Source: Bacteroidales bacterium (GTDB lineage: Bacteria > Bacteroidota > Bacteroidia > Bacteroidales > JAADGE01). Taken from it: 53,381 bases of DNA. Position 1 is the stretch's first letter; every line of letters begins with the position of its first letter. The notes under the pieces are model-generated. The model made no database searches and was not told where the DNA came from. It was given only the letters and a program-made list of their open reading frames with translations. Positions 1 to 53,381 of the stretch are shown here, piece by piece. The stretch covers positions 1 to 53,381 of the forward strand of contig JAIORQ010000007.1 in assembly GCA_021108035.1 (NCBI GenBank), written 5' to 3'. A program made the translations under genes and the position numbers.

Positions 1-2
1 CG

Positions 3-1871
3 TCCTACGGCGACGGATCAGTATTGTTTTATGTCAGAGGAGGAAGCAAAGATCAGAATTTAATTATGATTGATGATGCTCCTGTTTATAATCCGTCGCA
101 TTTATTTGGTTTTTTTTCGGCAATTGCCCCTGATGCTGTTAATGATATGAAAATTTATAAAAACAACTTTCCTGTTAAATACGGAGGTCGGTTATCATCA
201 CTAATAGATATAAAAACAAAAGACGGGAATATGCATAAGTGGGGTTTTTCAGGAAAAGTAAGTCCGTTAACAGGAAGCTATACTGTTGACGGGCCGATTA
301 AAAAAGAAAAAAGTACTTTGCTTTTTAATTTGAGGAATTCACACATTAATTGGCTGCTTAAAAATACAAACAGCAGTATAAACTTTTATGATTTTCATAT
401 TAAATTCAGTCAAAAGTTTAGTCGAAAAGATCGTTTATTTTTTTCTTTTTATAAAGGCAAAGATTTATTGAAAGTTAATGTGCCGGCATTTGGTTCAAGT
501 AGTTTGTCATGGGAAAATAATGCATTTTCTTTAAGATGGAATCATTTGTATTCTGATAAATTGTTTTCGAATACAACACTTCATGCAAGTAAATATGATT
601 ATTTTATGTATTATTCCGTTGAGAATGAAGATTACTGGAATTCATTCATTAGTAATTTAAGTTTAAAAAATGACTTTACTTATTTCTTAAATCCTGAAAA
701 TAGAATTAGTTTCGGATTAAATATTAATACATATTTTTTCAATCCCGGAAATTTGAATAATGATTTTTTCGGAAGAACCGTTTATGCAAGTAATGCTTTG
801 GAGAATGTTTTATATATAGGGCATGACAATAAAACTAACGGCAAGATTAATATTACATATGGGATTCGCTTGGTTAATTGGAACAATACAGGTCCGACAA
901 CAGTTTTTTCTTTTGATGAGGATTTTCAAGTGTCTGATACTATTGATTATCCTGAAGGAGTTTTTAATACCTTTATAAATATTGAACCGCAAGCAAGTGT
1001 CAGTTATGCATTTTCAAAAACACTAATTGCAAAAATCAGTTATGACAGACATATACAATATTTACAATTGTTGTCAAATTCAGTAAGTCCGTTTACTACT
1101 TTGGATGTATGGATGCCTGCAGGACCGAATATTAAGCCGGAAAAATCGCATCAATTTGTTGCGGGAATCAGTAAATGTTTTTCAGAGTTTAGTTTTTCAT
1201 CAGAAGTTTATTATAAGACTATTCAAAACTTAATTGATTATGATGATCATGCCAATATGCTCTTAAATCCATATATTGAAGGGGAACTACGGTTTGGTGA
1301 TGCTTATTCGTACGGTTTTGAATTTTCGATGCAAAAACAAAAGGGGAATTTTAATTTTTATTCGGCTTATACTTATTCTCGTATTTTTGCAACAATTGAG
1401 GATGTAAATGCCGGTAATGAATTTCCTGCTCGGCATGATAAACCGCATAATATTAATTTAAACTTATCATATAAAACAGAAAGACGTTGGACATTTAATA
1501 TTAATTGGATATTTGCTTCGGGAATGCGATTTAGTTCTCCCACAGGGTTTTATTATTACAAAGGATATAATATTCCGATTTATGCCGGAAAAAATAATGA
1601 CCAATTACCGGATTATCACAGATTGGATGTTTCTGCCAAATTAAATTTAAACAAAAAAGAAACAGCAAGATTTAAACACGATATCACATTTTCTGTTTTT
1701 AATTTTTACAACAGGAATAATATTATTGCAGTTAATTTCAATAAAGTTGAAACTGATGAGGGCAAATTTTATGTACCGACTAATCTGATTTCTGAACAAG
1801 AAATTATTTCTACATCAAAATATTTATTAGGCTTTATGCCTTCTGTAACCTATTCGTTTAAATTCAGATAA
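3..1871 (+). CDS. TonB-dependent receptor, C-terminal part (5' end cut by window)
   Basis: The frame is open to the window edge, so the true start lies upstream; the first in-window TTG at 24 is not a real start. The first residues match the TonB plug domain: an RGG motif, then IDDAPVYNPSHLFGFF and a KNNFPVKYGGRLSS segment. The remaining 500 or so residues alternate aromatic and polar residues like a 22-stranded outer-membrane barrel and end in YSFKFR, a typical aromatic barrel terminus. Members of this family move substrates too large for porins across the outer membrane using TonB energy. The DUF4249 lipoprotein that follows is a usual partner of such receptors in Bacteroidota. The substrate cannot be inferred. 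Confidence 0.9.
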   Translation, partial: SYGDGSVLFYVRGGSKDQNLIMIDDAPVYNPSHLFGFFSAIAPDAVNDMKIYKNNFPVKYGGRLSSLIDIKTKDGNMHKWGFSGKVSPLTGSYTVDGPIKKEKSTLLFNLRNSHINWLLKNTNSSINFYDFHIKFSQKFSRKDRLFFSFYKGKDLLKVNVPAFGSSSLSWENNAFSLRWNHLYSDKLFSNTTLHASKYDYFMYYSVENEDYWNSFISNLSLKNDFTYFLNPENRISFGLNINTYFFNPGNLNNDFFGRTVYASNALENVLYIGHDNKTNGKINITYGIRLVNWNNTGPTTVFSFDEDFQVSDTIDYPEGVFNTFINIEPQASVSYAFSKTLIAKISYDRHIQYLQLLSNSVSPFTTLDVWMPAGPNIKPEKSHQFVAGISKCFSEFSFSSEVYYKTIQNLIDYDDHANMLLNPYIEGELRFGDAYSYGFEFSMQKQKGNFNFYSAYTYSRIFATIEDVNAGNEFPARHDKPHNINLNLSYKTERRWTFNINWIFASGMRFSSPTGFYYYKGYNIPIYAGKNNDQLPDYHRLDVSAKLNLNKKETARFKHDITFSVFNFYNRNNIIAVNFNKVETDEGKFYVPTNLISEQEIISTSKYLLGFMPSVTYSFKFR

Positions 1872-1885
1872 AAGATTGTCTCGAA

Positions 1886-1901
1886 AACATCCGTAGGATT
1901 T
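1886..1901. repeat. Short palindromic repeat AACATCCGTAGGATTT, copy 1
   Basis: It lies 15 nt after the TonB receptor stop. The core ATCC-GTA-GGAT is a small palindrome. A near-identical copy (AACATCCGCAGGATTT) lies 13 nt after the tex stop at 8771-8786. Both sit just downstream of a stop codon, as REP-like elements often do. Confidence 0.5.
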
Positions 1902-1981
1902 TTCAACGACAAAAGCAGTTGTAGAATAATAAATAGTTGTAGTTTAAAATAATTATGTTTTCTGTATAAATTCAAGTTTAA

Positions 1982-2064
1982 GTCGCAGAGCGACGGACTA
2001 TTTGTAGCTCCCAACGGAAGTTGGGGGTGATGTGAATAATTAGTAGACAAAAGTCCCGTAGGGA
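1982..2064. repeat. Cluster of three small palindromes
   Basis: Three hairpin-forming units lie within 83 bp: GTCGC-AGA-GCGAC (1982-1994), CCCAAC-GGAA-GTTGGG (2010-2025) and TCCC-GTA-GGGA (2054-2064). With the ATCCGTAGGAT unit at 1886 they fill the 272-bp space between the TonB receptor and the DUF4249 gene. They look like REP-type intergenic palindromes, and no gene is visible here. Confidence 0.5.
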
Positions 2065-2143
2065 TGTCCTGTTTATCAAGGAATTAAACAAATGTAAAAA
2101 CAGCAATGTTATTTTAAACCACAGCCTAATAAATCTATAATAA

Positions 2144-3037
2144 ATGAAAATTCAAAAAAAAACATTTAAAAAACATACTGCAAACTGTGTACTGCCGATT
2201 TTAAAACCATACTTATCTGCAATGCAGTTAATATTTATTTTTAGCTTATCTGTATTATCTTTCTCATGCGAAAAAAAAGCAAACTGGCATTTAAAATCTT
2301 CACAAGAGCAATTCTTAATTGTTGACGGAATCCTTACAAATGAATTCAAGAATCAAACTGTAAACTTATCTCTTTCAGTTTCGGGATTAAATGATTCTCC
2401 GGAAGCTGTATCAGGTGCCGAAATTTCTGTTTCAGACGGAAATGAAACCTATCATTTTTTTGAAGATACTATAACCCCCGGAATTTATGTATCTGACGTT
2501 AGATTTACGGGAGTTATAAACAAAATATATACTTTAAATATTGAATATAATGAAAAAAATTATTTTGCCGGTGCGAATATGTTTCCTGTATCAATATCAG
2601 ATCCCTTACCATACAAGCAAGTTCAAGATACAAATTTGTATTATATAGTTTCTGATATTACCTATTTTAATCCCAATGAATCTGCAATGTTTGAAGTAAT
2701 CTTGGATTGGTCGGAAGTTGCCGGATATGAAAATCTGCCCTTAAATGAAACATCTGCACATTTGTTTTTTTATTATCTTACAACAATTGATGTTAATCAA
2801 ATTTTTGCACCGGCTCATGAAATTGTTTTGTTTCCTCAAGCTTCTTTAATGATTCAACGAAAGTATTCATTAAGCCCTCAACATGAGGAATTTATTAGGT
2901 CTTTATTGGTGGAAACTCAATGGCACGGCGGGAATTTCGATATCGAAGAAGGCAATGTACATACAAATTTAAGCGAAGGAGCTTTAGGCTTTTTTGGTGC
3001 ATGTTCTGTTATTACTTATTCTTCAACTGTTGAATAG
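2144..3037 (+). CDS. DUF4249-type lipoprotein, partner of TonB receptor
   Basis: A hydrophobic stretch ends in the lipobox-like LSFSC followed by EKKA, so this is a probable lipoprotein. The mature part starts with a segment on the pattern of DUF4249 proteins (FLIVDGILTNE, then a VSGAEISVSDG segment and a GIYVSD segment). DUF4249 proteins are typically encoded beside TonB-dependent receptors and are thought to be surface or periplasmic accessory proteins; the biochemical role is unknown. An alternative ATG at 2222 (MQLIFIF) would give a shorter signal peptide but lacks the usual positive N-terminus, so the longer form is kept. Expression with the upstream receptor is plausible, but the palindrome cluster lies between them. 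Confidence 0.75.
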   Translation: MKIQKKTFKKHTANCVLPILKPYLSAMQLIFIFSLSVLSFSCEKKANWHLKSSQEQFLIVDGILTNEFKNQTVNLSLSVSGLNDSPEAVSGAEISVSDGNETYHFFEDTITPGIYVSDVRFTGVINKIYTLNIEYNEKNYFAGANMFPVSISDPLPYKQVQDTNLYYIVSDITYFNPNESAMFEVILDWSEVAGYENLPLNETSAHLFFYYLTTIDVNQIFAPAHEIVLFPQASLMIQRKYSLSPQHEEFIRSLLVETQWHGGNFDIEEGNVHTNLSEGALGFFGACSVITYSSTVE

Positions 3038-3388
3038 AATCTAATTTGAACTATTAATAAAGATATTTTTATACAATCTGTCCCGTTAGATTAATTGCAA
3101 CAGCAATTACCATATTGGTAATAGTTTATGACTGTCTGAATACCGTGCCGTCAGGTACGGAATATTGATTTTGATATTGAATATGTTTTTTTCTGATAAA
3201 GTTAAAAAGCACTAATAAGATAATATTTTTTAAATCAAAACAGATTGATTATCACAAGCTTATATCTGTCGGCAAAAAACATCATTCTTTTTTTCAGGGT
3301 AAAATTTATTTGATGTGTATTAACATTGAACGCGAATTTAAAATCGCAATAACGAATAAAAATATATATTAACTTAAATTTAGAAAAA
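3038..3388. other. Intergenic region with three inverted repeats
   Basis: There is no gene-like reading frame in these 351 bp. Three hairpins stand close together: TAATTGC-aaca-GCAATTA (3092-3109), TTACCA-tat-TGGTAA (3107-3121, sharing three bases with the first) and CCGTGCC-gtca-GGTACGG (3143-3160, with one G-T pair). The rest is AT-rich leader in front of the lipoprotein gene at 3389. Confidence 0.5.
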
Positions 3389-4501
3389 ATGAAAAAGATT
3401 AGTTTAATTCTAACGGTAATTTTTGCTCTTGCAGTTGTATTTACAGGATGTAAAAAAGACGATGATTTAATTAAAACGGATATTGTACCTCAAAATTTTA
3501 AAGTCGATATTCCGAGTTCAATCAGTAATACTGCGAATAAAGCGACCAAAGACGATGTGCTTGACGGTAATGATATTTACGAACACTTAACAACTTTTAT
3601 TGCTGTTGGTGAAGGTGCTGCTGATATTGTACAAGATATTATGCGAGCAATAAGAGAATATGATTTGGACCAAGCAATGACATTCTCATTTCAAAGTGAT
3701 GATGACGGACGAACAAAACATGTTGTTATCATTGAAAATTCAGAATTTGAAGGTCAAATGTGGGAGTACCAACTTTCAATGACTGATGAAGACGGAGGTA
3801 AAGCAATGCAAATTTTCTGGAATAACAGCCCGGTTAAAGGTATAGCTATATTGAATCCGTATAATATTGACAGAACAACTGCTAATGAATGGTCACAAGA
3901 AGAACAATGGACCGATGAAAACACTATGTACAGAGTTGATTACAGCGAAGCAGGAACTTACTATGAAGCAGAAATGACTGTTTACATTTCAGGCCTTAAA
4001 CTTCCCGAATCATCAGAAGGTGATAACAGATTTGCTATTGAAACTTTAAAAATGTTTGCAGGAAAGAAAGGTGACATCATTGATGTTTACGGAAATTCTA
4101 ATCATCCTAACGCATACTTCTTTGATGACAGTAAAGAAGGTTTTAACTGGGCATTTGCTGCCGCAGGAGATGATGTCTCTGACATAGGTGTAGCAGAAGT
4201 AGGTCTTCCGTTGAGCACTCTTGATGAAACAAGCAGAACAGTTTTATTGGTAGACAACTCAATTCATAACGTTTTTGAGCAAGAACTATTATATTTAGGA
4301 ATTCCACAAGTAGATATTGATGTTTATTTAGTTAATACTGCTGCTCCCGGATATTTTTACGAAGGAGGTTTCTTATCAGCAGGCACATCACCCGGAACTT
4401 CTTATGATGCAATTGAAGCATCAATGGAAAGCCTTACACCCTATAACCCTGTGTTAATATCAAATTTAATAATAAAATTTAAAGATGATAACGCTTCATA
4501 A
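3389..4501 (+). CDS. Lipoprotein of unknown function
   Basis: The N-terminus is a clear lipoprotein signal: MKK, a hydrophobic core, lipobox VFTGC with Cys at about residue 21, then KKDDD. The mature domain of about 350 residues is acidic and soluble-looking, with no membrane segments and no motif that I recognise. It carries a strong rho-independent terminator just downstream (4524-4562), so it may be a single-gene unit. I do not assign a function. Its position after a TonB/DUF4249 pair could suggest a surface role, but that is only context. Confidence 0.8.
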   Translation: MKKISLILTVIFALAVVFTGCKKDDDLIKTDIVPQNFKVDIPSSISNTANKATKDDVLDGNDIYEHLTTFIAVGEGAADIVQDIMRAIREYDLDQAMTFSFQSDDDGRTKHVVIIENSEFEGQMWEYQLSMTDEDGGKAMQIFWNNSPVKGIAILNPYNIDRTTANEWSQEEQWTDENTMYRVDYSEAGTYYEAEMTVYISGLKLPESSEGDNRFAIETLKMFAGKKGDIIDVYGNSNHPNAYFFDDSKEGFNWAFAAAGDDVSDIGVAEVGLPLSTLDETSRTVLLVDNSIHNVFEQELLYLGIPQVDIDVYLVNTAAPGYFYEGGFLSAGTSPGTSYDAIEASMESLTPYNPVLISNLIIKFKDDNAS

Positions 4502-4523
4502 TAATTAATAATTGATTTTTCTT

Positions 4524-4562
4524 AAAAAGTGGTCTGTTAATTGACAGATCGCTTTTTTTTTT
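4524..4562 (+). terminator. Rho-independent terminator after the 3389 lipoprotein
   Basis: The stem is AAAAAGTGGTCTGT / ACAGATCGCTTTTT, with a TAATTG loop and two G-T pairs, and runs into about 10 T residues. Confidence 0.8.
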
Positions 4563-4595
4563 GTAACTTGTATTTGAAATTTAAAAATTTGAATT

Positions 4596-5579
4596 ATGCT
4601 TGTCAAAAAATTAAAATGTCCTCAATGCGGTGGTATAAAAATTAATGAATTAACAACCGGTTATATTTATTGCGATTATTGCAGTGCATTAATGGGCTAT
4701 GATATGAAAATGATGCAAGATGAAGCAAAAGATGTTTTTTCTTTTTCAAATATTTATAAATCAAAACAAAGAGCATATACATCTGTTGTTCAAAAGATGG
4801 CAAACGCACTTAAAGATGAGAATTCCGACTTATTTGTCGAAGCACAAGTTGAGTTAAGAGATATTGAATTTGATCTGTTTCCGAAAAGATTCTCCCCAAA
4901 AGCAAAACAAAAGGCATATCGTGATAAATTTTTGATATATACAAAAGCTTTCTGGACAGAAAGTATTGAAAACGGTTATTTTAGTAAGTCTAAATTATTT
5001 CAAGAAAAAATAAATCCATTAGCGGTAAATTTATCATCTCGAATTGAGAATGGTAAAGCTGTCTATGAATACAATGAAAACTTTGAAGAATATATAAATG
5101 TTCTGAATGAATTTATAAAAGATTCAATTAATGAATCAATGCACATGAAATGTCTCAAATTATATCCTGAACCAAATACGCCTGATTTTGATATGTTTTA
5201 CAAACAAGGTATAGATGCTTCTTTGCAAATGTTTGATACTAAAACCGCAAAAAAAGCAATAAATTTTTTAGGAATAGAATCTGAATACATAACCATTGAT
5301 GATATTCAATTAAGAGAAAATCGGTGTATGGTTTGCAATTCAAAATTATTGGCTCCTGCAGGCAGTAAATCAATGGTTTGTGAAACTTGCGGGAATATTA
5401 ATATTTTTGAAGAAAAAAAGATACAATGTTTGTCGTGTGGTGCTCCGATTTCTTTTGAGAATAATAATTCTTGTGAATATTGCGGTGCAATACATATATC
5501 TTTCGAAAAGGAGAGTAATGAACCTAAACAAACTAAAAAGAAATCAAGAGGTTTTTTAGGAAAATTTTTCGGTGTATAA
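4596..5579 (+). CDS. Protein with three zinc ribbons
   Basis: The N-terminus has one CxxC...CxxC zinc ribbon (C8, C11, C26, C29). A charged, probably helical middle region of about 200 residues follows. Near the C-terminus are two more ribbons: CMVC...CETC, then CLSC...CEYC. The last 20 residues are basic (KQTKKKSRG). The N-terminal ribbon resembles the TFIIB/RPB9-like zinc-ribbon fold widely used for nucleic-acid or protein contacts. There is no enzymatic motif and no signal peptide, so it is cytoplasmic. The specific function is unknown. It has its own leader between a terminator and the next promoter, so it appears to be a single-gene unit. Confidence 0.75.
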   Translation: MLVKKLKCPQCGGIKINELTTGYIYCDYCSALMGYDMKMMQDEAKDVFSFSNIYKSKQRAYTSVVQKMANALKDENSDLFVEAQVELRDIEFDLFPKRFSPKAKQKAYRDKFLIYTKAFWTESIENGYFSKSKLFQEKINPLAVNLSSRIENGKAVYEYNENFEEYINVLNEFIKDSINESMHMKCLKLYPEPNTPDFDMFYKQGIDASLQMFDTKTAKKAINFLGIESEYITIDDIQLRENRCMVCNSKLLAPAGSKSMVCETCGNINIFEEKKIQCLSCGAPISFENNNSCEYCGAIHISFEKESNEPKQTKKKSRGFLGKFFGV

Positions 5580-5591
5580 CATTATTTTCAT

Positions 5592-5621
5592 TTTGAATTT
5601 AATCAAATGTATATACCTTTG
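5592..5621 (+). promoter_or_regulatory. Bacteroidota-type promoter, TTTG-N18-TACCTTTG
   Basis: TTTG at 5592-5595 and TACCTTTG at 5614-5621 match the -33 and -7 consensus with an 18-nt spacer, 30 bp before the start of the barrel gene at 5652. Confidence 0.65.
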
Positions 5622-5651
5622 TAATAATGTTTAACTAAAAATCGATTAATT

Positions 5652-6533
5652 ATGAAAAAGTTTATATTAATTATGTTTGCTGTTTTGTTCAGTTCAATTT
5701 TAATTGCACAAGAAGAAATTTATGTAAGTGATGATGAAGTTGTGAATAAAAAAGGTGTATCAATTTTACCGAAAGCAGGAGATTTTGCTCTTGGTATTGA
5801 TGCAAGCCCTTTTATTAATCTTATCGGAAACATGATTAGGATTAATGATTTTACGGGACCTTTTAATGATCCGAGTTCATTTAATTTTGTTGACGGAAGC
5901 AGCATTTATGCAAAATATTTCTTAACTGACAAAACAGCTGTCAGAGCAAGAATTGACATAATGAGCAGTTCACAAACGCTTTTTAATGCTGTTGATGATA
6001 ATGATAATGATGATAATCCCTATGCAACTGTTACAGACAAATGGGAACATAAAGAAAATGGAATAAATTTAGGTTTAGGTTATGAAATGAGAAGGGGAAA
6101 AGGTCGGGTTCAGGCTTTTTATGGTGGAGAACTTAATATAAGATTCGGAGGTAAATCTGAAGACATATATGAATACGGGAATACAATGAATACTGATAAT
6201 AATTTTCCTACAACTACATATGACTGGTATTCAGGACTTTCATATGATACAAGTAATAGAATAACGGATGAAAGAACAGATAGTGGTTTTGGAGTAGGAA
6301 TGAGAGGTTTTGTGGGTATTGAATATTTTATTTTTCCAATGATATCAGTAGGAGGAGAATTTGGCTGGGGATTCAGTTATGATAAATCAGGAGAAGAAAC
6401 AACAAATTCTGAAGTGTGGGATTTCAGTGATGATGTAAAAGAAACTTCAGAAGTTAATACCGAAGGTTCTAAAAATTTTAATCTCGGAAATGATAATATG
6501 GGTGGTAATATATTTATACTGATACATTTCTAA
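5652..6533 (+). CDS. Outer-membrane beta-barrel protein
   Basis: It has a Sec signal peptide (MKKFILIMFAVLFSSILIAQ, cleavage after AQ). Amphipathic strands follow: a FALGIDASPF strand, a SSIYAKYFLTDKTAVRARID strand pair, a GINLGLGYEMRRG strand, and a GVGMRGFVGIEYFIFPMISVGGEFGWGFSY run. The protein ends in IFILIHF, an aromatic C-terminus usual for barrel assembly. An acidic DDNDNDDN loop lies near residue 118 and may be surface exposed. The pattern fits the small OmpW/porin-like barrels of Bacteroidota. The ligand is unknown. It has its own promoter at 5592-5621 and terminator at 6557-6597. Confidence 0.8.
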   Translation: MKKFILIMFAVLFSSILIAQEEIYVSDDEVVNKKGVSILPKAGDFALGIDASPFINLIGNMIRINDFTGPFNDPSSFNFVDGSSIYAKYFLTDKTAVRARIDIMSSSQTLFNAVDDNDNDDNPYATVTDKWEHKENGINLGLGYEMRRGKGRVQAFYGGELNIRFGGKSEDIYEYGNTMNTDNNFPTTTYDWYSGLSYDTSNRITDERTDSGFGVGMRGFVGIEYFIFPMISVGGEFGWGFSYDKSGEETTNSEVWDFSDDVKETSEVNTEGSKNFNLGNDNMGGNIFILIHF

Positions 6534-6556
6534 AGGAGATATACAAGAAAAAATTT

Positions 6557-6597
6557 AAAAAACCCGAGGCAATTATTTGTCTCGGGTTTTATTTTTA
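6557..6597 (+). terminator. Rho-independent terminator after the barrel gene
   Basis: AAAACCCGAG...CTCGGGTTTT is a perfect 10-bp stem with a loop of about 13 nt, followed by ATTTTTAATTTT. Confidence 0.85.
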
Positions 6598-6603
6598 ATT
6601 TTG
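6596..6603 (+). promoter_or_regulatory. -7 box TAATTTTG of tex
   Basis: This is an exact TAnnTTTG match. A possible TTTG -33 lies at 6576-6579, with a rather short 16-nt spacer. Transcription from this box would begin after the ATG at 6605, which favours the internal ATG at 6626 as the tex start. Confidence 0.45.
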
Positions 6604-6625
6604 TATGAAATTTATTTTAAAGCAT

Positions 6626-8758
6626 ATGAATTCGAAACATATTGAAATTATTTCAGCAGAATTAGGGATTTCCGGTAAGCAAACGGAGAATACTGTGATG
6701 CTGTTGGCTGAAGGAGCAACTATTCCTTTTATCAGCAGATACAGAAAAGAAATGACAGGTAGTCTTGATGAAGTTTTAATCGCAAAAATTAAAGATATTT
6801 CTGACAAGCTGGCTGAGTTGGAAAAAAGAAGAGAAAGTATCTTATCTTCTGTTGAAAAACAAGGAAAATTAACAGATGAACTAAAATTAAAGATTGAATC
6901 AACTTATGATCCGGTTGAACTTGAAGATTTTTACCTTCCTTATAAGCAAAAAAAGGAAACAAGAGCAATTAAAGCAAAAAAGAAAGGTTTAGAACCTCTT
7001 GCAAATATCATTTTTAAGCAAAATATAAATGATGTTGAATCTGAAGCTTTGAAATATCTGAATGATGATGTAGGAACTGTTGAGGATGCATTACAAGGAG
7101 CAAGAGATATTATAGCGGAAGAAATTAATGAAGACAAAAGAGCAAGAGATGCCGTAAGAAGGGAGTTTAATTTTTCTGCAACGGTTAAATCAGCAGTTAT
7201 AAAAACTAAAAAAGATGAAGCTTTAAAATTTAAAGATTATTTTGAGTTTGAAGAGTCTTTTAAAAAAATACCTTCTCATCGATTACTCGCTGTTTTCAGA
7301 GGAGTTAACGAAGGTTTTTTAAGAGTAAAAATTCATCCTGATAGAGATAAATGCATCGAAAAACTTGACGGAATTTTTGTTAAAGGAGATACTGAATCTG
7401 CTGAACAAGTTGAAATAACCATTGATGATACCTATAAACGTTTATTACTTCCGTCAATAGAAAATGAATACACAAAAATATCTAAAGAAAAAGCAGATTT
7501 GGAAGCCATCAAGGTATTTGCAGATAATTTAAGACAACTTCTTTTATCTCCGCCTCTCGGTGAGAAACGCATTTTGGCAATTGATCCGGCATACAGAACA
7601 GGATGTAAGATCGTTTGTTTAGACGAAAACGGGAATTTATTGCACAATGAAACAATATATCCGCACCCGCCGCAGAAAGAAACATTTCAGGCAGCTAAAA
7701 AAGTTGCATCACTCGTAAATTCTTATAATGTTGAAGTTATAGCTGTCGGTAACGGAACAGCAAGCAGAGAGACAGAACAATTTGTAAGACAAAAAGTCAG
7801 GTTCGACAGAGATATTAAAGTTTTTGTTGTAAGTGAAGATGGTGCATCTGTATATTCAGCATCAAAAGTTGCAAGAGATGAATTTCCTGATTATGATGTT
7901 ACTGTCAGAGGAGCGGTTTCAATAGGCAGAAGATTAGCGGACCCTTTGGCAGAACTTGTAAAGATTGACCCTAAATCAATAGGAGTAGGACAGTATCAGC
8001 ATGATGTTGATCAAAAAGAACTACAGAAAAGTTTGGATACAGTTGTTGAAAGTTGCGTAAATGCTGTAGGTATTGATATTAATACAGCAAGTAAACAATT
8101 ATTGACATATGTTTCAGGTCTTGGAGAACAATTGGCACAAAATATTATTGATTACAGAAAAGAAAAAGGAGCATTTAAATCCAGAAAAGAATTTTCAAAA
8201 GTTAAACGTCTCGGAGATAAAGCTTTTGAACAATGTGCCGGTTTTTTAAGAATAAGAGATGCAGCAAATCCGCTTGATAATTCTGCCGTTCATCCTGAAT
8301 CATACAGTATAGTTGAAAAAATGGCAAAGGATAATAATGTTGAAATTAATGATATCATCAAATTGCCTGAAATCAGAAAAAAAATAAATCTCAAAGATTA
8401 TGTGAGTGATACTGTAGGTCTTCCGACCTTGACGGACATTATAAAAGAACTTGAAAAACCCGGAAGAGACCCTCGAAAACAAGCAAAAGTTTTTGAGTTT
8501 TCAAAAGATGTTTTTACAGTTGATGATTTGAATGTAGGTATGGTATTGCCCGGAATTGTTACAAATATCACAAATTTTGGAGCTTTTGTCGATGTAGGTG
8601 TAAAACAAGACGGTTTGGTGCATATATCTAATTTAAAAGATGCATATGTAAAAAATCCTGCAGATGTTGTTAAATTGCATCAACATGTAAAAGTAAAAGT
8701 AATCAGCATTGATTTAGTCAGAAAAAGAATTGGTTTAAGTATGAAAGATGCAGAATAA
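6626..8758 (+). CDS. tex: Tex-like transcription accessory / RNA-binding protein
   Basis: The domain order matches Tex. The N-terminal helical region includes the family signature EGATIPFISRYRKEMTG. A YqgF/RNase H-like domain has ILAIDPAYRTGCK and AVGNGTASRETE. A helix-hairpin-helix region (about residues 490-560) carries SVGVGQYQHDV-type and RKEFSKVKRLG motifs. The S1 RNA-binding domain at the C-terminus has PGIVTNITNFGAFVDVGVKQ. Its length of about 710 residues is usual. Tex binds nucleic acid and transcription complexes; its exact role outside a few species is unclear. The frame can be extended to ATG 6605, but a TAnnTTTG box ends at 6603, and family members begin close to MNSKHIEIISAEL, so 6626 is preferred. 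Confidence 0.93.
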   Translation: MNSKHIEIISAELGISGKQTENTVMLLAEGATIPFISRYRKEMTGSLDEVLIAKIKDISDKLAELEKRRESILSSVEKQGKLTDELKLKIESTYDPVELEDFYLPYKQKKETRAIKAKKKGLEPLANIIFKQNINDVESEALKYLNDDVGTVEDALQGARDIIAEEINEDKRARDAVRREFNFSATVKSAVIKTKKDEALKFKDYFEFEESFKKIPSHRLLAVFRGVNEGFLRVKIHPDRDKCIEKLDGIFVKGDTESAEQVEITIDDTYKRLLLPSIENEYTKISKEKADLEAIKVFADNLRQLLLSPPLGEKRILAIDPAYRTGCKIVCLDENGNLLHNETIYPHPPQKETFQAAKKVASLVNSYNVEVIAVGNGTASRETEQFVRQKVRFDRDIKVFVVSEDGASVYSASKVARDEFPDYDVTVRGAVSIGRRLADPLAELVKIDPKSIGVGQYQHDVDQKELQKSLDTVVESCVNAVGIDINTASKQLLTYVSGLGEQLAQNIIDYRKEKGAFKSRKEFSKVKRLGDKAFEQCAGFLRIRDAANPLDNSAVHPESYSIVEKMAKDNNVEINDIIKLPEIRKKINLKDYVSDTVGLPTLTDIIKELEKPGRDPRKQAKVFEFSKDVFTVDDLNVGMVLPGIVTNITNFGAFVDVGVKQDGLVHISNLKDAYVKNPADVVKLHQHVKVKVISIDLVRKRIGLSMKDAE

Positions 8759-8770
8759 AGAAGACTTTTG

Positions 8771-8786
8771 AACATCCGCAGGATTT
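8771..8786. repeat. Short palindromic repeat AACATCCGCAGGATTT, copy 2
   Basis: It differs by one base from the 1886-1901 copy and sits 13 nt after the tex stop, the same placement relative to a gene end. Confidence 0.5.
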
Positions 8787-8799
8787 CAAAACGTCTGAT

Positions 8800-8838
8800 A
8801 ACAATGTAACAACGTAACAATGCAACATATAACAATAT
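8800..8838. repeat. Octamer tandem repeat AACAAYGY
   Basis: Three consecutive 8-bp units AACAATGT, AACAACGT and AACAATGC (8800-8823) are followed by the degenerate units AACATAT and AACAATAT. The start codon of the Nudix gene at 8820 is formed inside the third unit. A shorter stretch of the same type (AAACAATGCAACAATAT) occurs at 13337-13353, just before the antiporter gene. Confidence 0.55.
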
Positions 8839-9440
8839 ATTACAACGATCGAAAAATCATCCTATGGGAAAGAACACCCAAAACAGAAGATAAAATTGAC
8901 CGTTTGGAAGTTGACGAGCCTTTTGTTCATAAATGTAATGATCGGATGGGCACTATATTGAATACTTTTTTTGACAATAAAGGAATCAGTGAAATTAGTT
9001 TTGAACATCATAAATTTGAGAAATTATTCAATGATTTTAAGTCTCATTTTAAATATATTGAAGCAGCCGGAGGTTTAGTGAAAAATAGAAGAGATGAACT
9101 TCTGATTATACATCGATTGGGAGTGCCTGATCTTCCTAAAGGAAAAATTGATCAGGGAGAAAGTCCTGAAGAAGCAGCAATCAGAGAAGTTGAAGAAGAA
9201 TGCGGTATAAATGATTTAGTGATTATAAACGAAGAAGAATCTTCTTATCATATTTATTTTCAAAATAATAAAAGGATTTTAAAGAAAACGTTTTGGTTTC
9301 ATATGAAATATACCGGAAATGAAAAGCTTATTCCGCAAGTTGAAGAAAATATTATTGATGTTGAATGGTGTGATGTAAAAAAGTTACCGGAATTTAAAAT
9401 GAAAACATATCAAAGTTTAAGGAAATATTTTATCAACTAA
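8820..9440 (+). CDS. Nudix hydrolase
   Basis: A complete Nudix box (GX5EX7REUXEEXGU) reads GKIDQGES..AIREVEEECG, at about residues 105-127, preceded by AAGGLV at the start of the domain. About 80 residues precede the Nudix domain. This N-terminal extension (MQHITIYYNDRKIIL and on) has no motif I recognise. Nudix enzymes hydrolyse nucleoside diphosphates linked to another moiety; the substrate is not predictable. A cytoplasmic location is expected. The ATG used lies inside an octamer repeat. No later in-frame ATG would keep the extension. Confidence 0.85.
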   Translation: MQHITIYYNDRKIILWERTPKTEDKIDRLEVDEPFVHKCNDRMGTILNTFFDNKGISEISFEHHKFEKLFNDFKSHFKYIEAAGGLVKNRRDELLIIHRLGVPDLPKGKIDQGESPEEAAIREVEEECGINDLVIINEEESSYHIYFQNNKRILKKTFWFHMKYTGNEKLIPQVEENIIDVEWCDVKKLPEFKMKTYQSLRKYFIN

Positions 9441-9507
9441 TTTATTAAAACTCACTCAATCTTCTTCAATCCAGTTATCAAATTTCTGAAATTTTAAAAA
9501 ATAAAAC

Positions 9508-9515
9508 TAATTTTG
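9508..9515 (+). promoter_or_regulatory. -7 box TAATTTTG before the permease gene
   Basis: An exact TAnnTTTG lies 17 bp before the TTG start at 9533. No convincing -33 box was seen. Confidence 0.4.
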
Positions 9516-9532
9516 TCGAAATTAATAATAAT

Positions 9533-10777
9533 TTGAATTTACCGATTTTCATAGCAAAAAGATTGTCTTTCTCTAAAAAGGCTGAGAAAGAATTATCTAA
9601 TTCAGTTTTAAAAATTGCAATAAGTGTGGTTGCTGTTGGTATGGCTGTTATGATTATTACTATTTCGGTTGTTACCGGTTTTAAAAAGGAGATTTATAAA
9701 AAAATTGTAGGTTTTCAAGCACATATTTCCATAAAAAACAGAGATATAAACGAAACATTTGAAACCGAACCGATAAATAAAGACCAAATATTTTATTCCG
9801 GTATAACTTCAAAAAAGGGAATTGAGCATATTCAAATTTTTGCAACAAAGCCCGGAATCATTAAAGCAGAAACGGAAGTTCACGGTATCATTCTGAAAGG
9901 AGCGGGGAGTGATTATAATTGGGATTTCATAAAGCAAAATCTTGTTGAAGGAAATATTCCGGATGTGGAGTCTGATAAAAAAACTAAAGAGATATTAATT
10001 TCGGAGAAAACGGCAAATATATTAGAGTATAAATTGGATGATAAAATTGATATATATTTTATTCAAAATCCGCCGAAAGCAAGAAGGTTTATTATTTCCG
10101 GCACTTATAAAACCGGAATGGAAGAGCTTGATAAAGCAATTGCTTTTTGTGACATAAGGCATATTCAAAGTATTAATGATTGGGATGAAGATCAGATAAG
10201 CGGATTTGAGATACTGATAAATGATCTTGATAAAACGGAAGATCTGACAGCTATTGTTGAAGATGAGGTTTCGGGTATTATTGATGAAGACGGAACTATG
10301 CTTGAAGTGAGTAATTTTATGAGAGATAATACTTTTATTGTTCAATGGTTAAGGCTGTCAGATACAAATGTTTATGTAATTCTTTCTTTAATGATTATTG
10401 TTGCGGTATTAAGCATGATTGCTGCTTTGCTTGTGATTATTTTAGAACGAACAAACATGATTGGTATTTTAAAATCAATGGGAGCTGATAACAGAAAAAT
10501 TATTTCAATATTTATTTATCACGGTTCATACTTAATTGTAAAAGGAATGATTTTCGGTAATATAATTGGGATTGGCTTATTATTAATTCAGAAATATTTT
10601 AAACTTATTCCCTTAGATCCTAAATCATATTATGTTGACAGCGTTCCGGTTATTTTTAACCTGCCTGATATTTTATTATTAAATGTCGGCACTTTAATTA
10701 TCAGTACAGTGGTACTAATACTGCCGGCATTAATGATTGCAAAGATAAATCCTGCAAAAACTATTAATTTTAAGTAA
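9533..10777 (+). CDS. LolC/LolE-type ABC transporter permease
   Basis: This is an FtsX/LolE-family permease. A first membrane helix (IAISVVAVGMAVMIITISVV) lies at about residues 28-48, followed by a large periplasmic domain of some 220 residues. Three more helices lie in the C-terminal third (about 275-305, 325-350 and 378-402), with the typical ERTNMIGILKSMGADNRKI loop. Lol permeases extract lipoproteins from the inner membrane for transfer to the outer membrane. The ATPase LolD is not encoded next to it. The start is TTG: the family begins MNLPxFIAKR, this matches exactly at TTG 9533, and no ATG exists before the first helix. It is followed 4 bp later by the CoA pyrophosphatase gene, so the two are probably co-transcribed. 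Confidence 0.85.
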   Translation: MNLPIFIAKRLSFSKKAEKELSNSVLKIAISVVAVGMAVMIITISVVTGFKKEIYKKIVGFQAHISIKNRDINETFETEPINKDQIFYSGITSKKGIEHIQIFATKPGIIKAETEVHGIILKGAGSDYNWDFIKQNLVEGNIPDVESDKKTKEILISEKTANILEYKLDDKIDIYFIQNPPKARRFIISGTYKTGMEELDKAIAFCDIRHIQSINDWDEDQISGFEILINDLDKTEDLTAIVEDEVSGIIDEDGTMLEVSNFMRDNTFIVQWLRLSDTNVYVILSLMIIVAVLSMIAALLVIILERTNMIGILKSMGADNRKIISIFIYHGSYLIVKGMIFGNIIGIGLLLIQKYFKLIPLDPKSYYVDSVPVIFNLPDILLLNVGTLIISTVVLILPALMIAKINPAKTINFK

Positions 10778-10781
10778 TCGG

Positions 10782-11414
10782 ATGAAGTTTGATGATTTTA
10801 TAAATAAGCTGAATGTAGAATTTAATAAAGAATTACCCGGTTTCAATTCTCATATCAAACTTGCACCGAAAAGCAGAGGGAAACTGATTGAAACCGGAAT
10901 AAATGAAGATGCAAAGAAATGTGCAGTACTAATACTTTTATATCCCGATAAGGGCAGCATTTTTATACCTTTCATTAAAAGAGTGAATGACGGCAGTATG
11001 CATTCAGGGCAAATTGCTTTTCCCGGAGGTAAATTTGAGTCGAAAGATAAAGATATGAAATCAACGGCTTTAAGAGAAACTGAAGAAGAAATAGGAGTAG
11101 ATCACATTAAAGTGGAAGTACTTAAAGAATTAACTCCATTGTATATTCCTGTAAGCAATTATATAGTTCAGCCGGTTGTAGGTATTGTAAAACAAAAACC
11201 GGTTTTTGTAAAAAATAAAAATGAAGTTGATTCAATTTTCAGTGTTAATATTAATGAATTAACTGAGGCATATGTTGTTTGCAAGAAATTAACTGTTCGT
11301 AATACAAATATAACTGCACCCTTTTTTATTTTAAAAGAAACTGAAATATGGGGAGCAACAGCAATGATTTTAAATGAATTTATTGATATTTTAAAAAATA
11401 TTCTTAAGAATTAA
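10782..11414 (+). CDS. Nudix CoA pyrophosphatase-like hydrolase
   Basis: It carries the UPF0035/NudL signature HSGQIAFPGGKFE upstream of the Nudix helix ALRETEEEIGV, with the longer spacing between GG and REXXEE that is typical of CoA diphosphatases. NudL-type enzymes cleave CoA to phosphopantetheine and 3',5'-ADP. The length of 210 residues is normal. It starts 4 bp after the Lol permease stop, so it is likely translated from the same transcript. The C-terminus (TEIWGATAMILNEFID) also fits the family. Confidence 0.85.
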   Translation: MKFDDFINKLNVEFNKELPGFNSHIKLAPKSRGKLIETGINEDAKKCAVLILLYPDKGSIFIPFIKRVNDGSMHSGQIAFPGGKFESKDKDMKSTALRETEEEIGVDHIKVEVLKELTPLYIPVSNYIVQPVVGIVKQKPVFVKNKNEVDSIFSVNINELTEAYVVCKKLTVRNTNITAPFFILKETEIWGATAMILNEFIDILKNILKN

Positions 11415-11456
11415 CTATATACCTGCAAGGAATTTTTTAAATTACGAAACCGGATA

Positions 11457-12158
11457 ATGGGAAAAAACAAACATAAAAGATTTGAAGAATGCCAAACGTT
11501 TTCTCATTTATTTCAACCTTCCGCACAAGAAATGTTTGAAAAAGATTTTTATTTAAAAGGAAAATGGAACATAGAATTCTTTAAAAACGATAAACCTATT
11601 GTGCTTGAAATAGGCTGTGGAAAAGGTGAATATACAACCGGACTTGCCGAAAAAAATCCCGAAAAAAACTATATAGGTATCGACATTAAAGGTGCCAGAT
11701 TGTGGAGAGGCAGCAAGACAGTACAGGAAAAAGGAATGAAAAACGTTGCTTTTATCAGAAACAAAGTTGAATTTTTAAGATCTTTTTTTTCTGAAGAAGA
11801 AATCAGTGAAATTTGGATAACTTTTCCTGATCCGCAGAAGAGGAAACTTAAAAAAAGATTAACATCAGCGAGATTCCTTGAAATATATTCAAACATTCTT
11901 AAACCCGACGGAATTATTCATCTGAAGACAGATTCTGTTTTAATGTATGGGTTTACGAACAAAATAATTAAATTTAATAAATTGAACCTTATATATTCAA
12001 CTGATAATTTATATAATACAGACCAATATAATGAGTTAACACAAATAAAAACTTATTACGAACAAGCCTTTCTGAAAGAAGGATTAAATATAACTTATCT
12101 TAAATTTAGTTTGAATAATAAGCCGTTTTATGAAAATCCCGGTAATGTTCTTAAATAA
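11457..12158 (+). CDS. trmB: tRNA (guanine-N7-)-methyltransferase
   Basis: The SAM-binding motif VLEIGCGKGEYT (about residues 42-53) is followed by NYIGIDIKGARLWRG and by the TrmB-specific WITFPDPQKRKLKKRL segment, which carries the catalytic/binding Asp-Pro. TrmB methylates G46 in the variable loop of tRNA. The 233-residue length is standard. The ATG at 11457 is preceded by the non-coding stretch after the Nudix gene (42 bp). It is part of the plus-strand housekeeping run. Confidence 0.93.
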   Translation: MGKNKHKRFEECQTFSHLFQPSAQEMFEKDFYLKGKWNIEFFKNDKPIVLEIGCGKGEYTTGLAEKNPEKNYIGIDIKGARLWRGSKTVQEKGMKNVAFIRNKVEFLRSFFSEEEISEIWITFPDPQKRKLKKRLTSARFLEIYSNILKPDGIIHLKTDSVLMYGFTNKIIKFNKLNLIYSTDNLYNTDQYNELTQIKTYYEQAFLKEGLNITYLKFSLNNKPFYENPGNVLK

Positions 12159-12214
12159 ATTTGCAATTTCACAATCTTTATTTTAGAATTGCATACTAAA
12201 ATAAAACATTTATT

Positions 12215-13285
12215 TTGAGGAAATTCATATATAAAATAGGAGTAATATTAAATTATATTTTTGCCGTATTGCTGCTTCTTTCTTATCTTTCTGTACATAT
12301 AAGACCCGGCAGTATTCCGTTTCTTGCTTTGCTCGGTCTTTTATTTCCTTTTTTACTTTTAATCAACTTTGTTTTTATGATAATAAGGATTTGGCAAAAG
12401 AAAAAGCTGTTTTTATTATCTCTATTTGTAATTCTGCTTGGCTTTTTCAGAATAACAGATTTTTATGCATTTAATAATAAAGAAGTTGTTACAATTCCGG
12501 TTAATCCTTTAAAAGTAATGTCTTATAATGTACGATTATTTGATCTTTATAAATGGAGCGGTGAAGATAAGGGCGGTGAAAAGATTTTCGAGATCATTAA
12601 AGATGAGAATGCTGATGTTATTTGTCTTCAAGAATTTTTTTCAAATACAAAACACAATTATCAAGATAAAATAATAGAATTTCAAAAAACAAAAGACTAC
12701 TTAATATCAAGTAAAGATAAATCAGGTTATTCAGGTAATGCAATTTTCAGCCGATATCCGATTGTTTCAAGCGGTTATATTAATATTGGTTCAATAAAGC
12801 AAAAATGTATTTATGCAGATATTCTGAAAGGAAAAGATACCATAAGGGTTTACAGTATTCATTTGGCATCTATTCGGTTAAGCGGTGATGATTATGAATT
12901 TTTAAAAAGCCTGAAAAATAATGATCAACATGATAATATTGAAGGGGTGAAAGGAATAGGCTCAAAAATGATTCAAGCATATAAGATCAGAGCGCATGAA
13001 GTAGATGCTGTTGCTCCGCACATTAAAAATTCTCCGTATAAAACAATAGTTTGCGGTGATTTTAACGATACTCCGATTTCTTATTCTTACAAAAAAATTA
13101 AAGGAGAATTAAAAGATGTATTTATTGAATCGGGTTTCGGTATAGGTAATACATATGCCAAAAGTTTGCCTTTATTCAGAATTGATTATATCTTGCACAG
13201 CAAAGAAATGAAAACGATATCATACAAAAGAATAAAACAAGAATATTCCGATCACTATGCAATTTCTGCTCTTATTGACTTTTAA
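12215..13285 (+). CDS. Membrane-anchored endonuclease/exonuclease/phosphatase-fold protein
   Basis: Three hydrophobic segments occupy the first 85 residues. An EEP domain follows: VMSYNVRLFD, VICLQEFF (Mg-binding Glu), GYSGNAIFSRYPI, VYSIHLAS, VCGDFNDTP and the terminal FRIDYILHS...SDHYAISALI. All catalytic residues of the fold are visible, so it should be active as a phosphodiesterase or nuclease-like hydrolase facing the periplasm or cytoplasm; the orientation is not certain. Such three-helix EEP proteins are common in Bacteroidota, and their substrate is undetermined. The start is TTG at 12215, since the next in-frame ATG lies inside the second hydrophobic segment. Confidence 0.85.
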   Translation: MRKFIYKIGVILNYIFAVLLLLSYLSVHIRPGSIPFLALLGLLFPFLLLINFVFMIIRIWQKKKLFLLSLFVILLGFFRITDFYAFNNKEVVTIPVNPLKVMSYNVRLFDLYKWSGEDKGGEKIFEIIKDENADVICLQEFFSNTKHNYQDKIIEFQKTKDYLISSKDKSGYSGNAIFSRYPIVSSGYINIGSIKQKCIYADILKGKDTIRVYSIHLASIRLSGDDYEFLKSLKNNDQHDNIEGVKGIGSKMIQAYKIRAHEVDAVAPHIKNSPYKTIVCGDFNDTPISYSYKKIKGELKDVFIESGFGIGNTYAKSLPLFRIDYILHSKEMKTISYKRIKQEYSDHYAISALIDF

Positions 13286-13360
13286 AAGCTTTGAAATTCG
13301 AAACTTAATAATCTTTTTGTAAACAACAAAACATTAAACAATGCAACAATATAATTAATT

Positions 13361-14320
13361 ATGCTTGACATTATATATCTAACAGGCGGAATAGCCACGA
13401 TTATTATTAGTGCAAATTGGTTGGTAACCGGAGCTTCTGCCATAGCAAAGAAATTTGGCATAAACGATCTTGTAATTGGTTTAACTATAGTAGCATTCGG
13501 GACATCAGCACCGGAATTAACCGTAAATATTTTTTCGGCAATATCCGGTTCAACTGATATAGCAATAGGCACTGTACTTGGAAGTAATATCAGTAATATT
13601 TTTTTAATAATAGGAGTTGCAGCAGTAATTTACCCTATTGCCATACATAATAACACAAAATGGAAAGAGATACCTTTCAGTTTGTTGTCGGTAATTATTC
13701 TTATATTTGTTGCAAATGACGTTTTTATTGATAAAGCCGATGAGAATTTTATTTCAAGAATTGACGGACTTGTATTGTTAAGTTTTTTAATAATATTTTT
13801 GATCTATACATTCGGTATGGCGAAAAAGAATAAAGTTGAAGAATCGAATGAGGAACAGCTTAAAGCAAAACCTATGTGGAAAGCAATTCTTCTCATCACG
13901 ATTGGATTGATCGGCTTGTTTTTCGGGGGTAAATATTTAATAGAAGGAGCCGTTAATATCGCAGATTTATTGGGCATGTCAAAAAAAGTGATCGGATTGA
14001 CAATAATTGCAATTGGAACCTCACTCCCCGAATTGGCAACTTCAATTGTAGCAGCGATCAAGAAAAAACCTGATATTATTATCGGAAATGTGATAGGTTC
14101 AAATATATTCAATGTGTTTTTTATTCTTGGTACAACTGCAACCATTAAACCCTTACCGTTTGATTTTTCAATAAATTTTGATGTTGGTGTTTCAATGCTT
14201 GCGTCTGTATTATTGTTTGTAACTACCATGACTTTAGGTCGCAAAATAATAACAAGATCTGAAGGAATAATTTTTCTGGTGCTTTATATTTCCTTTATTA
14301 CTTATTCTATTGTTAAATAA
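13361..14320 (+). CDS. Calcium/sodium antiporter, CaCA family (YrbG-like)
   Basis: Two homologous halves each carry the alpha-repeat signature: GLTIVAFGTSAPELTVN...GTVLGSNISNIF in the first half and GLTIIAIGTSLPELATS...GNVIGSNIFNVFF in the second. Between them is a cytoplasmic loop rich in K and E (KKNKVEESNEEQ). About ten membrane helices are expected. These proteins exchange Na+ (sometimes K+) for Ca2+ across the inner membrane. The acidic alpha-repeat residues (E in PEL, both halves) are present. It looks complete. Confidence 0.92.
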   Translation: MLDIIYLTGGIATIIISANWLVTGASAIAKKFGINDLVIGLTIVAFGTSAPELTVNIFSAISGSTDIAIGTVLGSNISNIFLIIGVAAVIYPIAIHNNTKWKEIPFSLLSVIILIFVANDVFIDKADENFISRIDGLVLLSFLIIFLIYTFGMAKKNKVEESNEEQLKAKPMWKAILLITIGLIGLFFGGKYLIEGAVNIADLLGMSKKVIGLTIIAIGTSLPELATSIVAAIKKKPDIIIGNVIGSNIFNVFFILGTTATIKPLPFDFSINFDVGVSMLASVLLFVTTMTLGRKIITRSEGIIFLVLYISFITYSIVK

Positions 14321-14372
14321 GATACTTCTGTTATTATAATGAGAAATTTTTATTTATTACGGCATTTATTTT

Positions 14373-14380
14373 TATTTTTG
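14373..14380 (+). promoter_or_regulatory. -7 box TATTTTTG of guaB
   Basis: An exact TAnnTTTG lies 39 bp before the guaB start. No clear -33 box was seen. Confidence 0.4.
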
Positions 14381-14419
14381 CGGATTATTTATCTCTATTA
14401 ATTTTTTTTCTGATAAGAT

Positions 14420-15892
14420 ATGTCATTTGCATCAAATAAAATTGTTTCGGAAGCATATACTTTTGATGATGTTTTGCTTTTACCGGCTTATTCAGAAATA
14501 CTACCGCGAGAAGCAAACATAACTACAAAATTCAGTAAAAATATTAAGCTGAATATTCCCGTTGTATCAGCAGCAATGGATACTGTTACAGAAGCAGAAT
14601 TAGCTATTGCAATTGCACGAGAAGGCGGTATTGGAGTAATCCATAAAAATATGAGCATCGAAAGGCAAGCTCAACATGTGAAGCAAGTAAAACGTGCTGA
14701 AAACGGTATGATAATCGACCCGATTACAATATCTAAAGATGAAACAGTTGAAGATGCTTTATCATTAATGAAAAAATATAAAATTGGAGGAATACCTGTT
14801 GTTAATAATAATGATAAACTCATTGGTATTGTTACAAACAGGGATTTAAGGTTTGAGAAAAGGCTGAAGAAAAAGATTAATGAAGTGATGACTAAAGAAA
14901 ACCTGATTACAACATCACAATCTACAAATCTTGAAAATGCTGCCGATATTCTGCAAGAACATAAAATTGAAAAACTTCCGGTAGTCGATGATAAATACAA
15001 ATTAGTTGGTTTAATAACATATAAAGACATAACAAAGGCTAAAGATCGTCCGAATTCATGTAAAGATAACAAAGGAAGATTAAGAGTTGCAGCAGGTGTT
15101 GGTGTAACAAAAGACGTATTTGAAAGGATTCAAGCTTTGTATGACGCAGGTGTTGATGCAGTTGTAATTGATACTGCCCACGGACATTCAAAAGGCGTTA
15201 TTGATACATTAAGAAAAGCGAAAGAAAAATTTTCGGGTATTGATTTTATTGTAGGAAATATTGCTACTGCAAAAGCAGCAATTGATCTGATTAATGCAGG
15301 TGCTGACGGAGTAAAAGTCGGGATAGGACCGGGGTCAATTTGCACAACACGAATAATTGCAGGTGTAGGCGTTCCTCAACTAACAGCAATTTACGAAGTT
15401 GCAAAAGCCTTAAAAGGCTCCGGTGTTCCGGTTATTGCCGATGGTGGTATCAGATATTCCGGAGATATTGTTAAGGCTGTTGCTGCCGGAGCTTATTCTG
15501 TAATGGTAGGCTCTTTAATTGCAGGTGTGGACGAATCGCCCGGTGACACAATAATTTATCAAGGTCGTAAGTTTAAGTCTTATCGCGGAATGGGTTCAGT
15601 TGAAGCCATGCAAGCCGGATCTAAAGACAGATACTTTCAAGATGTTGAAGATGATGTCAAGAAACTCGTACCTGAAGGTATATCCGGAAGAGTTCCTTTT
15701 AAAGGTACTTTGAATGAAGTTATGTATCAATTAGTAGGCGGATTAAGAGCAGGAATGGGTTATTGCGGAGCAAAAGATATTAAAGATTTGCACATGGCAA
15801 AATTCGTTAAAATTACAAATTCAGGTGTTTCTGAAAATCATCCTCATGATGTTACAATTACAAGAGAAGCACCTAATTACAGCAGAAGATAA
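14420..15892 (+). CDS. guaB: Inosine-5'-monophosphate dehydrogenase
   Basis: The N-terminal [15 protein letters not shown] and [10 protein letters not shown] motifs mark the TIM barrel. Two CBS domains are inserted at about residues 95-205. The active-site loop [11 protein letters not shown] places the catalytic Cys at residue 308. The flap region has the [12 protein letters not shown] motif. The enzyme converts IMP to XMP with NAD, the committed step to GMP. The length of 490 is typical. It heads the cluster of envelope folding factors that follows; in my recollection guaB next to PpiC/SurA genes is a recurring arrangement in Bacteroidota. Confidence 0.97.
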
Positions 15893-15986
15893 TTGCAGGA
15901 AATGTATTTGATATTCTTATGATGTAAAATAATATAAATTATAATAACAATAAAATCATATTAATAAATATTAAAAAAAATTAAAA

Positions 15987-17957
15987 ATGAGAAAGATAAC
16001 AATATTAACGGTATTAGTTTTATTTGTATTTTCAGTTTTTGGTCAAAAGATTGAAACATTGATGACAGTTGGAAATAAGAATGTATCAGCCGATGAGTTT
16101 GTTCATATTTATAAAAAAAATAATACTGATAACTTGAATGAACAATCAATTGATGAGTACCTTGAGCTGTTTAAAAAGTTTAAATTGAAAGTAGTTGAAG
16201 CGGAAAGTTTAAAAATGGATACTTCTAAAGCATTTATTGATGAACTCGCCGGATACAGAGATCAACTGGCAAAACCTTATTTAATTGAAAATATTAAATA
16301 TGATCAATTAATTAATGAAGCATATGAAAGAAATCAATCTGAAATAAAATTGGATATAATATTTATTAAACTTAAAAAAAATGCTTCGCCTGAAGACACT
16401 ATATTAGCATACGAGAAAGCAGTTAAAGTGAGAAACAGAATTTTGGGCGGTGAAGATTTCGGAAAAGTAGCAAGTGAAACTTCCGATGACAGGCAAGCAG
16501 CAAATAATAAAGGTCATTTATCATATCTGCCGGTTTTAAGAATTCCTTACAGTATTCAATCTTATGCTTTCAGCCCTGAAAAAAATAAATTATCTATGCC
16601 GTTAAGAACAGACTACGGTTATTATTTAGTGAAGTTAGCAGACACTCGCCCCGCACAAGGATTTGTTAAAGTTGCACATATTATGATAAGTTCAGCAGAC
16701 CAATTATCTGATGAAGAAAAAGAAACTAAAAAGAATAAAGTTGACAGCATATATAACAGATTACAAGCTGGTGATAAATTTGAAGACCTCATAATATTTT
16801 CTGATGATAAAGGAACAGCAAAAAAAGGCGGTGAACTCCCGGAATTTACAACAGGAAGGATGGTTCCCGAATTTGAAGCAGTTGCATTTGCATTAAAAAA
16901 TCCCGGAGATTATGGTGAGCCGGTTAAAACAACTTTCGGTTGGCACATTATTAAATTAATTGAAAAAAAGCCGCCTGAAAGCATGGAAGAACAAAAAGAA
17001 AAAATTAGAAAAACAATTGAGAAAGATCCTGAAAGAAAAAAGTTAGTGAAAGAATTTGTGATAAATAAATTAAAAAAAGAATATAATTTTAAAAAGCTCA
17101 ACGGTCCTGATGCTTTTTATTCTATGGTTGACAGCACTATATATAAAAGTAAATGGGTTTATCAATCAGATGAAAATTCAAATAAAACACTCTTCGTTAT
17201 AAAAGGCAAGAATTTTACGGAAAATTCCTTTGGAAAATTTATTGAAATTAACCAAAAAAGAAATAAAACCGGAGAAATTTCATCAACAGTGAATAAAATG
17301 TATGATGATTATATATATGAAAGTATTACAGATGCTGAAAAAGCCGGACTCGAAGATAAACATAAAGAGTTTAAATATTTAATGCAAGAGTATCATGACG
17401 GTATGCTTTTATTTGATTTAATGAAAAATGAAATCTGGGATAAAGCATCAGAAGACACTATAGGATTAAGAAAATATTATGATGATAATATTCAAATTTA
17501 CAATGATCAAACAGAATTGGATATATCTGTGTTCAAATATGCTGATGACAATCATTACAACGATGCTGTGAAATATTTAAATAAATCACGAAAAAAATAT
17601 ACAGATGATGTTTTGGTAAAAAAAGTTGCTTCCGACGATGCTGAATCATTTAAAAAGATTGAAGCAGGATTTTATTCTAAGGGACAAAGCATTTTTGCCG
17701 ATAAGGTGTTTAGGATGATGAAAGAGAATAAATTGGAAGATAATCAAAAGATTGTAAATCTTTCATTAGAAAATACTATGATCTGCATAAACGGTAAAAG
17801 AAAATCAAAAGTAAAACCGTTTGAAGAGATAAAAGGTGTGATAATTGCAGATTATCAAATGTTTCTTGAAGAAAATTGGATGGAAGATCTAAAGAAGAAA
17901 TATAAAATTAAAGTAGATGAAAAAGTTTTAAATAAAGTAAAAAAATCAGTTAATTAA
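15987..17957 (+). CDS. Periplasmic PpiC-type peptidyl-prolyl isomerase (two parvulin domains)
   Basis: A signal peptide ends at VFSVFGQ (about residue 19). A helical N-terminal chaperone region is followed by two parvulin-like domains: a degenerate one at about 115-225, and a canonical one at about 226-325 starting VKVAHIMISS and ending with a FGWHIIKLIEKK segment. About 300 further residues form a helical and beta C-terminal region with no known motif. Such proteins assist outer-membrane protein folding. It is the first of three consecutive SurA/PpiC-family genes (54 bp to the next). Confidence 0.85.
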   Translation: MRKITILTVLVLFVFSVFGQKIETLMTVGNKNVSADEFVHIYKKNNTDNLNEQSIDEYLELFKKFKLKVVEAESLKMDTSKAFIDELAGYRDQLAKPYLIENIKYDQLINEAYERNQSEIKLDIIFIKLKKNASPEDTILAYEKAVKVRNRILGGEDFGKVASETSDDRQAANNKGHLSYLPVLRIPYSIQSYAFSPEKNKLSMPLRTDYGYYLVKLADTRPAQGFVKVAHIMISSADQLSDEEKETKKNKVDSIYNRLQAGDKFEDLIIFSDDKGTAKKGGELPEFTTGRMVPEFEAVAFALKNPGDYGEPVKTTFGWHIIKLIEKKPPESMEEQKEKIRKTIEKDPERKKLVKEFVINKLKKEYNFKKLNGPDAFYSMVDSTIYKSKWVYQSDENSNKTLFVIKGKNFTENSFGKFIEINQKRNKTGEISSTVNKMYDDYIYESITDAEKAGLEDKHKEFKYLMQEYHDGMLLFDLMKNEIWDKASEDTIGLRKYYDDNIQIYNDQTELDISVFKYADDNHYNDAVKYLNKSRKKYTDDVLVKKVASDDAESFKKIEAGFYSKGQSIFADKVFRMMKENKLEDNQKIVNLSLENTMICINGKRKSKVKPFEEIKGVIIADYQMFLEENWMEDLKKKYKIKVDEKVLNKVKKSVN

Positions 17958-18010
17958 AGATTTAATCATTTTAGCATTTTCACATTTAAGCATTAATTAA
18001 TGTAACATAT

Positions 18011-18859
18011 ATGCTCCAAATTCGTTTTATAATATTATTATTAATTTTATTATTTGTGTTTTCATGTAAAAATGAGGAAAAGAAAACAAAATTAGCTCAA
18101 GTACATAATAAATTTTTATACTTAGAAGATATTGCAGATCTTATTCCCGATGAAGTTTCAAGTGAAGACAGTATAATAATAATTAAGAATAAAATTGATC
18201 TTTGGGTTAGAAAACAAACAATTTTAAAAAGAGCAAAGTTGAACTTGTCGGATGAACAAAAGGATATTGAAGATATTGTTGAAGATTACAGAGCTTCTTT
18301 ATTGATTGAAAAATATAAACAACAATATTTGAAACAAGAAATTGATACTGTAATTAAAGAATCGGATATTGAAAGTTATTATAACAATTATCCTGAAAGC
18401 TTTAAACTAAGTGAAGAAATTGTAAAACCGTTATTCTTTAAGTTTTCAATTAATAACAACAAAATTACAAAATTTAAGCAATATTTTAATACTGAAAACG
18501 AAGAAGCGAAAGAAAGAATGATTGAAATTGCAAAAGAAAGTGCCGAAAAATTTGATGACTTTCAAAATGTTTGGATTTATATGTCTGTACTCTCTGATTT
18601 GTTGCCTAATGATATTAATAATGCCGAAGCATTTCTGAAAGTTAGTAAACGATTGGAAACAAGAGATAAAGATTACTATTATTTTGTACGTTTTCAAGAA
18701 TATCTTTTGACAGGAGAAACCATACCAATTGAACTTGCAAAAGATCGTATAAAGATTATTTTATTAAATAAAAGAAAAACAAACATTTTAAATGATCTTG
18801 AAAAAAAGATTTACCAAAGTGATGTAAAGAACGGAAATATTAAAATATTTGTTGAATAA
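18011..18859 (+). CDS. SurA-N-like lipoprotein lacking a catalytic parvulin domain
   Basis: The signal MLQIRF...LLFVFSC has lipobox VFSC, followed by KNEEKK, so this is a lipoprotein. The mature part resembles the SurA N-terminal chaperone module: a segment reading AQVHNKFLYLEDI, then helices with KNKIDLWVRKQTILKRAKL, and an ESDIESYYNNYPESFK segment as in parvulin linkers. There is no full PpiC domain; the region after YYNNYPESF is helical. It is therefore probably a non-catalytic chaperone paralogue. It lies between the two isomerase genes, with 9 bp to the surA-like gene, so the three form one operon. Confidence 0.75.
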   Translation: MLQIRFIILLLILLFVFSCKNEEKKTKLAQVHNKFLYLEDIADLIPDEVSSEDSIIIIKNKIDLWVRKQTILKRAKLNLSDEQKDIEDIVEDYRASLLIEKYKQQYLKQEIDTVIKESDIESYYNNYPESFKLSEEIVKPLFFKFSINNNKITKFKQYFNTENEEAKERMIEIAKESAEKFDDFQNVWIYMSVLSDLLPNDINNAEAFLKVSKRLETRDKDYYYFVRFQEYLLTGETIPIELAKDRIKIILLNKRKTNILNDLEKKIYQSDVKNGNIKIFVE

Positions 18860-18868
18860 AAGAAAATA

Positions 18869-20218
18869 ATGATAAAAAAAGTAAAATTAGTATTAGCTGT
18901 TTTGTTAATAAATGCCTTTGCATTTTCACAAAGCAATTCAATTGATGAGATTGTTGCAATAGTAGGGCAAAAGATTATTTTAAAATCAGATGTAGAGACT
19001 CAAATGCTGCAATATAAATCGAGAGGGGAAACCTTTTCCGGAAATTTGAGATGTCATGTTTTTGAAGAATTATTATATCAAGCCTTGTTAGTTAATCAAG
19101 CAAAAGTTGACAGTATTGAGGTTTCTGATATTCAAGTAGAGGGAGAATTAGACAGAAGGATGATGATATTTGAAGAGCAAATGGGGGGAAGAGCTGAAAT
19201 GGAAGACTATTTTAATAAGCCTTACAGCGAAATTAAAAATTATTTCAGAGATATTGTTCAAGATCAAATGATGTCTCAACAAATGCAATCTCAGATTACG
19301 CAAGATATTAGAGTTACTCCTGAGGAAGTAAAAAAGTTTTATAAAGGAATTCCGAAAGACAGTTTGCCCTTGGTTGAATCTGAAATTGAAATAGCACAAG
19401 TTGTAATTCATCCGAAAATTAAAGATAAGCAAATTGAAAAATTAAAAGAAACACTACAAGAATATATTGACAGAGTTAATAAGGGCGAAGATTTTTCTTT
19501 TCTGGCAAGTTTATATTCTGATGATGTTGCTTCCGCCGAAAATGACGGTGATCTTGGTTGGGTAAGAAGAGGAGACCTCGTATCTGAATTTGCTGCTGCA
19601 GCTTTTGAATTAGAGAAAGAAGGTGAATTATCAGGAATTATAAAAACAGAATTCGGGTATCATGTCATACAATTTATTGAACGTAAAGGAGAACGGATAC
19701 ACATCAGACACATTTTAAAGATACCAAAACCTTTGACTTCTGAAAAACGAAAAGCAAAATCAAGTCTTGACAGTATTGCCGATAATATCAGAAACGGAAA
19801 TATAAGTTTTGAAGAAGCAGCTTTAAGATATTCAACAGATGAAGATTCAAATAAAAGCGGTGGTATTTTAATAAATCCTTACACAGGAACTTCTGCTTTT
19901 GAGAGTAGTCAATTGGACCCTGCTACAAATTATATTTTAAAGCAAATGAAGATAGGAGAAGTTTCAAATCCTTTTGAAAGTTACAGTATGAAAGGAAAAC
20001 CTGAAATCAAAATCATTAAGTTAGTAAATAAGACAGAACCGCATATTGCAAGTTTTGAAACTGATTATCAATTAATAAGTGATATGGCAAAAGAGAAAAA
20101 GAAAGAAGAAATTGTCAGTAAATGGATACAAAAGAGCCAAAAGTCAACTTACTTTATGATTGATGTTGAATATCACGATTGCAAATTTAAATATAAAGGA
20201 TGGCTGTCTGTTCAATAA
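18869..20218 (+). CDS. SurA-like periplasmic chaperone / peptidyl-prolyl isomerase
   Basis: The signal peptide MIKKVKL...AFAFSQ is followed by the SurA_N module opening with IDEIVAIVGQKIILKSDVE, which is diagnostic. It then has two parvulin domains: EIEIAQVVIHP...GYHVIQFIERKG (about 168-272) and ERIHIRHILKIP...KPEIKIIKLVNK (about 273-390). SurA escorts outer-membrane proteins through the periplasm. The 449-residue length is normal for two-domain SurA. It is third in the folding-factor operon and 9 bp after its neighbour. Confidence 0.9.
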   Translation: MIKKVKLVLAVLLINAFAFSQSNSIDEIVAIVGQKIILKSDVETQMLQYKSRGETFSGNLRCHVFEELLYQALLVNQAKVDSIEVSDIQVEGELDRRMMIFEEQMGGRAEMEDYFNKPYSEIKNYFRDIVQDQMMSQQMQSQITQDIRVTPEEVKKFYKGIPKDSLPLVESEIEIAQVVIHPKIKDKQIEKLKETLQEYIDRVNKGEDFSFLASLYSDDVASAENDGDLGWVRRGDLVSEFAAAAFELEKEGELSGIIKTEFGYHVIQFIERKGERIHIRHILKIPKPLTSEKRKAKSSLDSIADNIRNGNISFEEAALRYSTDEDSNKSGGILINPYTGTSAFESSQLDPATNYILKQMKIGEVSNPFESYSMKGKPEIKIIKLVNKTEPHIASFETDYQLISDMAKEKKKEEIVSKWIQKSQKSTYFMIDVEYHDCKFKYKGWLSVQ

Positions 20219-20237
20219 GTATTTTTTAAATTTTTTG

Positions 20238-20245
20238 TATCTTTG
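20238..20245 (+). promoter_or_regulatory. -7 box TATCTTTG upstream of the Rpn remnant and metallopeptidase
   Basis: An exact TAnnTTTG lies 6 bp before the ATG of the remnant and 108 bp before the metallopeptidase start. The promoter of the decayed gene may now drive its neighbour. Confidence 0.4.
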
Positions 20246-20251
20246 AATAAA

Positions 20252-20357
20252 ATGACACAGATGCAGGAATTCAAAGAGAAATATATAAATCCGTCTACGG
20301 ATTATGGCTTTAAAAGAAAGAGAAGAAGAAATTGAGAAGCTGCAAATTAAGAGATGA
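20252..20357 (+). pseudogene. Remnant of an Rpn / PD-(D/E)XK nuclease family transposase
   Basis: From ATG 20252 the frame reads MTQMQEFKEKYINPSTDYGF, the well-known N-terminus of the Rpn/PD-(D/E)XK transposase family (KYINPxTDFGFK), then stops at 20333-20335. From 20307 another frame reads ALKEREEEIEKLQIKR and stops at 20355-20357, which matches the charged coiled C-terminal tail of the same family. The 250 or so central residues are missing, so this is an internal deletion that joined the two ends out of frame. The -7 box is still present. Its last bases overlap the next ATG as ATGA. Confidence 0.7.
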
Positions 20358-21091
20358 TTAAAGAGAATAAAAAATCAATAGCTATAATAGTTATTTTCAT
20401 ACTTTTGTTTTCGAGTATAGGAATATATTATAATAGGGCTCCCTATATCTTTGCTGGAAAATATACAAAAAAGATCGAACCTTTCATGATATATTCAGAA
20501 AATCCAATACCTGAAACTGCAGAAGCTTTTTTCTTAAATATTAGTAAATCCGAAATTTTCAAGAATAATTACTCTTACAATATTTTTCTAACTGCTGATA
20601 AAAACAATTATTGTGCTGTTGCACTTTATCATTATTATTCTTTCGGAATAACGAAACCGATTTCCGGCAACATTATAATAGCTCCGAGTGATATAAATAA
20701 AAATGAAGTAAGAAGAAACGGAAAAACAAATAAAATTACAGAGTTAAGCCATGTTATAATTCATGAATGTACACATAGGTATTTATTCGAAAAATACGGT
20801 TTGTTTAAAATGAAGATTACAAAAACTTGGAAAGAAGAAGGCTACTGTGAATATATTGCACAAGGCAGTTCTTTTGGGTTTTCAAAAGGACTAAATCTAT
20901 TTACGCAAGAAAAAGAAGATAAAAGCCATTCCTTTGATTATTTCAAATATCGCTTATATGTGCAATATTTAATCGACTATAAAAAATTAACATTTAATGA
21001 AATACTTGATAAAAGTTTTGATTTAGATGAACTTGAAGACGAAATTAGAACAAATATTAAAGACGGTTTGTATATTCCCCCAAAAAAATAA
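20354..21091 (+). CDS. Membrane-anchored HExxH metallopeptidase-like protein
   Basis: One N-terminal membrane helix (SIAIIVIFILLFSSIGIYY, about residues 8-26) is followed by an outer domain. The zinc motif HECTH (H137, E138, H141) is followed about 20 residues later by WKEEGYCEYIA, whose Glu is a plausible third ligand as in gluzincins. The family is not one I can name; it resembles the minimal peptidase-MA-like group. The start overlaps the stop of the decayed Rpn remnant (ATGA), so expression may depend on the remnant's promoter. It lies inside the guaB-ostA cluster, yet is set apart by long gaps on both sides; it looks like an insertion with the remnant. Confidence 0.65.
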   Translation: MIKENKKSIAIIVIFILLFSSIGIYYNRAPYIFAGKYTKKIEPFMIYSENPIPETAEAFFLNISKSEIFKNNYSYNIFLTADKNNYCAVALYHYYSFGITKPISGNIIIAPSDINKNEVRRNGKTNKITELSHVIIHECTHRYLFEKYGLFKMKITKTWKEEGYCEYIAQGSSFGFSKGLNLFTQEKEDKSHSFDYFKYRLYVQYLIDYKKLTFNEILDKSFDLDELEDEIRTNIKDGLYIPPKK

Positions 21092-21112
21092 AACAGGGGG
21101 TTTTATTATTTT
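21077..21112 (+). terminator. Probable terminator overlapping the metallopeptidase stop
   Basis: CCCCC (21077-21081) pairs with GGGGG (21096-21100) across a 14-nt A-rich loop containing the stop codon. TTTTATTATTTT follows. Confidence 0.5.
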
Positions 21113-21423
21113 CAATAATTCGAAAAACAATCTGAAAAATATAACAATCATAATTTCAGAACACAATATTTATATATTTCAGTTAATTACAACCACTTGT
21201 TAAATTTATTTATTTCTTATTCTAACGACACAAGTTACGAGTTGTAAGTTGCACATTTTGAGCGTCTTGCACCTTGTGTATTCAAAGCTTCAACAATTTG
21301 CTTTAACTGAACATGCAATTTAAAGTGTATATTTGTACAATTATTAAAGTATTAACTTCGTTATCTATCTTAATTTTAATATTTTTACAGCAATAAATTA
21401 GGAACTTATTTTTCAAAATTAGT
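21092..21423. other. Intergenic region before moxR
   Basis: No gene is seen in these 332 bp. At 21228-21279, ACACAAG and CTTGTGT form a 7-bp inverted repeat. Between them the sequence falls roughly into 7-bp steps (GTTACGA, GTTGTAA, GTTGCAC and so on), the look of a small dispersed intergenic repeat. The moxR promoter is probably at 21328-21335. Confidence 0.4.
21328..21335 (+). promoter_or_regulatory. -7 box TATATTTG before moxR
   Basis: An exact TAnnTTTG. A TTTG lies 27 bp further upstream (21297-21300), slightly far for a -33 box. The leader to the ATG would be about 85 nt. Confidence 0.4.
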
Positions 21424-22389
21424 ATGAATAACTTCAAAGATGATGTTGAAGCAGTAAATGCTTTAAAAACAACATATAACAATTTTTTTTCGGAAATAAA
21501 TAAAGTCATCTACGGACAAGACAATATAATAAAGGAAGTCTTGATTTCGATATTCAGTAACGGACATTGTTTATTGGTAGGTGTGCCGGGTTTAGCAAAG
21601 ACTCTCTTGGTTAATACTTTAGCAAAAGTATTAGGATTAGAGTACAAAAGAATTCAATTTACTCCGGATTTAATGCCTTCTGATATTATAGGAACAGAAA
21701 TACTGGACGAGAACAGGAAATTTAAGTTTTTAAAAGGTCCTTTATTTGCGAATATAATTTTGGCAGATGAGATAAACAGAACACCGCCGAAAACACAAGC
21801 TGCACTTCTTGAAGCTATGCAAGAAAGAGCTGTAACGACAGCAGGTACTAATTACGAATTAGGAAAACCCTTTTTTGTTCTCGCTACTCAAAACCCTATA
21901 GAGCAAGAAGGAACATATCCTTTACCTGAAGCACAACTTGACCGTTTTATGTTTAATATTTGGCTTGATTATCCGAAATTTGAAGATGAGATAATTATAG
22001 TTGAAAAAACAACAACTGATCTTTCCGTAAAGTTGGAAAATGTGATTTCTGCTGATGAAATTCTTTATTTTCAAAATTTGATAAGACGAATTCCGATAAA
22101 TGAAAATGTTTTGAAATATGCTGTTAATTTATCAGTTATTACAAGGCCGGGTACAAAGCATGCCCATGGAGTTGCCGGAAAATATCTTGAATGGGGAGCA
22201 GGGCCGAGAGCATCACAATATTTGGTAATCGGTGCAAAAGCTCATGCGGTTCTTTCAGGTAAATACTCTCCGGATATTGAAGATGTAAAAGCTGTTGCTC
22301 ACCCAATATTAAGGCATAGAATTATCAGAAATTATAAAGCAGAAGCCGAAGGGATTACAGCTGATAATATTATTGATCAATTATTATAA
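21424..22389 (+). CDS. MoxR-family AAA+ ATPase
   Basis: Walker A reads GVPGLAKT (about residues 55-62), Walker B reads ILADEINRTPPKTQAALLEAMQE, and sensor 1 lies in the segment FFVLATQNPIEQEGTYPLPEAQLDRFMF. The MoxR C-terminal lid with GAGPRASQYLVIGAKAHA is present. MoxR ATPases act as chaperone-like factors that mature other proteins. The usual DUF58 and VWA partners are not adjacent. The protein ends at IIDQLL, whereas many MoxR proteins run on to a VPxP-type tail, so the last few residues may have been lost; the transposase module begins about 37 bp after the stop. Confidence 0.93.
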   Translation: MNNFKDDVEAVNALKTTYNNFFSEINKVIYGQDNIIKEVLISIFSNGHCLLVGVPGLAKTLLVNTLAKVLGLEYKRIQFTPDLMPSDIIGTEILDENRKFKFLKGPLFANIILADEINRTPPKTQAALLEAMQERAVTTAGTNYELGKPFFVLATQNPIEQEGTYPLPEAQLDRFMFNIWLDYPKFEDEIIIVEKTTTDLSVKLENVISADEILYFQNLIRRIPINENVLKYAVNLSVITRPGTKHAHGVAGKYLEWGAGPRASQYLVIGAKAHAVLSGKYSPDIEDVKAVAHPILRHRIIRNYKAEAEGITADNIIDQLL

Positions 22390-22425
22390 AATAATTTTTT
22401 TTGGATTATAAAAAGTTAATATTAA

Positions 22426-22487
22426 CCCACGACTTCAGTCGTGGGAGATTGATAATCAGCAAGATAATATTAACCGTTTTAACGGTT
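22426..22487. repeat. REP-like composite palindrome A
   Basis: Palindrome 1 is CCCACGACT-TC-AGTCGTGGG (22426-22445). A 26-nt spacer contains TGATAATCAGCAAGATA (22450-22466). Palindrome 2 is AACCGTT-TT-AACGGTT (22472-22487). It ends 13 bp before the transposase ATG. The 17-nt spacer core is repeated exactly in copy D at 53345-53361 (reverse strand). Confidence 0.85.
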
Positions 22488-22500
22488 TAAATCATATAAT

Positions 22501-22932
22501 ATGGCACATTCCAAAGTGAAAATATGGGTACATGGTATTTTAGGTGTGAAAAACCGAAAAAAATTAATTGAGAATAATATTGAAAATAAAATTCATAATA
22601 TTATAAAGAAGCAATTTATTGATATGGGTTGTTATGTAGAAGAAATTAACGGTACTACAGATCATGTTCATGTAATATTTTTGTTAAATCCCCAAAGAAC
22701 TGTAAGCGATATTTTTAAACAAGTTAAAGGTGCTGTATCACATGAAATTAATTCTACAAATTTAATAAAGGAAAAGTTTTCGTGGCAAGTTGGATACGGA
22801 GGTTTCTCTATCAGTGAATCAAAGGTTGAAGAAGCTAAAAATTATGTTCTGAAACAAAAACAACATCATAAAAAAATGACTTTTAAAGAAGAATATGATA
22901 AGTTTGTAGAACTTTATGGTTTGAAAACTTAA
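22501..22932 (+). mobile_element. tnpA: IS200/REP-associated tyrosine (Y1 HUH) transposase
   Basis: This is an intact 143-residue Y1 transposase. It has the HUH metal site HVH (residues 55-57, in a TTDHVHVIF segment), the catalytic Tyr at about 115 in NYVLKQKQHHKK, and a C-terminal TFKEEYDKFVELYG typical of the IS200-like family. Such enzymes cut and join single-stranded DNA at hairpins. There is no tnpB. It is flanked within 15 bp on the left and immediately on the right by matching composite palindromes (A on the left, B inverted and C on the right), which are the likely substrates. It lies between moxR and the ostA-like gene and interrupts that cluster without breaking a reading frame. Confidence 0.88.
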
Positions 22933-22935
22933 ATA

Positions 22936-22993
22936 AACCGTTAAAACGGTTTATCTTTTTATGTGATTTATTACCCACGATTAAAATCGTGGG
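22936..22993. repeat. REP-like composite palindrome B (inverted, variant arms)
   Basis: It lies in the opposite order to A: AACCGTT-AA-AACGGTT (22936-22951), a 22-nt spacer, then CCCACGATT-AA-AATCGTGGG (22974-22993). Relative to A, C and D, the ACT/AGT ends of the second stem are ATT/AAT, so both arms changed and pairing is kept. It begins 4 bp after the transposase stop. Confidence 0.85.
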
Positions 22994-23021
22994 TTAGTAT
23001 TAAAAAAGAGATGTATATTAA

Positions 23022-23080
23022 CCCACGACTTCAGTCGTGGGAGTATATACAAGAAATTAATCATAACCGTTTTAACGGTT
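23022..23080. repeat. REP-like composite palindrome C
   Basis: It has the same orientation as A: CCCACGACTTCAGTCGTGGG (23022-23041), a 23-nt spacer unrelated to that of A, and AACCGTTTTAACGGTT (23065-23080) running into TTTTAAT. It ends 12 bp before the ostA-like start. The last hairpin plus T-run could also act as a weak terminator. Confidence 0.85.
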
Positions 23081-23092
23081 TTTTAATAATAT

Positions 23093-24745
23093 ATGAAAAG
23101 AATATTTTTTTTCATACTATTTCTTATCTCAATTAATTTCAGTTTTTCACAAAAAAAGATTGATTTTGATTCAAAATTTTTATTTACTACCGAAGAACTC
23201 GGTCCGGATATAAAAGTATTAATTGACAGTGTTGTTTTTAAACACGAGAAATCTATAATGTATTGCGACAGTGCACTTTTCGATTATCCAAACAATTATT
23301 TTGATGCGTATGGTAATATTGAAATAATTAAACCGACAAAAGAAAATGATACTGTCTTTTTATATGGTGATACACTGCATTATTCAGGTAAATTAAAGTA
23401 TGCAAAGATCAGAAATAATGTTATTCTTGAAAAAGACAGCTTAACACTTTTTACTGACAGTTTGGATTATGATCTTGAAATGAACATAGCTTATTATTTT
23501 GATAACGGAATAACTATAAACGGAGAGGATACTCTAAAAAGTGTTTTCGGTTATTATTATGCCGATGATGATGAATTCTTTTTTAAAAAAGATGTTGAAG
23601 TTATTAATCCGAGATTTAAGATGTATTCAGATACATTAAAGCATGATACCGAAACAAAAGTTTCCTATTTTATGGGACCTACTGATATTATCAGTGATTC
23701 AAATTATATTTATTGTGAAAACGGATGGTATGATCATAACAGAGATATTTCTCAATTCAATGAAAACGCTTATCTGAAAAATAAAGAACAAATTCTAAAG
23801 GGGGACAGTTTATATTATAACAGAAATACAGGTATAGGCAAAGCATATAATAATGTTACATTTAAAGATAGTTTGCAAGATGTTTTACTTCTCGGTAATG
23901 ACGGATTTTATAATGAAAAAACAGGTTTTTCATTTATGACTGACAGTGCATTATTTATTCAAGTATCAGAAAAATCAGATTCTATGTTTATGCATGCTGA
24001 CACTCTGAGGTCATTTAAAGATTCAATTCTTGAAGATGAAAAATACAGAGTTTTCAGAATTATTCAAGCTTATAATCATGTGAAAACATATAAAGTTGAT
24101 TTTCAATCAAAATGCGATTCATTAGTTTATAGTTTAAAAGATTCAATTATTGAAATGTATATAAATCCGGTTTTATGGTCGGATTCTAATCAACTTTTTG
24201 CAGATTATATTTTAATACATACACATAAAAACGAAGTTGAAAGGGTAGATATGACAAATAATGCATTTATTATATCTCAATCTGATTCTGTTCGTTTTGA
24301 TCAAATATTCGGAAAAGATATGGTTGCCTATGTTGATGAACGAAAATTACAACAGATAGATGTAAATTCTGACGGAAAATCTGTTTATTTTATAAGAGAC
24401 GATAATAAAAGATTAATAGGAGTGAACTTTATCGAATGTACTGATATGGAGATTTATATGAAAGATAATAAAGTGGATAAAATATGGTTTTTTGAAGAAC
24501 CGAAAGGTAAGATTCATCCGCCTTTAACTTTAGATATTTCGAAAACTTTATTACCAAATTTTAGATGGGAAATAGATTACAGGCCTGAAAATAAAAATGA
24601 GATTTTTATATGGAAGAAAGAATCAGATACTTTTATTGATGAAAATAATAAAGATGAAGCATCAGAAGGTGATTCGGGGCATAATGAAGATGAAGCCTCT
24701 GAAAATAATACGCAACAAAATGAAGATGAGAATGATAAAAAATAA
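23093..24745 (+). CDS. OstA/LptA-like outer-membrane biogenesis protein
   Basis: The signal peptide MKRIFFFI..NFSFSQ is followed by a long all-beta region built of repeats typical of OstA-like LPS-transport folds: MYCDSALFDYPNNYFDAYGNIEI, LYGDTLHYSGKLKYAKIRNNV and later LKGDSLYYNRNTGIGKAYNNVTF. These fit the LptA/OstA-like jelly-roll fold that lines the LPS path across the periplasm. The C-terminal 40 residues are very acidic and low in complexity (DEASE..DEASE repeats). It is the last gene of the guaB-SurA-MoxR cluster and is preceded directly by REP-like element C. Function in lipopolysaccharide transport is inferred from the family. Confidence 0.82.
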   Translation: MKRIFFFILFLISINFSFSQKKIDFDSKFLFTTEELGPDIKVLIDSVVFKHEKSIMYCDSALFDYPNNYFDAYGNIEIIKPTKENDTVFLYGDTLHYSGKLKYAKIRNNVILEKDSLTLFTDSLDYDLEMNIAYYFDNGITINGEDTLKSVFGYYYADDDEFFFKKDVEVINPRFKMYSDTLKHDTETKVSYFMGPTDIISDSNYIYCENGWYDHNRDISQFNENAYLKNKEQILKGDSLYYNRNTGIGKAYNNVTFKDSLQDVLLLGNDGFYNEKTGFSFMTDSALFIQVSEKSDSMFMHADTLRSFKDSILEDEKYRVFRIIQAYNHVKTYKVDFQSKCDSLVYSLKDSIIEMYINPVLWSDSNQLFADYILIHTHKNEVERVDMTNNAFIISQSDSVRFDQIFGKDMVAYVDERKLQQIDVNSDGKSVYFIRDDNKRLIGVNFIECTDMEIYMKDNKVDKIWFFEEPKGKIHPPLTLDISKTLLPNFRWEIDYRPENKNEIFIWKKESDTFIDENNKDEASEGDSGHNEDEASENNTQQNEDENDKK

Positions 24746-24773
24746 AAAAGTGCGAATTACATCGCACTTTTTT
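24744..24773. terminator. Bidirectional terminator between ostA-like and DUF2795 genes
   Basis: AAAAAAGTGCGA - TTACA-type loop - TCGCACTTTTTT gives A and T runs on both sides, fitting convergent genes. Confidence 0.85.
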
Positions 24774-24774
24774 A

Positions 24775-24996
24775 TTAATATTCGTCTTCGTTAAAAAAGA
24801 AGTCGTCTTTACTTGGGTAGTCAGGCCATATGTCTTCAATGCTGTCGTAGCTTTCTCCTTCATCTTCTACTTCCTGAAGATTCTCTACAACTTCCAAAGG
24901 TGCCCCTGAACGAATTGCAAAGTCAATTAACTCTTCTTTAGTCGCAGGCCAAGGTGCATCCTCTAATTTAGATGCTAATTCCAGTGTCCAATACAT
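24775..24996 (-). CDS. DUF2795 small conserved protein
   Basis: This 73-residue acidic protein begins MYWTLELASKLEDAPWPATK and continues with EELIDFAIRSGAPLEVVENL, a segment I recognise as the DUF2795 family, strongly conserved across Bacteroidota. It ends in an acidic DEY tail. The function is unknown; it has no signal or membrane segment. It is convergent with the ostA-like gene across a shared terminator, with a -7 box at 25043-25050. Confidence 0.85.
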   Translation of the reverse strand: MYWTLELASKLEDAPWPATKEELIDFAIRSGAPLEVVENLQEVEDEGESYDSIEDIWPDYPSKDDFFFNEDEY

Positions 24997-25042
24997 TTTA
25001 AAGTTTATTTGGTTATAATTATCTTATTTTTTTTTAGGTTTG

Positions 25043-25050
25043 CAAATATA
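25043..25050 (-). promoter_or_regulatory. -7 box TATATTTG for the DUF2795 gene
   Basis: On the minus strand an exact TAnnTTTG lies 46 bp before the start codon. CAAA at 25066-25069 could be a -33 box, but its spacing of 15 is short. Confidence 0.4.
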
Positions 25051-25105
25051 TAAAAAATTCTAATACAAAAAATTTTTTTATAATTTGTGCAAAAGGCTTG
25101 TTCTT

Positions 25106-25645
25106 TCAGTATTTATAAGTTTTTTCTTCAATACCTGATTCAAAAGACAATGCTCTTGACAATACAAAAAAGTAATCAGACAACCGATTCAAATATTTAA
25201 TTAATAATACATCTACAGTTTCATTACTTGCAAGTTTTACAACTTCTCTTTCTGCTCTTCTGCAGATAGTTCTGCAAACATGACAATGTGCAGTTTCCTG
25301 ATTGCCTCCGGGAATAATAAATGATTTTACCGGTGGAAGATATTTATTTAATATATCAATCTTTTTCTCAATTGACAGTATATCTTCTTCTGTAATTTCA
25401 GGTATTTTTAGTTTTTGATTGCCTCTGATTGCCAACACAGAACCAATATGGAATAATTTATTTTGAATTTCAAACATATCTTTTTTATGGCTTTCTTTTA
25501 TATCATTTGATGCCAGTAAACCTATAAAGGAATTTAGTTCATCTGTTGATCCGTATGCCGTAATTCTGTCATTAAATTTACTTACCCTGCCCCCGTCTAA
25601 TAGAGATGTTTCTCCTTTATCACCGGTTTTAGTATAGATTTTCAT
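25106..25645 (-). CDS. PduO-type cob(I)alamin adenosyltransferase
   Basis: The N-terminus MKIYTKTGDKGETSLLDG is the classic ATP-binding loop of PduO-type enzymes, followed by RITAYGSTDELNSFIG. The C-terminal CRTICRRAEREVV and YLNRLSDYFFVLSR helices hold the active-site Arg and Asp. The enzyme transfers adenosyl from ATP to cobalamin, making coenzyme B12. An upstream in-frame ATG at 25684 also encodes MKIY, but the family starts at the second ATG (25645), giving 179 residues. No cobalamin riboswitch is seen. Confidence 0.92.
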   Translation of the reverse strand: MKIYTKTGDKGETSLLDGGRVSKFNDRITAYGSTDELNSFIGLLASNDIKESHKKDMFEIQNKLFHIGSVLAIRGNQKLKIPEITEEDILSIEKKIDILNKYLPPVKSFIIPGGNQETAHCHVCRTICRRAEREVVKLASNETVDVLLIKYLNRLSDYFFVLSRALSFESGIEEKTYKY

Positions 25646-25725
25646 TATAATAGTTATTTTGTTAAAGAGACTATAAATTTTCATATTAATAATGCAAGAT
25701 ACTGAATATTCTGTTGTTTTTATTG

Positions 25726-25733
25726 TATTTTTG
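25726..25733 (+). promoter_or_regulatory. -7 box TATTTTTG before the M23 peptidase gene
   Basis: An exact TAnnTTTG lies 28 bp before the ATG at 25762. Confidence 0.4.
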
Positions 25734-25761
25734 CCGAAATTTATTAAAATATTAAAAGCTT

Positions 25762-27042
25762 ATGAAGAAAAAAATATTGTTATTTATTTTGATTATTGTT
25801 GTCGCAGGAACAAGTTTGTATTTTTTTAAAGTATATGATTACAAAAATACTGAAGAAATTGTACTAAAAGACACTTTATCAATTGAAGAAGATAAAAATA
25901 TTATATATGGATTAAATGCTGATGATTATATAATTAAATTTGATGAGATACAACCTGATATGTTCTTAAGTACATTGTTTGATAAATATAATGTAAGCAG
26001 TAAACTATTCGGAATCTTAAAGAAAACAAAAGGCATTTTTGATGTAAGAAAGATTAAAAGAGGACAAAAGTACAGTGTTTTCTTCTCAAAAGACACCTCA
26101 AAAACTGTTAATTATATTATTTATGAAAAAAATAAAACCGATTATATTGTTTTCGATTTGAATGATACTTTGAACGTGTATGCAGGTAAGAAGAAGGTTG
26201 CTGTAAAAGTGAAGGAGACAGGAGGAATTATCAGTTCTAACTTATGGTTTGCCATGGAAGATGCGGGTGTTGCCCCGCTGTTAGCAAATGATCTTTCTGA
26301 AATTTATGCATGGTCAATTGACTTTTTCGGTTTACAAAAAGGTGACAGATTTAAAATAATATATGAAGAGAAATCGGTTAATGATACAATGATCGGATAC
26401 GGAAAGATATTAGCCGCATATTTTGAACATTACGGCGACAGCATTTATGCTATTCCGTTTAATCAAGACAGTATTCAAAATTTTTACGATTCTAAAGGTA
26501 ATAGTTTAAAAAAGGCATTTTTAAAAGCTCCGTTAAAGTTTTCAAGAATAAGTTCAGGATTTTCATATGCAAGAAAACACCCTATTTTAAAAATTGTCAG
26601 GCCTCATCTTGGTGTAGATTATGCCGCTCCTTCAGGCACTCCGGTTTTTGCTTTAGGCGACGGAACGGTAATACATGCAGCATACAGAGGTGGAGCAGGC
26701 AATTATATCAAAATAAAACATAACAGTGTTTATACAACCGGATATATGCATTTGAAAGGATATGCTTCCGGTATTCACAGCGGTGTAAGAGTTAAGCAAG
26801 GACAACTTATTGGTTATGTGGGCAGCACGGGATTATCTACCGGACCGCATTTAGATTTCAGAGTCTGGCAAAACGGAAAAAACATTAATCCTTTACATGT
26901 TGATGCTCCCCCCGTTGAACCTATTAAAGATGAATTTAAGGAGTATTTTATAAAAGCAAAGGAAGTCTATATGGATTGGTTAGATCAAATTGAATATAAG
27001 GTGGTGATTAAAGATACAATTCCTGAAGATATTGGAGTATAA
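25762..27042 (+). CDS. M23-family peptidase-like protein with an HLD variant active site
   Basis: The N-terminal membrane anchor (about residues 4-22) is followed by a LysM/OapA-like region. The M23 (LytM) domain at about 265-390 has SSGFSYARKHPILK, the zinc motif HLGVD (H282, D286), a YMHLKGY His (H330) and TGPHLDFRVW. In classical M23 enzymes the last motif is HxH; here the second His is Asp (H363-L-D365). I recall HLDFR as a recurring form in Bacteroidota, so it may be a subfamily trait. The role would be peptidoglycan cross-link hydrolysis or amidase activation in the periplasm; whether it is catalytic is open. Confidence 0.85.
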   Translation: MKKKILLFILIIVVAGTSLYFFKVYDYKNTEEIVLKDTLSIEEDKNIIYGLNADDYIIKFDEIQPDMFLSTLFDKYNVSSKLFGILKKTKGIFDVRKIKRGQKYSVFFSKDTSKTVNYIIYEKNKTDYIVFDLNDTLNVYAGKKKVAVKVKETGGIISSNLWFAMEDAGVAPLLANDLSEIYAWSIDFFGLQKGDRFKIIYEEKSVNDTMIGYGKILAAYFEHYGDSIYAIPFNQDSIQNFYDSKGNSLKKAFLKAPLKFSRISSGFSYARKHPILKIVRPHLGVDYAAPSGTPVFALGDGTVIHAAYRGGAGNYIKIKHNSVYTTGYMHLKGYASGIHSGVRVKQGQLIGYVGSTGLSTGPHLDFRVWQNGKNINPLHVDAPPVEPIKDEFKEYFIKAKEVYMDWLDQIEYKVVIKDTIPEDIGV

Positions 27043-27043
27043 T

Positions 27044-27072
27044 AAAAAACCGACAAAATTTGTCGATTTTTT
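27044..27072. terminator. Bidirectional terminator between M23 and SPOR-like genes
   Basis: AAAAAACCGACAAA / TTTGTCGATTTTTT stem with a one-base loop core and T or A runs on both sides. Confidence 0.8.
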
Positions 27073-27082
27073 ATTTTAGGTA

Positions 27083-27673
27083 TTAATGCAATCTGTATAT
27101 TCGTTTTGCTTCTTCAGCTTCAGGCATATATAAGAAAGGCCCTATTGTCATTACACGCATCATTAAATTTTCTTTTAAGAAAATTTCAAAATCCATGTAA
27201 TTTCCGGAAGCAATGGCACCCGGTTTCCTGATTAATTCATATGAATTAGATCGAGGCCTTCTGTTTACGTGTAATACAAACCAAAACACTTGTTGGTTTT
27301 CATCAAATGTTGAGTCTAATTCATGTGGATCATCTTGAATTTTATAAAATATAAAGGATTTTTTCGCTTCAATATAATCATTGAAAGGACCTATAGCCAT
27401 TTTTGATCCGTCACCCAGATATTTCCAAAGAATTCGGTCATATTCTTTAACTGTTCCGTGATCAACTTTTGCTCCTTTTCTTCGAAGTTCATAACTGACA
27501 TATCCGGTATTGTTGTCTTCAACTTCTCTTACACTTACATAAAACCAATAAACTAATCTGTTTTCATCCAAATCATCACTGTAACTTATTTGTGCTTGTG
27601 ATTTGTCTGCAACAAAAATGCCTGATAATAATAGTATTGCAGTTGCAAATACTGTTTTAATGTAATTTTTCAT
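27083..27673 (-). CDS. Secreted protein with two SPOR-like repeats
   Basis: The ATG at 27673 gives a standard signal peptide (MKNYIKTVF..ADKSQAQ); the longer frame to 27739 runs into the upstream gene and is not used. The mature protein has two similar halves. Each has a VxWFxxxV strand, then SYEL-RK-GA, a D/F-rich linker, and a M-IGPF...A-EAK-IY ending. The pattern (strand, helix, GPF, AE-AK) is that of the SPOR domain, which binds denuded glycan strands, but I cannot confirm membership. It is the last of four minus-strand genes starting with the SUMF1 protein. Confidence 0.65.
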   Translation of the reverse strand: MKNYIKTVFATAILLLSGIFVADKSQAQISYSDDLDENRLVYWFYVSVREVEDNNTGYVSYELRRKGAKVDHGTVKEYDRILWKYLGDGSKMAIGPFNDYIEAKKSFIFYKIQDDPHELDSTFDENQQVFWFVLHVNRRPRSNSYELIRKPGAIASGNYMDFEIFLKENLMMRVMTIGPFLYMPEAEEAKRIYRLH

Positions 27674-27729
27674 AATTTTTAATTTACGTTTGATTTTGTT
27701 CCTTGTTAATTTTGGTATTATAATAAAAA

Positions 27730-28266
27730 CTACAAACAATATGCCGAAGATAAGAAATTTTTTGCAGATAATAATCTCTCTTTGCCTATGCCTCTTATAA
27801 TTTGGTATTTAAAATTATAAAGTTCAAGTTCTTGGCGATATTTAATAAATAGTTCATTTCTTTTTTCTCCGTTGTTAATTCTTATATCATCCGGTATCCA
27901 TTCAATATCCGGATAACAAAGTAAATAACAATCCGGTTTAATTGATTTCAGAGCATTTTCCAAAAGTTTCGGAACTTTATTAAACACTTCATTGAACCAT
28001 ATCTTTGTAATTATTAATCCTGTATCAAAAAAAACAAATTTATTAGCCTTATTGTAGTTCTTTGTTAATTCTTTAATTTGATGTTTTGTTATATTTAAAA
28101 CATCATTATAATCGTATTTATTATTCCTTTGTTGAATATATTTTCTTGCATATTCAGGAATATAAATTGTATTGAACTCTTTAGACAGAAATTCTGCAAT
28201 AGTTGTTTTTCCGGTTGATTCAGGGCCTGTAATTATTATCTTCTTTATTAATTTTTTTTTAATCAA
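27730..28266 (-). CDS. NadR-like nicotinamide-riboside kinase / P-loop ATPase
   Basis: P-loop GPESTGKTT at about residues 14-22, followed by YIPEYARKYIQ and FFDTGLIITKIWF, matches the kinase domain of NadR (ribosylnicotinamide kinase) as found alone in Bacteroidota. The C-terminus ends RLLSAKNFL. The gene begins with TTG immediately after the stop of the FKBP gene (zero spacing, TAA-TTG). No ATG exists before the P-loop, so a non-ATG start is required. The nucleotidyltransferase half of NadR is absent. The role would be salvage of nicotinamide riboside to NMN. Confidence 0.75.
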   Translation of the reverse strand: MIKKKLIKKIIITGPESTGKTTIAEFLSKEFNTIYIPEYARKYIQQRNNKYDYNDVLNITKHQIKELTKNYNKANKFVFFDTGLIITKIWFNEVFNKVPKLLENALKSIKPDCYLLCYPDIEWIPDDIRINNGEKRNELFIKYRQELELYNFKYQIIRGIGKERLLSAKNFLSSAYCL

Positions 28267-28758
28267 TTAATTAGATTTAATGATATCTACAATTCTTACT
28301 TCATAAATTAAAGAAGAAAAAGGAGGGATTAAGCCGACTTGATCCCCTTTATATGCATAGTCGGAATGAATTATCAGAATTGCTAAAGCATCTTTTTTCA
28401 TTTTAGCGATTGACAATTCCCAACCGGGAATAACCGGATCTTTTTTAAATGCATAATATTGAGGATTCTCAAAATCTGCTTCATCAAAAACAATTTCAGG
28501 ATCGCTTAATAAGTATCCTTTGTAAACTGAAACAACTGTATCACCCGATGCAGGCAAATCAGAAACTAAGGTTTCGGGTGATGAAAACCCGGTATTAATC
28601 AAGTATAATCCGTCTTCTATGGTGTCAATATTCTTATATTCAACATTTGCAAGATATTCTTCAAGTAATGCTTTCTCAATATCTTTTTTTTCTTTATTAC
28701 AAAATGAAAATAAAACAACTAATAGAATCAATACTAAATATTTGTAATATGTTTTCAT
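28267..28758 (-). CDS. FKBP-type peptidyl-prolyl isomerase lipoprotein
   Basis: Lipoprotein signal MKTYYKYLVLILLVVLFSFC with lipobox LFSFC. The FKBP fold is shown by GDTVVSVYKGYLLSD, VIPGWELSIAKMKK, ALAILIIHSDYAY and the terminal IPPFSSLIYEVRIVDI, all in order. Length 163. Lipoproteins of this type include GldI of gliding Bacteroidota, but the similarity here is only by class, so I do not use that name. The stop abuts the NadR-like start. It lies in the SUMF1-FKBP-NadR-SPOR order on the minus strand, probably one transcript. Confidence 0.82.
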   Translation of the reverse strand: MKTYYKYLVLILLVVLFSFCNKEKKDIEKALLEEYLANVEYKNIDTIEDGLYLINTGFSSPETLVSDLPASGDTVVSVYKGYLLSDPEIVFDEADFENPQYYAFKKDPVIPGWELSIAKMKKDALAILIIHSDYAYKGDQVGLIPPFSSLIYEVRIVDIIKSN

Positions 28759-28815
28759 TACGAATTAATTGTATAAAAGTAAGGCGACTCTTGTTGAACC
28801 GCCTTAGTCTTCGGT

Positions 28816-29694
28816 TTATTTGTTACGCGCTACTCTAAAACCGTAATTGAAATTTGTTTTTGCGGCTTTAGGCCCGTCACGGCTGGTAACTTTTGCAAGT
28901 TCTTCTCTGTAGTGCCAAGAACCGCCTCTTAATACTCTGTAAGGCTGTGCTGTGCTGTAAAAAGGATCTTTTTCAGGAGATGAAGCATAAAAATTTGATT
29001 TGTAATAATCACTACACCACTCCCAAACGTTCCCGCTCATGTCATAAATGCCTAATTCATTAGGCTTTTTTGTTTTTATTTTTTTAGGGCCTACTAATTT
29101 TGAGGTTTCGTCATACCATGCTACATCATTAATATTGTTACTTCCGCTGTATTTGTAATTTTGACTTTTATTTCCGCCTCTTGCTGCAAATTCCCATTCG
29201 GCTTCGGTAGGTAATCGATAACCGTTTTTACTTCTGTCCAAATCCCATCCGCCGTCTGCATTTTTTTTATAGCATTTTTCTAAACCGTTTTTTGCACTTA
29301 ACCAATTACAATATTTAATTACGTCATACCAAGAAACATGGTGCATCGGAAAATTAGCATCCCATCCCCACCAAGATTTACCGGATGATACATAAAACAT
29401 TTGAGTATATTTATGTGAATCCATCCATTCTTTATCGGGTGGAGAAGGCATTTTTTTTCCTGTTGAACTTGAAAATTGCTTATATTCACTTACTGTTACT
29501 TCATGCTCACAAATGTAAAAAGAACTGACAGTTACTTTATGTGCCGGTTTTTCTTCCGGTACACCTGTATTTGACCCCATCATAAATGTTCCGCCTTCCA
29601 CTAAAATCATCTTCGGAGATTGTGCGAAAACACCGGACTGAATATATAAAATTGAAAAAAATAAAAGGAATGCTTTTAATATTGAATTTTTCAT
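28816..29694 (-). CDS. Secreted SUMF1/formylglycine-generating-enzyme-fold protein
   Basis: The signal peptide (about 24 residues, ending VFAQ) is followed by a full SUMF1 domain: MILVEGGTFMMGS, HKVTVSSFYICEHEVTV, NGYRLPTEAEWEFAARGG, YDMSGNVWEWCSDYY, YRVLRGGSW and NYGFRVAR. The fold is used by formylglycine generators and by many unrelated binding or ergothioneine-type proteins, including GldK/GldJ of the T9SS. It lacks a lipobox, so it is not called GldK or GldJ. The catalytic Cys pair cannot be judged by eye. It is first in a likely four-gene minus-strand operon and divergent from the receiver gene across a 437-bp gap. Confidence 0.85.
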   Translation of the reverse strand: MKNSILKAFLLFFSILYIQSGVFAQSPKMILVEGGTFMMGSNTGVPEEKPAHKVTVSSFYICEHEVTVSEYKQFSSSTGKKMPSPPDKEWMDSHKYTQMFYVSSGKSWWGWDANFPMHHVSWYDVIKYCNWLSAKNGLEKCYKKNADGGWDLDRSKNGYRLPTEAEWEFAARGGNKSQNYKYSGSNNINDVAWYDETSKLVGPKKIKTKKPNELGIYDMSGNVWEWCSDYYKSNFYASSPEKDPFYSTAQPYRVLRGGSWHYREELAKVTSRDGPKAAKTNFNYGFRVARNK

Positions 29695-30131
29695 GTTTCT
29701 TTTTTTATAATTTTCAAAAGTCTCTGTATATTTAAACTCTAAACGATAAAAATGACAGATTTTGTGTAAAAATAACGTTTTTATTATAATTTAACAAAAA
29801 TAATAAATTTTTAGAAAATTAAATATTCCTGCCATATTTTAACGGATAAAATAATTATTTTATAAATGTAATAAATATTAACAAAATCTATTAAATGTAA
29901 TTTTTTATAATTTAGGGAATGATTTTTTTTCATTTTTTTATTAACTTTTTTAAAAATCAAATTATGTATCTTATTATCAAAAAATTATAAGTTAAATTAA
30001 AAAAATTAACAGTAAAACATCATTTAATTCATGTAATATACACCTAACAGAATGTATAGTAACGTATAGTAGTCAAAGGGATTGCCGGCATAAAATATGC
30101 GATATGATATTTAAAAAAATATTTGCAGCAG
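29695..30131. other. Long AT-rich divergent intergenic region
   Basis: These 437 bp contain no gene-like frame. They hold the minus-strand -7 box at 29795-29802 for the SUMF1 gene. Close to the receiver gene there is a direct repeat GTATAGT at 30054-30060 and 30064-30070 (10-bp spacing, one helical turn). Confidence 0.4.
29795..29802 (-). promoter_or_regulatory. -7 box TATTTTTG for the SUMF1 gene
   Basis: Minus-strand TAnnTTTG match, giving a leader of about 95 nt. Confidence 0.35.
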
Positions 30132-30557
30132 ATGAACAATAAAAATGCCGATAAAAAAATTTTACTTGCTGAAGGATTTGCACCCAGCAGAAATGTTATG
30201 GTAGAAATTTTGAAAGTATTAGGGTATAAATACAAAACAGCAGATACAGGTTATGATGTTATTTTATCAATAAAGAATAATAAATTTGATTTAATGCTTT
30301 TAGACCTTGAATTGCCGCAATTCGATGGTTTTGAAACCATAGAACATATACGCAGAAACTTAAATTATCCGGAAAATACGATACCTGTTGTTGCAATGAC
30401 TAATAGAGATTTTTCTTCTGAATTTAATCAAACGTACAAGGAAGAAGGTTTTGATGGTCTTATTATTAAACCATTTTCTCTTGATGATTTGGATCATATT
30501 ATTAAAGAAATATTATTTCGTCCGAAAAAAAGAGAAAAAAATGTATTTTCCGATTAA
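30132..30557 (+). CDS. Single-domain receiver (CheY-like) with altered metal site
   Basis: A stand-alone receiver of 141 residues with no output domain. The phosphoacceptor is D58 (LMLLDLELPQ), the switch Thr is T90 (VVAMTN) and the conserved Lys is K113 (IIKPFSL). At the usual acidic pair after strand 1 (ILLVEDN in most receivers) it reads ILLAEGF, so only E14 remains and the second acid, the main Mg2+ ligand of CheY, is Gly15. Phosphorylation may be weak. The frame can be read from a TTG at 30123, but ATG 30132 is used. No histidine kinase is adjacent. A good terminator follows. Confidence 0.85.
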   Translation: MNNKNADKKILLAEGFAPSRNVMVEILKVLGYKYKTADTGYDVILSIKNNKFDLMLLDLELPQFDGFETIEHIRRNLNYPENTIPVVAMTNRDFSSEFNQTYKEEGFDGLIIKPFSLDDLDHIIKEILFRPKKREKNVFSD

Positions 30558-30584
30558 AAGAGCCGTTTTACGGCTCTTTTTTTC
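30555..30584 (+). terminator. Rho-independent terminator after the receiver gene
   Basis: AAAAGAGCCG-TTTTA-CGGCTCTTTTTTT, a perfect stem with a T-run. Confidence 0.9.
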
Positions 30585-30645
30585 TTATCAATTTTTTTTT
30601 GTATAATTGTTATAAAATAATTTCTAAATTTAAAAATATATAACA

Positions 30646-31305
30646 ATGAGTAAATCTCCAAAAATAGCAATAATTTTATCGGGAAACGGTGTATATGATG
30701 GTGCGGAAATTCATGAATCAACAATGACTATGCTGGCTGTTGACAAGCAAGGCGGTGAATATGAACTGTTTGCACCGGACATTGAACAACACCATGTTAT
30801 TAATCATTTAACCGGAGAAGAAACGGATGAGAAAAGAAATGTATTAGTTGAAGCTGCCAGAATAGCGAGAGGTAATATAAAACCCTTATCAGATCTTGAT
30901 GTAGCTGATTTTGATGCGGTGATGTTTCCGGGAGGCTTTGGTGTAGCAAAGAATTTATCTGATTTTGCTTTTAAAGGTGCAGATTGTACTGTTTTACCGG
31001 ATATTGAAAATACTATTAAAAAAGCTGTTTCTCTCGGCAAACCAATTGGTGCATTATGTATTTCTCCGGCTGTAGTTGCAAAAGTATTGGAAGGTGTTAA
31101 AGTTACAATTGGTCAAGATCAAGGTACAGTTGCTGTTATTAACAATATGGGAGGAAATCATATAAACACATCTCACGGTGAAGTAACAGTTGACGAAAAA
31201 TTTAAAGTCGCTACAACCCCCTGCTATATGCTTGATGCTACAATTTCTGATATAGCGAACGGAGCTGAAAATGTTACAAAAGCTGTATTTAAGATGATTA
31301 ATTGA
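30646..31305 (+). CDS. elbB: ElbB-type DJ-1/PfpI family protein
   Basis: The segments MSKSPKIAIILSGNGVYDGAEIHE, APDIEQHHVINHLTGE and DAVMFPGGFGVAKNLSDFA are the signatures of ElbB (isoprenoid biosynthesis protein / glyoxalase-like). The nucleophile elbow is GALCISP (Cys). The C-terminus TTPCYMLDATI..GAENV also fits. In E. coli ElbB has glyoxalase activity in vitro and an early link to isoprenoid production; the physiological role is unsettled. It is cytoplasmic, 219 residues, and complete. Confidence 0.92.
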   Translation: MSKSPKIAIILSGNGVYDGAEIHESTMTMLAVDKQGGEYELFAPDIEQHHVINHLTGEETDEKRNVLVEAARIARGNIKPLSDLDVADFDAVMFPGGFGVAKNLSDFAFKGADCTVLPDIENTIKKAVSLGKPIGALCISPAVVAKVLEGVKVTIGQDQGTVAVINNMGGNHINTSHGEVTVDEKFKVATTPCYMLDATISDIANGAENVTKAVFKMIN

Positions 31306-31331
31306 TAGTTTGCATACGATTGATGCCCCGT

Positions 31332-31427
31332 AGAGACGGACTCCGAAACAAAATCGGAGCAAGTTCTGAGTCTGTCTCTCTTTATCGCATATTGTCGCAA
31401 CAAAAAAACAGACCTGCGTCTGTCTCT
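31332..31427. repeat. Hairpin-forming repeats after elbB
   Basis: Outer inverted repeat AGAGACGGACTC (31332-31343) / GAGTCTGTCTCT (31368-31379), 12 bp with one G-T pair. An alternative inner pair is CTCCGA (31341-31346) / TCGGAG (31354-31359). Further on lies ACAGAC-CTGC-GTCTGT (31408-31423). GTCTGTCTCT occurs twice (31370, 31418). It could serve as terminator or REP-like element for elbB. Confidence 0.55.
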
Positions 31428-31448
31428 TTTCTATTCAGATTTTTTTTC

Positions 31449-31456
31449 TAAATTTG
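31449..31456 (+). promoter_or_regulatory. -7 box TAAATTTG before nhaC
   Basis: An exact TAnnTTTG lies 21 bp before the ATG at 31478. Confidence 0.45.
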
Positions 31457-31477
31457 TGCTTCTTGATTATATAATTT

Positions 31478-32947
31478 ATGCGTCAAAATACAAAATCTGT
31501 TAAGATTCCGACTTTATGGCAATCTTTTATTCCAATTATTTTTCTTATAATATTACTTTCATTAAATGTTTTTATTTGGGGTGATGATACTTTGGACGGT
31601 TCTAACCAAATTGCATTACTGTTAGCAGCTGCCGTTGCAACTGTAATAACTTTCAGATTAGGTATAGGATGGGAAAAAATCCGAAAGAATATTGTTAAAA
31701 CTATCGGAAAATCAATGCCTGCTATTCTCATTCTGTTGTTAATTGGTGCTTTATCAGGAACTTGGCTTTTAAGCGGTGTTATACCTGCATTTATTTATTA
31801 TGGATTAGATATACTTCACCCGTCAATTTTTTTATTCGCTACTGTTGTGATAAGCAGTCTGGTATCACTGGCAACCGGAAGTTCTTGGTCAACAATTGCA
31901 ACAATTGGAGTTGCTCTTTTGGGAATAGGGCATGCAATGGGTATTAATGATTCAATTACGGCAGGAGCTATTATTTCAGGTGCTTATTTCGGTGATAAAA
32001 TGTCACCGCTTTCAGATACGACAAATCTTGCTCCGGCAATGGCAGGAACTGATATTTATACACATATAAGATATATGTTATATACTACAGTTCCGTCGAT
32101 GATAATAACTCTTTTGATATTCCTTATTATTGGATTTACTTATGATTTTAAATCAGATGCAAACGAAATAGAAATGGTTCAAAGTGCAATTGCAGAATCA
32201 TTTAATATAAGTCCGTGGTTGTTTATTGTTCCTGTTTTTTTGATTTTTATTATCATTAAAAAAGTAAAACCTATACCGGCAATGCTTTTGGGAACATTAA
32301 CAGGTGGTTTATTTGCAGTAATATTCCAACCGGAGATAATTAAAGATATTTCCGGAGTTGTCGATAATTATGCAAAAGCTTCTTATATCAGTGTAATGCA
32401 AGCAATGTACGGGGATTTGGAGATAAATACAGTTAATGAAAAGATCAACGACCTTTTCGGAACACACGGAATGGCAGGTATGTTAAATACTATATGGCTG
32501 ATACTGTCTGCAATGGTGTTTGGCGGTGTAATGGAATCAAGCGGTATGCTTAAAAAGATAACATTGTCAGTTATGAAGAAAGTTAAAACAAGCGGATCAT
32601 TAATTGCTTCAACGGCTGCGACTTGTATATTTTTTAATGCAACAGCATCTGATCAATATATTTCAATTGTTGTACCCGGAAGAATGTATAACAAAGCATT
32701 TAAAGAAAAAGGATTGAAACCTGAAGTTTTAAGCAGAACTTTAGAGGATGCAGGAACCGTTACTTCTGTTTTGGTCCCGTGGAATACCGGCGGTGCAACA
32801 CAAGCAAGAGTCTTGGGTGTTGCTACAGTAGATTATTTACCTTATGCATTTTTTAATTTAATAAGTCCGTTTATGACAGTTCTTGTTGCTTATCTTAATT
32901 TTAAGATCAGAAGAATTGAAACTACGGAAACAATAGAAGAGAAATAA
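31478..32947 (+). CDS. nhaC: Na+/H+ antiporter NhaC
   Basis: A membrane protein of 489 residues with about 11-12 helices. Family motifs are SLATGSSWSTIATIGVALLGIG, GAIISGAYFGDKMSPLSDTTNLAPA and, near the end, DAGTVTSVLVPWNTGGATQA. NhaC exchanges cytoplasmic Na+ for external H+ and helps pH and sodium homeostasis. Its presence together with the Ca2+/Na+ exchanger fits a saline or sodium-based habitat, though this is only suggestive. It has its own -7 box and stands alone. Confidence 0.93.
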   Translation: MRQNTKSVKIPTLWQSFIPIIFLIILLSLNVFIWGDDTLDGSNQIALLLAAAVATVITFRLGIGWEKIRKNIVKTIGKSMPAILILLLIGALSGTWLLSGVIPAFIYYGLDILHPSIFLFATVVISSLVSLATGSSWSTIATIGVALLGIGHAMGINDSITAGAIISGAYFGDKMSPLSDTTNLAPAMAGTDIYTHIRYMLYTTVPSMIITLLIFLIIGFTYDFKSDANEIEMVQSAIAESFNISPWLFIVPVFLIFIIIKKVKPIPAMLLGTLTGGLFAVIFQPEIIKDISGVVDNYAKASYISVMQAMYGDLEINTVNEKINDLFGTHGMAGMLNTIWLILSAMVFGGVMESSGMLKKITLSVMKKVKTSGSLIASTAATCIFFNATASDQYISIVVPGRMYNKAFKEKGLKPEVLSRTLEDAGTVTSVLVPWNTGGATQARVLGVATVDYLPYAFFNLISPFMTVLVAYLNFKIRRIETTETIEEK

Positions 32948-33010
32948 ATATGATAAAAGTTAAATATGTCTTTTTTCAAATCTAAATTTTGGCTCTATGT
33001 CGATATAGGT

Positions 33011-33156
33011 GGGTAAAGAAATAAAAAAGCCACAGATTCACAGATAAACTTATGAACTTTTCTTATAAACAAAGGGAGTAAATATTCAGAACAGAAATAT
33101 CAGTTGCAAAAAGATTAATTTTAGAATCTGTGAATCAGTGGCAAATTTGTTTACCC
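33011..33156. repeat. 146-bp inverted-repeat element (MITE-like)
   Basis: The ends GGGTAAA (33011-33017) and TTTACCC (33150-33156) pair. Just inside them GCCACAGATTCACAGAT (33029-33045) pairs with ATCTGTGAATCAGTGGC (33126-33142), 16 of 17. The 80-bp centre has no gene. The CCACAGATTCACAGAT arm is a type I have seen repeated in many bacterial genomes. Confidence 0.65.
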
Positions 33157-33186
33157 GCTTTTTTTAATATAGAACATAAATTTTTC

Positions 33187-33194
33187 TATTTTTG
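33187..33194 (+). promoter_or_regulatory. -7 box TATTTTTG before the TlpA-like gene
   Basis: An exact TAnnTTTG lies 30 bp before ATG 33225. It also argues against the longer frame from 33192. Confidence 0.45.
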
Positions 33195-33224
33195 CAAAAT
33201 TTTTTAACATTTAAATTCAAATTA

Positions 33225-34367
33225 ATGAAAAAGTTTATTTTATTTTTATTACCGATATTAATTCTTTATTCTTGTAAAGATTCAAGCCAAAACGGATTTA
33301 CCGTTTCCGGAACAATATCAGATGCAGCAGGTAAGCAATTAGTAATTAATAAATTTTCTTCAACCGAAACAATTCATCTTGATACGATTTTATTGGATGA
33401 GAAAGGTGAATTTAAGTTTAACACTCCGGCAAGTTCACCTGAATTATACAGCTTGCAATTGGATAATAACCCTGCTCAAATATTATTTATTGCAGACTCA
33501 CTTGACAATATTACTATTATTTCTGACGGGGCAGATTTCAGGAATTCATATTCTGTAGAAGGGTCACAACATTCTGTTCTGCTGAAACAATTATATGATA
33601 AACTTGATGAAGAGTATATTAAGATTGATGACTTAAATAAACAATACATCGAAAAAAGGGAGAGTGCAGATATGGATTCTTTAAACAAAGCGATTGGAGA
33701 AGAATTTCAAAAGATAGTTGATGTGCATAAAGAATTTTCAAAGAAGTTTATTGATGACAATTTAGCATCTCCGGCAATAATTTTGGCTTTATACCAACAA
33801 TTCGGACCGCAAATGCCTGTGCTTTCTATATCTGAAGATCGAGATTATTTTGAGAAAGTTAATACAAGTCTTATGGAACTTTATCCGAACTCAAGTTTAG
33901 TAATCGGATTAAATTCATTATTGGAAGATAATCCTCCGGTTCCGGGTATTGGTAATTTTGCTCCGGATATTTCTCTCAAAAATCCTGAAGGTGAAGTTGT
34001 AAAACTTTCTTCATTAAGAGGAAAATATGTATTACTTGATTTTTGGGCTGCATGGTGTAAACCTTGCAGACTGGAAAATCCGACTGTGACAGCAAACTAC
34101 AAAAAATATAAAAAGGATAATTTTACTGTTTACCAAGTTTCTCTTGATAAAGAAAAAGAAGATTGGGTTAATGCCATTGAGGCAGACGGATTAGAAGATT
34201 GGTATCACGTCAGCGATTTAAAATATTGGCAATCGGAACCTGTTGCATTATATGGTATAAGAGGTATTCCGGCAAACTTCTTAATAGATCCGGAAGGAAA
34301 GATAATTGCTGCAAATCTAAGAGGAACTTATTTAGGACAAAAGTTAAACGAGATATTCGGACATTAA
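33225..34367 (+). CDS. TlpA/ResA-like thioredoxin lipoprotein with N-terminal DUF4369-like domain
   Basis: Lipoprotein signal MKKFILFLLPILILYSC (lipobox LYSC). The N-terminal beta domain (GFTVSGTISDAAGKQLVIN.., about 25-130) fits DUF4369. A helical linker follows, then a thioredoxin domain from about residue 245 with PDISLKNPEGE, VLLDFWAAWCKPC (C278, C281) and a cis-Pro in GIRGIPANFLIDPEG. Such proteins reduce disulfides in the periplasm, for example for cytochrome maturation or nutrient utilisation loci. The start at ATG 33225 is preferred because the frame to 33192 starts inside the -7 box. Confidence 0.87.
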   Translation: MKKFILFLLPILILYSCKDSSQNGFTVSGTISDAAGKQLVINKFSSTETIHLDTILLDEKGEFKFNTPASSPELYSLQLDNNPAQILFIADSLDNITIISDGADFRNSYSVEGSQHSVLLKQLYDKLDEEYIKIDDLNKQYIEKRESADMDSLNKAIGEEFQKIVDVHKEFSKKFIDDNLASPAIILALYQQFGPQMPVLSISEDRDYFEKVNTSLMELYPNSSLVIGLNSLLEDNPPVPGIGNFAPDISLKNPEGEVVKLSSLRGKYVLLDFWAAWCKPCRLENPTVTANYKKYKKDNFTVYQVSLDKEKEDWVNAIEADGLEDWYHVSDLKYWQSEPVALYGIRGIPANFLIDPEGKIIAANLRGTYLGQKLNEIFGH

Positions 34368-34454
34368 AAAACTATTATAGTGAATATGCAAACAGCTTTT
34401 GTTGAACTTGATTCAATAAAACTATAAATTTGATTGCATATAATTGTTTGAAGC

Positions 34455-34495
34455 CTGATGTTTGATGCCGGAAGTATTGATACTTCTGACATCAG
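34455..34495. repeat. Hairpin CTGATGT...GAAGTA / TACTTC..ACATCAG
   Basis: CTGATGT (34455-34461) pairs with ACATCAG (34489-34495), and internally GAAGTA-ttga-TACTTC (34471-34486). It lies between the TlpA-like and L,D-transpeptidase genes and has no following T-run. Confidence 0.45.
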
Positions 34496-34601
34496 ACATC
34501 CGGCTTCTGACAAAATTATTAGAATATAAACTCTAAATTTGGGTTTAAACGGTAATATTTTAAGATAAATACACGTTAATTTGTTTATAAACCCTTTTTT
34601 T

Positions 34602-35537
34602 ATGCGATTATTTTTTATCATTTTCTTATTATTCATCATTTTATCATGTAACAGTGAGTCTCAAAATTCTCAAAATGTTATTGTTAAGGATTCTATAAAT
34701 ACAGCAGCAAAAGAAGCAGATATTTTTAATTCTTTTTTTATTGACTCAATCTCTGATATTAAAACCGGTACAAAAGAACGATCTTCAACTTTTATAAAAA
34801 ACAGGTTGGAAAGTTTAACCGGTAATTCATATAAGGCACGATGTGAGAAAATAAATGTAAGTTATCCTCCGAAATATGTTTTGTTCAGAGCATTTAAGCA
34901 TGAAAGAGAATTTGAAATATGGATTGCCGGTAAACGCAGTGATACATTAAAGTTGCTGGCAACATTGCCGATTTGTGCAGTTGACGGAAAACCGGGTCCG
35001 AAATTAATAAGGGGAGACGGTAAAACACCTGAAGGTTTTTATACATGTAAAATATTATACGGCAGTTCAAACTTCTTCATGTGGATTAAATTAAATACAT
35101 CTGAAATTGATAGTTACGGAAATGTCGGTTACGGGTCAAGTTTTAAACTGTGTATTGAATATCCTTTGGCCATTGACAGAAACAGAACACGAAAATTTAA
35201 AGGAAATGCAAGTCCGGGAAGTGCAATTTGTATCCACGGAAATTGTGTAACAGCCGGATGCATATCATTTGAAAACAGAAACTTTTTACCTGTATTTTTA
35301 TCTTCAAGATTTCATAATTCTCAAACATACGGGTATCCTAAAATTCATATATTTCCTTTTAGATTTACAGAAGATAAAATTGATATATTTTCGAAAGAGG
35401 TGTCTTCATATATGACGCCTGAAGATCTTGTTGCATTTTGGAATGAAATAAAACCGGCATATGACTTGTTTGAAAAAAATCAGAAAGCGATAAAAGTTTC
35501 TTTTGCCGGAAATAAATATAATTTTACAGAATATTAA
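34602..35537 (+). CDS. L,D-transpeptidase (YkuD/YafK-type) lipoprotein
   Basis: Signal MRLFFIIFLLFIILSC has lipobox ILSC (Cys16). The YkuD domain holds the catalytic motif HGNCVTAGCISF, with His212 and Cys220 in the HxxxxSxGC pattern, preceded by GPKLIRGDGKTPEGFYTC, typical of YafK-type enzymes. These enzymes form or cleave 3-3 cross-links in peptidoglycan or link lipoproteins to it. The TTG frame to 34581 adds seven residues and is not used. The LpxH-like gene follows by 5 bp, so they are probably co-transcribed. Confidence 0.85.
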   Translation: MRLFFIIFLLFIILSCNSESQNSQNVIVKDSINTAAKEADIFNSFFIDSISDIKTGTKERSSTFIKNRLESLTGNSYKARCEKINVSYPPKYVLFRAFKHEREFEIWIAGKRSDTLKLLATLPICAVDGKPGPKLIRGDGKTPEGFYTCKILYGSSNFFMWIKLNTSEIDSYGNVGYGSSFKLCIEYPLAIDRNRTRKFKGNASPGSAICIHGNCVTAGCISFENRNFLPVFLSSRFHNSQTYGYPKIHIFPFRFTEDKIDIFSKEVSSYMTPEDLVAFWNEIKPAYDLFEKNQKAIKVSFAGNKYNFTEY

Positions 35538-35542
35538 GATAA

Positions 35543-36343
35543 ATGAAAAAGAAAAATATTTATTTTATTTCTGATATGCATTTAGGCTTACCCAATCATG
35601 AAAAAAGCTTAATCAGAGAAAAGTTATTGGTTAAGTTTCTTGATGAAATAAAGCCACAAGCATCAATTATTTATTTTGTAGGTGATATTTTTGATTTTTG
35701 GTGGGAATATAAATATGTGGTTCCCCGAGCTTATGTTCGGTTTTTGGGAAAAATTGCAGAAATGGTCGATTCCGGTACAGAAATTCACTTTTTTACCGGT
35801 AATCATGATGTTTGGATGAAAGACTATCTGCACATTGAGTTAGGAGTTACGATACATACTAAAGAATTAATTACAGAAATATACGGAAAAAAATTTTTTA
35901 TTGCTCATGGTGACGGATTAGGGGCAGGAGATAAAGCCTATAAATTATTAAAAAAAATATTTCAAAATAAATTTTTGCAATGGTGTTATTCAAGGCTTCA
36001 TCCTAATTTTGCTTTTTCAATTGCGAAAATTTGGTCGCATTCTCGTCGTAAAAAAGAAAAAGTGTATAAATTCAGAGGAATTGATAAAGAAATTATGATT
36101 CAATTCTCAAAGGAAATGATAAAGACAAAGTATTTTGATTATTTCATTTTTGGACACAGGCATTTTCCCTTAATGATTCAAATCGGTGAAAACTCAAAAC
36201 ACATAAACATAGGTGATTGGTTGGTGAACTATACTTTTGCAATATTCAACGATGAAGGTTTTAAATTAATGACATATAAAAACGGACATCAAGAAGAATT
36301 TGAAACAGACCTTAATAAGTTGCAAAACATAAATATATTTTAA
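35543..36343 (+). CDS. LpxH-like UDP-2,3-diacylglucosamine hydrolase
   Basis: Calcineurin-like phosphoesterase motifs appear in order: FISDMHLG (D, H), GDIFDFWWEYKYVVP, TGNHDVWM, HGDGLGAGDKAYKLLKKIFQN and FGHRHFP. The GDxFDFW and YKLLKKIFQN segments are characteristic of the LpxH branch, which releases lipid X in lipid A synthesis. Length 266. It has 5-bp spacing after the L,D-transpeptidase gene, so both are envelope functions in one unit. LpxH activity is a family inference. Confidence 0.85.
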   Translation: MKKKNIYFISDMHLGLPNHEKSLIREKLLVKFLDEIKPQASIIYFVGDIFDFWWEYKYVVPRAYVRFLGKIAEMVDSGTEIHFFTGNHDVWMKDYLHIELGVTIHTKELITEIYGKKFFIAHGDGLGAGDKAYKLLKKIFQNKFLQWCYSRLHPNFAFSIAKIWSHSRRKKEKVYKFRGIDKEIMIQFSKEMIKTKYFDYFIFGHRHFPLMIQIGENSKHINIGDWLVNYTFAIFNDEGFKLMTYKNGHQEEFETDLNKLQNINIF

Positions 36344-36389
36344 TGTTCAATTTACAGTTGTATCTGTGTATATTTTGAAAATTATTTCT

Positions 36390-36397
36390 TATATTTG
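36390..36397 (+). promoter_or_regulatory. -7 box TATATTTG before the YbjN-like gene
   Basis: An exact TAnnTTTG lies 39 bp before the ATG at 36437. Confidence 0.4.
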
Positions 36398-36436
36398 GAT
36401 GTTTAAATATAAATATTAATCTAAAATATATTAAAA

Positions 36437-36829
36437 ATGTGTGATAATTTCTCGAAAGTAAAAGGATATTTGAACGAATTAAAATATTCTATAATTGAAG
36501 AAAATGAAACTGAAGGATTGTTTGTAATTGATAATGAAGAAGAAGGTGTTAAAAATATGATAATTGTTGTTGATGACCCTATTTTAATTATGCAACAATT
36601 GATCTTTAAAGTAAAAAATGATGATGTAAATATGTATAAAGCTTTACTGCAAAAAAACCAAGATATTTTACATGGTGCTTTTGTTTTAAATGAAGCCGGA
36701 GACAGTGTTTTATTCAGAGATACTTTACAAGTGGAGAATCTTGATTTAAATGAATTAGCAGGATCCTTAAACTCTCTTTCTTTATTAATAGGAGAATATG
36801 CTAATGAGATAATTAAGTTCTCTGCATAA
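36437..36829 (+). CDS. YbjN / Tir-chaperone-like small protein
   Basis: A 130-residue soluble, acidic protein with a alternating strand-helix pattern: KVKGYLNELKYSIIEENE, GLFVIDNEEEGVKNMIIVVDDP, YKALLQKNQDILHGAFVLNEAGDSVLFRDTL and SLSLLIGEYANEI. This layout matches YbjN/type III chaperone-fold proteins. The exact function is unknown. It has no signal peptide. It stands alone and is convergent with the barrel gene at 37034. Confidence 0.65.
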   Translation: MCDNFSKVKGYLNELKYSIIEENETEGLFVIDNEEEGVKNMIIVVDDPILIMQQLIFKVKNDDVNMYKALLQKNQDILHGAFVLNEAGDSVLFRDTLQVENLDLNELAGSLNSLSLLIGEYANEIIKFSA

Positions 36830-36931
36830 GAGTTTTAAATTAAATATTATCCGTAAGTTTGCAGGAGTGTTACGGATACGTAGAAAAACAGCAATTTATT
36901 ATTAATAAAATTGATAAACCTTGCCACGCAT

Positions 36932-36988
36932 AGTGCCTGTAACGAAAAAAGTGTTGTTTTTAAACGCAGTTATTTTGTTACAGGCACT
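36932..36988. repeat. 12-bp perfect inverted repeat AGTGCCTGTAAC/GTTACAGGCACT
   Basis: Left arm 36932-36943 and right arm 36977-36988 with a 33-nt centre, between two convergent genes. The large loop and lack of a T-run argue against a simple terminator. Confidence 0.6.
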
Positions 36989-37033
36989 TAACTTTTACAA
37001 ATACAATGTTTTGGTAATATCCTTACAATCAGA

Positions 37034-37894
37034 TTAAAAAATAAATACTACTCCTAATCTTCCGCTTGAATAATTATAAGGAAATCCCGGAACATATTCA
37101 TTATCCTCTTTGAATTTGCCGCTTGATACATCAATTGCCAGATAGAATCTTGTCGTAAAACCATGCTCATTTAAATTTATTCCTGTTTGGAAACGTGCTC
37201 CGACTGTATTTGTTTTCAAAAAACTTAAATGTTGAAATTGCGGACCTAATCCAACAAAAACAGAATAATTGCGAGCTTCTGTAAAAGGAAAATAATAGTT
37301 AAGTATTATTGATGATGAAACCCTGTTTAAATACAATTTTTCTGTATAATTTACTGTATCAGTAACTCCTGAATCATTAATGTAAGTCGAATCTGTTTCT
37401 ACTTCTGCAATATTTAACCCGTCTTCTATAACCACCTGTATATCAAATTGCCTGTGAAATCTGTAAAAAAGATCTCCGTGAATGGAGATTGGAGTCATTG
37501 TGATTTCTGTGAAGTCGTTATTCTGAATCGGATCATTTATTTTGATATTAAATTTAGAAGCTCCGTAAGCCAATCCTAATCCATATCTGAATTTTTTATA
37601 ATTTACAGGTGTAAGATTTGCATTAATATTATCAAATTCTTTAATTTTCACAGTTTTATTTTCCATACCTGAATATGAAAATACAAGATGTTTAACTTCT
37701 TTTGGAAGCTCAATTTTATAGAGTCCTTTATCATCCGTAAATGTGAAGATTGCCGGTGCTTCTTTCCCGCAAACTTTCACGGCAGTTAAAATTCCCCCGC
37801 CTACTTTTGTAACACGTCCGGAAATTACTCTTTGTGAAAATACTGTTGAACTTGAAATAATGAGAATTACTAATATAATCAGAAGTTTTTTCAT
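37034..37894 (-). CDS. Outer-membrane barrel with N-terminal carboxypeptidase-regulatory-like domain
   Basis: Signal MKKLLIILVILIISSSTVFSQ, then a small beta domain (VISGRVTKVGGGILTAVKV...TDDKGLYKIELP...LVFSYSGMENKTV) typical of the CarboxypepD_reg-like domain seen at the front of TonB receptors. From about residue 100 it is a beta-barrel (FRYGLGLAYG, ISIHGDLFYRFHRQFDIQVVIE, GVVFIF terminus). There is no TonB plug. The function is unknown. A -7 box at 37917-37924 precedes it. Confidence 0.75.
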   Translation of the reverse strand: MKKLLIILVILIISSSTVFSQRVISGRVTKVGGGILTAVKVCGKEAPAIFTFTDDKGLYKIELPKEVKHLVFSYSGMENKTVKIKEFDNINANLTPVNYKKFRYGLGLAYGASKFNIKINDPIQNNDFTEITMTPISIHGDLFYRFHRQFDIQVVIEDGLNIAEVETDSTYINDSGVTDTVNYTEKLYLNRVSSSIILNYYFPFTEARNYSVFVGLGPQFQHLSFLKTNTVGARFQTGINLNEHGFTTRFYLAIDVSSGKFKEDNEYVPGFPYNYSSGRLGVVFIF

Positions 37895-37916
37895 TGATTT
37901 TAGATAAGAGTTTATG

Positions 37917-37924
37917 CAAAAGTA
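37917..37924 (-). promoter_or_regulatory. -7 box TACTTTTG for the 37034 barrel gene
   Basis: Minus-strand TAnnTTTG, 22 bp before the start codon. Confidence 0.4.
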
Positions 37925-37948
37925 ATTAATTTAACCTAAATTGAGCGA

Positions 37949-38161
37949 TTAACTTAATGTTGAGTCACTTTCTTCAAATATAAAGACCTCTTCAATACTC
38001 AAATTAAAAACATAAGCAATGTTATATGCCAGTTTTAGCGAAGGATTATATTTTCCTTTTTCCAGAAAAACAATAGTCTCTCTTCTTACATTAACTTTTT
38101 TTGCAAGATCGTTTTGAGTGTAATTATATTTTGCTCTCAATTCTTTGATCCTGTTATTCAC
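37949..38161 (-). CDS. XRE-family HTH regulator
   Basis: A 70-residue single HTH protein: [34 protein letters not shown] (helix 2 and recognition helix) followed by [20 protein letters not shown]. This is the short YozG-like form common beside small membrane proteins. It overlaps the end of the upstream 4-helix protein gene by 8 bp, so the two are translationally linked. It probably represses its own operon. The DNA site is not visible. Confidence 0.9.
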
Positions 38162-38552
38162 TTTTTAAACCTTTAAATTTGAAATATAACCAACTTAATG
38201 CAAAAATTAATGCCATACCAATTATTCCTGCGCCAAATAATTTTTCGGGATCATCAATTTTTTCATTTCCGATATACATGAGGGCTAACCATAAATATAA
38301 TGAAATATAAAAAGTTTTTGAAGCTGCTTTTTCCATTATTTTTTTTGACAACTCATCTTCTGCCGGTAATCCTTTCTTTATACTTTTGAATTTGTTAAAA
38401 GCAATAAATGTTGCAAAAACAACTAATAAAAATATAACAATAATATGAATACCGTCAGAAAGACTAATTGGCTCGTTAGTTGAGTATATCCATACACCCA
38501 CAGCTATTATAAGAAGAGCTGACAGGATAAAAATAATAATAATTTTTTTCAT
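38154..38552 (-). CDS. Four-helix membrane protein (DUF2178-like) paired with HTH
   Basis: A 132-residue protein with two membrane helices at the N-terminus (4-24, 36-52), a cytoplasmic segment [28 protein letters not shown] and two more helices (82-98, 108-126). The AEDELSKK-xMxKAA loop is typical of DUF2178-like proteins that are encoded with XRE regulators. The function is unknown; a sensor of membrane state is one guess. It is preceded by a strong promoter at 38584-38615 and overlaps the HTH gene by 8 bp. Confidence 0.75.
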
Positions 38553-38583
38553 GACAATAAAAATTAGTTATGTAAATCTAACA

Positions 38584-38615
38584 CAAAGTTAGAAATAAAT
38601 AACATAACTGCCAAA
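38584..38615 (-). promoter_or_regulatory. Bacteroidota-type promoter TTTG-N20-TAACTTTG for the DUF2178/HTH operon
   Basis: On the minus strand TTTG (38615-38612) and TAACTTTG (38591-38584) with a 20-nt spacer, 32 bp before the start codon. Confidence 0.65.
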
Positions 38616-38675
38616 TTTTACTTATCTTTTTTTCAAAATAAATGAAAATAAAATTAAGCAATTTTAAAAAATTAC

Positions 38676-38683
38676 TATATTTG
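38676..38683 (+). promoter_or_regulatory. -7 box TATATTTG for the YihY-AnmK operon
   Basis: An exact TAnnTTTG lies 20 bp before ATG 38704. Confidence 0.45.
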
Positions 38684-38703
38684 AAGATGCAAATACTGTT
38701 AAA

Positions 38704-40032
38704 ATGAAAAAAAGGATAAAGAGATTAATTGAATTTTTAAAAAACGAATTATGGACTGTAGATTTGGATAATGCTTCAAAACTCAAACAAGTTTTGATTA
38801 ACTTTACACGAATTATCAGCCTTGGTTTAAAAGGTTTTAAAGAGGATAAGCTAAACGTAAGAGCATCAGCTTTAACTTATTTTACGCTTCTGTCTATTGT
38901 TCCGGTTTTGGCTTTAGGTTTTGGTATTGCAAAAGGTTTTGGTTTAGAAGCAGTTTTGGAAGATGAAGTAGCAAAAAACCTTGCCGGACAAGAAGAAGCC
39001 ATGAATTATATTCTTGAATTTACACATTCAATGTTGGGAACAGCAAAAGGCGGACTAATTGCCGGACTTGGGTTTATACTTTTATTATGGTCTGTAATTA
39101 AATTACTGTCAAATATTGAAAATTCATTTAATACTGTTTGGGATATTAAAAAATCAAGAAGTGTTATCAGAAAGTTTACTGATTATTTAGCAATAATGCT
39201 TTTAGGTCCTGTTTTTTTAATAATGTCGAGTAGTATTACAGTTTTTATTTCATCTCAATTATCAAGTTTGCAGGAAAGTACAATGTTTAATTTTGCAACT
39301 CCGATGTTTTTTAAGTTTGCAAAGTTTATTCCTTTTGTCATTATATGGTTCATTTTTACTTTATTGTATATGGTAATGCCGAATACAAAAGTTAAGTTTA
39401 AATCAGCATTCATAGCCGGAATCATTGCAGGAACTATGTTTCAAATTTTCCAAAATTTGTATGTTTATTTTCAAGCAGGTGCAACCAGAATAAATGCAAT
39501 ATACGGAAGTTTTGCTGCTTTGCCCTTGTTTTTAATTTGGTTACAAACAAGTTGGTTTGTTGTACTTCTTGGTGCAGAGATATCTTTTGTTGTCCAGAAT
39601 GTTAAACTTAAAGGAGCAAGTATGCAATTACAAAAGTTAAGTATTTCTTATCAAAAAAAGATTGCATTATTAATTGTTAATCAGCTTGTTAATTATTTTA
39701 AAAAGGGCGAAAAAGCACCTACATCAGAGCACCTTTCTTCTAAAATATCTGTTCCTGTTTATACAATTGATTTTGTTTTGCATAATTTGATTAATGCAGG
39801 TATAGTATCTAAAATTACTAAAGATGATATAGTTGCATTTCAGCCTGCAATGGGTATTGATAATATTGATCTCGTAAAAGTTATAAATGCTTATGAACAT
39901 ACAGGAGATGATTTTTCAAACTATATTAAAAATAAAACTTATCGTATATTAGAAAACAAGATGAAAAATATTCAAGATTTTCAGTCGAATTCAGAAGATA
40001 ATATATTATTGAAAGATCTTAAGAATGAATGA
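38704..40032 (+). CDS. YihY/BrkB-family inner-membrane protein
   Basis: About six membrane helices between residues 60 and 300. Family signatures are RASALTYFTLLSIVPVLALGFGIAKGFG, LLWSVIKLLSNIENSFNTVWDIKK and YGSFAALPLFLIWLQTSWFVVLLGAEISFV. About 140 residues of soluble C-terminus follow, with a winged-helix-like segment (SEHLSSKISVPVYTIDFVLHNLINAGIVSKI). This family was once misnamed RNase BN; its function remains unclear. It overlaps anmK by 8 bp. Confidence 0.9.
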   Translation: MKKRIKRLIEFLKNELWTVDLDNASKLKQVLINFTRIISLGLKGFKEDKLNVRASALTYFTLLSIVPVLALGFGIAKGFGLEAVLEDEVAKNLAGQEEAMNYILEFTHSMLGTAKGGLIAGLGFILLLWSVIKLLSNIENSFNTVWDIKKSRSVIRKFTDYLAIMLLGPVFLIMSSSITVFISSQLSSLQESTMFNFATPMFFKFAKFIPFVIIWFIFTLLYMVMPNTKVKFKSAFIAGIIAGTMFQIFQNLYVYFQAGATRINAIYGSFAALPLFLIWLQTSWFVVLLGAEISFVVQNVKLKGASMQLQKLSISYQKKIALLIVNQLVNYFKKGEKAPTSEHLSSKISVPVYTIDFVLHNLINAGIVSKITKDDIVAFQPAMGIDNIDLVKVINAYEHTGDDFSNYIKNKTYRILENKMKNIQDFQSNSEDNILLKDLKNE

Positions 40033-41080
40033 TAAGATAATATTGGGAGTTATGTCAGGCACATCTCTTGACGGTTTGGATTTTGCTTTGTGTAAGTTTA
40101 ATCATTCAAATGAAAAGTTCGAATATGAAATATTGAAAACCGGTTTTATTGAGTATTCCGGTGACTTAAAAAAAAACTTATCCCAAGCTCATAATTTGCA
40201 GGCATATGAGTTTATTGCTTTGCATAAAAATTACGGAAGGTATATCGGAAAAAATGTAAAAGAATTCATTAAAGATACAGTAAAACCGGATTTTATTGCT
40301 TCACACGGGCATACAATTTTTCATAAACCGGAAGAAAATATTACTTTTCAAATCGGCGACGGTGCATTTATTGCTGCAGAAGCTGAATGTTCTGTTATTT
40401 CGGATTTCAGAAATTTAGATACTGCACTAAACGGACAAGGTGCTCCTTTAGTACCGATAGGCGATAAGTTATTATTCAGTGAATTTGGATATTGCTTAAA
40501 TCTCGGAGGATTTGCAAATATTTCTTTTGATTATAATGAAGAAAGAATTTCTTTTGATATTTGCCCTGTAAATTTTATAATTAATAAATTTGCAAAGGAA
40601 TTAGGAAAGGAATTTGACAAAAACGGAAAATTTGGCAAGCAAGGAACTGTGAATGACGATTTATTGAAGTGTTTAAACGGTATTTCATATTATTCAAAAT
40701 CTTATCCGAAATCATTGGGCAGAGAATATGTTGAGAAATACTATTATCCGATATTTAGTGATTTTAAAATTTCCGCAGAAGATAAAATAAGGACTTTTTA
40801 TAAGCATATTGTAACGCAGATAAATAACAGTACACAAATACTAAATGACAAAAAAATTCTTATTACCGGAGGCGGTGCTCGAAATTCATTTCTAATTTCT
40901 GAATTAAAAAAATATATAAAACATAAAGCTGTAATTCCGAATTATCAAATTATTGATTATAAAGAAGCAATAATTTTTGCTTTTTTAGGGTTTTTAAGAA
41001 TATCAAGTATAAAAAACACACTAAAATCTGTAACCGGAGCAAATTATGACAGTATTGGCGGATCAATCTTTTTATTCTGA
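40025..41080 (+). CDS. anmK: Anhydro-N-acetylmuramic acid kinase
   Basis: The ATP-binding start GVMSGTSLDGLDFALC, SHGHTIFHKPE, FQIGDGAFIAAE, VISDFRNLDTALNGQGAPLVP and CLNLGGFANIS are diagnostic of AnmK. The enzyme converts anhydroMurNAc from recycled peptidoglycan to MurNAc-6-phosphate. The length of 351 matches the short form common in Bacteroidota. Its ATG (40025) lies inside the last codons of the YihY gene (8-bp overlap), so translation is coupled. Confidence 0.94.
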   Translation: MNDKIILGVMSGTSLDGLDFALCKFNHSNEKFEYEILKTGFIEYSGDLKKNLSQAHNLQAYEFIALHKNYGRYIGKNVKEFIKDTVKPDFIASHGHTIFHKPEENITFQIGDGAFIAAEAECSVISDFRNLDTALNGQGAPLVPIGDKLLFSEFGYCLNLGGFANISFDYNEERISFDICPVNFIINKFAKELGKEFDKNGKFGKQGTVNDDLLKCLNGISYYSKSYPKSLGREYVEKYYYPIFSDFKISAEDKIRTFYKHIVTQINNSTQILNDKKILITGGGARNSFLISELKKYIKHKAVIPNYQIIDYKEAIIFAFLGFLRISSIKNTLKSVTGANYDSIGGSIFLF

Positions 41081-41118
41081 CACCTTAATTTATCAAAAAA
41101 ATTGATTGCTTTGTCAAG

Positions 41119-41153
41119 TTGATTTTAGTATTTTTTATTTTTTATTAACTTTG
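41119..41153 (+). promoter_or_regulatory. Promoter TTG-N24-TAACTTTG before the OmpA-family gene
   Basis: TTG at 41119-41121 and TAACTTTG at 41146-41153, 26 bp before ATG 41179. The spacer of 24 is on the long side. Confidence 0.45.
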
Positions 41154-41178
41154 CTTAAAATCATAAAAAGATTAAGAT

Positions 41179-43206
41179 ATGAACAATTATAAATTTCTTA
41201 TCGCAGTTATTTTTTCTTTGCTGTTTGTATTACCTGTTTTTTCTCAAAAAAGAGATATGAAAAAAGCTGATGAAGCTATTAATATAGGTGAATATAAATT
41301 AGCATATGAATTGTACGAGAAAGCATATGAAAAGTTATCAGATAAAGATATTAAAGCCGAGGTTGCCTTTAATCTTGGTGAATGCGCAAGAATAATGATG
41401 GATGAAAGAAAAGCCGCAAAATGGTACAAAAAAGCAGTCAGAGGGAATATTAATAATCCTAAAGCATATCTTTATTATGCCGATGCTTTAAAAATGTTGG
41501 AGAAATTTGAAGAAGCAAAAGAGCAATATAAAAAATACAAAAACTTAGTACCCGATGATTCAAGAGGCAGAAATGGCGTGCAATCATGCGAGTTTGCGGT
41601 TGAATGGATTAATAATCCTACAAGATATATTGTAGAGGAAACTGATGATATCAATTCTAATTCGGCAGATTTCAGACCGTCATTCGGTAAGAGTAGATCC
41701 GAATTGTATTTTACATCAAACAGAGAAAGTGCAAACGGAAAAAATGTAAGCAATATTACCGGAGAAAGTTTTTCAGATATTTTTGTTGCTCGAAAAGACA
41801 GAAAAGGAAAATGGAGTGTTCCTGTTCCGATTGAAGGGAATGTTAATTCTGAGGGAAGTGAGGGTGCTGCAATTATTATTAATGATGGTGCTGTTATGTA
41901 TTTTTCAATGTGTAAACAAACTGAAGGTGCAAATATGGGTTGCAAAATCTATAAATCAAAAACTAATGCCGGAGGATGGTCCGATCCGCAATTGGTTGAA
42001 CTTGTCGGGGACAGCAGTGTATCAATGGGGCATCCGGCAGTATCAAATGATGAAATGATCATGTATTTTGTAAGCGACAGTATTCCCGGAGTGAAAGGGC
42101 ACGGAGGAAAAGATATTTGGATAGTAAAACGTTCAACACTTAACAGTGCGTGGGGGAAACCTGAAAATGCAGGATCAAAGATCAATACAAAAGGTGATGA
42201 AAAATTTCCTTTTATAAGAGCAAACGGTGAATTATATTTTTCATCTGACGGGCATTCCGGAATGGGAGGTTTGGATATTTTTAAAGCTGTAAAAAACGAA
42301 ACAGTTTGGGAAGTTGAAAATATGAAGTATCCGATAAATTCTTATAAGGACGATTTCGGTATTTGTTTTTATGAAGATAAAAAATTTGGATATTTCTCTT
42401 CAAAAAGAGATAAAAAAATAAATATTTATTCTTTTGATATGCCTGAAATGATTTTTACTATGAGAGGCTTGGTTAAAAATTCTGCTGCTAATGCACCTTT
42501 ACCGGATGCTGATGTAAAATTGACCAGTCCGAGCGGACATGAACTTGAAGTAAAATCTGCTTCAGACGGTGCATTTAGGTTTAATTTACATCCGAATACA
42601 GACTATTCTGTTATAGGATCAAAAGAAAAATATCTGAGTGCAATCATTGATCGTTCAACAAAGGGCTTGAAAAAAAGCAAAGAGTTTGACGTAATATTGG
42701 AACTTTCTCCTTATGGCGGCGGTAAACGATTTGAATTACCAAATATTGAGTATGATTTAGCAAAAACAACATTAAGGCCGGAATCTATGATATCCTTAGA
42801 TGAATTGGTAAAAACACTTACTGTTAATTCTCATATAACTATTGAACTCGCTGCAAATACCGATTATAGAGGAGGCGATGATTATAATCAAACATTATCA
42901 GAAGGCAGAGCAAATTCTGTCATTCAATATTTAATTCTAAAAGGTATAAAAGAAGATCGTTTAACGGCTGTAGGTAACGGAGAAAAAAAACCTAAAGAAA
43001 TAACCAACCAAACCAAAAACGGCAGAAAGATATTATCTTCTTATAGGTTCTTGAAGCACGGTAATGTGCTAACAGAAGAATTCATCAATAATTTGGAAGA
43101 TGAAGAACAAAAAGAAATATGCCATCAATTAAACCGTCGTACAGAATTCAGAGTTTTAAGAGATGATTACGGTATTAATGCTGTTAAGTTTGGGGGCGGG
43201 AATTAA
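41179..43206 (+). CDS. OmpA-family protein with TPR, PD40 and CTD (PorE-like)
   Basis: Signal MNNYKFLI..VFSQ; TPR-like repeats (about 25-120, with AINIGEYKLAYELYEKAYEKL); a WD40-like PD40 propeller (about 155-400, with strands such as RSELYFTSNRES, ELYFSSDGHSGMGGLDIFKA and FGYFSSKRDKKINIY); a small carboxypeptidase-like regulatory domain (about 415-490); and an OmpA C-terminal peptidoglycan-binding domain (about 520-660, ITIELAANTDYRGGDDYNQTLSEGRANSVIQYL). This architecture is that of PorE, a T9SS envelope component, and of related Bacteroidota proteins; I cannot say which. Ends DDYGINAVKFGGGN. A decayed C-terminus of a relative lies at 52373. Confidence 0.85.
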   Translation: MNNYKFLIAVIFSLLFVLPVFSQKRDMKKADEAINIGEYKLAYELYEKAYEKLSDKDIKAEVAFNLGECARIMMDERKAAKWYKKAVRGNINNPKAYLYYADALKMLEKFEEAKEQYKKYKNLVPDDSRGRNGVQSCEFAVEWINNPTRYIVEETDDINSNSADFRPSFGKSRSELYFTSNRESANGKNVSNITGESFSDIFVARKDRKGKWSVPVPIEGNVNSEGSEGAAIIINDGAVMYFSMCKQTEGANMGCKIYKSKTNAGGWSDPQLVELVGDSSVSMGHPAVSNDEMIMYFVSDSIPGVKGHGGKDIWIVKRSTLNSAWGKPENAGSKINTKGDEKFPFIRANGELYFSSDGHSGMGGLDIFKAVKNETVWEVENMKYPINSYKDDFGICFYEDKKFGYFSSKRDKKINIYSFDMPEMIFTMRGLVKNSAANAPLPDADVKLTSPSGHELEVKSASDGAFRFNLHPNTDYSVIGSKEKYLSAIIDRSTKGLKKSKEFDVILELSPYGGGKRFELPNIEYDLAKTTLRPESMISLDELVKTLTVNSHITIELAANTDYRGGDDYNQTLSEGRANSVIQYLILKGIKEDRLTAVGNGEKKPKEITNQTKNGRKILSSYRFLKHGNVLTEEFINNLEDEEQKEICHQLNRRTEFRVLRDDYGINAVKFGGGN

Positions 43207-43292
43207 GTTTCAGAACAAAATATTGTTTTCCTTATGACTTTTTAGCGATTTAGAGCTACTTGTATGTAAATAAAAATAAATTATAAAAACCG

Positions 43293-43760
43293 ATGAAAAC
43301 AATTAATAAATTACACAAATTTTTATTCCTGACATTATTAATGATTTTTTGTTTTTCTAACATTCAATGTGATTCAATAAAAGCAAAAGAATTTAAAGAA
43401 AACGGTGTGTTGACAACAGCAACTGTTGCTGAAGTAATAAAAGAAACTCGTAAAAAAACTAAAGGCTCTCGACTGTCAACTTATTTTTTAAAAGTATCAT
43501 TCTTTGCAAAAGAAGAGAAAAGTGATGAAGACAAAGAAGAGGCAAAGGAAGAAACAAAAAAAGATTATGACTTTGATTTTTTGAACAAGATGGCAGAAAA
43601 CTTGGAAATAGGAAATTTTACTTTTGCGGAAATTTCTGTATCAAAAGAAAAAGCAAACAGTTTTAAGCAAGGTGATCGTGTTGAAATTTATTATTTACCT
43701 GATGAGCCTACCAAAGCTATGCTAAAAGAAGTAGTTGATAAATATCAGCCCGAGAAATAA
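43293..43760 (+). CDS. Secreted/lipoprotein with DUF3592-like ending
   Basis: A hydrophobic N-terminus (LHKFLFLTLLMIFCFSNIQC) could be a signal with Cys as lipid site, though NIQC is a poor lipobox. The body has an ENGVLTTATVAEVIKET start and a GDRVEIYYLPDEPTKAMLKE ending. The latter resembles the DUF3592 motif in which a value of the form GxxVxVxYxPxxP is conserved. A very acidic/lysine segment lies in the middle. The function is unknown. It has 86 bp to the OmpA-family gene and may be co-transcribed. Confidence 0.55.
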   Translation: MKTINKLHKFLFLTLLMIFCFSNIQCDSIKAKEFKENGVLTTATVAEVIKETRKKTKGSRLSTYFLKVSFFAKEEKSDEDKEEAKEETKKDYDFDFLNKMAENLEIGNFTFAEISVSKEKANSFKQGDRVEIYYLPDEPTKAMLKEVVDKYQPEK

Positions 43761-43876
43761 AAGATACTGTCATGTCAAAATTCTTTAATCCGGCAATTGT
43801 ACCAAATAAGAAAAAACAAACGAAGAACTGCTGTATTTAGCTCATAATCAACACATAGGTCAGGAATTCTGTATTT

Positions 43877-44242
43877 TCATCTTATTTTGACAACAATAGG
43901 CTGTAAGGTATGTGTTGTTCCGTCTTCTAACTTCACTTTTATTTCTTCAAAATATATTTTTTCGTTGCGTTTGGCTCTCTCTATAAGATCAATAACATCT
44001 TTTGTGAATTTATTTGTTCCTTTAACTTTTATGGATATATCACCGGCTGTTATATAAGCCGAAGCAACATAACTGATAACTTTAACATCAGTTTCAAAAT
44101 CAAAATTTTTGAAATATATGTTTATACACCCGGCATCAATAAGCTCTTTTTTTGTTAATGTTATGCTCTTATATTCTTGTGCAATGACACATTGAATATT
44201 CATAAATACTATAATTGATGAAATAATTAAAATTCGTATCAT
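43877..44242 (-). CDS. Stand-alone GldM C-terminal-domain-like secreted protein
   Basis: A 121-residue protein with a signal peptide (MIRILIISSIIVFMNIQCVIAQ). The mature part reads KKELIDAGCINIYFKNFDFETDVKVISYVASAY, then ISIKVKGTNKFTKD and IYFEEIKVKLEDGTTHTLQPIVVKI. The pattern FDF..V.S.....G......N.FT..........I.FE.IK....DG....L..I..KI is that of the GldM C-terminal domain, the last domain of the T9SS motor subunit. Here it is not attached to GldM. It may be a secreted binding domain. Its own -7 box lies at 44275-44282. Confidence 0.6.
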   Translation of the reverse strand: MIRILIISSIIVFMNIQCVIAQEYKSITLTKKELIDAGCINIYFKNFDFETDVKVISYVASAYITAGDISIKVKGTNKFTKDVIDLIERAKRNEKIYFEEIKVKLEDGTTHTLQPIVVKIR

Positions 44243-44274
44243 AATTATAATTGATAAATTTGACCAACTTTTAC

Positions 44275-44282
44275 CAAAAATA
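44275..44282 (-). promoter_or_regulatory. -7 box TATTTTTG for the GldM-C-like gene
   Basis: Minus-strand TAnnTTTG, 32 bp before the start codon. Confidence 0.4.
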
Positions 44283-44344
44283 CTTATTTTTTTTTGAAAA
44301 TCTACGCTTAAATTAATTAAATTGTGAATATTAAGGAATTGTAA

Positions 44345-44379
44345 AAAATAAGGGAGATAAAAAAATTATCTCCCTTTTT
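44345..44379. terminator. Terminator after the 44402 gene
   Basis: AAGGGAGATAA-aaaaa-TTATCTCCCTT with A- and T-rich flanks; serves the minus-strand gene at 44402-45322. Confidence 0.85.
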
Positions 44380-44401
44380 GATGAATAAATCAGATTTATA
44401 A

Positions 44402-45322
44402 TTATTTACATATAACTTCATATTTATCCCTGCCTCCGGAACTGTGCCATAATATTTTAGTACTGTATTTTCCGTTTTCGAGATATTCTTTTTCCATTTC
44501 AAACGGTGTGGCAAAGCAAGTATTTGAATATTCGCCCTCTTTAGGTCTTGTTATTGCATAAACTTGTAATACTTTACAAACAGGTACTCCCAAAGCATTT
44601 CTTTCAATTCTCCACTCTTTATCTGTGAGGATTACTTCTAAAATTTCCATACTTTTCCATCTGAAAGTCAAGGTTTCTTTAATTTTCTTTTCTAAATTAA
44701 TATCTTTCATAACAGCTTTTGGGGGAGCTTTGTACTTTTTTTTGTAATCTTCTTTCATAGTAATTTTCAAGCTGCCTTCAGTCAACGGTTTTATGTTGGA
44801 AACTTCTTTGTTGTTCGCTATAACTGTGTAGCCAACAACTATTTTAATATCACTGACACCCTTTTTAAGATGATGTGCTACATCATCTCTGAATGCTAAT
44901 GCATAAGCAGGTAATATCCCTTTCTCAATTCCGAAAGGATTTTCCGGGTCTGACCACCCTGTCCATTCATTCAGTTGAAACTGGTTAATATCTTGTTTTG
45001 ACGAGCCTGCTTTTTCACCGTTAATAAAAAAAGTAAACGTTATTCGAGCATTGTATATTTCGGGCAAAGCACCATGCTCTTCAAAGCATCGGTTAGCTAT
45101 ACTTTTCGGAAAATAAGCCATGAAATACGCTTTGTCGTCAGGGAAACTAAAATCTTGAGTAAATTCACTTATATTTTCATTCTTGAATTTAATCGGTTTT
45201 TTGGAAAAAACAATTTGCCCCACATATTCTTTGTGGGCATTACTTGTCATGCCATAATCAGTAACTTGGGCATTAGCATAGCTAACTATAAAAACTAATG
45301 CTGTTATTAAATGCTTTTTCAT
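44402..45322 (-). CDS. Secreted protein of unknown function
   Basis: The start at ATG 45322 gives signal peptide MKKHLITALVFIVSYANAQ; the frame to 45364 only adds residues before it. The mature part is about 290 residues of mixed alpha/beta with a WTGWSDPENPFGIEKGILPAYALAF central segment, and a C-terminal KILWHSSGGRDKYEVICK ending. It has no membrane anchor or T9SS sorting domain. I recognise no family. It is downstream of the beta-helix gene on the same strand (66 bp away) and followed by a terminator. Confidence 0.7.
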   Translation of the reverse strand: MKKHLITALVFIVSYANAQVTDYGMTSNAHKEYVGQIVFSKKPIKFKNENISEFTQDFSFPDDKAYFMAYFPKSIANRCFEEHGALPEIYNARITFTFFINGEKAGSSKQDINQFQLNEWTGWSDPENPFGIEKGILPAYALAFRDDVAHHLKKGVSDIKIVVGYTVIANNKEVSNIKPLTEGSLKITMKEDYKKKYKAPPKAVMKDINLEKKIKETLTFRWKSMEILEVILTDKEWRIERNALGVPVCKVLQVYAITRPKEGEYSNTCFATPFEMEKEYLENGKYSTKILWHSSGGRDKYEVICK

Positions 45323-45388
45323 ATAAATATTGTTTAAATTATTAATTATTTTAGAGATTATCATTATATTAATATTTTTTGCAAGTCA

Positions 45389-46810
45389 TTAGTCAATAAT
45401 CGGAACTTGTGCTCCAAAACCGGAAACAGCACCAAAAAGCTTCTTGCTTTCTTCCCAAGGATATTTGTTTGCAAAAAATGTTATTCTTACCGTACCTGAT
45501 GCCTGCGTTGGTAATCCTAATATTGACCTTACTTGGTTCCAGTCGGTATTCGGATCATATTGCATTGATATTTCCGATGCCATGTTTATAAATTCGCGTG
45601 TATAATCCGGGTTTATCGGTAATTTTTTTGTTATTCTTTTATTTCCTTCTAAACTTTCGACAAAATCAGCATCTTCAAATTCTTCCACAGAGATAAAAAC
45701 TCTTTTATTTGAAATACTTGTTTGGATGTCATTTTTTCTGTTATTCATAAATAAATTATGGTCTAATTTTAATGTTACCTTATCGGTATTCAAATAACGA
45801 ATGGCAGACTCTGAAGCAAATGCAAAAATATTGTGATGAATATTAAAATCAGCTTTTTCTTTTATCCAAACAGCACATCCGAGATTATCATTTAAAAAAT
45901 TTGTTCCGAATATGAACGAAAATGTATTATTTGAAATTTCAATATCTTTATAATCTTGATTAGGACTTGTAAGAACGCTGCCTTCAATACCTGTTTGGCT
46001 ACAGTTGACAAATACATTATTATCAATCAATATTTTTCCTTTCATATTCATTCTTTGCATAACAAATATACCTCCGTAACTGATATTTGAAAAAACATTA
46101 TTACGAATTATGCAGTCATTTCCGGCAATTTTAATTGCTGATCGCTTAGGTGTACCGCCTTGATTTGTAAGTGTTAAGTAACCGGTTTCTAAACCTTCGG
46201 GTATTTTATTATTATAATTATTATGTTTACTCATATCAATAATAAACCCGTCGATTACTACACTGTTGGTTTCTTTAATATAAAAGATGCTTTGCACTCC
46301 CGATGAGGCTTTGTTTTTAATAGTCTGTATAACAGTTGGTGTTGCAAGCGGGTCTCTTTTACTGAAGTCTGCATTAAAACCTCCGTATAATTCTACGGGC
46401 TTTGTAATTTCAAAATACCCGACTTCGAAAGTTCCTGAATAAACCCCTTCTGCAACATAAATTTTATCATAAGGTTCTGCTGTTTTTATAGCCTTATCTA
46501 AATTTTTTAACGGAGATTCTTTTGTCCCCGGATTTTTGTTACTTCCTGTTTTGGTAACATAGATTATTTTTCCTGTCGGTTTAACTGTCTTTTCATCATT
46601 TTTTCCTCCTGTTTTTACAGTAGTTTCGTCTTTTTTTACTTCATTTTCAAAAGTTGTAGATTCCTCGTTCTTAACAGGATTAATTTTATTCTTTACATTC
46701 TTTTTAGTAATTTTTTTTAAATTACTGATATTTTGACTGTAAGTTTGATTTTGTATAAAGGAAAAACATAAAAAACAAGCAATTAATAAGATAATGTTTC
46801 GATTTTTCAT
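45389..46810 (-). CDS. Secreted right-handed beta-helix protein (DUF1565-type)
   Basis: Signal at the N-terminus (MKNRNIILLIACFLCFSFIQNQTYSQ). A lysine-rich linker follows, then GKIIYVTKTGSNKNPGTKESPLKNLDKAIKTAEPYDKIYVAEGVY, the DUF1565 opening of parallel beta-helices. The coils continue with IDGFIIDMSKHNN, IAGNDCIIRNNVFSNISYGGIFV, ILIDNNVFVNCSQTG, IEISNNTFSFIFG and FNIHHNIFAFASES. No catalytic residues are visible; it is probably a polysaccharide-binding or adhesive protein. There is no clear T9SS sorting domain. It lies between the LamG gene and the unknown secreted gene. Confidence 0.8.
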   Translation of the reverse strand: MKNRNIILLIACFLCFSFIQNQTYSQNISNLKKITKKNVKNKINPVKNEESTTFENEVKKDETTVKTGGKNDEKTVKPTGKIIYVTKTGSNKNPGTKESPLKNLDKAIKTAEPYDKIYVAEGVYSGTFEVGYFEITKPVELYGGFNADFSKRDPLATPTVIQTIKNKASSGVQSIFYIKETNSVVIDGFIIDMSKHNNYNNKIPEGLETGYLTLTNQGGTPKRSAIKIAGNDCIIRNNVFSNISYGGIFVMQRMNMKGKILIDNNVFVNCSQTGIEGSVLTSPNQDYKDIEISNNTFSFIFGTNFLNDNLGCAVWIKEKADFNIHHNIFAFASESAIRYLNTDKVTLKLDHNLFMNNRKNDIQTSISNKRVFISVEEFEDADFVESLEGNKRITKKLPINPDYTREFINMASEISMQYDPNTDWNQVRSILGLPTQASGTVRITFFANKYPWEESKKLFGAVSGFGAQVPIID

Positions 46811-46841
46811 AATTCTTAATTTTAGTTAATTAATAAATTTT

Positions 46842-48548
46842 CTATTTTTTTATAATTTTAAATGATTTCAAAATTTTATTTTGTGTATCTGAAATTGTCA
46901 GAAAATAAATTCCTTTTGCATAACCCGCAAGATTTATTCTGTTGTTTGTTTCTGTTAAATCATTTTCAAATAAAGTTCTGCCTGTCATGCTGATTAATGT
47001 CAGCTTATAACTTTCCGATTGTTCGGGTAATTTAACAGTTATAAAATCGCTTACAGGATTAGGATATACTGTAATTCCCGATGTTTCGGCAATATTATAA
47101 ACCGGACACGGATTTGCAAGATTAAACAAAGCATTAATCTCTAAAGGATCTACATATCTGTTATAAATTCTAATATCATCAATCCTTCCGCTAAACTTAG
47201 ATGTTTCGTTCGAACCAATTCCAAATACAGCGTTTCCGTTTTTATATTGGAGATTAGTAATTGTACCTGAATATGTTCCCGGTACTTCCTGATTATCCAC
47301 ATAGATTACTGTATTTTCAGAATCAAGTAATCCAACTACCACATGATGCCATGAATCTGCTTCTGTTACATTATATATTGTAGTCTTTTCATAATAATCA
47401 TTGATTGTGTTACCTATAGAATTACCACAAGCTGCAGATATTTTTCCGTCTGTTGTTTTTAAAATAATACCTGAAAAAACAGAGGTATTATCCCAAACAT
47501 CATTTCTAAATATAACTTGTTCGCCGTTAGTATCATACTGATTAATCCATGTACTGACGAAAATTGGGAAATTTTCAGGTTTTAAATCATTTCCCAAATC
47601 AATATAGTTAGTTTCTGAAGAATTAAAATAATATGCGTTTTCGGAATTTTCAAATCGGTCATTTGCTAATACAGCCCCATGCACATTGCCGTCATAACCA
47701 TTACCGGTTATATCATCAGCATTACCTGTAAAATCGTATTCAGCTAATATTTCATTATCAATGTCAATATCAAAGCTTTGATTTACCAAATAATCAATTT
47801 CTTCAATTGTTAACTCACGATTATAAATTCTAATTTCATCTATTCGCCCTTTTAGACCACTTGTACTGTTATAAGTTGAATTCCAGTCTCCAAAACCAAT
47901 CGGGTAGTTTTTATATCTTGGAATTTGTGTATAAGTAACTGTATCTGCTACTCCGTTAAGAATAATAATGTTTTTATTTATTTCACGATTTTGGATGCAT
48001 ATAACATGATTCCAATCACAAGATTTAATTTTGTCGGAAGTATATGTGTTTGGTTCATCAGGAGCATCTGATGCAATAAAAAATCTTAATGTTGAATCGG
48101 ATTGTAAAATACAGCCTAAATTGGTTAATGTAGCTCCTGACCCACCTTGTCTGCTGCCAAACAGGATTTGATTGCCATAATTATTTCCGTAAAACCAAAA
48201 TGAAATTGCTAAATGATTTCCCCAGTTTCCAATTGTCGGAACTTCAACCTGATTTGTTCCGCCGGTTGCATAACACAAATTACTAATTCCGTTTCTGTGT
48301 GCAAATGTACTGTCTGTTACAGTAGCATCAATATTATTTCCGCTTGTATCTTCAACATTACCGTCTAAATTGTAGTATCGTAATAAATCTTCATCGGGAT
48401 CATGGATATTGATGGTGCTTTTTGTAAATACAGTACCGAGTTTGTATTCTCCGTCGTGACTTGTTATGCCCCAAAGTTCGAGCCGGGCATTGCTTGTTGT
48501 ACTTAGCATTATTAATGCTGCTGTAAAAATAAGTGTAATTGTTTTCAT
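46842..48548 (-). CDS. T9SS-secreted protein with two LamG domains
   Basis: ATG 48548 gives signal MKTITLIFTAALIMLSTTSNA. LamG/concanavalin-like domain 1 (about 50-255) opens LLRYYNLDGNVEDTSGNNIDATV, and domain 2 (about 275-475) opens ILAEYDFTGNADDITGNGYDGNV; both contain the WHHVV and GRIDDIRIYNR motifs. The C-terminal 75 residues are a type A T9SS sorting domain: ITVYPNPVSDFITVKLP, LISMTGRTLFEN and GIYFLTIS...KSFKIIKK. Such proteins are exported through the outer membrane by T9SS and anchored at the surface. The upstream DNA holds a 9-bp direct repeat and a 9-bp inverted repeat. The TPR-LuxR regulator gene ends 287 bp upstream. Confidence 0.9.
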   Translation of the reverse strand: MKTITLIFTAALIMLSTTSNARLELWGITSHDGEYKLGTVFTKSTINIHDPDEDLLRYYNLDGNVEDTSGNNIDATVTDSTFAHRNGISNLCYATGGTNQVEVPTIGNWGNHLAISFWFYGNNYGNQILFGSRQGGSGATLTNLGCILQSDSTLRFFIASDAPDEPNTYTSDKIKSCDWNHVICIQNREINKNIIILNGVADTVTYTQIPRYKNYPIGFGDWNSTYNSTSGLKGRIDEIRIYNRELTIEEIDYLVNQSFDIDIDNEILAEYDFTGNADDITGNGYDGNVHGAVLANDRFENSENAYYFNSSETNYIDLGNDLKPENFPIFVSTWINQYDTNGEQVIFRNDVWDNTSVFSGIILKTTDGKISAACGNSIGNTINDYYEKTTIYNVTEADSWHHVVVGLLDSENTVIYVDNQEVPGTYSGTITNLQYKNGNAVFGIGSNETSKFSGRIDDIRIYNRYVDPLEINALFNLANPCPVYNIAETSGITVYPNPVSDFITVKLPEQSESYKLTLISMTGRTLFENDLTETNNRINLAGYAKGIYFLTISDTQNKILKSFKIIKK

Positions 48549-48573
48549 TATATTAAAATTTAAAGGTTTATTC

Positions 48574-48594
48574 AAAGATTAATTGTTAATCTTT
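48574..48594. promoter_or_regulatory. 9-bp inverted repeat AAAGATTAA-TTG-TTAATCTTT in LamG leader
   Basis: Perfect 9-bp arms at 48574-48582 and 48586-48594, in the leader between the -7 box (48615-48622) and the LamG start (48548). It could be an operator or an RNA hairpin. Confidence 0.5.
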
Positions 48595-48614
48595 AAGATT
48601 TAAAATTCTATGCA

Positions 48615-48622
48615 CAAAAATA
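48615..48622 (-). promoter_or_regulatory. -7 box TATTTTTG for the LamG gene
   Basis: Minus-strand TAnnTTTG, 66 bp before the start codon. No good -33 box is seen at the usual place, which would suit an activator-dependent promoter. Confidence 0.45.
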
Positions 48623-48652
48623 AGCTGACAATCTTGTTTTATAAAAAAAACG

Positions 48653-48673
48653 GGTAGGACAAATGGTAGGACA
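48653..48673. promoter_or_regulatory. Direct repeat GGTAGGACA, 12-bp period, upstream of LamG promoter
   Basis: GGTAGGACA at 48653-48661 and 48665-48673 (identical 9-mers), 30 to 50 bp upstream of the -7 box, a typical activator position. The bound factor is unknown; the neighbouring LuxR-type regulator is a candidate. Confidence 0.5.
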
Positions 48674-48834
48674 TAGTTTTCTTTTTTAAAGAAAATTCAT
48701 TTATTATTCTGACAGAAAAGGAGTTATCTTACGAGATGGTAATGAAATTTATAGGATGTTTTAATTCACTGATACTTTTTGTATTAATAAACAGGATAGT
48801 TTTTGATAGATATGCAGACTGCTTTTTGTTTAAT

Positions 48835-50880
48835 TTATATTGCCTGAATATAATCTTTTAGTTCCGAGTCAATATTCAATTTTTTTCTTAATCGTTGCCT
48901 GTTTTTCCCGACTGAATCAATAGTAATATTCATTATTTGTGATATTTCATTTGATGTTAGGTTAATTTTTAAGTACGCACACAGTTTCTGTTCATTTAAA
49001 GTTAAACCGGAATGTTTGTCAAGTATATTATCCATAAAATCCGGATGTACTTCATTAAAACGCAACCTAAAATTTTTCCAGTCTATATCATTATCTATGT
49101 TACTGTTAATAATTGAAAATATTTTTTTATTACATGTTTTATAATCAGGTGAAAACTTAGTATTTTCAGTAAAAAGTATTCTTTTTATTTTACCGAGAGT
49201 CTCATTCTTATTAATAAATTGTACTGTCAATGTGGTTAATTCCTGATTTTTATGCAGAATATCAGCTTCATGCTTTTCCTTTTCAAGTTGGTTTATTTCC
49301 TGTTCTGCTTTTAATTCTTCCAATAACATCGAATTTTCAGCTTCTTCACGTTTTTTTTCAGCGAATAATACCTTATTTTCATTTTCTTTATTTTTTATTT
49401 CTATTTCAGCAAGTTGTTTTTCTTTTTTCAATATCAACTTTGTTTTTTTTAAAGAATCGGCTTTCATCCTGAACATAATAAATAACAAAACAATAAGCAG
49501 AAACAAGACAGATAATAAAATATACAAAAATCTCCGGAAAATTTTGTGTTTTTGTTCTTTAACTTCCTTTATTTCAATTTCTTTTCGCAGTATAATGTTT
49601 TCCTGTTCTTTTTTTTCTGTTTCATATTTTGTTTGCATTTCAGTAATTTGCTTACTGCTTTCAATATTAAAAAGAGAGTCTTTTATTTCAGTGTATAATT
49701 TGAAATGCTTGTATGCTTCACGATAGTTTCCTGAAACGGAATCAACCAAAGAAATATTTTTGTAGCAATCTGTAACAATTTTATTTGCATTTATTTGCAA
49801 TGCACTATCAAGCGATTCATTATAATATTTATAAGCTGTTTTATATTCGCCTTGCAGATAAAAAATTTGTCCCATTCTGTTTAAAATATTAGCGTATCTC
49901 CATTTATTTCCCAATTCTTTGTTTAATGAAAGAGCTTTTTTAAAATAATAAAGAGCTTTTTTATTATCCCCTTTGCTGAAATATACACTTCCAAAGTTTA
50001 CCAAAACAGCAGAAATTCCGCGTTTTTCATTGATTTTTTCAAAAGACATTAAAGCATTTTTGTAGTATTTGATTGCTTCATCATATTTTTTACTTTCCTG
50101 AAATACTCCGCCAATATTCATATTTGCCCGGGCAATACCAAAAACATCATTCAATTCGCTGTAAATTTTCAGTGATTTTTTATAATACTTTAAAGCCATA
50201 GTATCATTATATAAATACCAGTATATTCCACCCAGGCTGTTTGCTGCCCATCCGATTTGATTAATATTATTTATTTGTTCTGAGAGCTTTAAAGACTTTA
50301 AAGTATATTTTGTGGCTTTATTATAGTCTCCTTTTTTAGTATATACCAATCCTATGCTTCCGTATATTTTTGAGAGAGACAAAGTATCATCTAATTGAAT
50401 ATAATAAAAATGAGCTTTGTTAAAATATAATAAGGAACTGTCGTAATTACTCAATGTGCCGTGTGCCGAACCCATTAAATTATATATTTCGGCAAGAATA
50501 TCATCTTTTTTTTCTTCTTTATAAAACGGCAATGCAAGATTTAAATATTTTAAAACGGAATCGTATTCGTTTTTTTTATTATAATTATCGGCAATGTTTT
50601 TATATGCTTTCGACAGTATTTCCGGATTGCCTGATTTTTTTGCCACAGACAGAGCTTTTTCGGCATACAAAGTTGATGATTCAATATTTACATGCCTGTA
50701 TTCTTCGGAAAGCTCAATTAAAACTGAAATTTGATTATTCCCGCTTGCATTACTTATAATAGTTTTTAAGGAATCTATAGTTTTATTTTGTGAAATTCCG
50801 TTACTTAATGTAAATAATACTAAAATAAAAAGAGTAATTTTTTTTTTCACGACATGCAGATTTTTTACAAAAATAATCAT
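48835..50880 (-). CDS. Membrane TPR / coiled-coil / LuxR-type HTH regulator
   Basis: The hydrophobic N-terminus (about 12-30) exports the front half. Seven or more TPR units follow (about 60-400, with repeats like SLLYFNKAHFYYIQLDDTLSLSKIYGSIGLVY, ALKYYKKSLKIYSELNDVFGIARANMNIGGVF and ALYYFKKALSLNKELGNKWRYANILNRMGQIF). A membrane helix lies at about 463-483 (FLYILLSVLFLLIVLLFIM). A long K/E coiled coil follows (485-565), then a LuxR-like HTH at the C-terminus: LTLNEQKLCAYLKINLTSNEISQIMNITIDSVGKNRQRLRKKLNID. It thus joins a periplasmic TPR sensor to a cytoplasmic DNA-binding domain, a layout common in Bacteroidota. The ligand and targets are unknown. Confidence 0.85.
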   Translation of the reverse strand: MIIFVKNLHVVKKKITLFILVLFTLSNGISQNKTIDSLKTIISNASGNNQISVLIELSEEYRHVNIESSTLYAEKALSVAKKSGNPEILSKAYKNIADNYNKKNEYDSVLKYLNLALPFYKEEKKDDILAEIYNLMGSAHGTLSNYDSSLLYFNKAHFYYIQLDDTLSLSKIYGSIGLVYTKKGDYNKATKYTLKSLKLSEQINNINQIGWAANSLGGIYWYLYNDTMALKYYKKSLKIYSELNDVFGIARANMNIGGVFQESKKYDEAIKYYKNALMSFEKINEKRGISAVLVNFGSVYFSKGDNKKALYYFKKALSLNKELGNKWRYANILNRMGQIFYLQGEYKTAYKYYNESLDSALQINANKIVTDCYKNISLVDSVSGNYREAYKHFKLYTEIKDSLFNIESSKQITEMQTKYETEKKEQENIILRKEIEIKEVKEQKHKIFRRFLYILLSVLFLLIVLLFIMFRMKADSLKKTKLILKKEKQLAEIEIKNKENENKVLFAEKKREEAENSMLLEELKAEQEINQLEKEKHEADILHKNQELTTLTVQFINKNETLGKIKRILFTENTKFSPDYKTCNKKIFSIINSNIDNDIDWKNFRLRFNEVHPDFMDNILDKHSGLTLNEQKLCAYLKINLTSNEISQIMNITIDSVGKNRQRLRKKLNIDSELKDYIQAI

Positions 50881-51120
50881 TTTAGAACATTAATCAATAT
50901 GTAGTTAAAATTTAAGCGGTAGTTTTGCCTAAAATTAATAAGTTCTTTAACATTATTCATTTTAATTTTTTATTAGCTTGTAATATTGAAGTTTTAAAAT
51001 GTAAATATGACCTTTCTTAAACTTGTAAATAACCGACAAAGCAACAGAGCATATTCCGATAAGCATATTTCATAATAATTTTATATTTTTCTATGTGAAT
51101 TTATTGATAATACAAAATTA

Positions 51121-51216
51121 AACTTGCCGTATTTACTAAAAAACAGAAACTAAACTTGCCATATTTATATAAATATAGAATGTTAACTTGCTAAATTTCA
51201 GAATTTATTGTATCTT
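51121..51216. repeat. Three 32-bp tandem repeats with AACTTGC core
   Basis: Unit starts at 51121, 51153 and 51185: AACTTGCCGTATTTA, AACTTGCCATATTTA, AACTTGCTAAATTTC, each about 32 bp long. Units 1 and 2 agree at 23 of 32 positions by eye; unit 3 is more diverged. The ACTTGC cores are at 51122, 51154 and 51186, exactly 32 bp apart. The last core supplies the TTG of the -33 box of the next gene. Confidence 0.65.
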
Positions 51217-51218
51217 TG
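51188..51218 (+). promoter_or_regulatory. Promoter TTG-N20-TATCTTTG of the DUF4143 ATPase gene
   Basis: TTG at 51188-51190 (inside the third AACTTGC repeat) and TATCTTTG at 51211-51218, 17 bp before the ATG. Confidence 0.6.
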
Positions 51219-51234
51219 AGTAAAATTCTGAAAA

Positions 51235-52362
51235 ATGTGGTATAATAGAATTTACGAAACAAATGATAAATATTTAAAAAAGGGTAAAGTCAATCTACTA
51301 TACGGACCAAGACGTGTAGGAAAAACTGAATTAATTAAGCATTTAATAAAAGATGTTTCGGGAAAAATTTTTATCGGTGACGGTGATGATATACAGTTAC
51401 GCAAAATTTTGAGTTCAAACGATAAAACAAGAATCTTATCTGCATTACAAGATTATAAATATATTTTCATTGATGAGGCTCAAAGAATTTCTGATATTGG
51501 TTGGGGTTTAAAAATTTTGGTTGATAATTTGCCTGAGAGTATAATAATTGCAAGCGGCTCTTCATCATTTCAATTATCTTCTCAAGTAGGAGAACCTTTA
51601 ACCGGCAGAAGTATAACTAATATGTTATTCCCGATTTCGATTATTGAATTGAAGCAACAATTCGGAGGGATGCAAATTCTTCAAAACCTTGAAAATTATC
51701 TCATTTACGGAATGTATCCGGAAGTATTAAATATTGGAATCAATAAAGATAAAGTTTCATATTTATTTGAGCTAAGGAACTCGTATCTGTTAAAAGATAT
51801 TCTTGAATTAGAAAACATAAGAAATGCAGATAAAATGTATGATTTATTGCGTTTGCTTGCATTTCAAATAGGCAATGATGTTTCATTAAGTGAGCTGGGG
51901 AATGCTCTGGAACTTGCAAAACAAACAGTAAGCCGTTATTTGGATTTGCTTGAAAAAGCGTTTATTATAAAAAAAATCGGCGGATTTTCTCGAAATTTAC
52001 GAAAAGAAGTTACAAAATCAAATCGGTACTATTTTTTTGATAACGGAATAAGAAATGCTGTTATTAATAACTTTAATATCATTGAGCTTAGAAATGATAT
52101 TGGAATGCTTTGGGAAAATTTTATGATTATGGAGCGTCTAAAAAAACAACATTATTATAAAATCTTCAGCAATAATTATTTTTGGCGAACATATGATCAA
52201 AAAGAAGTTGATTTTGTAGAGGAGCGTGAAAGCAAACTATTCGGTTTTGAATTTAAATGGAGTACAAAAAAAAATAAAATTCAAAAAGAATGGCTGGATA
52301 CTTACGAAAATGCCGATTTTAAAATAATAAATAAAGAAAACTTTTTGGATTTTTTAACATAA
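51235..52362 (+). CDS. DUF4143-type AAA ATPase (AAA_14)
   Basis: Walker A GPRRVGKTE (about residues 24-32), Walker B YIFIDEAQRI, sensor ASGSSSFQL, and a conserved PLTGRS..MLFPISIIEL segment are typical of the AAA_14/DUF4143 family. An HTH-like segment (SLSELGNALELAKQTVSRYLDLLEKAFIIKKI) lies in the middle. The C-terminal DUF4143 part has a PD-(D/E)XK-like signature, KEVDFV...FGFEFKW. The family is abundant in Bacteroidota and archaea, yet its function is unknown. It is 375 residues and looks intact. Upstream lie three 32-bp repeats. Confidence 0.85.
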   Translation: MWYNRIYETNDKYLKKGKVNLLYGPRRVGKTELIKHLIKDVSGKIFIGDGDDIQLRKILSSNDKTRILSALQDYKYIFIDEAQRISDIGWGLKILVDNLPESIIIASGSSSFQLSSQVGEPLTGRSITNMLFPISIIELKQQFGGMQILQNLENYLIYGMYPEVLNIGINKDKVSYLFELRNSYLLKDILELENIRNADKMYDLLRLLAFQIGNDVSLSELGNALELAKQTVSRYLDLLEKAFIIKKIGGFSRNLRKEVTKSNRYYFFDNGIRNAVINNFNIIELRNDIGMLWENFMIMERLKKQHYYKIFSNNYFWRTYDQKEVDFVEERESKLFGFEFKWSTKKNKIQKEWLDTYENADFKIINKENFLDFLT

Positions 52363-52372
52363 ATTCTAATAA

Positions 52373-52438
52373 GTTATTGCCTTTGAATTAAAAGACGACT
52401 ACGGAATCAATGCAATGAATTTCGATGGATGGAATTAG
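52373..52438 (+). pseudogene. Decayed OmpA-family C-terminal tail
   Basis: The frame reads VIAFELKDDYGINAMNFDGWN and stop. Its last 15 residues align without gaps to the last 15 of the PorE-like protein at 41179 (RDDYGINAVKFGGGN, stop): 10 of 15 identical and the same distance to the stop, while codons differ at many third positions. Upstream in this frame a stop lies at 52370. Thus only the tail of an OmpA-family gene remains. Confidence 0.55.
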
Positions 52439-52556
52439 TTTACAATATTTTTTAGTCAAAAACATTGTTTTATATTTGCTTGGTGTTTTCATACAATCTC
52501 TAAAATCGGAGGCGATGATAATCAAGGATACAGCTGTAATTTGATTTAAGAATAAG

Positions 52557-52618
52557 CCTGCTTTCCGCCATGCAGGGAACATTGATTAACGCCTGCAAGC
52601 ATGAAGGCAGGATTTTTT
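52557..52618. repeat. Two tandem CCTGC/GCAGG hairpins
   Basis: CCTGC (52557-52561) / GCAGG (52572-52576), and CCTGC (52592-52596) / GCAGG (52607-52611) followed by ATTTTTT. The second could end transcription before the regulator gene. No other feature is seen between the ATPase stop (52362) and the regulator start, apart from the OmpA tail. Confidence 0.5.
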
Positions 52619-52633
52619 GAAGCAATTGAAATT

Positions 52634-53260
52634 ATGAATTTAAAACCAAAAATTCTTATTGTTGACGACCATCAGATTTTAATTGACGGTATAAAAGGTT
52701 TAATTCCGTGTAATGAATTTGAAATTGCAGGAGAAGCAAGCTGTTACAATACTGCCGTGGAAATGTTAAAAGGAAAAGATATTGATATAATAATTTCAGA
52801 CATACAATTGCCCGGAAAAACCGGAATAGAACTGATTAAAGAAGTGAAACAACAATATCCCGACATTAAAATTATTGTTTTAAGCATGCATAATGAAAAA
52901 AGTATTGTACTGAAAGCCGTTAAACTCGGGATTAACGCATATCTGTTAAAAAATATTTCACAAGAACAATTATTAAAAGCATTGTATTCAGTATTGGAAA
53001 ACAAATTTTATATAAGCGAGGAAATTGCCGGTATTCTTGTTGAACAAGCTCAAGACAACTCTCCGAGAAAATTATTAACAAAACGTGAATTAGAAATTTT
53101 GAAATTAATTGCCGATGAAAAATCTAACCGACAAATTGCAGATACTCTTTTTATAAGCGAAAGAACAGTAGAGTCGCATCGTAAAAATATTTTCAGAAAA
53201 ACAAATACCAAAACTGTTGTAGGTTTGATCAAATATGCTGTTGATAACTTATTAATATGA
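52634..53260 (+). CDS. NarL/FixJ-type response regulator
   Basis: Receiver domain with ILIVDDHQ (D11, D12), the phosphoacceptor D56 in IIISDIQLPG, IIVLSMHNE, and a Lys in YLLKN. LuxR-type HTH at the C-terminus: LTKRELEILKLIADEKSNRQIADTLFISERTVESHRKNIFRKTN. The frame can be read back to 52601, but those codons lie in the CCTGC/GCAGG hairpin, so the ATG at 52634 (MNLKPKILIVDDH) is used, giving 208 residues. No histidine kinase is encoded inside the window; one may lie downstream of the window's end or elsewhere. Confidence 0.92.
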   Translation: MNLKPKILIVDDHQILIDGIKGLIPCNEFEIAGEASCYNTAVEMLKGKDIDIIISDIQLPGKTGIELIKEVKQQYPDIKIIVLSMHNEKSIVLKAVKLGINAYLLKNISQEQLLKALYSVLENKFYISEEIAGILVEQAQDNSPRKLLTKRELEILKLIADEKSNRQIADTLFISERTVESHRKNIFRKTNTKTVVGLIKYAVDNLLI

Positions 53261-53323
53261 GTTGTATCTGATAACTCATGACAGACGTATTAATACAAAA
53301 TTTTATTCTGCATTATTCATAAA

Positions 53324-53381
53324 AACCGTTAAAACGGTTTATGCTATCTTGCTGATTATCACCATCCCACGACTGAAGTCG
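53324..53381. repeat. REP-like composite palindrome D (inverted, cut by window end)
   Basis: AACCGTT-AA-AACGGTT (53324-53339), a 26-nt spacer with TATCTTGCTGATTATCA (53345-53361), then CCCACGACTGAAGTCG up to the window end. In reverse complement the spacer shares 17 identical bases with copy A and has the same length. No transposase is visible at this site. Confidence 0.8.

Follow-up and report, generated by a model that had tools for sequence, protein, structure and literature searches.

A Y1 transposase gene bracketed by two-hairpin units

The window, that is, the whole stretch of 53,381 nucleotides that was analysed, contains a transposase gene, tnpA, lying within a nest of palindromes. 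Two stems recur in this nest, stem A (CCCACGACT/AGTCGTGGG, 20 nt) and stem B (AACCGTT/AACGGTT, 16 nt). Each hairpin was given a direction from its loop, TTCA or TTTA being noted as > and TAAA or TGAA as <. The features are listed below.

22416-22425, + strand: TTAATATTAA, directly 5′ of A1; it ends in the foot TTAA (YAR rule)
22426-22445, + strand: hairpin A1 (A>), loop TTCA (palindrome search)
22472-22487, + strand: hairpin B1 (B>), loop TTTA (palindrome search)
22501-22932, + strand: tnpA, Y1/HUH transposase of 143 amino acids, intact open reading frame (PF01797, 79 bits)
22936-22951, - strand: hairpin B2 (B<), loop TAAA on the + strand (palindrome search)
22974-22993, - strand: hairpin A2 (A<), CCCACGATTAAAATCGTGGG, 2 mismatches (palindrome search)
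23022-23041, + strand: hairpin A3 (A>), loop TTCA (palindrome search)
23065-23080, + strand: hairpin B3 (B>), loop TTTA (palindrome search)
53324-53381, - strand: truncated fourth unit without a gene, B< at 53324-53339 followed by an A< cut by the contig end

Read by loop polarity, the locus has the layout A>B>-tnpA-B<A<-A>B>. In the middle unit B comes before A, and the loops confirm this inversion. The original prediction had described an intact HUH transposase with an HVH motif and a tyrosine at about position 115, bracketed by three two-palindrome units with internal spacers of 22-26 nt. Both descriptions are borne out: the protein carries DHVH (H55, H57) and Y115, the A-to-B spacers of the three units measure 26, 22 and 23 nt, and the palindrome nest around tnpA is real. 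Three A palindromes were found in the window as compared to none in 100 shuffles, and four B palindromes as compared to a shuffle mean of 0.49 and a maximum of 3. The arrangement of the locus is not due to chance. Folded as single strands, the three units gave z values of -5.4, -6.0 and -5.8, and both hairpins formed in every one of them; for the inverted dimer at 22935-23081, z was -9.4. Inverted REPs that can fold together, as expected of REPINs, are present in the forms B<A<-A>B> and B<A=B>. The feet of the three units are TTAA, TTAA and CTAA, and GTAG is found at none of them. At gathering thresholds, no Rfam family was detected in the window or in 11 loci.

Class assignment of the transposase

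With respect to the two affiliations considered in the original prediction, TnpA passed the NCBIfam IS200 model NF033573 (67.3 bits, cut-off 55) and stayed below the cut-off of the RAYT model REP_Tyr_transpos (24.3 bits, cut-off 80). The solved structures matched by its sequence are those of transposases, including that of ISHp608. Its motifs are DHVH, WQ and YVLKQKQHH (Y115---Q119--HH), and residues W95, Y115, Q119 and H123 are invariant in all 34 aligned TnpA homologues. The Y---NP motif of class-2 RAYTs is absent, Q being found at Y+4, as are Y[IV]ENQ and W[TS], the motifs of subclass 1.1. In the passages of Quentin et al. 2018 (PMC6006769) that deal with it, subclass 1.2 of TnpA-Y1 is characterized by DH[IV]H, WQ and Y---Q--HH and by a median length of 148 amino acids; its table entry reads Cyanobacteria and Bacteroidetes, low copy, REP 'no', and the subclass is described as generally lacking typical IS200 end structures. 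Judged by its motifs, TnpA is a member of subclass 1.2, with which it shares DHVH, WQ, Y---Q--HH, a length near 148 amino acids, low copy number and occurrence in Bacteroidetes. By the same sequence tests it is not a class-2 RAYT, and we withhold this name because two defining tests, the Y---NP motif and the REP_Tyr_transpos cut-off, fail. The trait 'no REP nearby' given for subclass 1.2 in these passages does not apply here: cognate two-hairpin repeats flank tnpA, and the palindromes recur in the genome. In the open-access literature, PMC6006769 was the sole match for TnpA/HUH 'subclass 1.2', and no paper on REPs of this subclass was found.

Including tnpA, five complete Y1 genes were counted in the window genome, whose assembly is incomplete (95% complete). 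Identity of tnpA to the remaining four is 31-35%, and no near-identical second tnpA was found in this assembly. A multicopy IS200 element, the family against which the original prediction was to be weighed, was rejected, as tnpA has no near-identical copy in this assembly and its flanking hairpins are inverted.

The cassette as an insertion and the grammar of its units

In the window genome, the cassette lies at the junction between a MoxR-type ATPase gene and an OstA-like gene. The same junction in 12 congeners (G001-G012) consists of a short spacer without these hairpins, and in another one (G013) it holds the left A-B unit and the start of tnpA only. Since the spacer is short and hairpin-free in 12 of the 13 other congeners and a remnant is found in the 13th, the cassette is an insertion, and the tnpA cassette itself can be gained and lost.

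The layout A>B>-tnpA-B<A<-A>B> was also observed between other neighbour genes in G005 (TnpA 65% identical) and in G118, a member of another family (48%). G005 has an additional B<A< far to the left, and its B< copies are imperfect. With at most one mismatch, the A pattern was present in five of the 21 relatives searched (6 places in G005, 3 in G004, 6 in G013, 18 in G018 and 31 in G118; controls 0). In G018 the units are dispersed, yet the best TnpA match is just 34% identical.

The 57 stretches around A and B matches were scanned, and A>B> pairs were sought in six genomes with spacers of 14-35 nt, B being required in the > sense. This gave 89 pairs that are not independent, as many are copies of a single element and symmetrical A= units were read from either side; the observed spacers of the pairs range from 17 to 28 nt. 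In all 89, the three bases 5′ of A form a YAR foot (background 0.081 per trinucleotide). The classical REP foot GTAG is present in 10 of the 89, all from G118. When the B> requirement was dropped, the loop directions of A and B agreed in 43 of the 44 pairs in which both loops are directional. TCAATAG also precedes A in four G118 units, and by eye no TIRs were seen around several units of this genome. In G018, elements whose inverted ends resemble GTTCTATTCCCTAATAGTGTGAT were seen by eye to enclose gene-less A>B>...B<A< arrangements, of opposite order (L157-L168).

Hairpins beside relatives of TnpA

The collection was scanned with three orthologs as query, the alignment of 34 TnpA proteins being too diverse; the 80 named loci used here are the best 80 of 98 candidates in GTDB genomes. 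Among the 78 loci with enough flank, a hairpin scoring at least 12 was found within 120 nt upstream of the gene in 37 and downstream in 44 (47% and 56%); of 147 control genes taken from these loci, 6 and 14 (4% and 10%) had one. The p-values of this excess are overstated, because the contigs of G005 and G118 recur as L202 and L207 and Chryseobacterium contributes 15 loci. At a stricter score of at least 14, 40 of the 78 loci lacked hairpins both upstream and downstream within 120 nt. Considering hairpins within 110 nt with a score of at least 11 in the 80 loci, the upstream loops comprised 26 >, 1 <, 1 symmetrical and 17 other, and those of the first downstream hairpin 25 <, 2 >, 1 symmetrical and 23 other. 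Further annotation of 22 loci showed a similar layout with other stems, for instance in Neomarinimicrobiota (L249) and Chryseobacterium (L217, L246), some B hairpins being undetected. The association of hairpins with tnpA might simply be coincidental or result from common descent of a few loci, and many of the 80 loci are indeed related as stated above. However, control genes from the very same loci have few hairpins, and the stems differ between lineages while the layout remains constant. We regard this explanation as having a negligible probability.

Algoriphagus provides a counter-example with respect to dispersal. The palindrome of the local tnpA was found at 3, 6, 3 and 1 places in four Algoriphagus genomes, 10 of these 13 places being at the tnpA locus (3 of 3 in G242, 5 of 6 in G243 and 2 of 3 in G244; the one place of G245 is elsewhere). 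As the copies are mostly at tnpA, large-scale scatter is not universal. The same palindrome had no place in seven genomes of other lineages, showing the hairpins to be specific to their own tnpA lineage.

Units in Chryseobacterium

In Chryseobacterium, the palindrome ACGGGCTTTAGCCCGT (at most one mismatch) was found at 6-28 places in all 13 tnpA-bearing genomes searched, as compared to 0-1 for the reversed control. At least one A>B> unit obeying the strict pattern was present in 33 of 43 Chryseobacterium loci. The loci examined, tnpA loci included, contained 122 distinct units, and the units listed are 64-71 nt long. Their edges are sharp: with the stem cores fixed by the search pattern, information content climbs ten bases before the core (WTCAATAGRAA) and drops past AAAACYTA, and the sequence beyond these edges is AT-rich and little conserved. 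At the window locus, TTAATATTAA, compared by eye, resembles the TCAATAG edge of other lineages. A terminator-like run of T follows A, and no TIRs were seen by eye around the Chryseobacterium units. The outermost base pair of A covaries between C-G and T-A, being of Watson-Crick type in 115 of the 122 units versus 71.5 expected; the outer positions of B showed no covariation in the same 122 units. Passages of PMC3733652 and PMC2817692 name no such Chryseobacterium repeat.

The number of palindrome places was then compared between genomes with and without a tnpA ortholog, defined by a best E below 1e-50. Among 88 genomes, three with tnpA fragments were set aside, and copies at the tnpA locus were counted. 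The median was 13 places in the 42 genomes with the ortholog versus 6 in the 43 without (p 1e-4, a kinship-blind value). At least four places were found in 42 of 42 and in 28 of 43 genomes, respectively. Of the 42 genomes, 41 have one copy of the ortholog and G240 has two. The surroundings of the ortholog are largely syntenic: the upstream neighbour is shared by 29 of 30 loci and the downstream one by 26 of 30.

Orthologous sites were sought directly; an earlier empty-site search had been swamped by the units of tnpA cassettes. At one site represented by 26 spacers, A and B are recognisable in 17, some of them degenerate (by eye). At this same site remnants are found in L381, L394, L396 and L397, and other sequence in L389, L390, L392, L393 and L395. 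Three further sites gave 16 spacers without an intact unit, most of which had been picked for short or split matches and were therefore likely to be unit-less; L418 was left unaligned. Among these 16, L417 carries a degenerate unit, and a deletion has apparently joined A to B in L412 and L413. In L402, L405 and L406 a gene occupies the corresponding place. No pair with near-identical flanks, which would give a base-exact empty site, was present among the orthologous Chryseobacterium sites read. Other repeat-like inserts were seen in the Chryseobacterium spacer of L389, L390, L392-L395 and L397, such as GTCATTGCGAGGAGCGAAGCGACGAAGCAATCTC in L394, and this spacer looks as if it were a shared landing site.

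These data bear on the idea that the locus is an IS200-type insertion sequence or a decayed cassette of this kind, A and B being the left and right end hairpins and the scattered units minimal non-autonomous derivatives. TnpA shares protein family and hairpins with IS200/IS605 elements (subclass 1.1; IS608, ISDra2), and it exceeds the NF033573 cut-off. A and B have a common loop polarity, like left and right IS end hairpins, both edges of the unit are conserved, and the cassette is an insertion. However, IS200/IS605 elements are multicopy, whereas tnpA has no near-identical copy in the window genome and its Chryseobacterium ortholog is almost always a single gene at a shared place. The Y[IV]ENQ and W[TS] motifs of subclass 1.1 are missing, and tnpA stands outside the A-B unit, not between its two hairpins as in IS200/IS605. 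In IS608, the end hairpins have one polarity on both sides of tnpA. Here, the nearest flanking hairpins are inverted where their loops show polarity (26 > vs 1 < upstream, 25 < vs 2 > for the first downstream hairpin), and such inverted flanks speak against an ordinary IS200 element. Overall, it appears unlikely that the locus is an IS200-type insertion sequence or its decayed cassette.

Copies elsewhere in the window genome

With at most two mismatches, the A pattern was found at 22 places in the window genome, as compared to 0 for the reversed-pattern control. Three of these are at tnpA and 19 are spread over 14 sites without tnpA. The original prediction, which depended on the unit not being confined to the two sites seen in the window, therefore holds on this point. 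The B pattern was found at 29 places with a control of 10, so that B alone is weaker evidence. At five further sites, B is present alone, or A is interrupted or cut by a contig end; those at contig ends could be the two parts of a single site.

By eye, 13 of the 14 gene-less A sites lie within TIR-bounded, MITE-like elements (C76 is the exception, and in C92 one end is visible). One sort of carrier has B<A=B> inside CTGCATTATTCA...TGAATAATGCAG. In another, represented by five near-identical copies, B<A<A>B> is enclosed by GGCTCTATTTAATGAAATTGTTG inverted repeats, and an 8-bp target duplication (TTGATTTT) accompanies one of the copies. In a third sort, A>B> is found inside an element with GRCTGTGTGAAAA-like ends. 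Since the A sites are mostly in MITE-like elements, the scatter in the window genome is by itself no proof that TnpA is the mover.

It could accordingly be argued that the palindromes are cargo of DDE-type MITEs, or terminators, that stand beside tnpA by chance, TnpA having no role. The TIR-bounded elements and the 8-bp duplication would fit the first version, and the T-run after A in Chryseobacterium the second. Against both, lineages with other stems retain the same arrangement around tnpA, neither a MITE nor a terminator needs the foot and polarity rules, and units are found beside tandem, divergent and convergent genes alike (by eye). Moreover, the Chryseobacterium units and several of G118 have no TIRs by eye. 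We therefore hold this explanation to be quite improbable. A plain terminator was rejected because the foot and polarity rules are unneeded for it and because units also lie beside tandem and divergent genes; a riboswitch-like RNA was considered and rejected as well.

Regarding the carriers themselves, the units at 53324-53381 and in L001, L004, L005, L006 and L010-L014 are inside several different TIR-bounded MITE-like families; REP-like units as MITE cargo look unusual. In contig C44 of the window genome (L041, L201) and at the starts of C49 and C80 (L042, L043), the A palindrome is split in its loop by a DDE-type element. This element encodes a DDE_Tnp_1_6/DUF772 transposase, has GAGACTGTGTGAAAAC ends and is presumably IS1182-like. 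In L008, another palindrome hosts a MITE with ends similar to GAGACTGTGTGAAAAC.

A REPtron-like reading of the locus

Overall, the locus is probably REPtron-like, with a resident Y1 nuclease-transposase of subclass 1.2 and its own bipartite REPs. In favor of this reading, the layout is kept at diverged tnpA genes, the foot is found in every pair and the loop polarity in nearly all. The Chryseobacterium units have sharp edges, their number is higher where the ortholog is present, and orthologous sites occur with and without a unit. Several results count against it. The gene-less A sites of the window genome are in TIR-bounded elements that other transposases could move, Algoriphagus has few copies and most of them at tnpA, and many Chryseobacterium genomes without an ortholog still have at least four places. 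About half of the surveyed loci are hairpin-less at the stricter score, the outer pairs of B do not covary, the B pattern is weakly specific, and G018 has units together with a distant TnpA match only. The REPIN/RAYT idea of the original prediction thus survives in part. The single-copy tnpA, the inverted flanking units, the gene-less copies and the presence or absence of units at orthologous sites agree with it; the class of the protein and the MITE-like surroundings of most gene-less A sites in the window genome do not.

According to the REPtron-like reading, the repeat is a bipartite REP of about 60-70 nt composed of a YAR-footed hairpin A, a spacer and a different, shorter hairpin B of equal loop polarity. 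These units flank tnpA in inverted orientation; elsewhere they stand alone or are paired as inverted dimers, either B<A<-A>B> or, in collapsed form, B<A=B>. In transiently single-stranded DNA, TnpA may bind the folded unit, on one strand only, through loop and foot. Tyr115 would then cut at the conserved outer edges, and the unit would be moved or copied to new intergenic sites. According to a 2021 study (PMC8266576), single-stranded REP, but not inverted REP, is recognised by the TnpA-REP of E. coli, which cleaves at a CT dinucleotide located on either the 5′ or the 3′ side of the structure. By analogy, one strand of the A-B unit should be the substrate of the present TnpA. The TCAATAG left edge and the AACYTA right edge are the best candidate cleavage sites.

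With the class-2 REP/RAYT systems (REPtrons of E. coli and Stenotrophomonas; REPINs), the locus has in common a single-copy Y1 gene with inverted palindromic flanks, repeats that are scattered, intergenic and lineage-specific, and a short foot 5′ of the stem. The scatter in the host genome that is characteristic of RAYTs is observed here, but hardly so in Algoriphagus. The differences are that class-2 RAYTs have Y---NP where TnpA has Y---Q--HH, that the unit here has two different stems, unlike class-2 REPs, and that the foot is YAR instead of a fixed GT[AG]G. Copy numbers also differ, with 4-40 places in each of the 42 ortholog-bearing Chryseobacterium genomes as compared to about 600 in E. 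coli K12, the figure quoted in PMC8266576.

The data point to a REP-type system in subclass 1.2, a branch listed without REP in the table of the 2018 survey (PMC6006769), and they speak to the 'no REP' entry of the family classification. A broader proposal, which we make tentatively and hold to be possible rather than likely, is that subclass 1.2 TnpA of Bacteroidota and some other phyla represents a third REP system, apart from class-2 RAYTs. The unit might then be a minimal single-strand transposon of about 65-70 nt, with A as its left and B as its right end, moved in trans by a domesticated transposase; the shared polarity and the sharp edges fit such ends. If true, this third system would be an intermediate form between IS200 elements and REPs. 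The REP-like system described here belongs to a branch near the IS200 proteins, and it bears on how REPs spread and on the route by which a transposase of IS200 type turned into a resident processor of REPs. With definable left and right ends, its repeat also offers a simple substrate for tests of single-strand REP transposition, in cultivable Chryseobacterium.

Three other Y1 genes of the window genome (L016, L017 and L018; contigs 16, 69 and 98) have nearby palindromes of other sequences, as seen by eye. In L021 and L022 (contigs 52 and 92), Y1-like domains lie in frame inside very long stop-free reading frames, in which N6-methylase-like motifs were recognised by eye.
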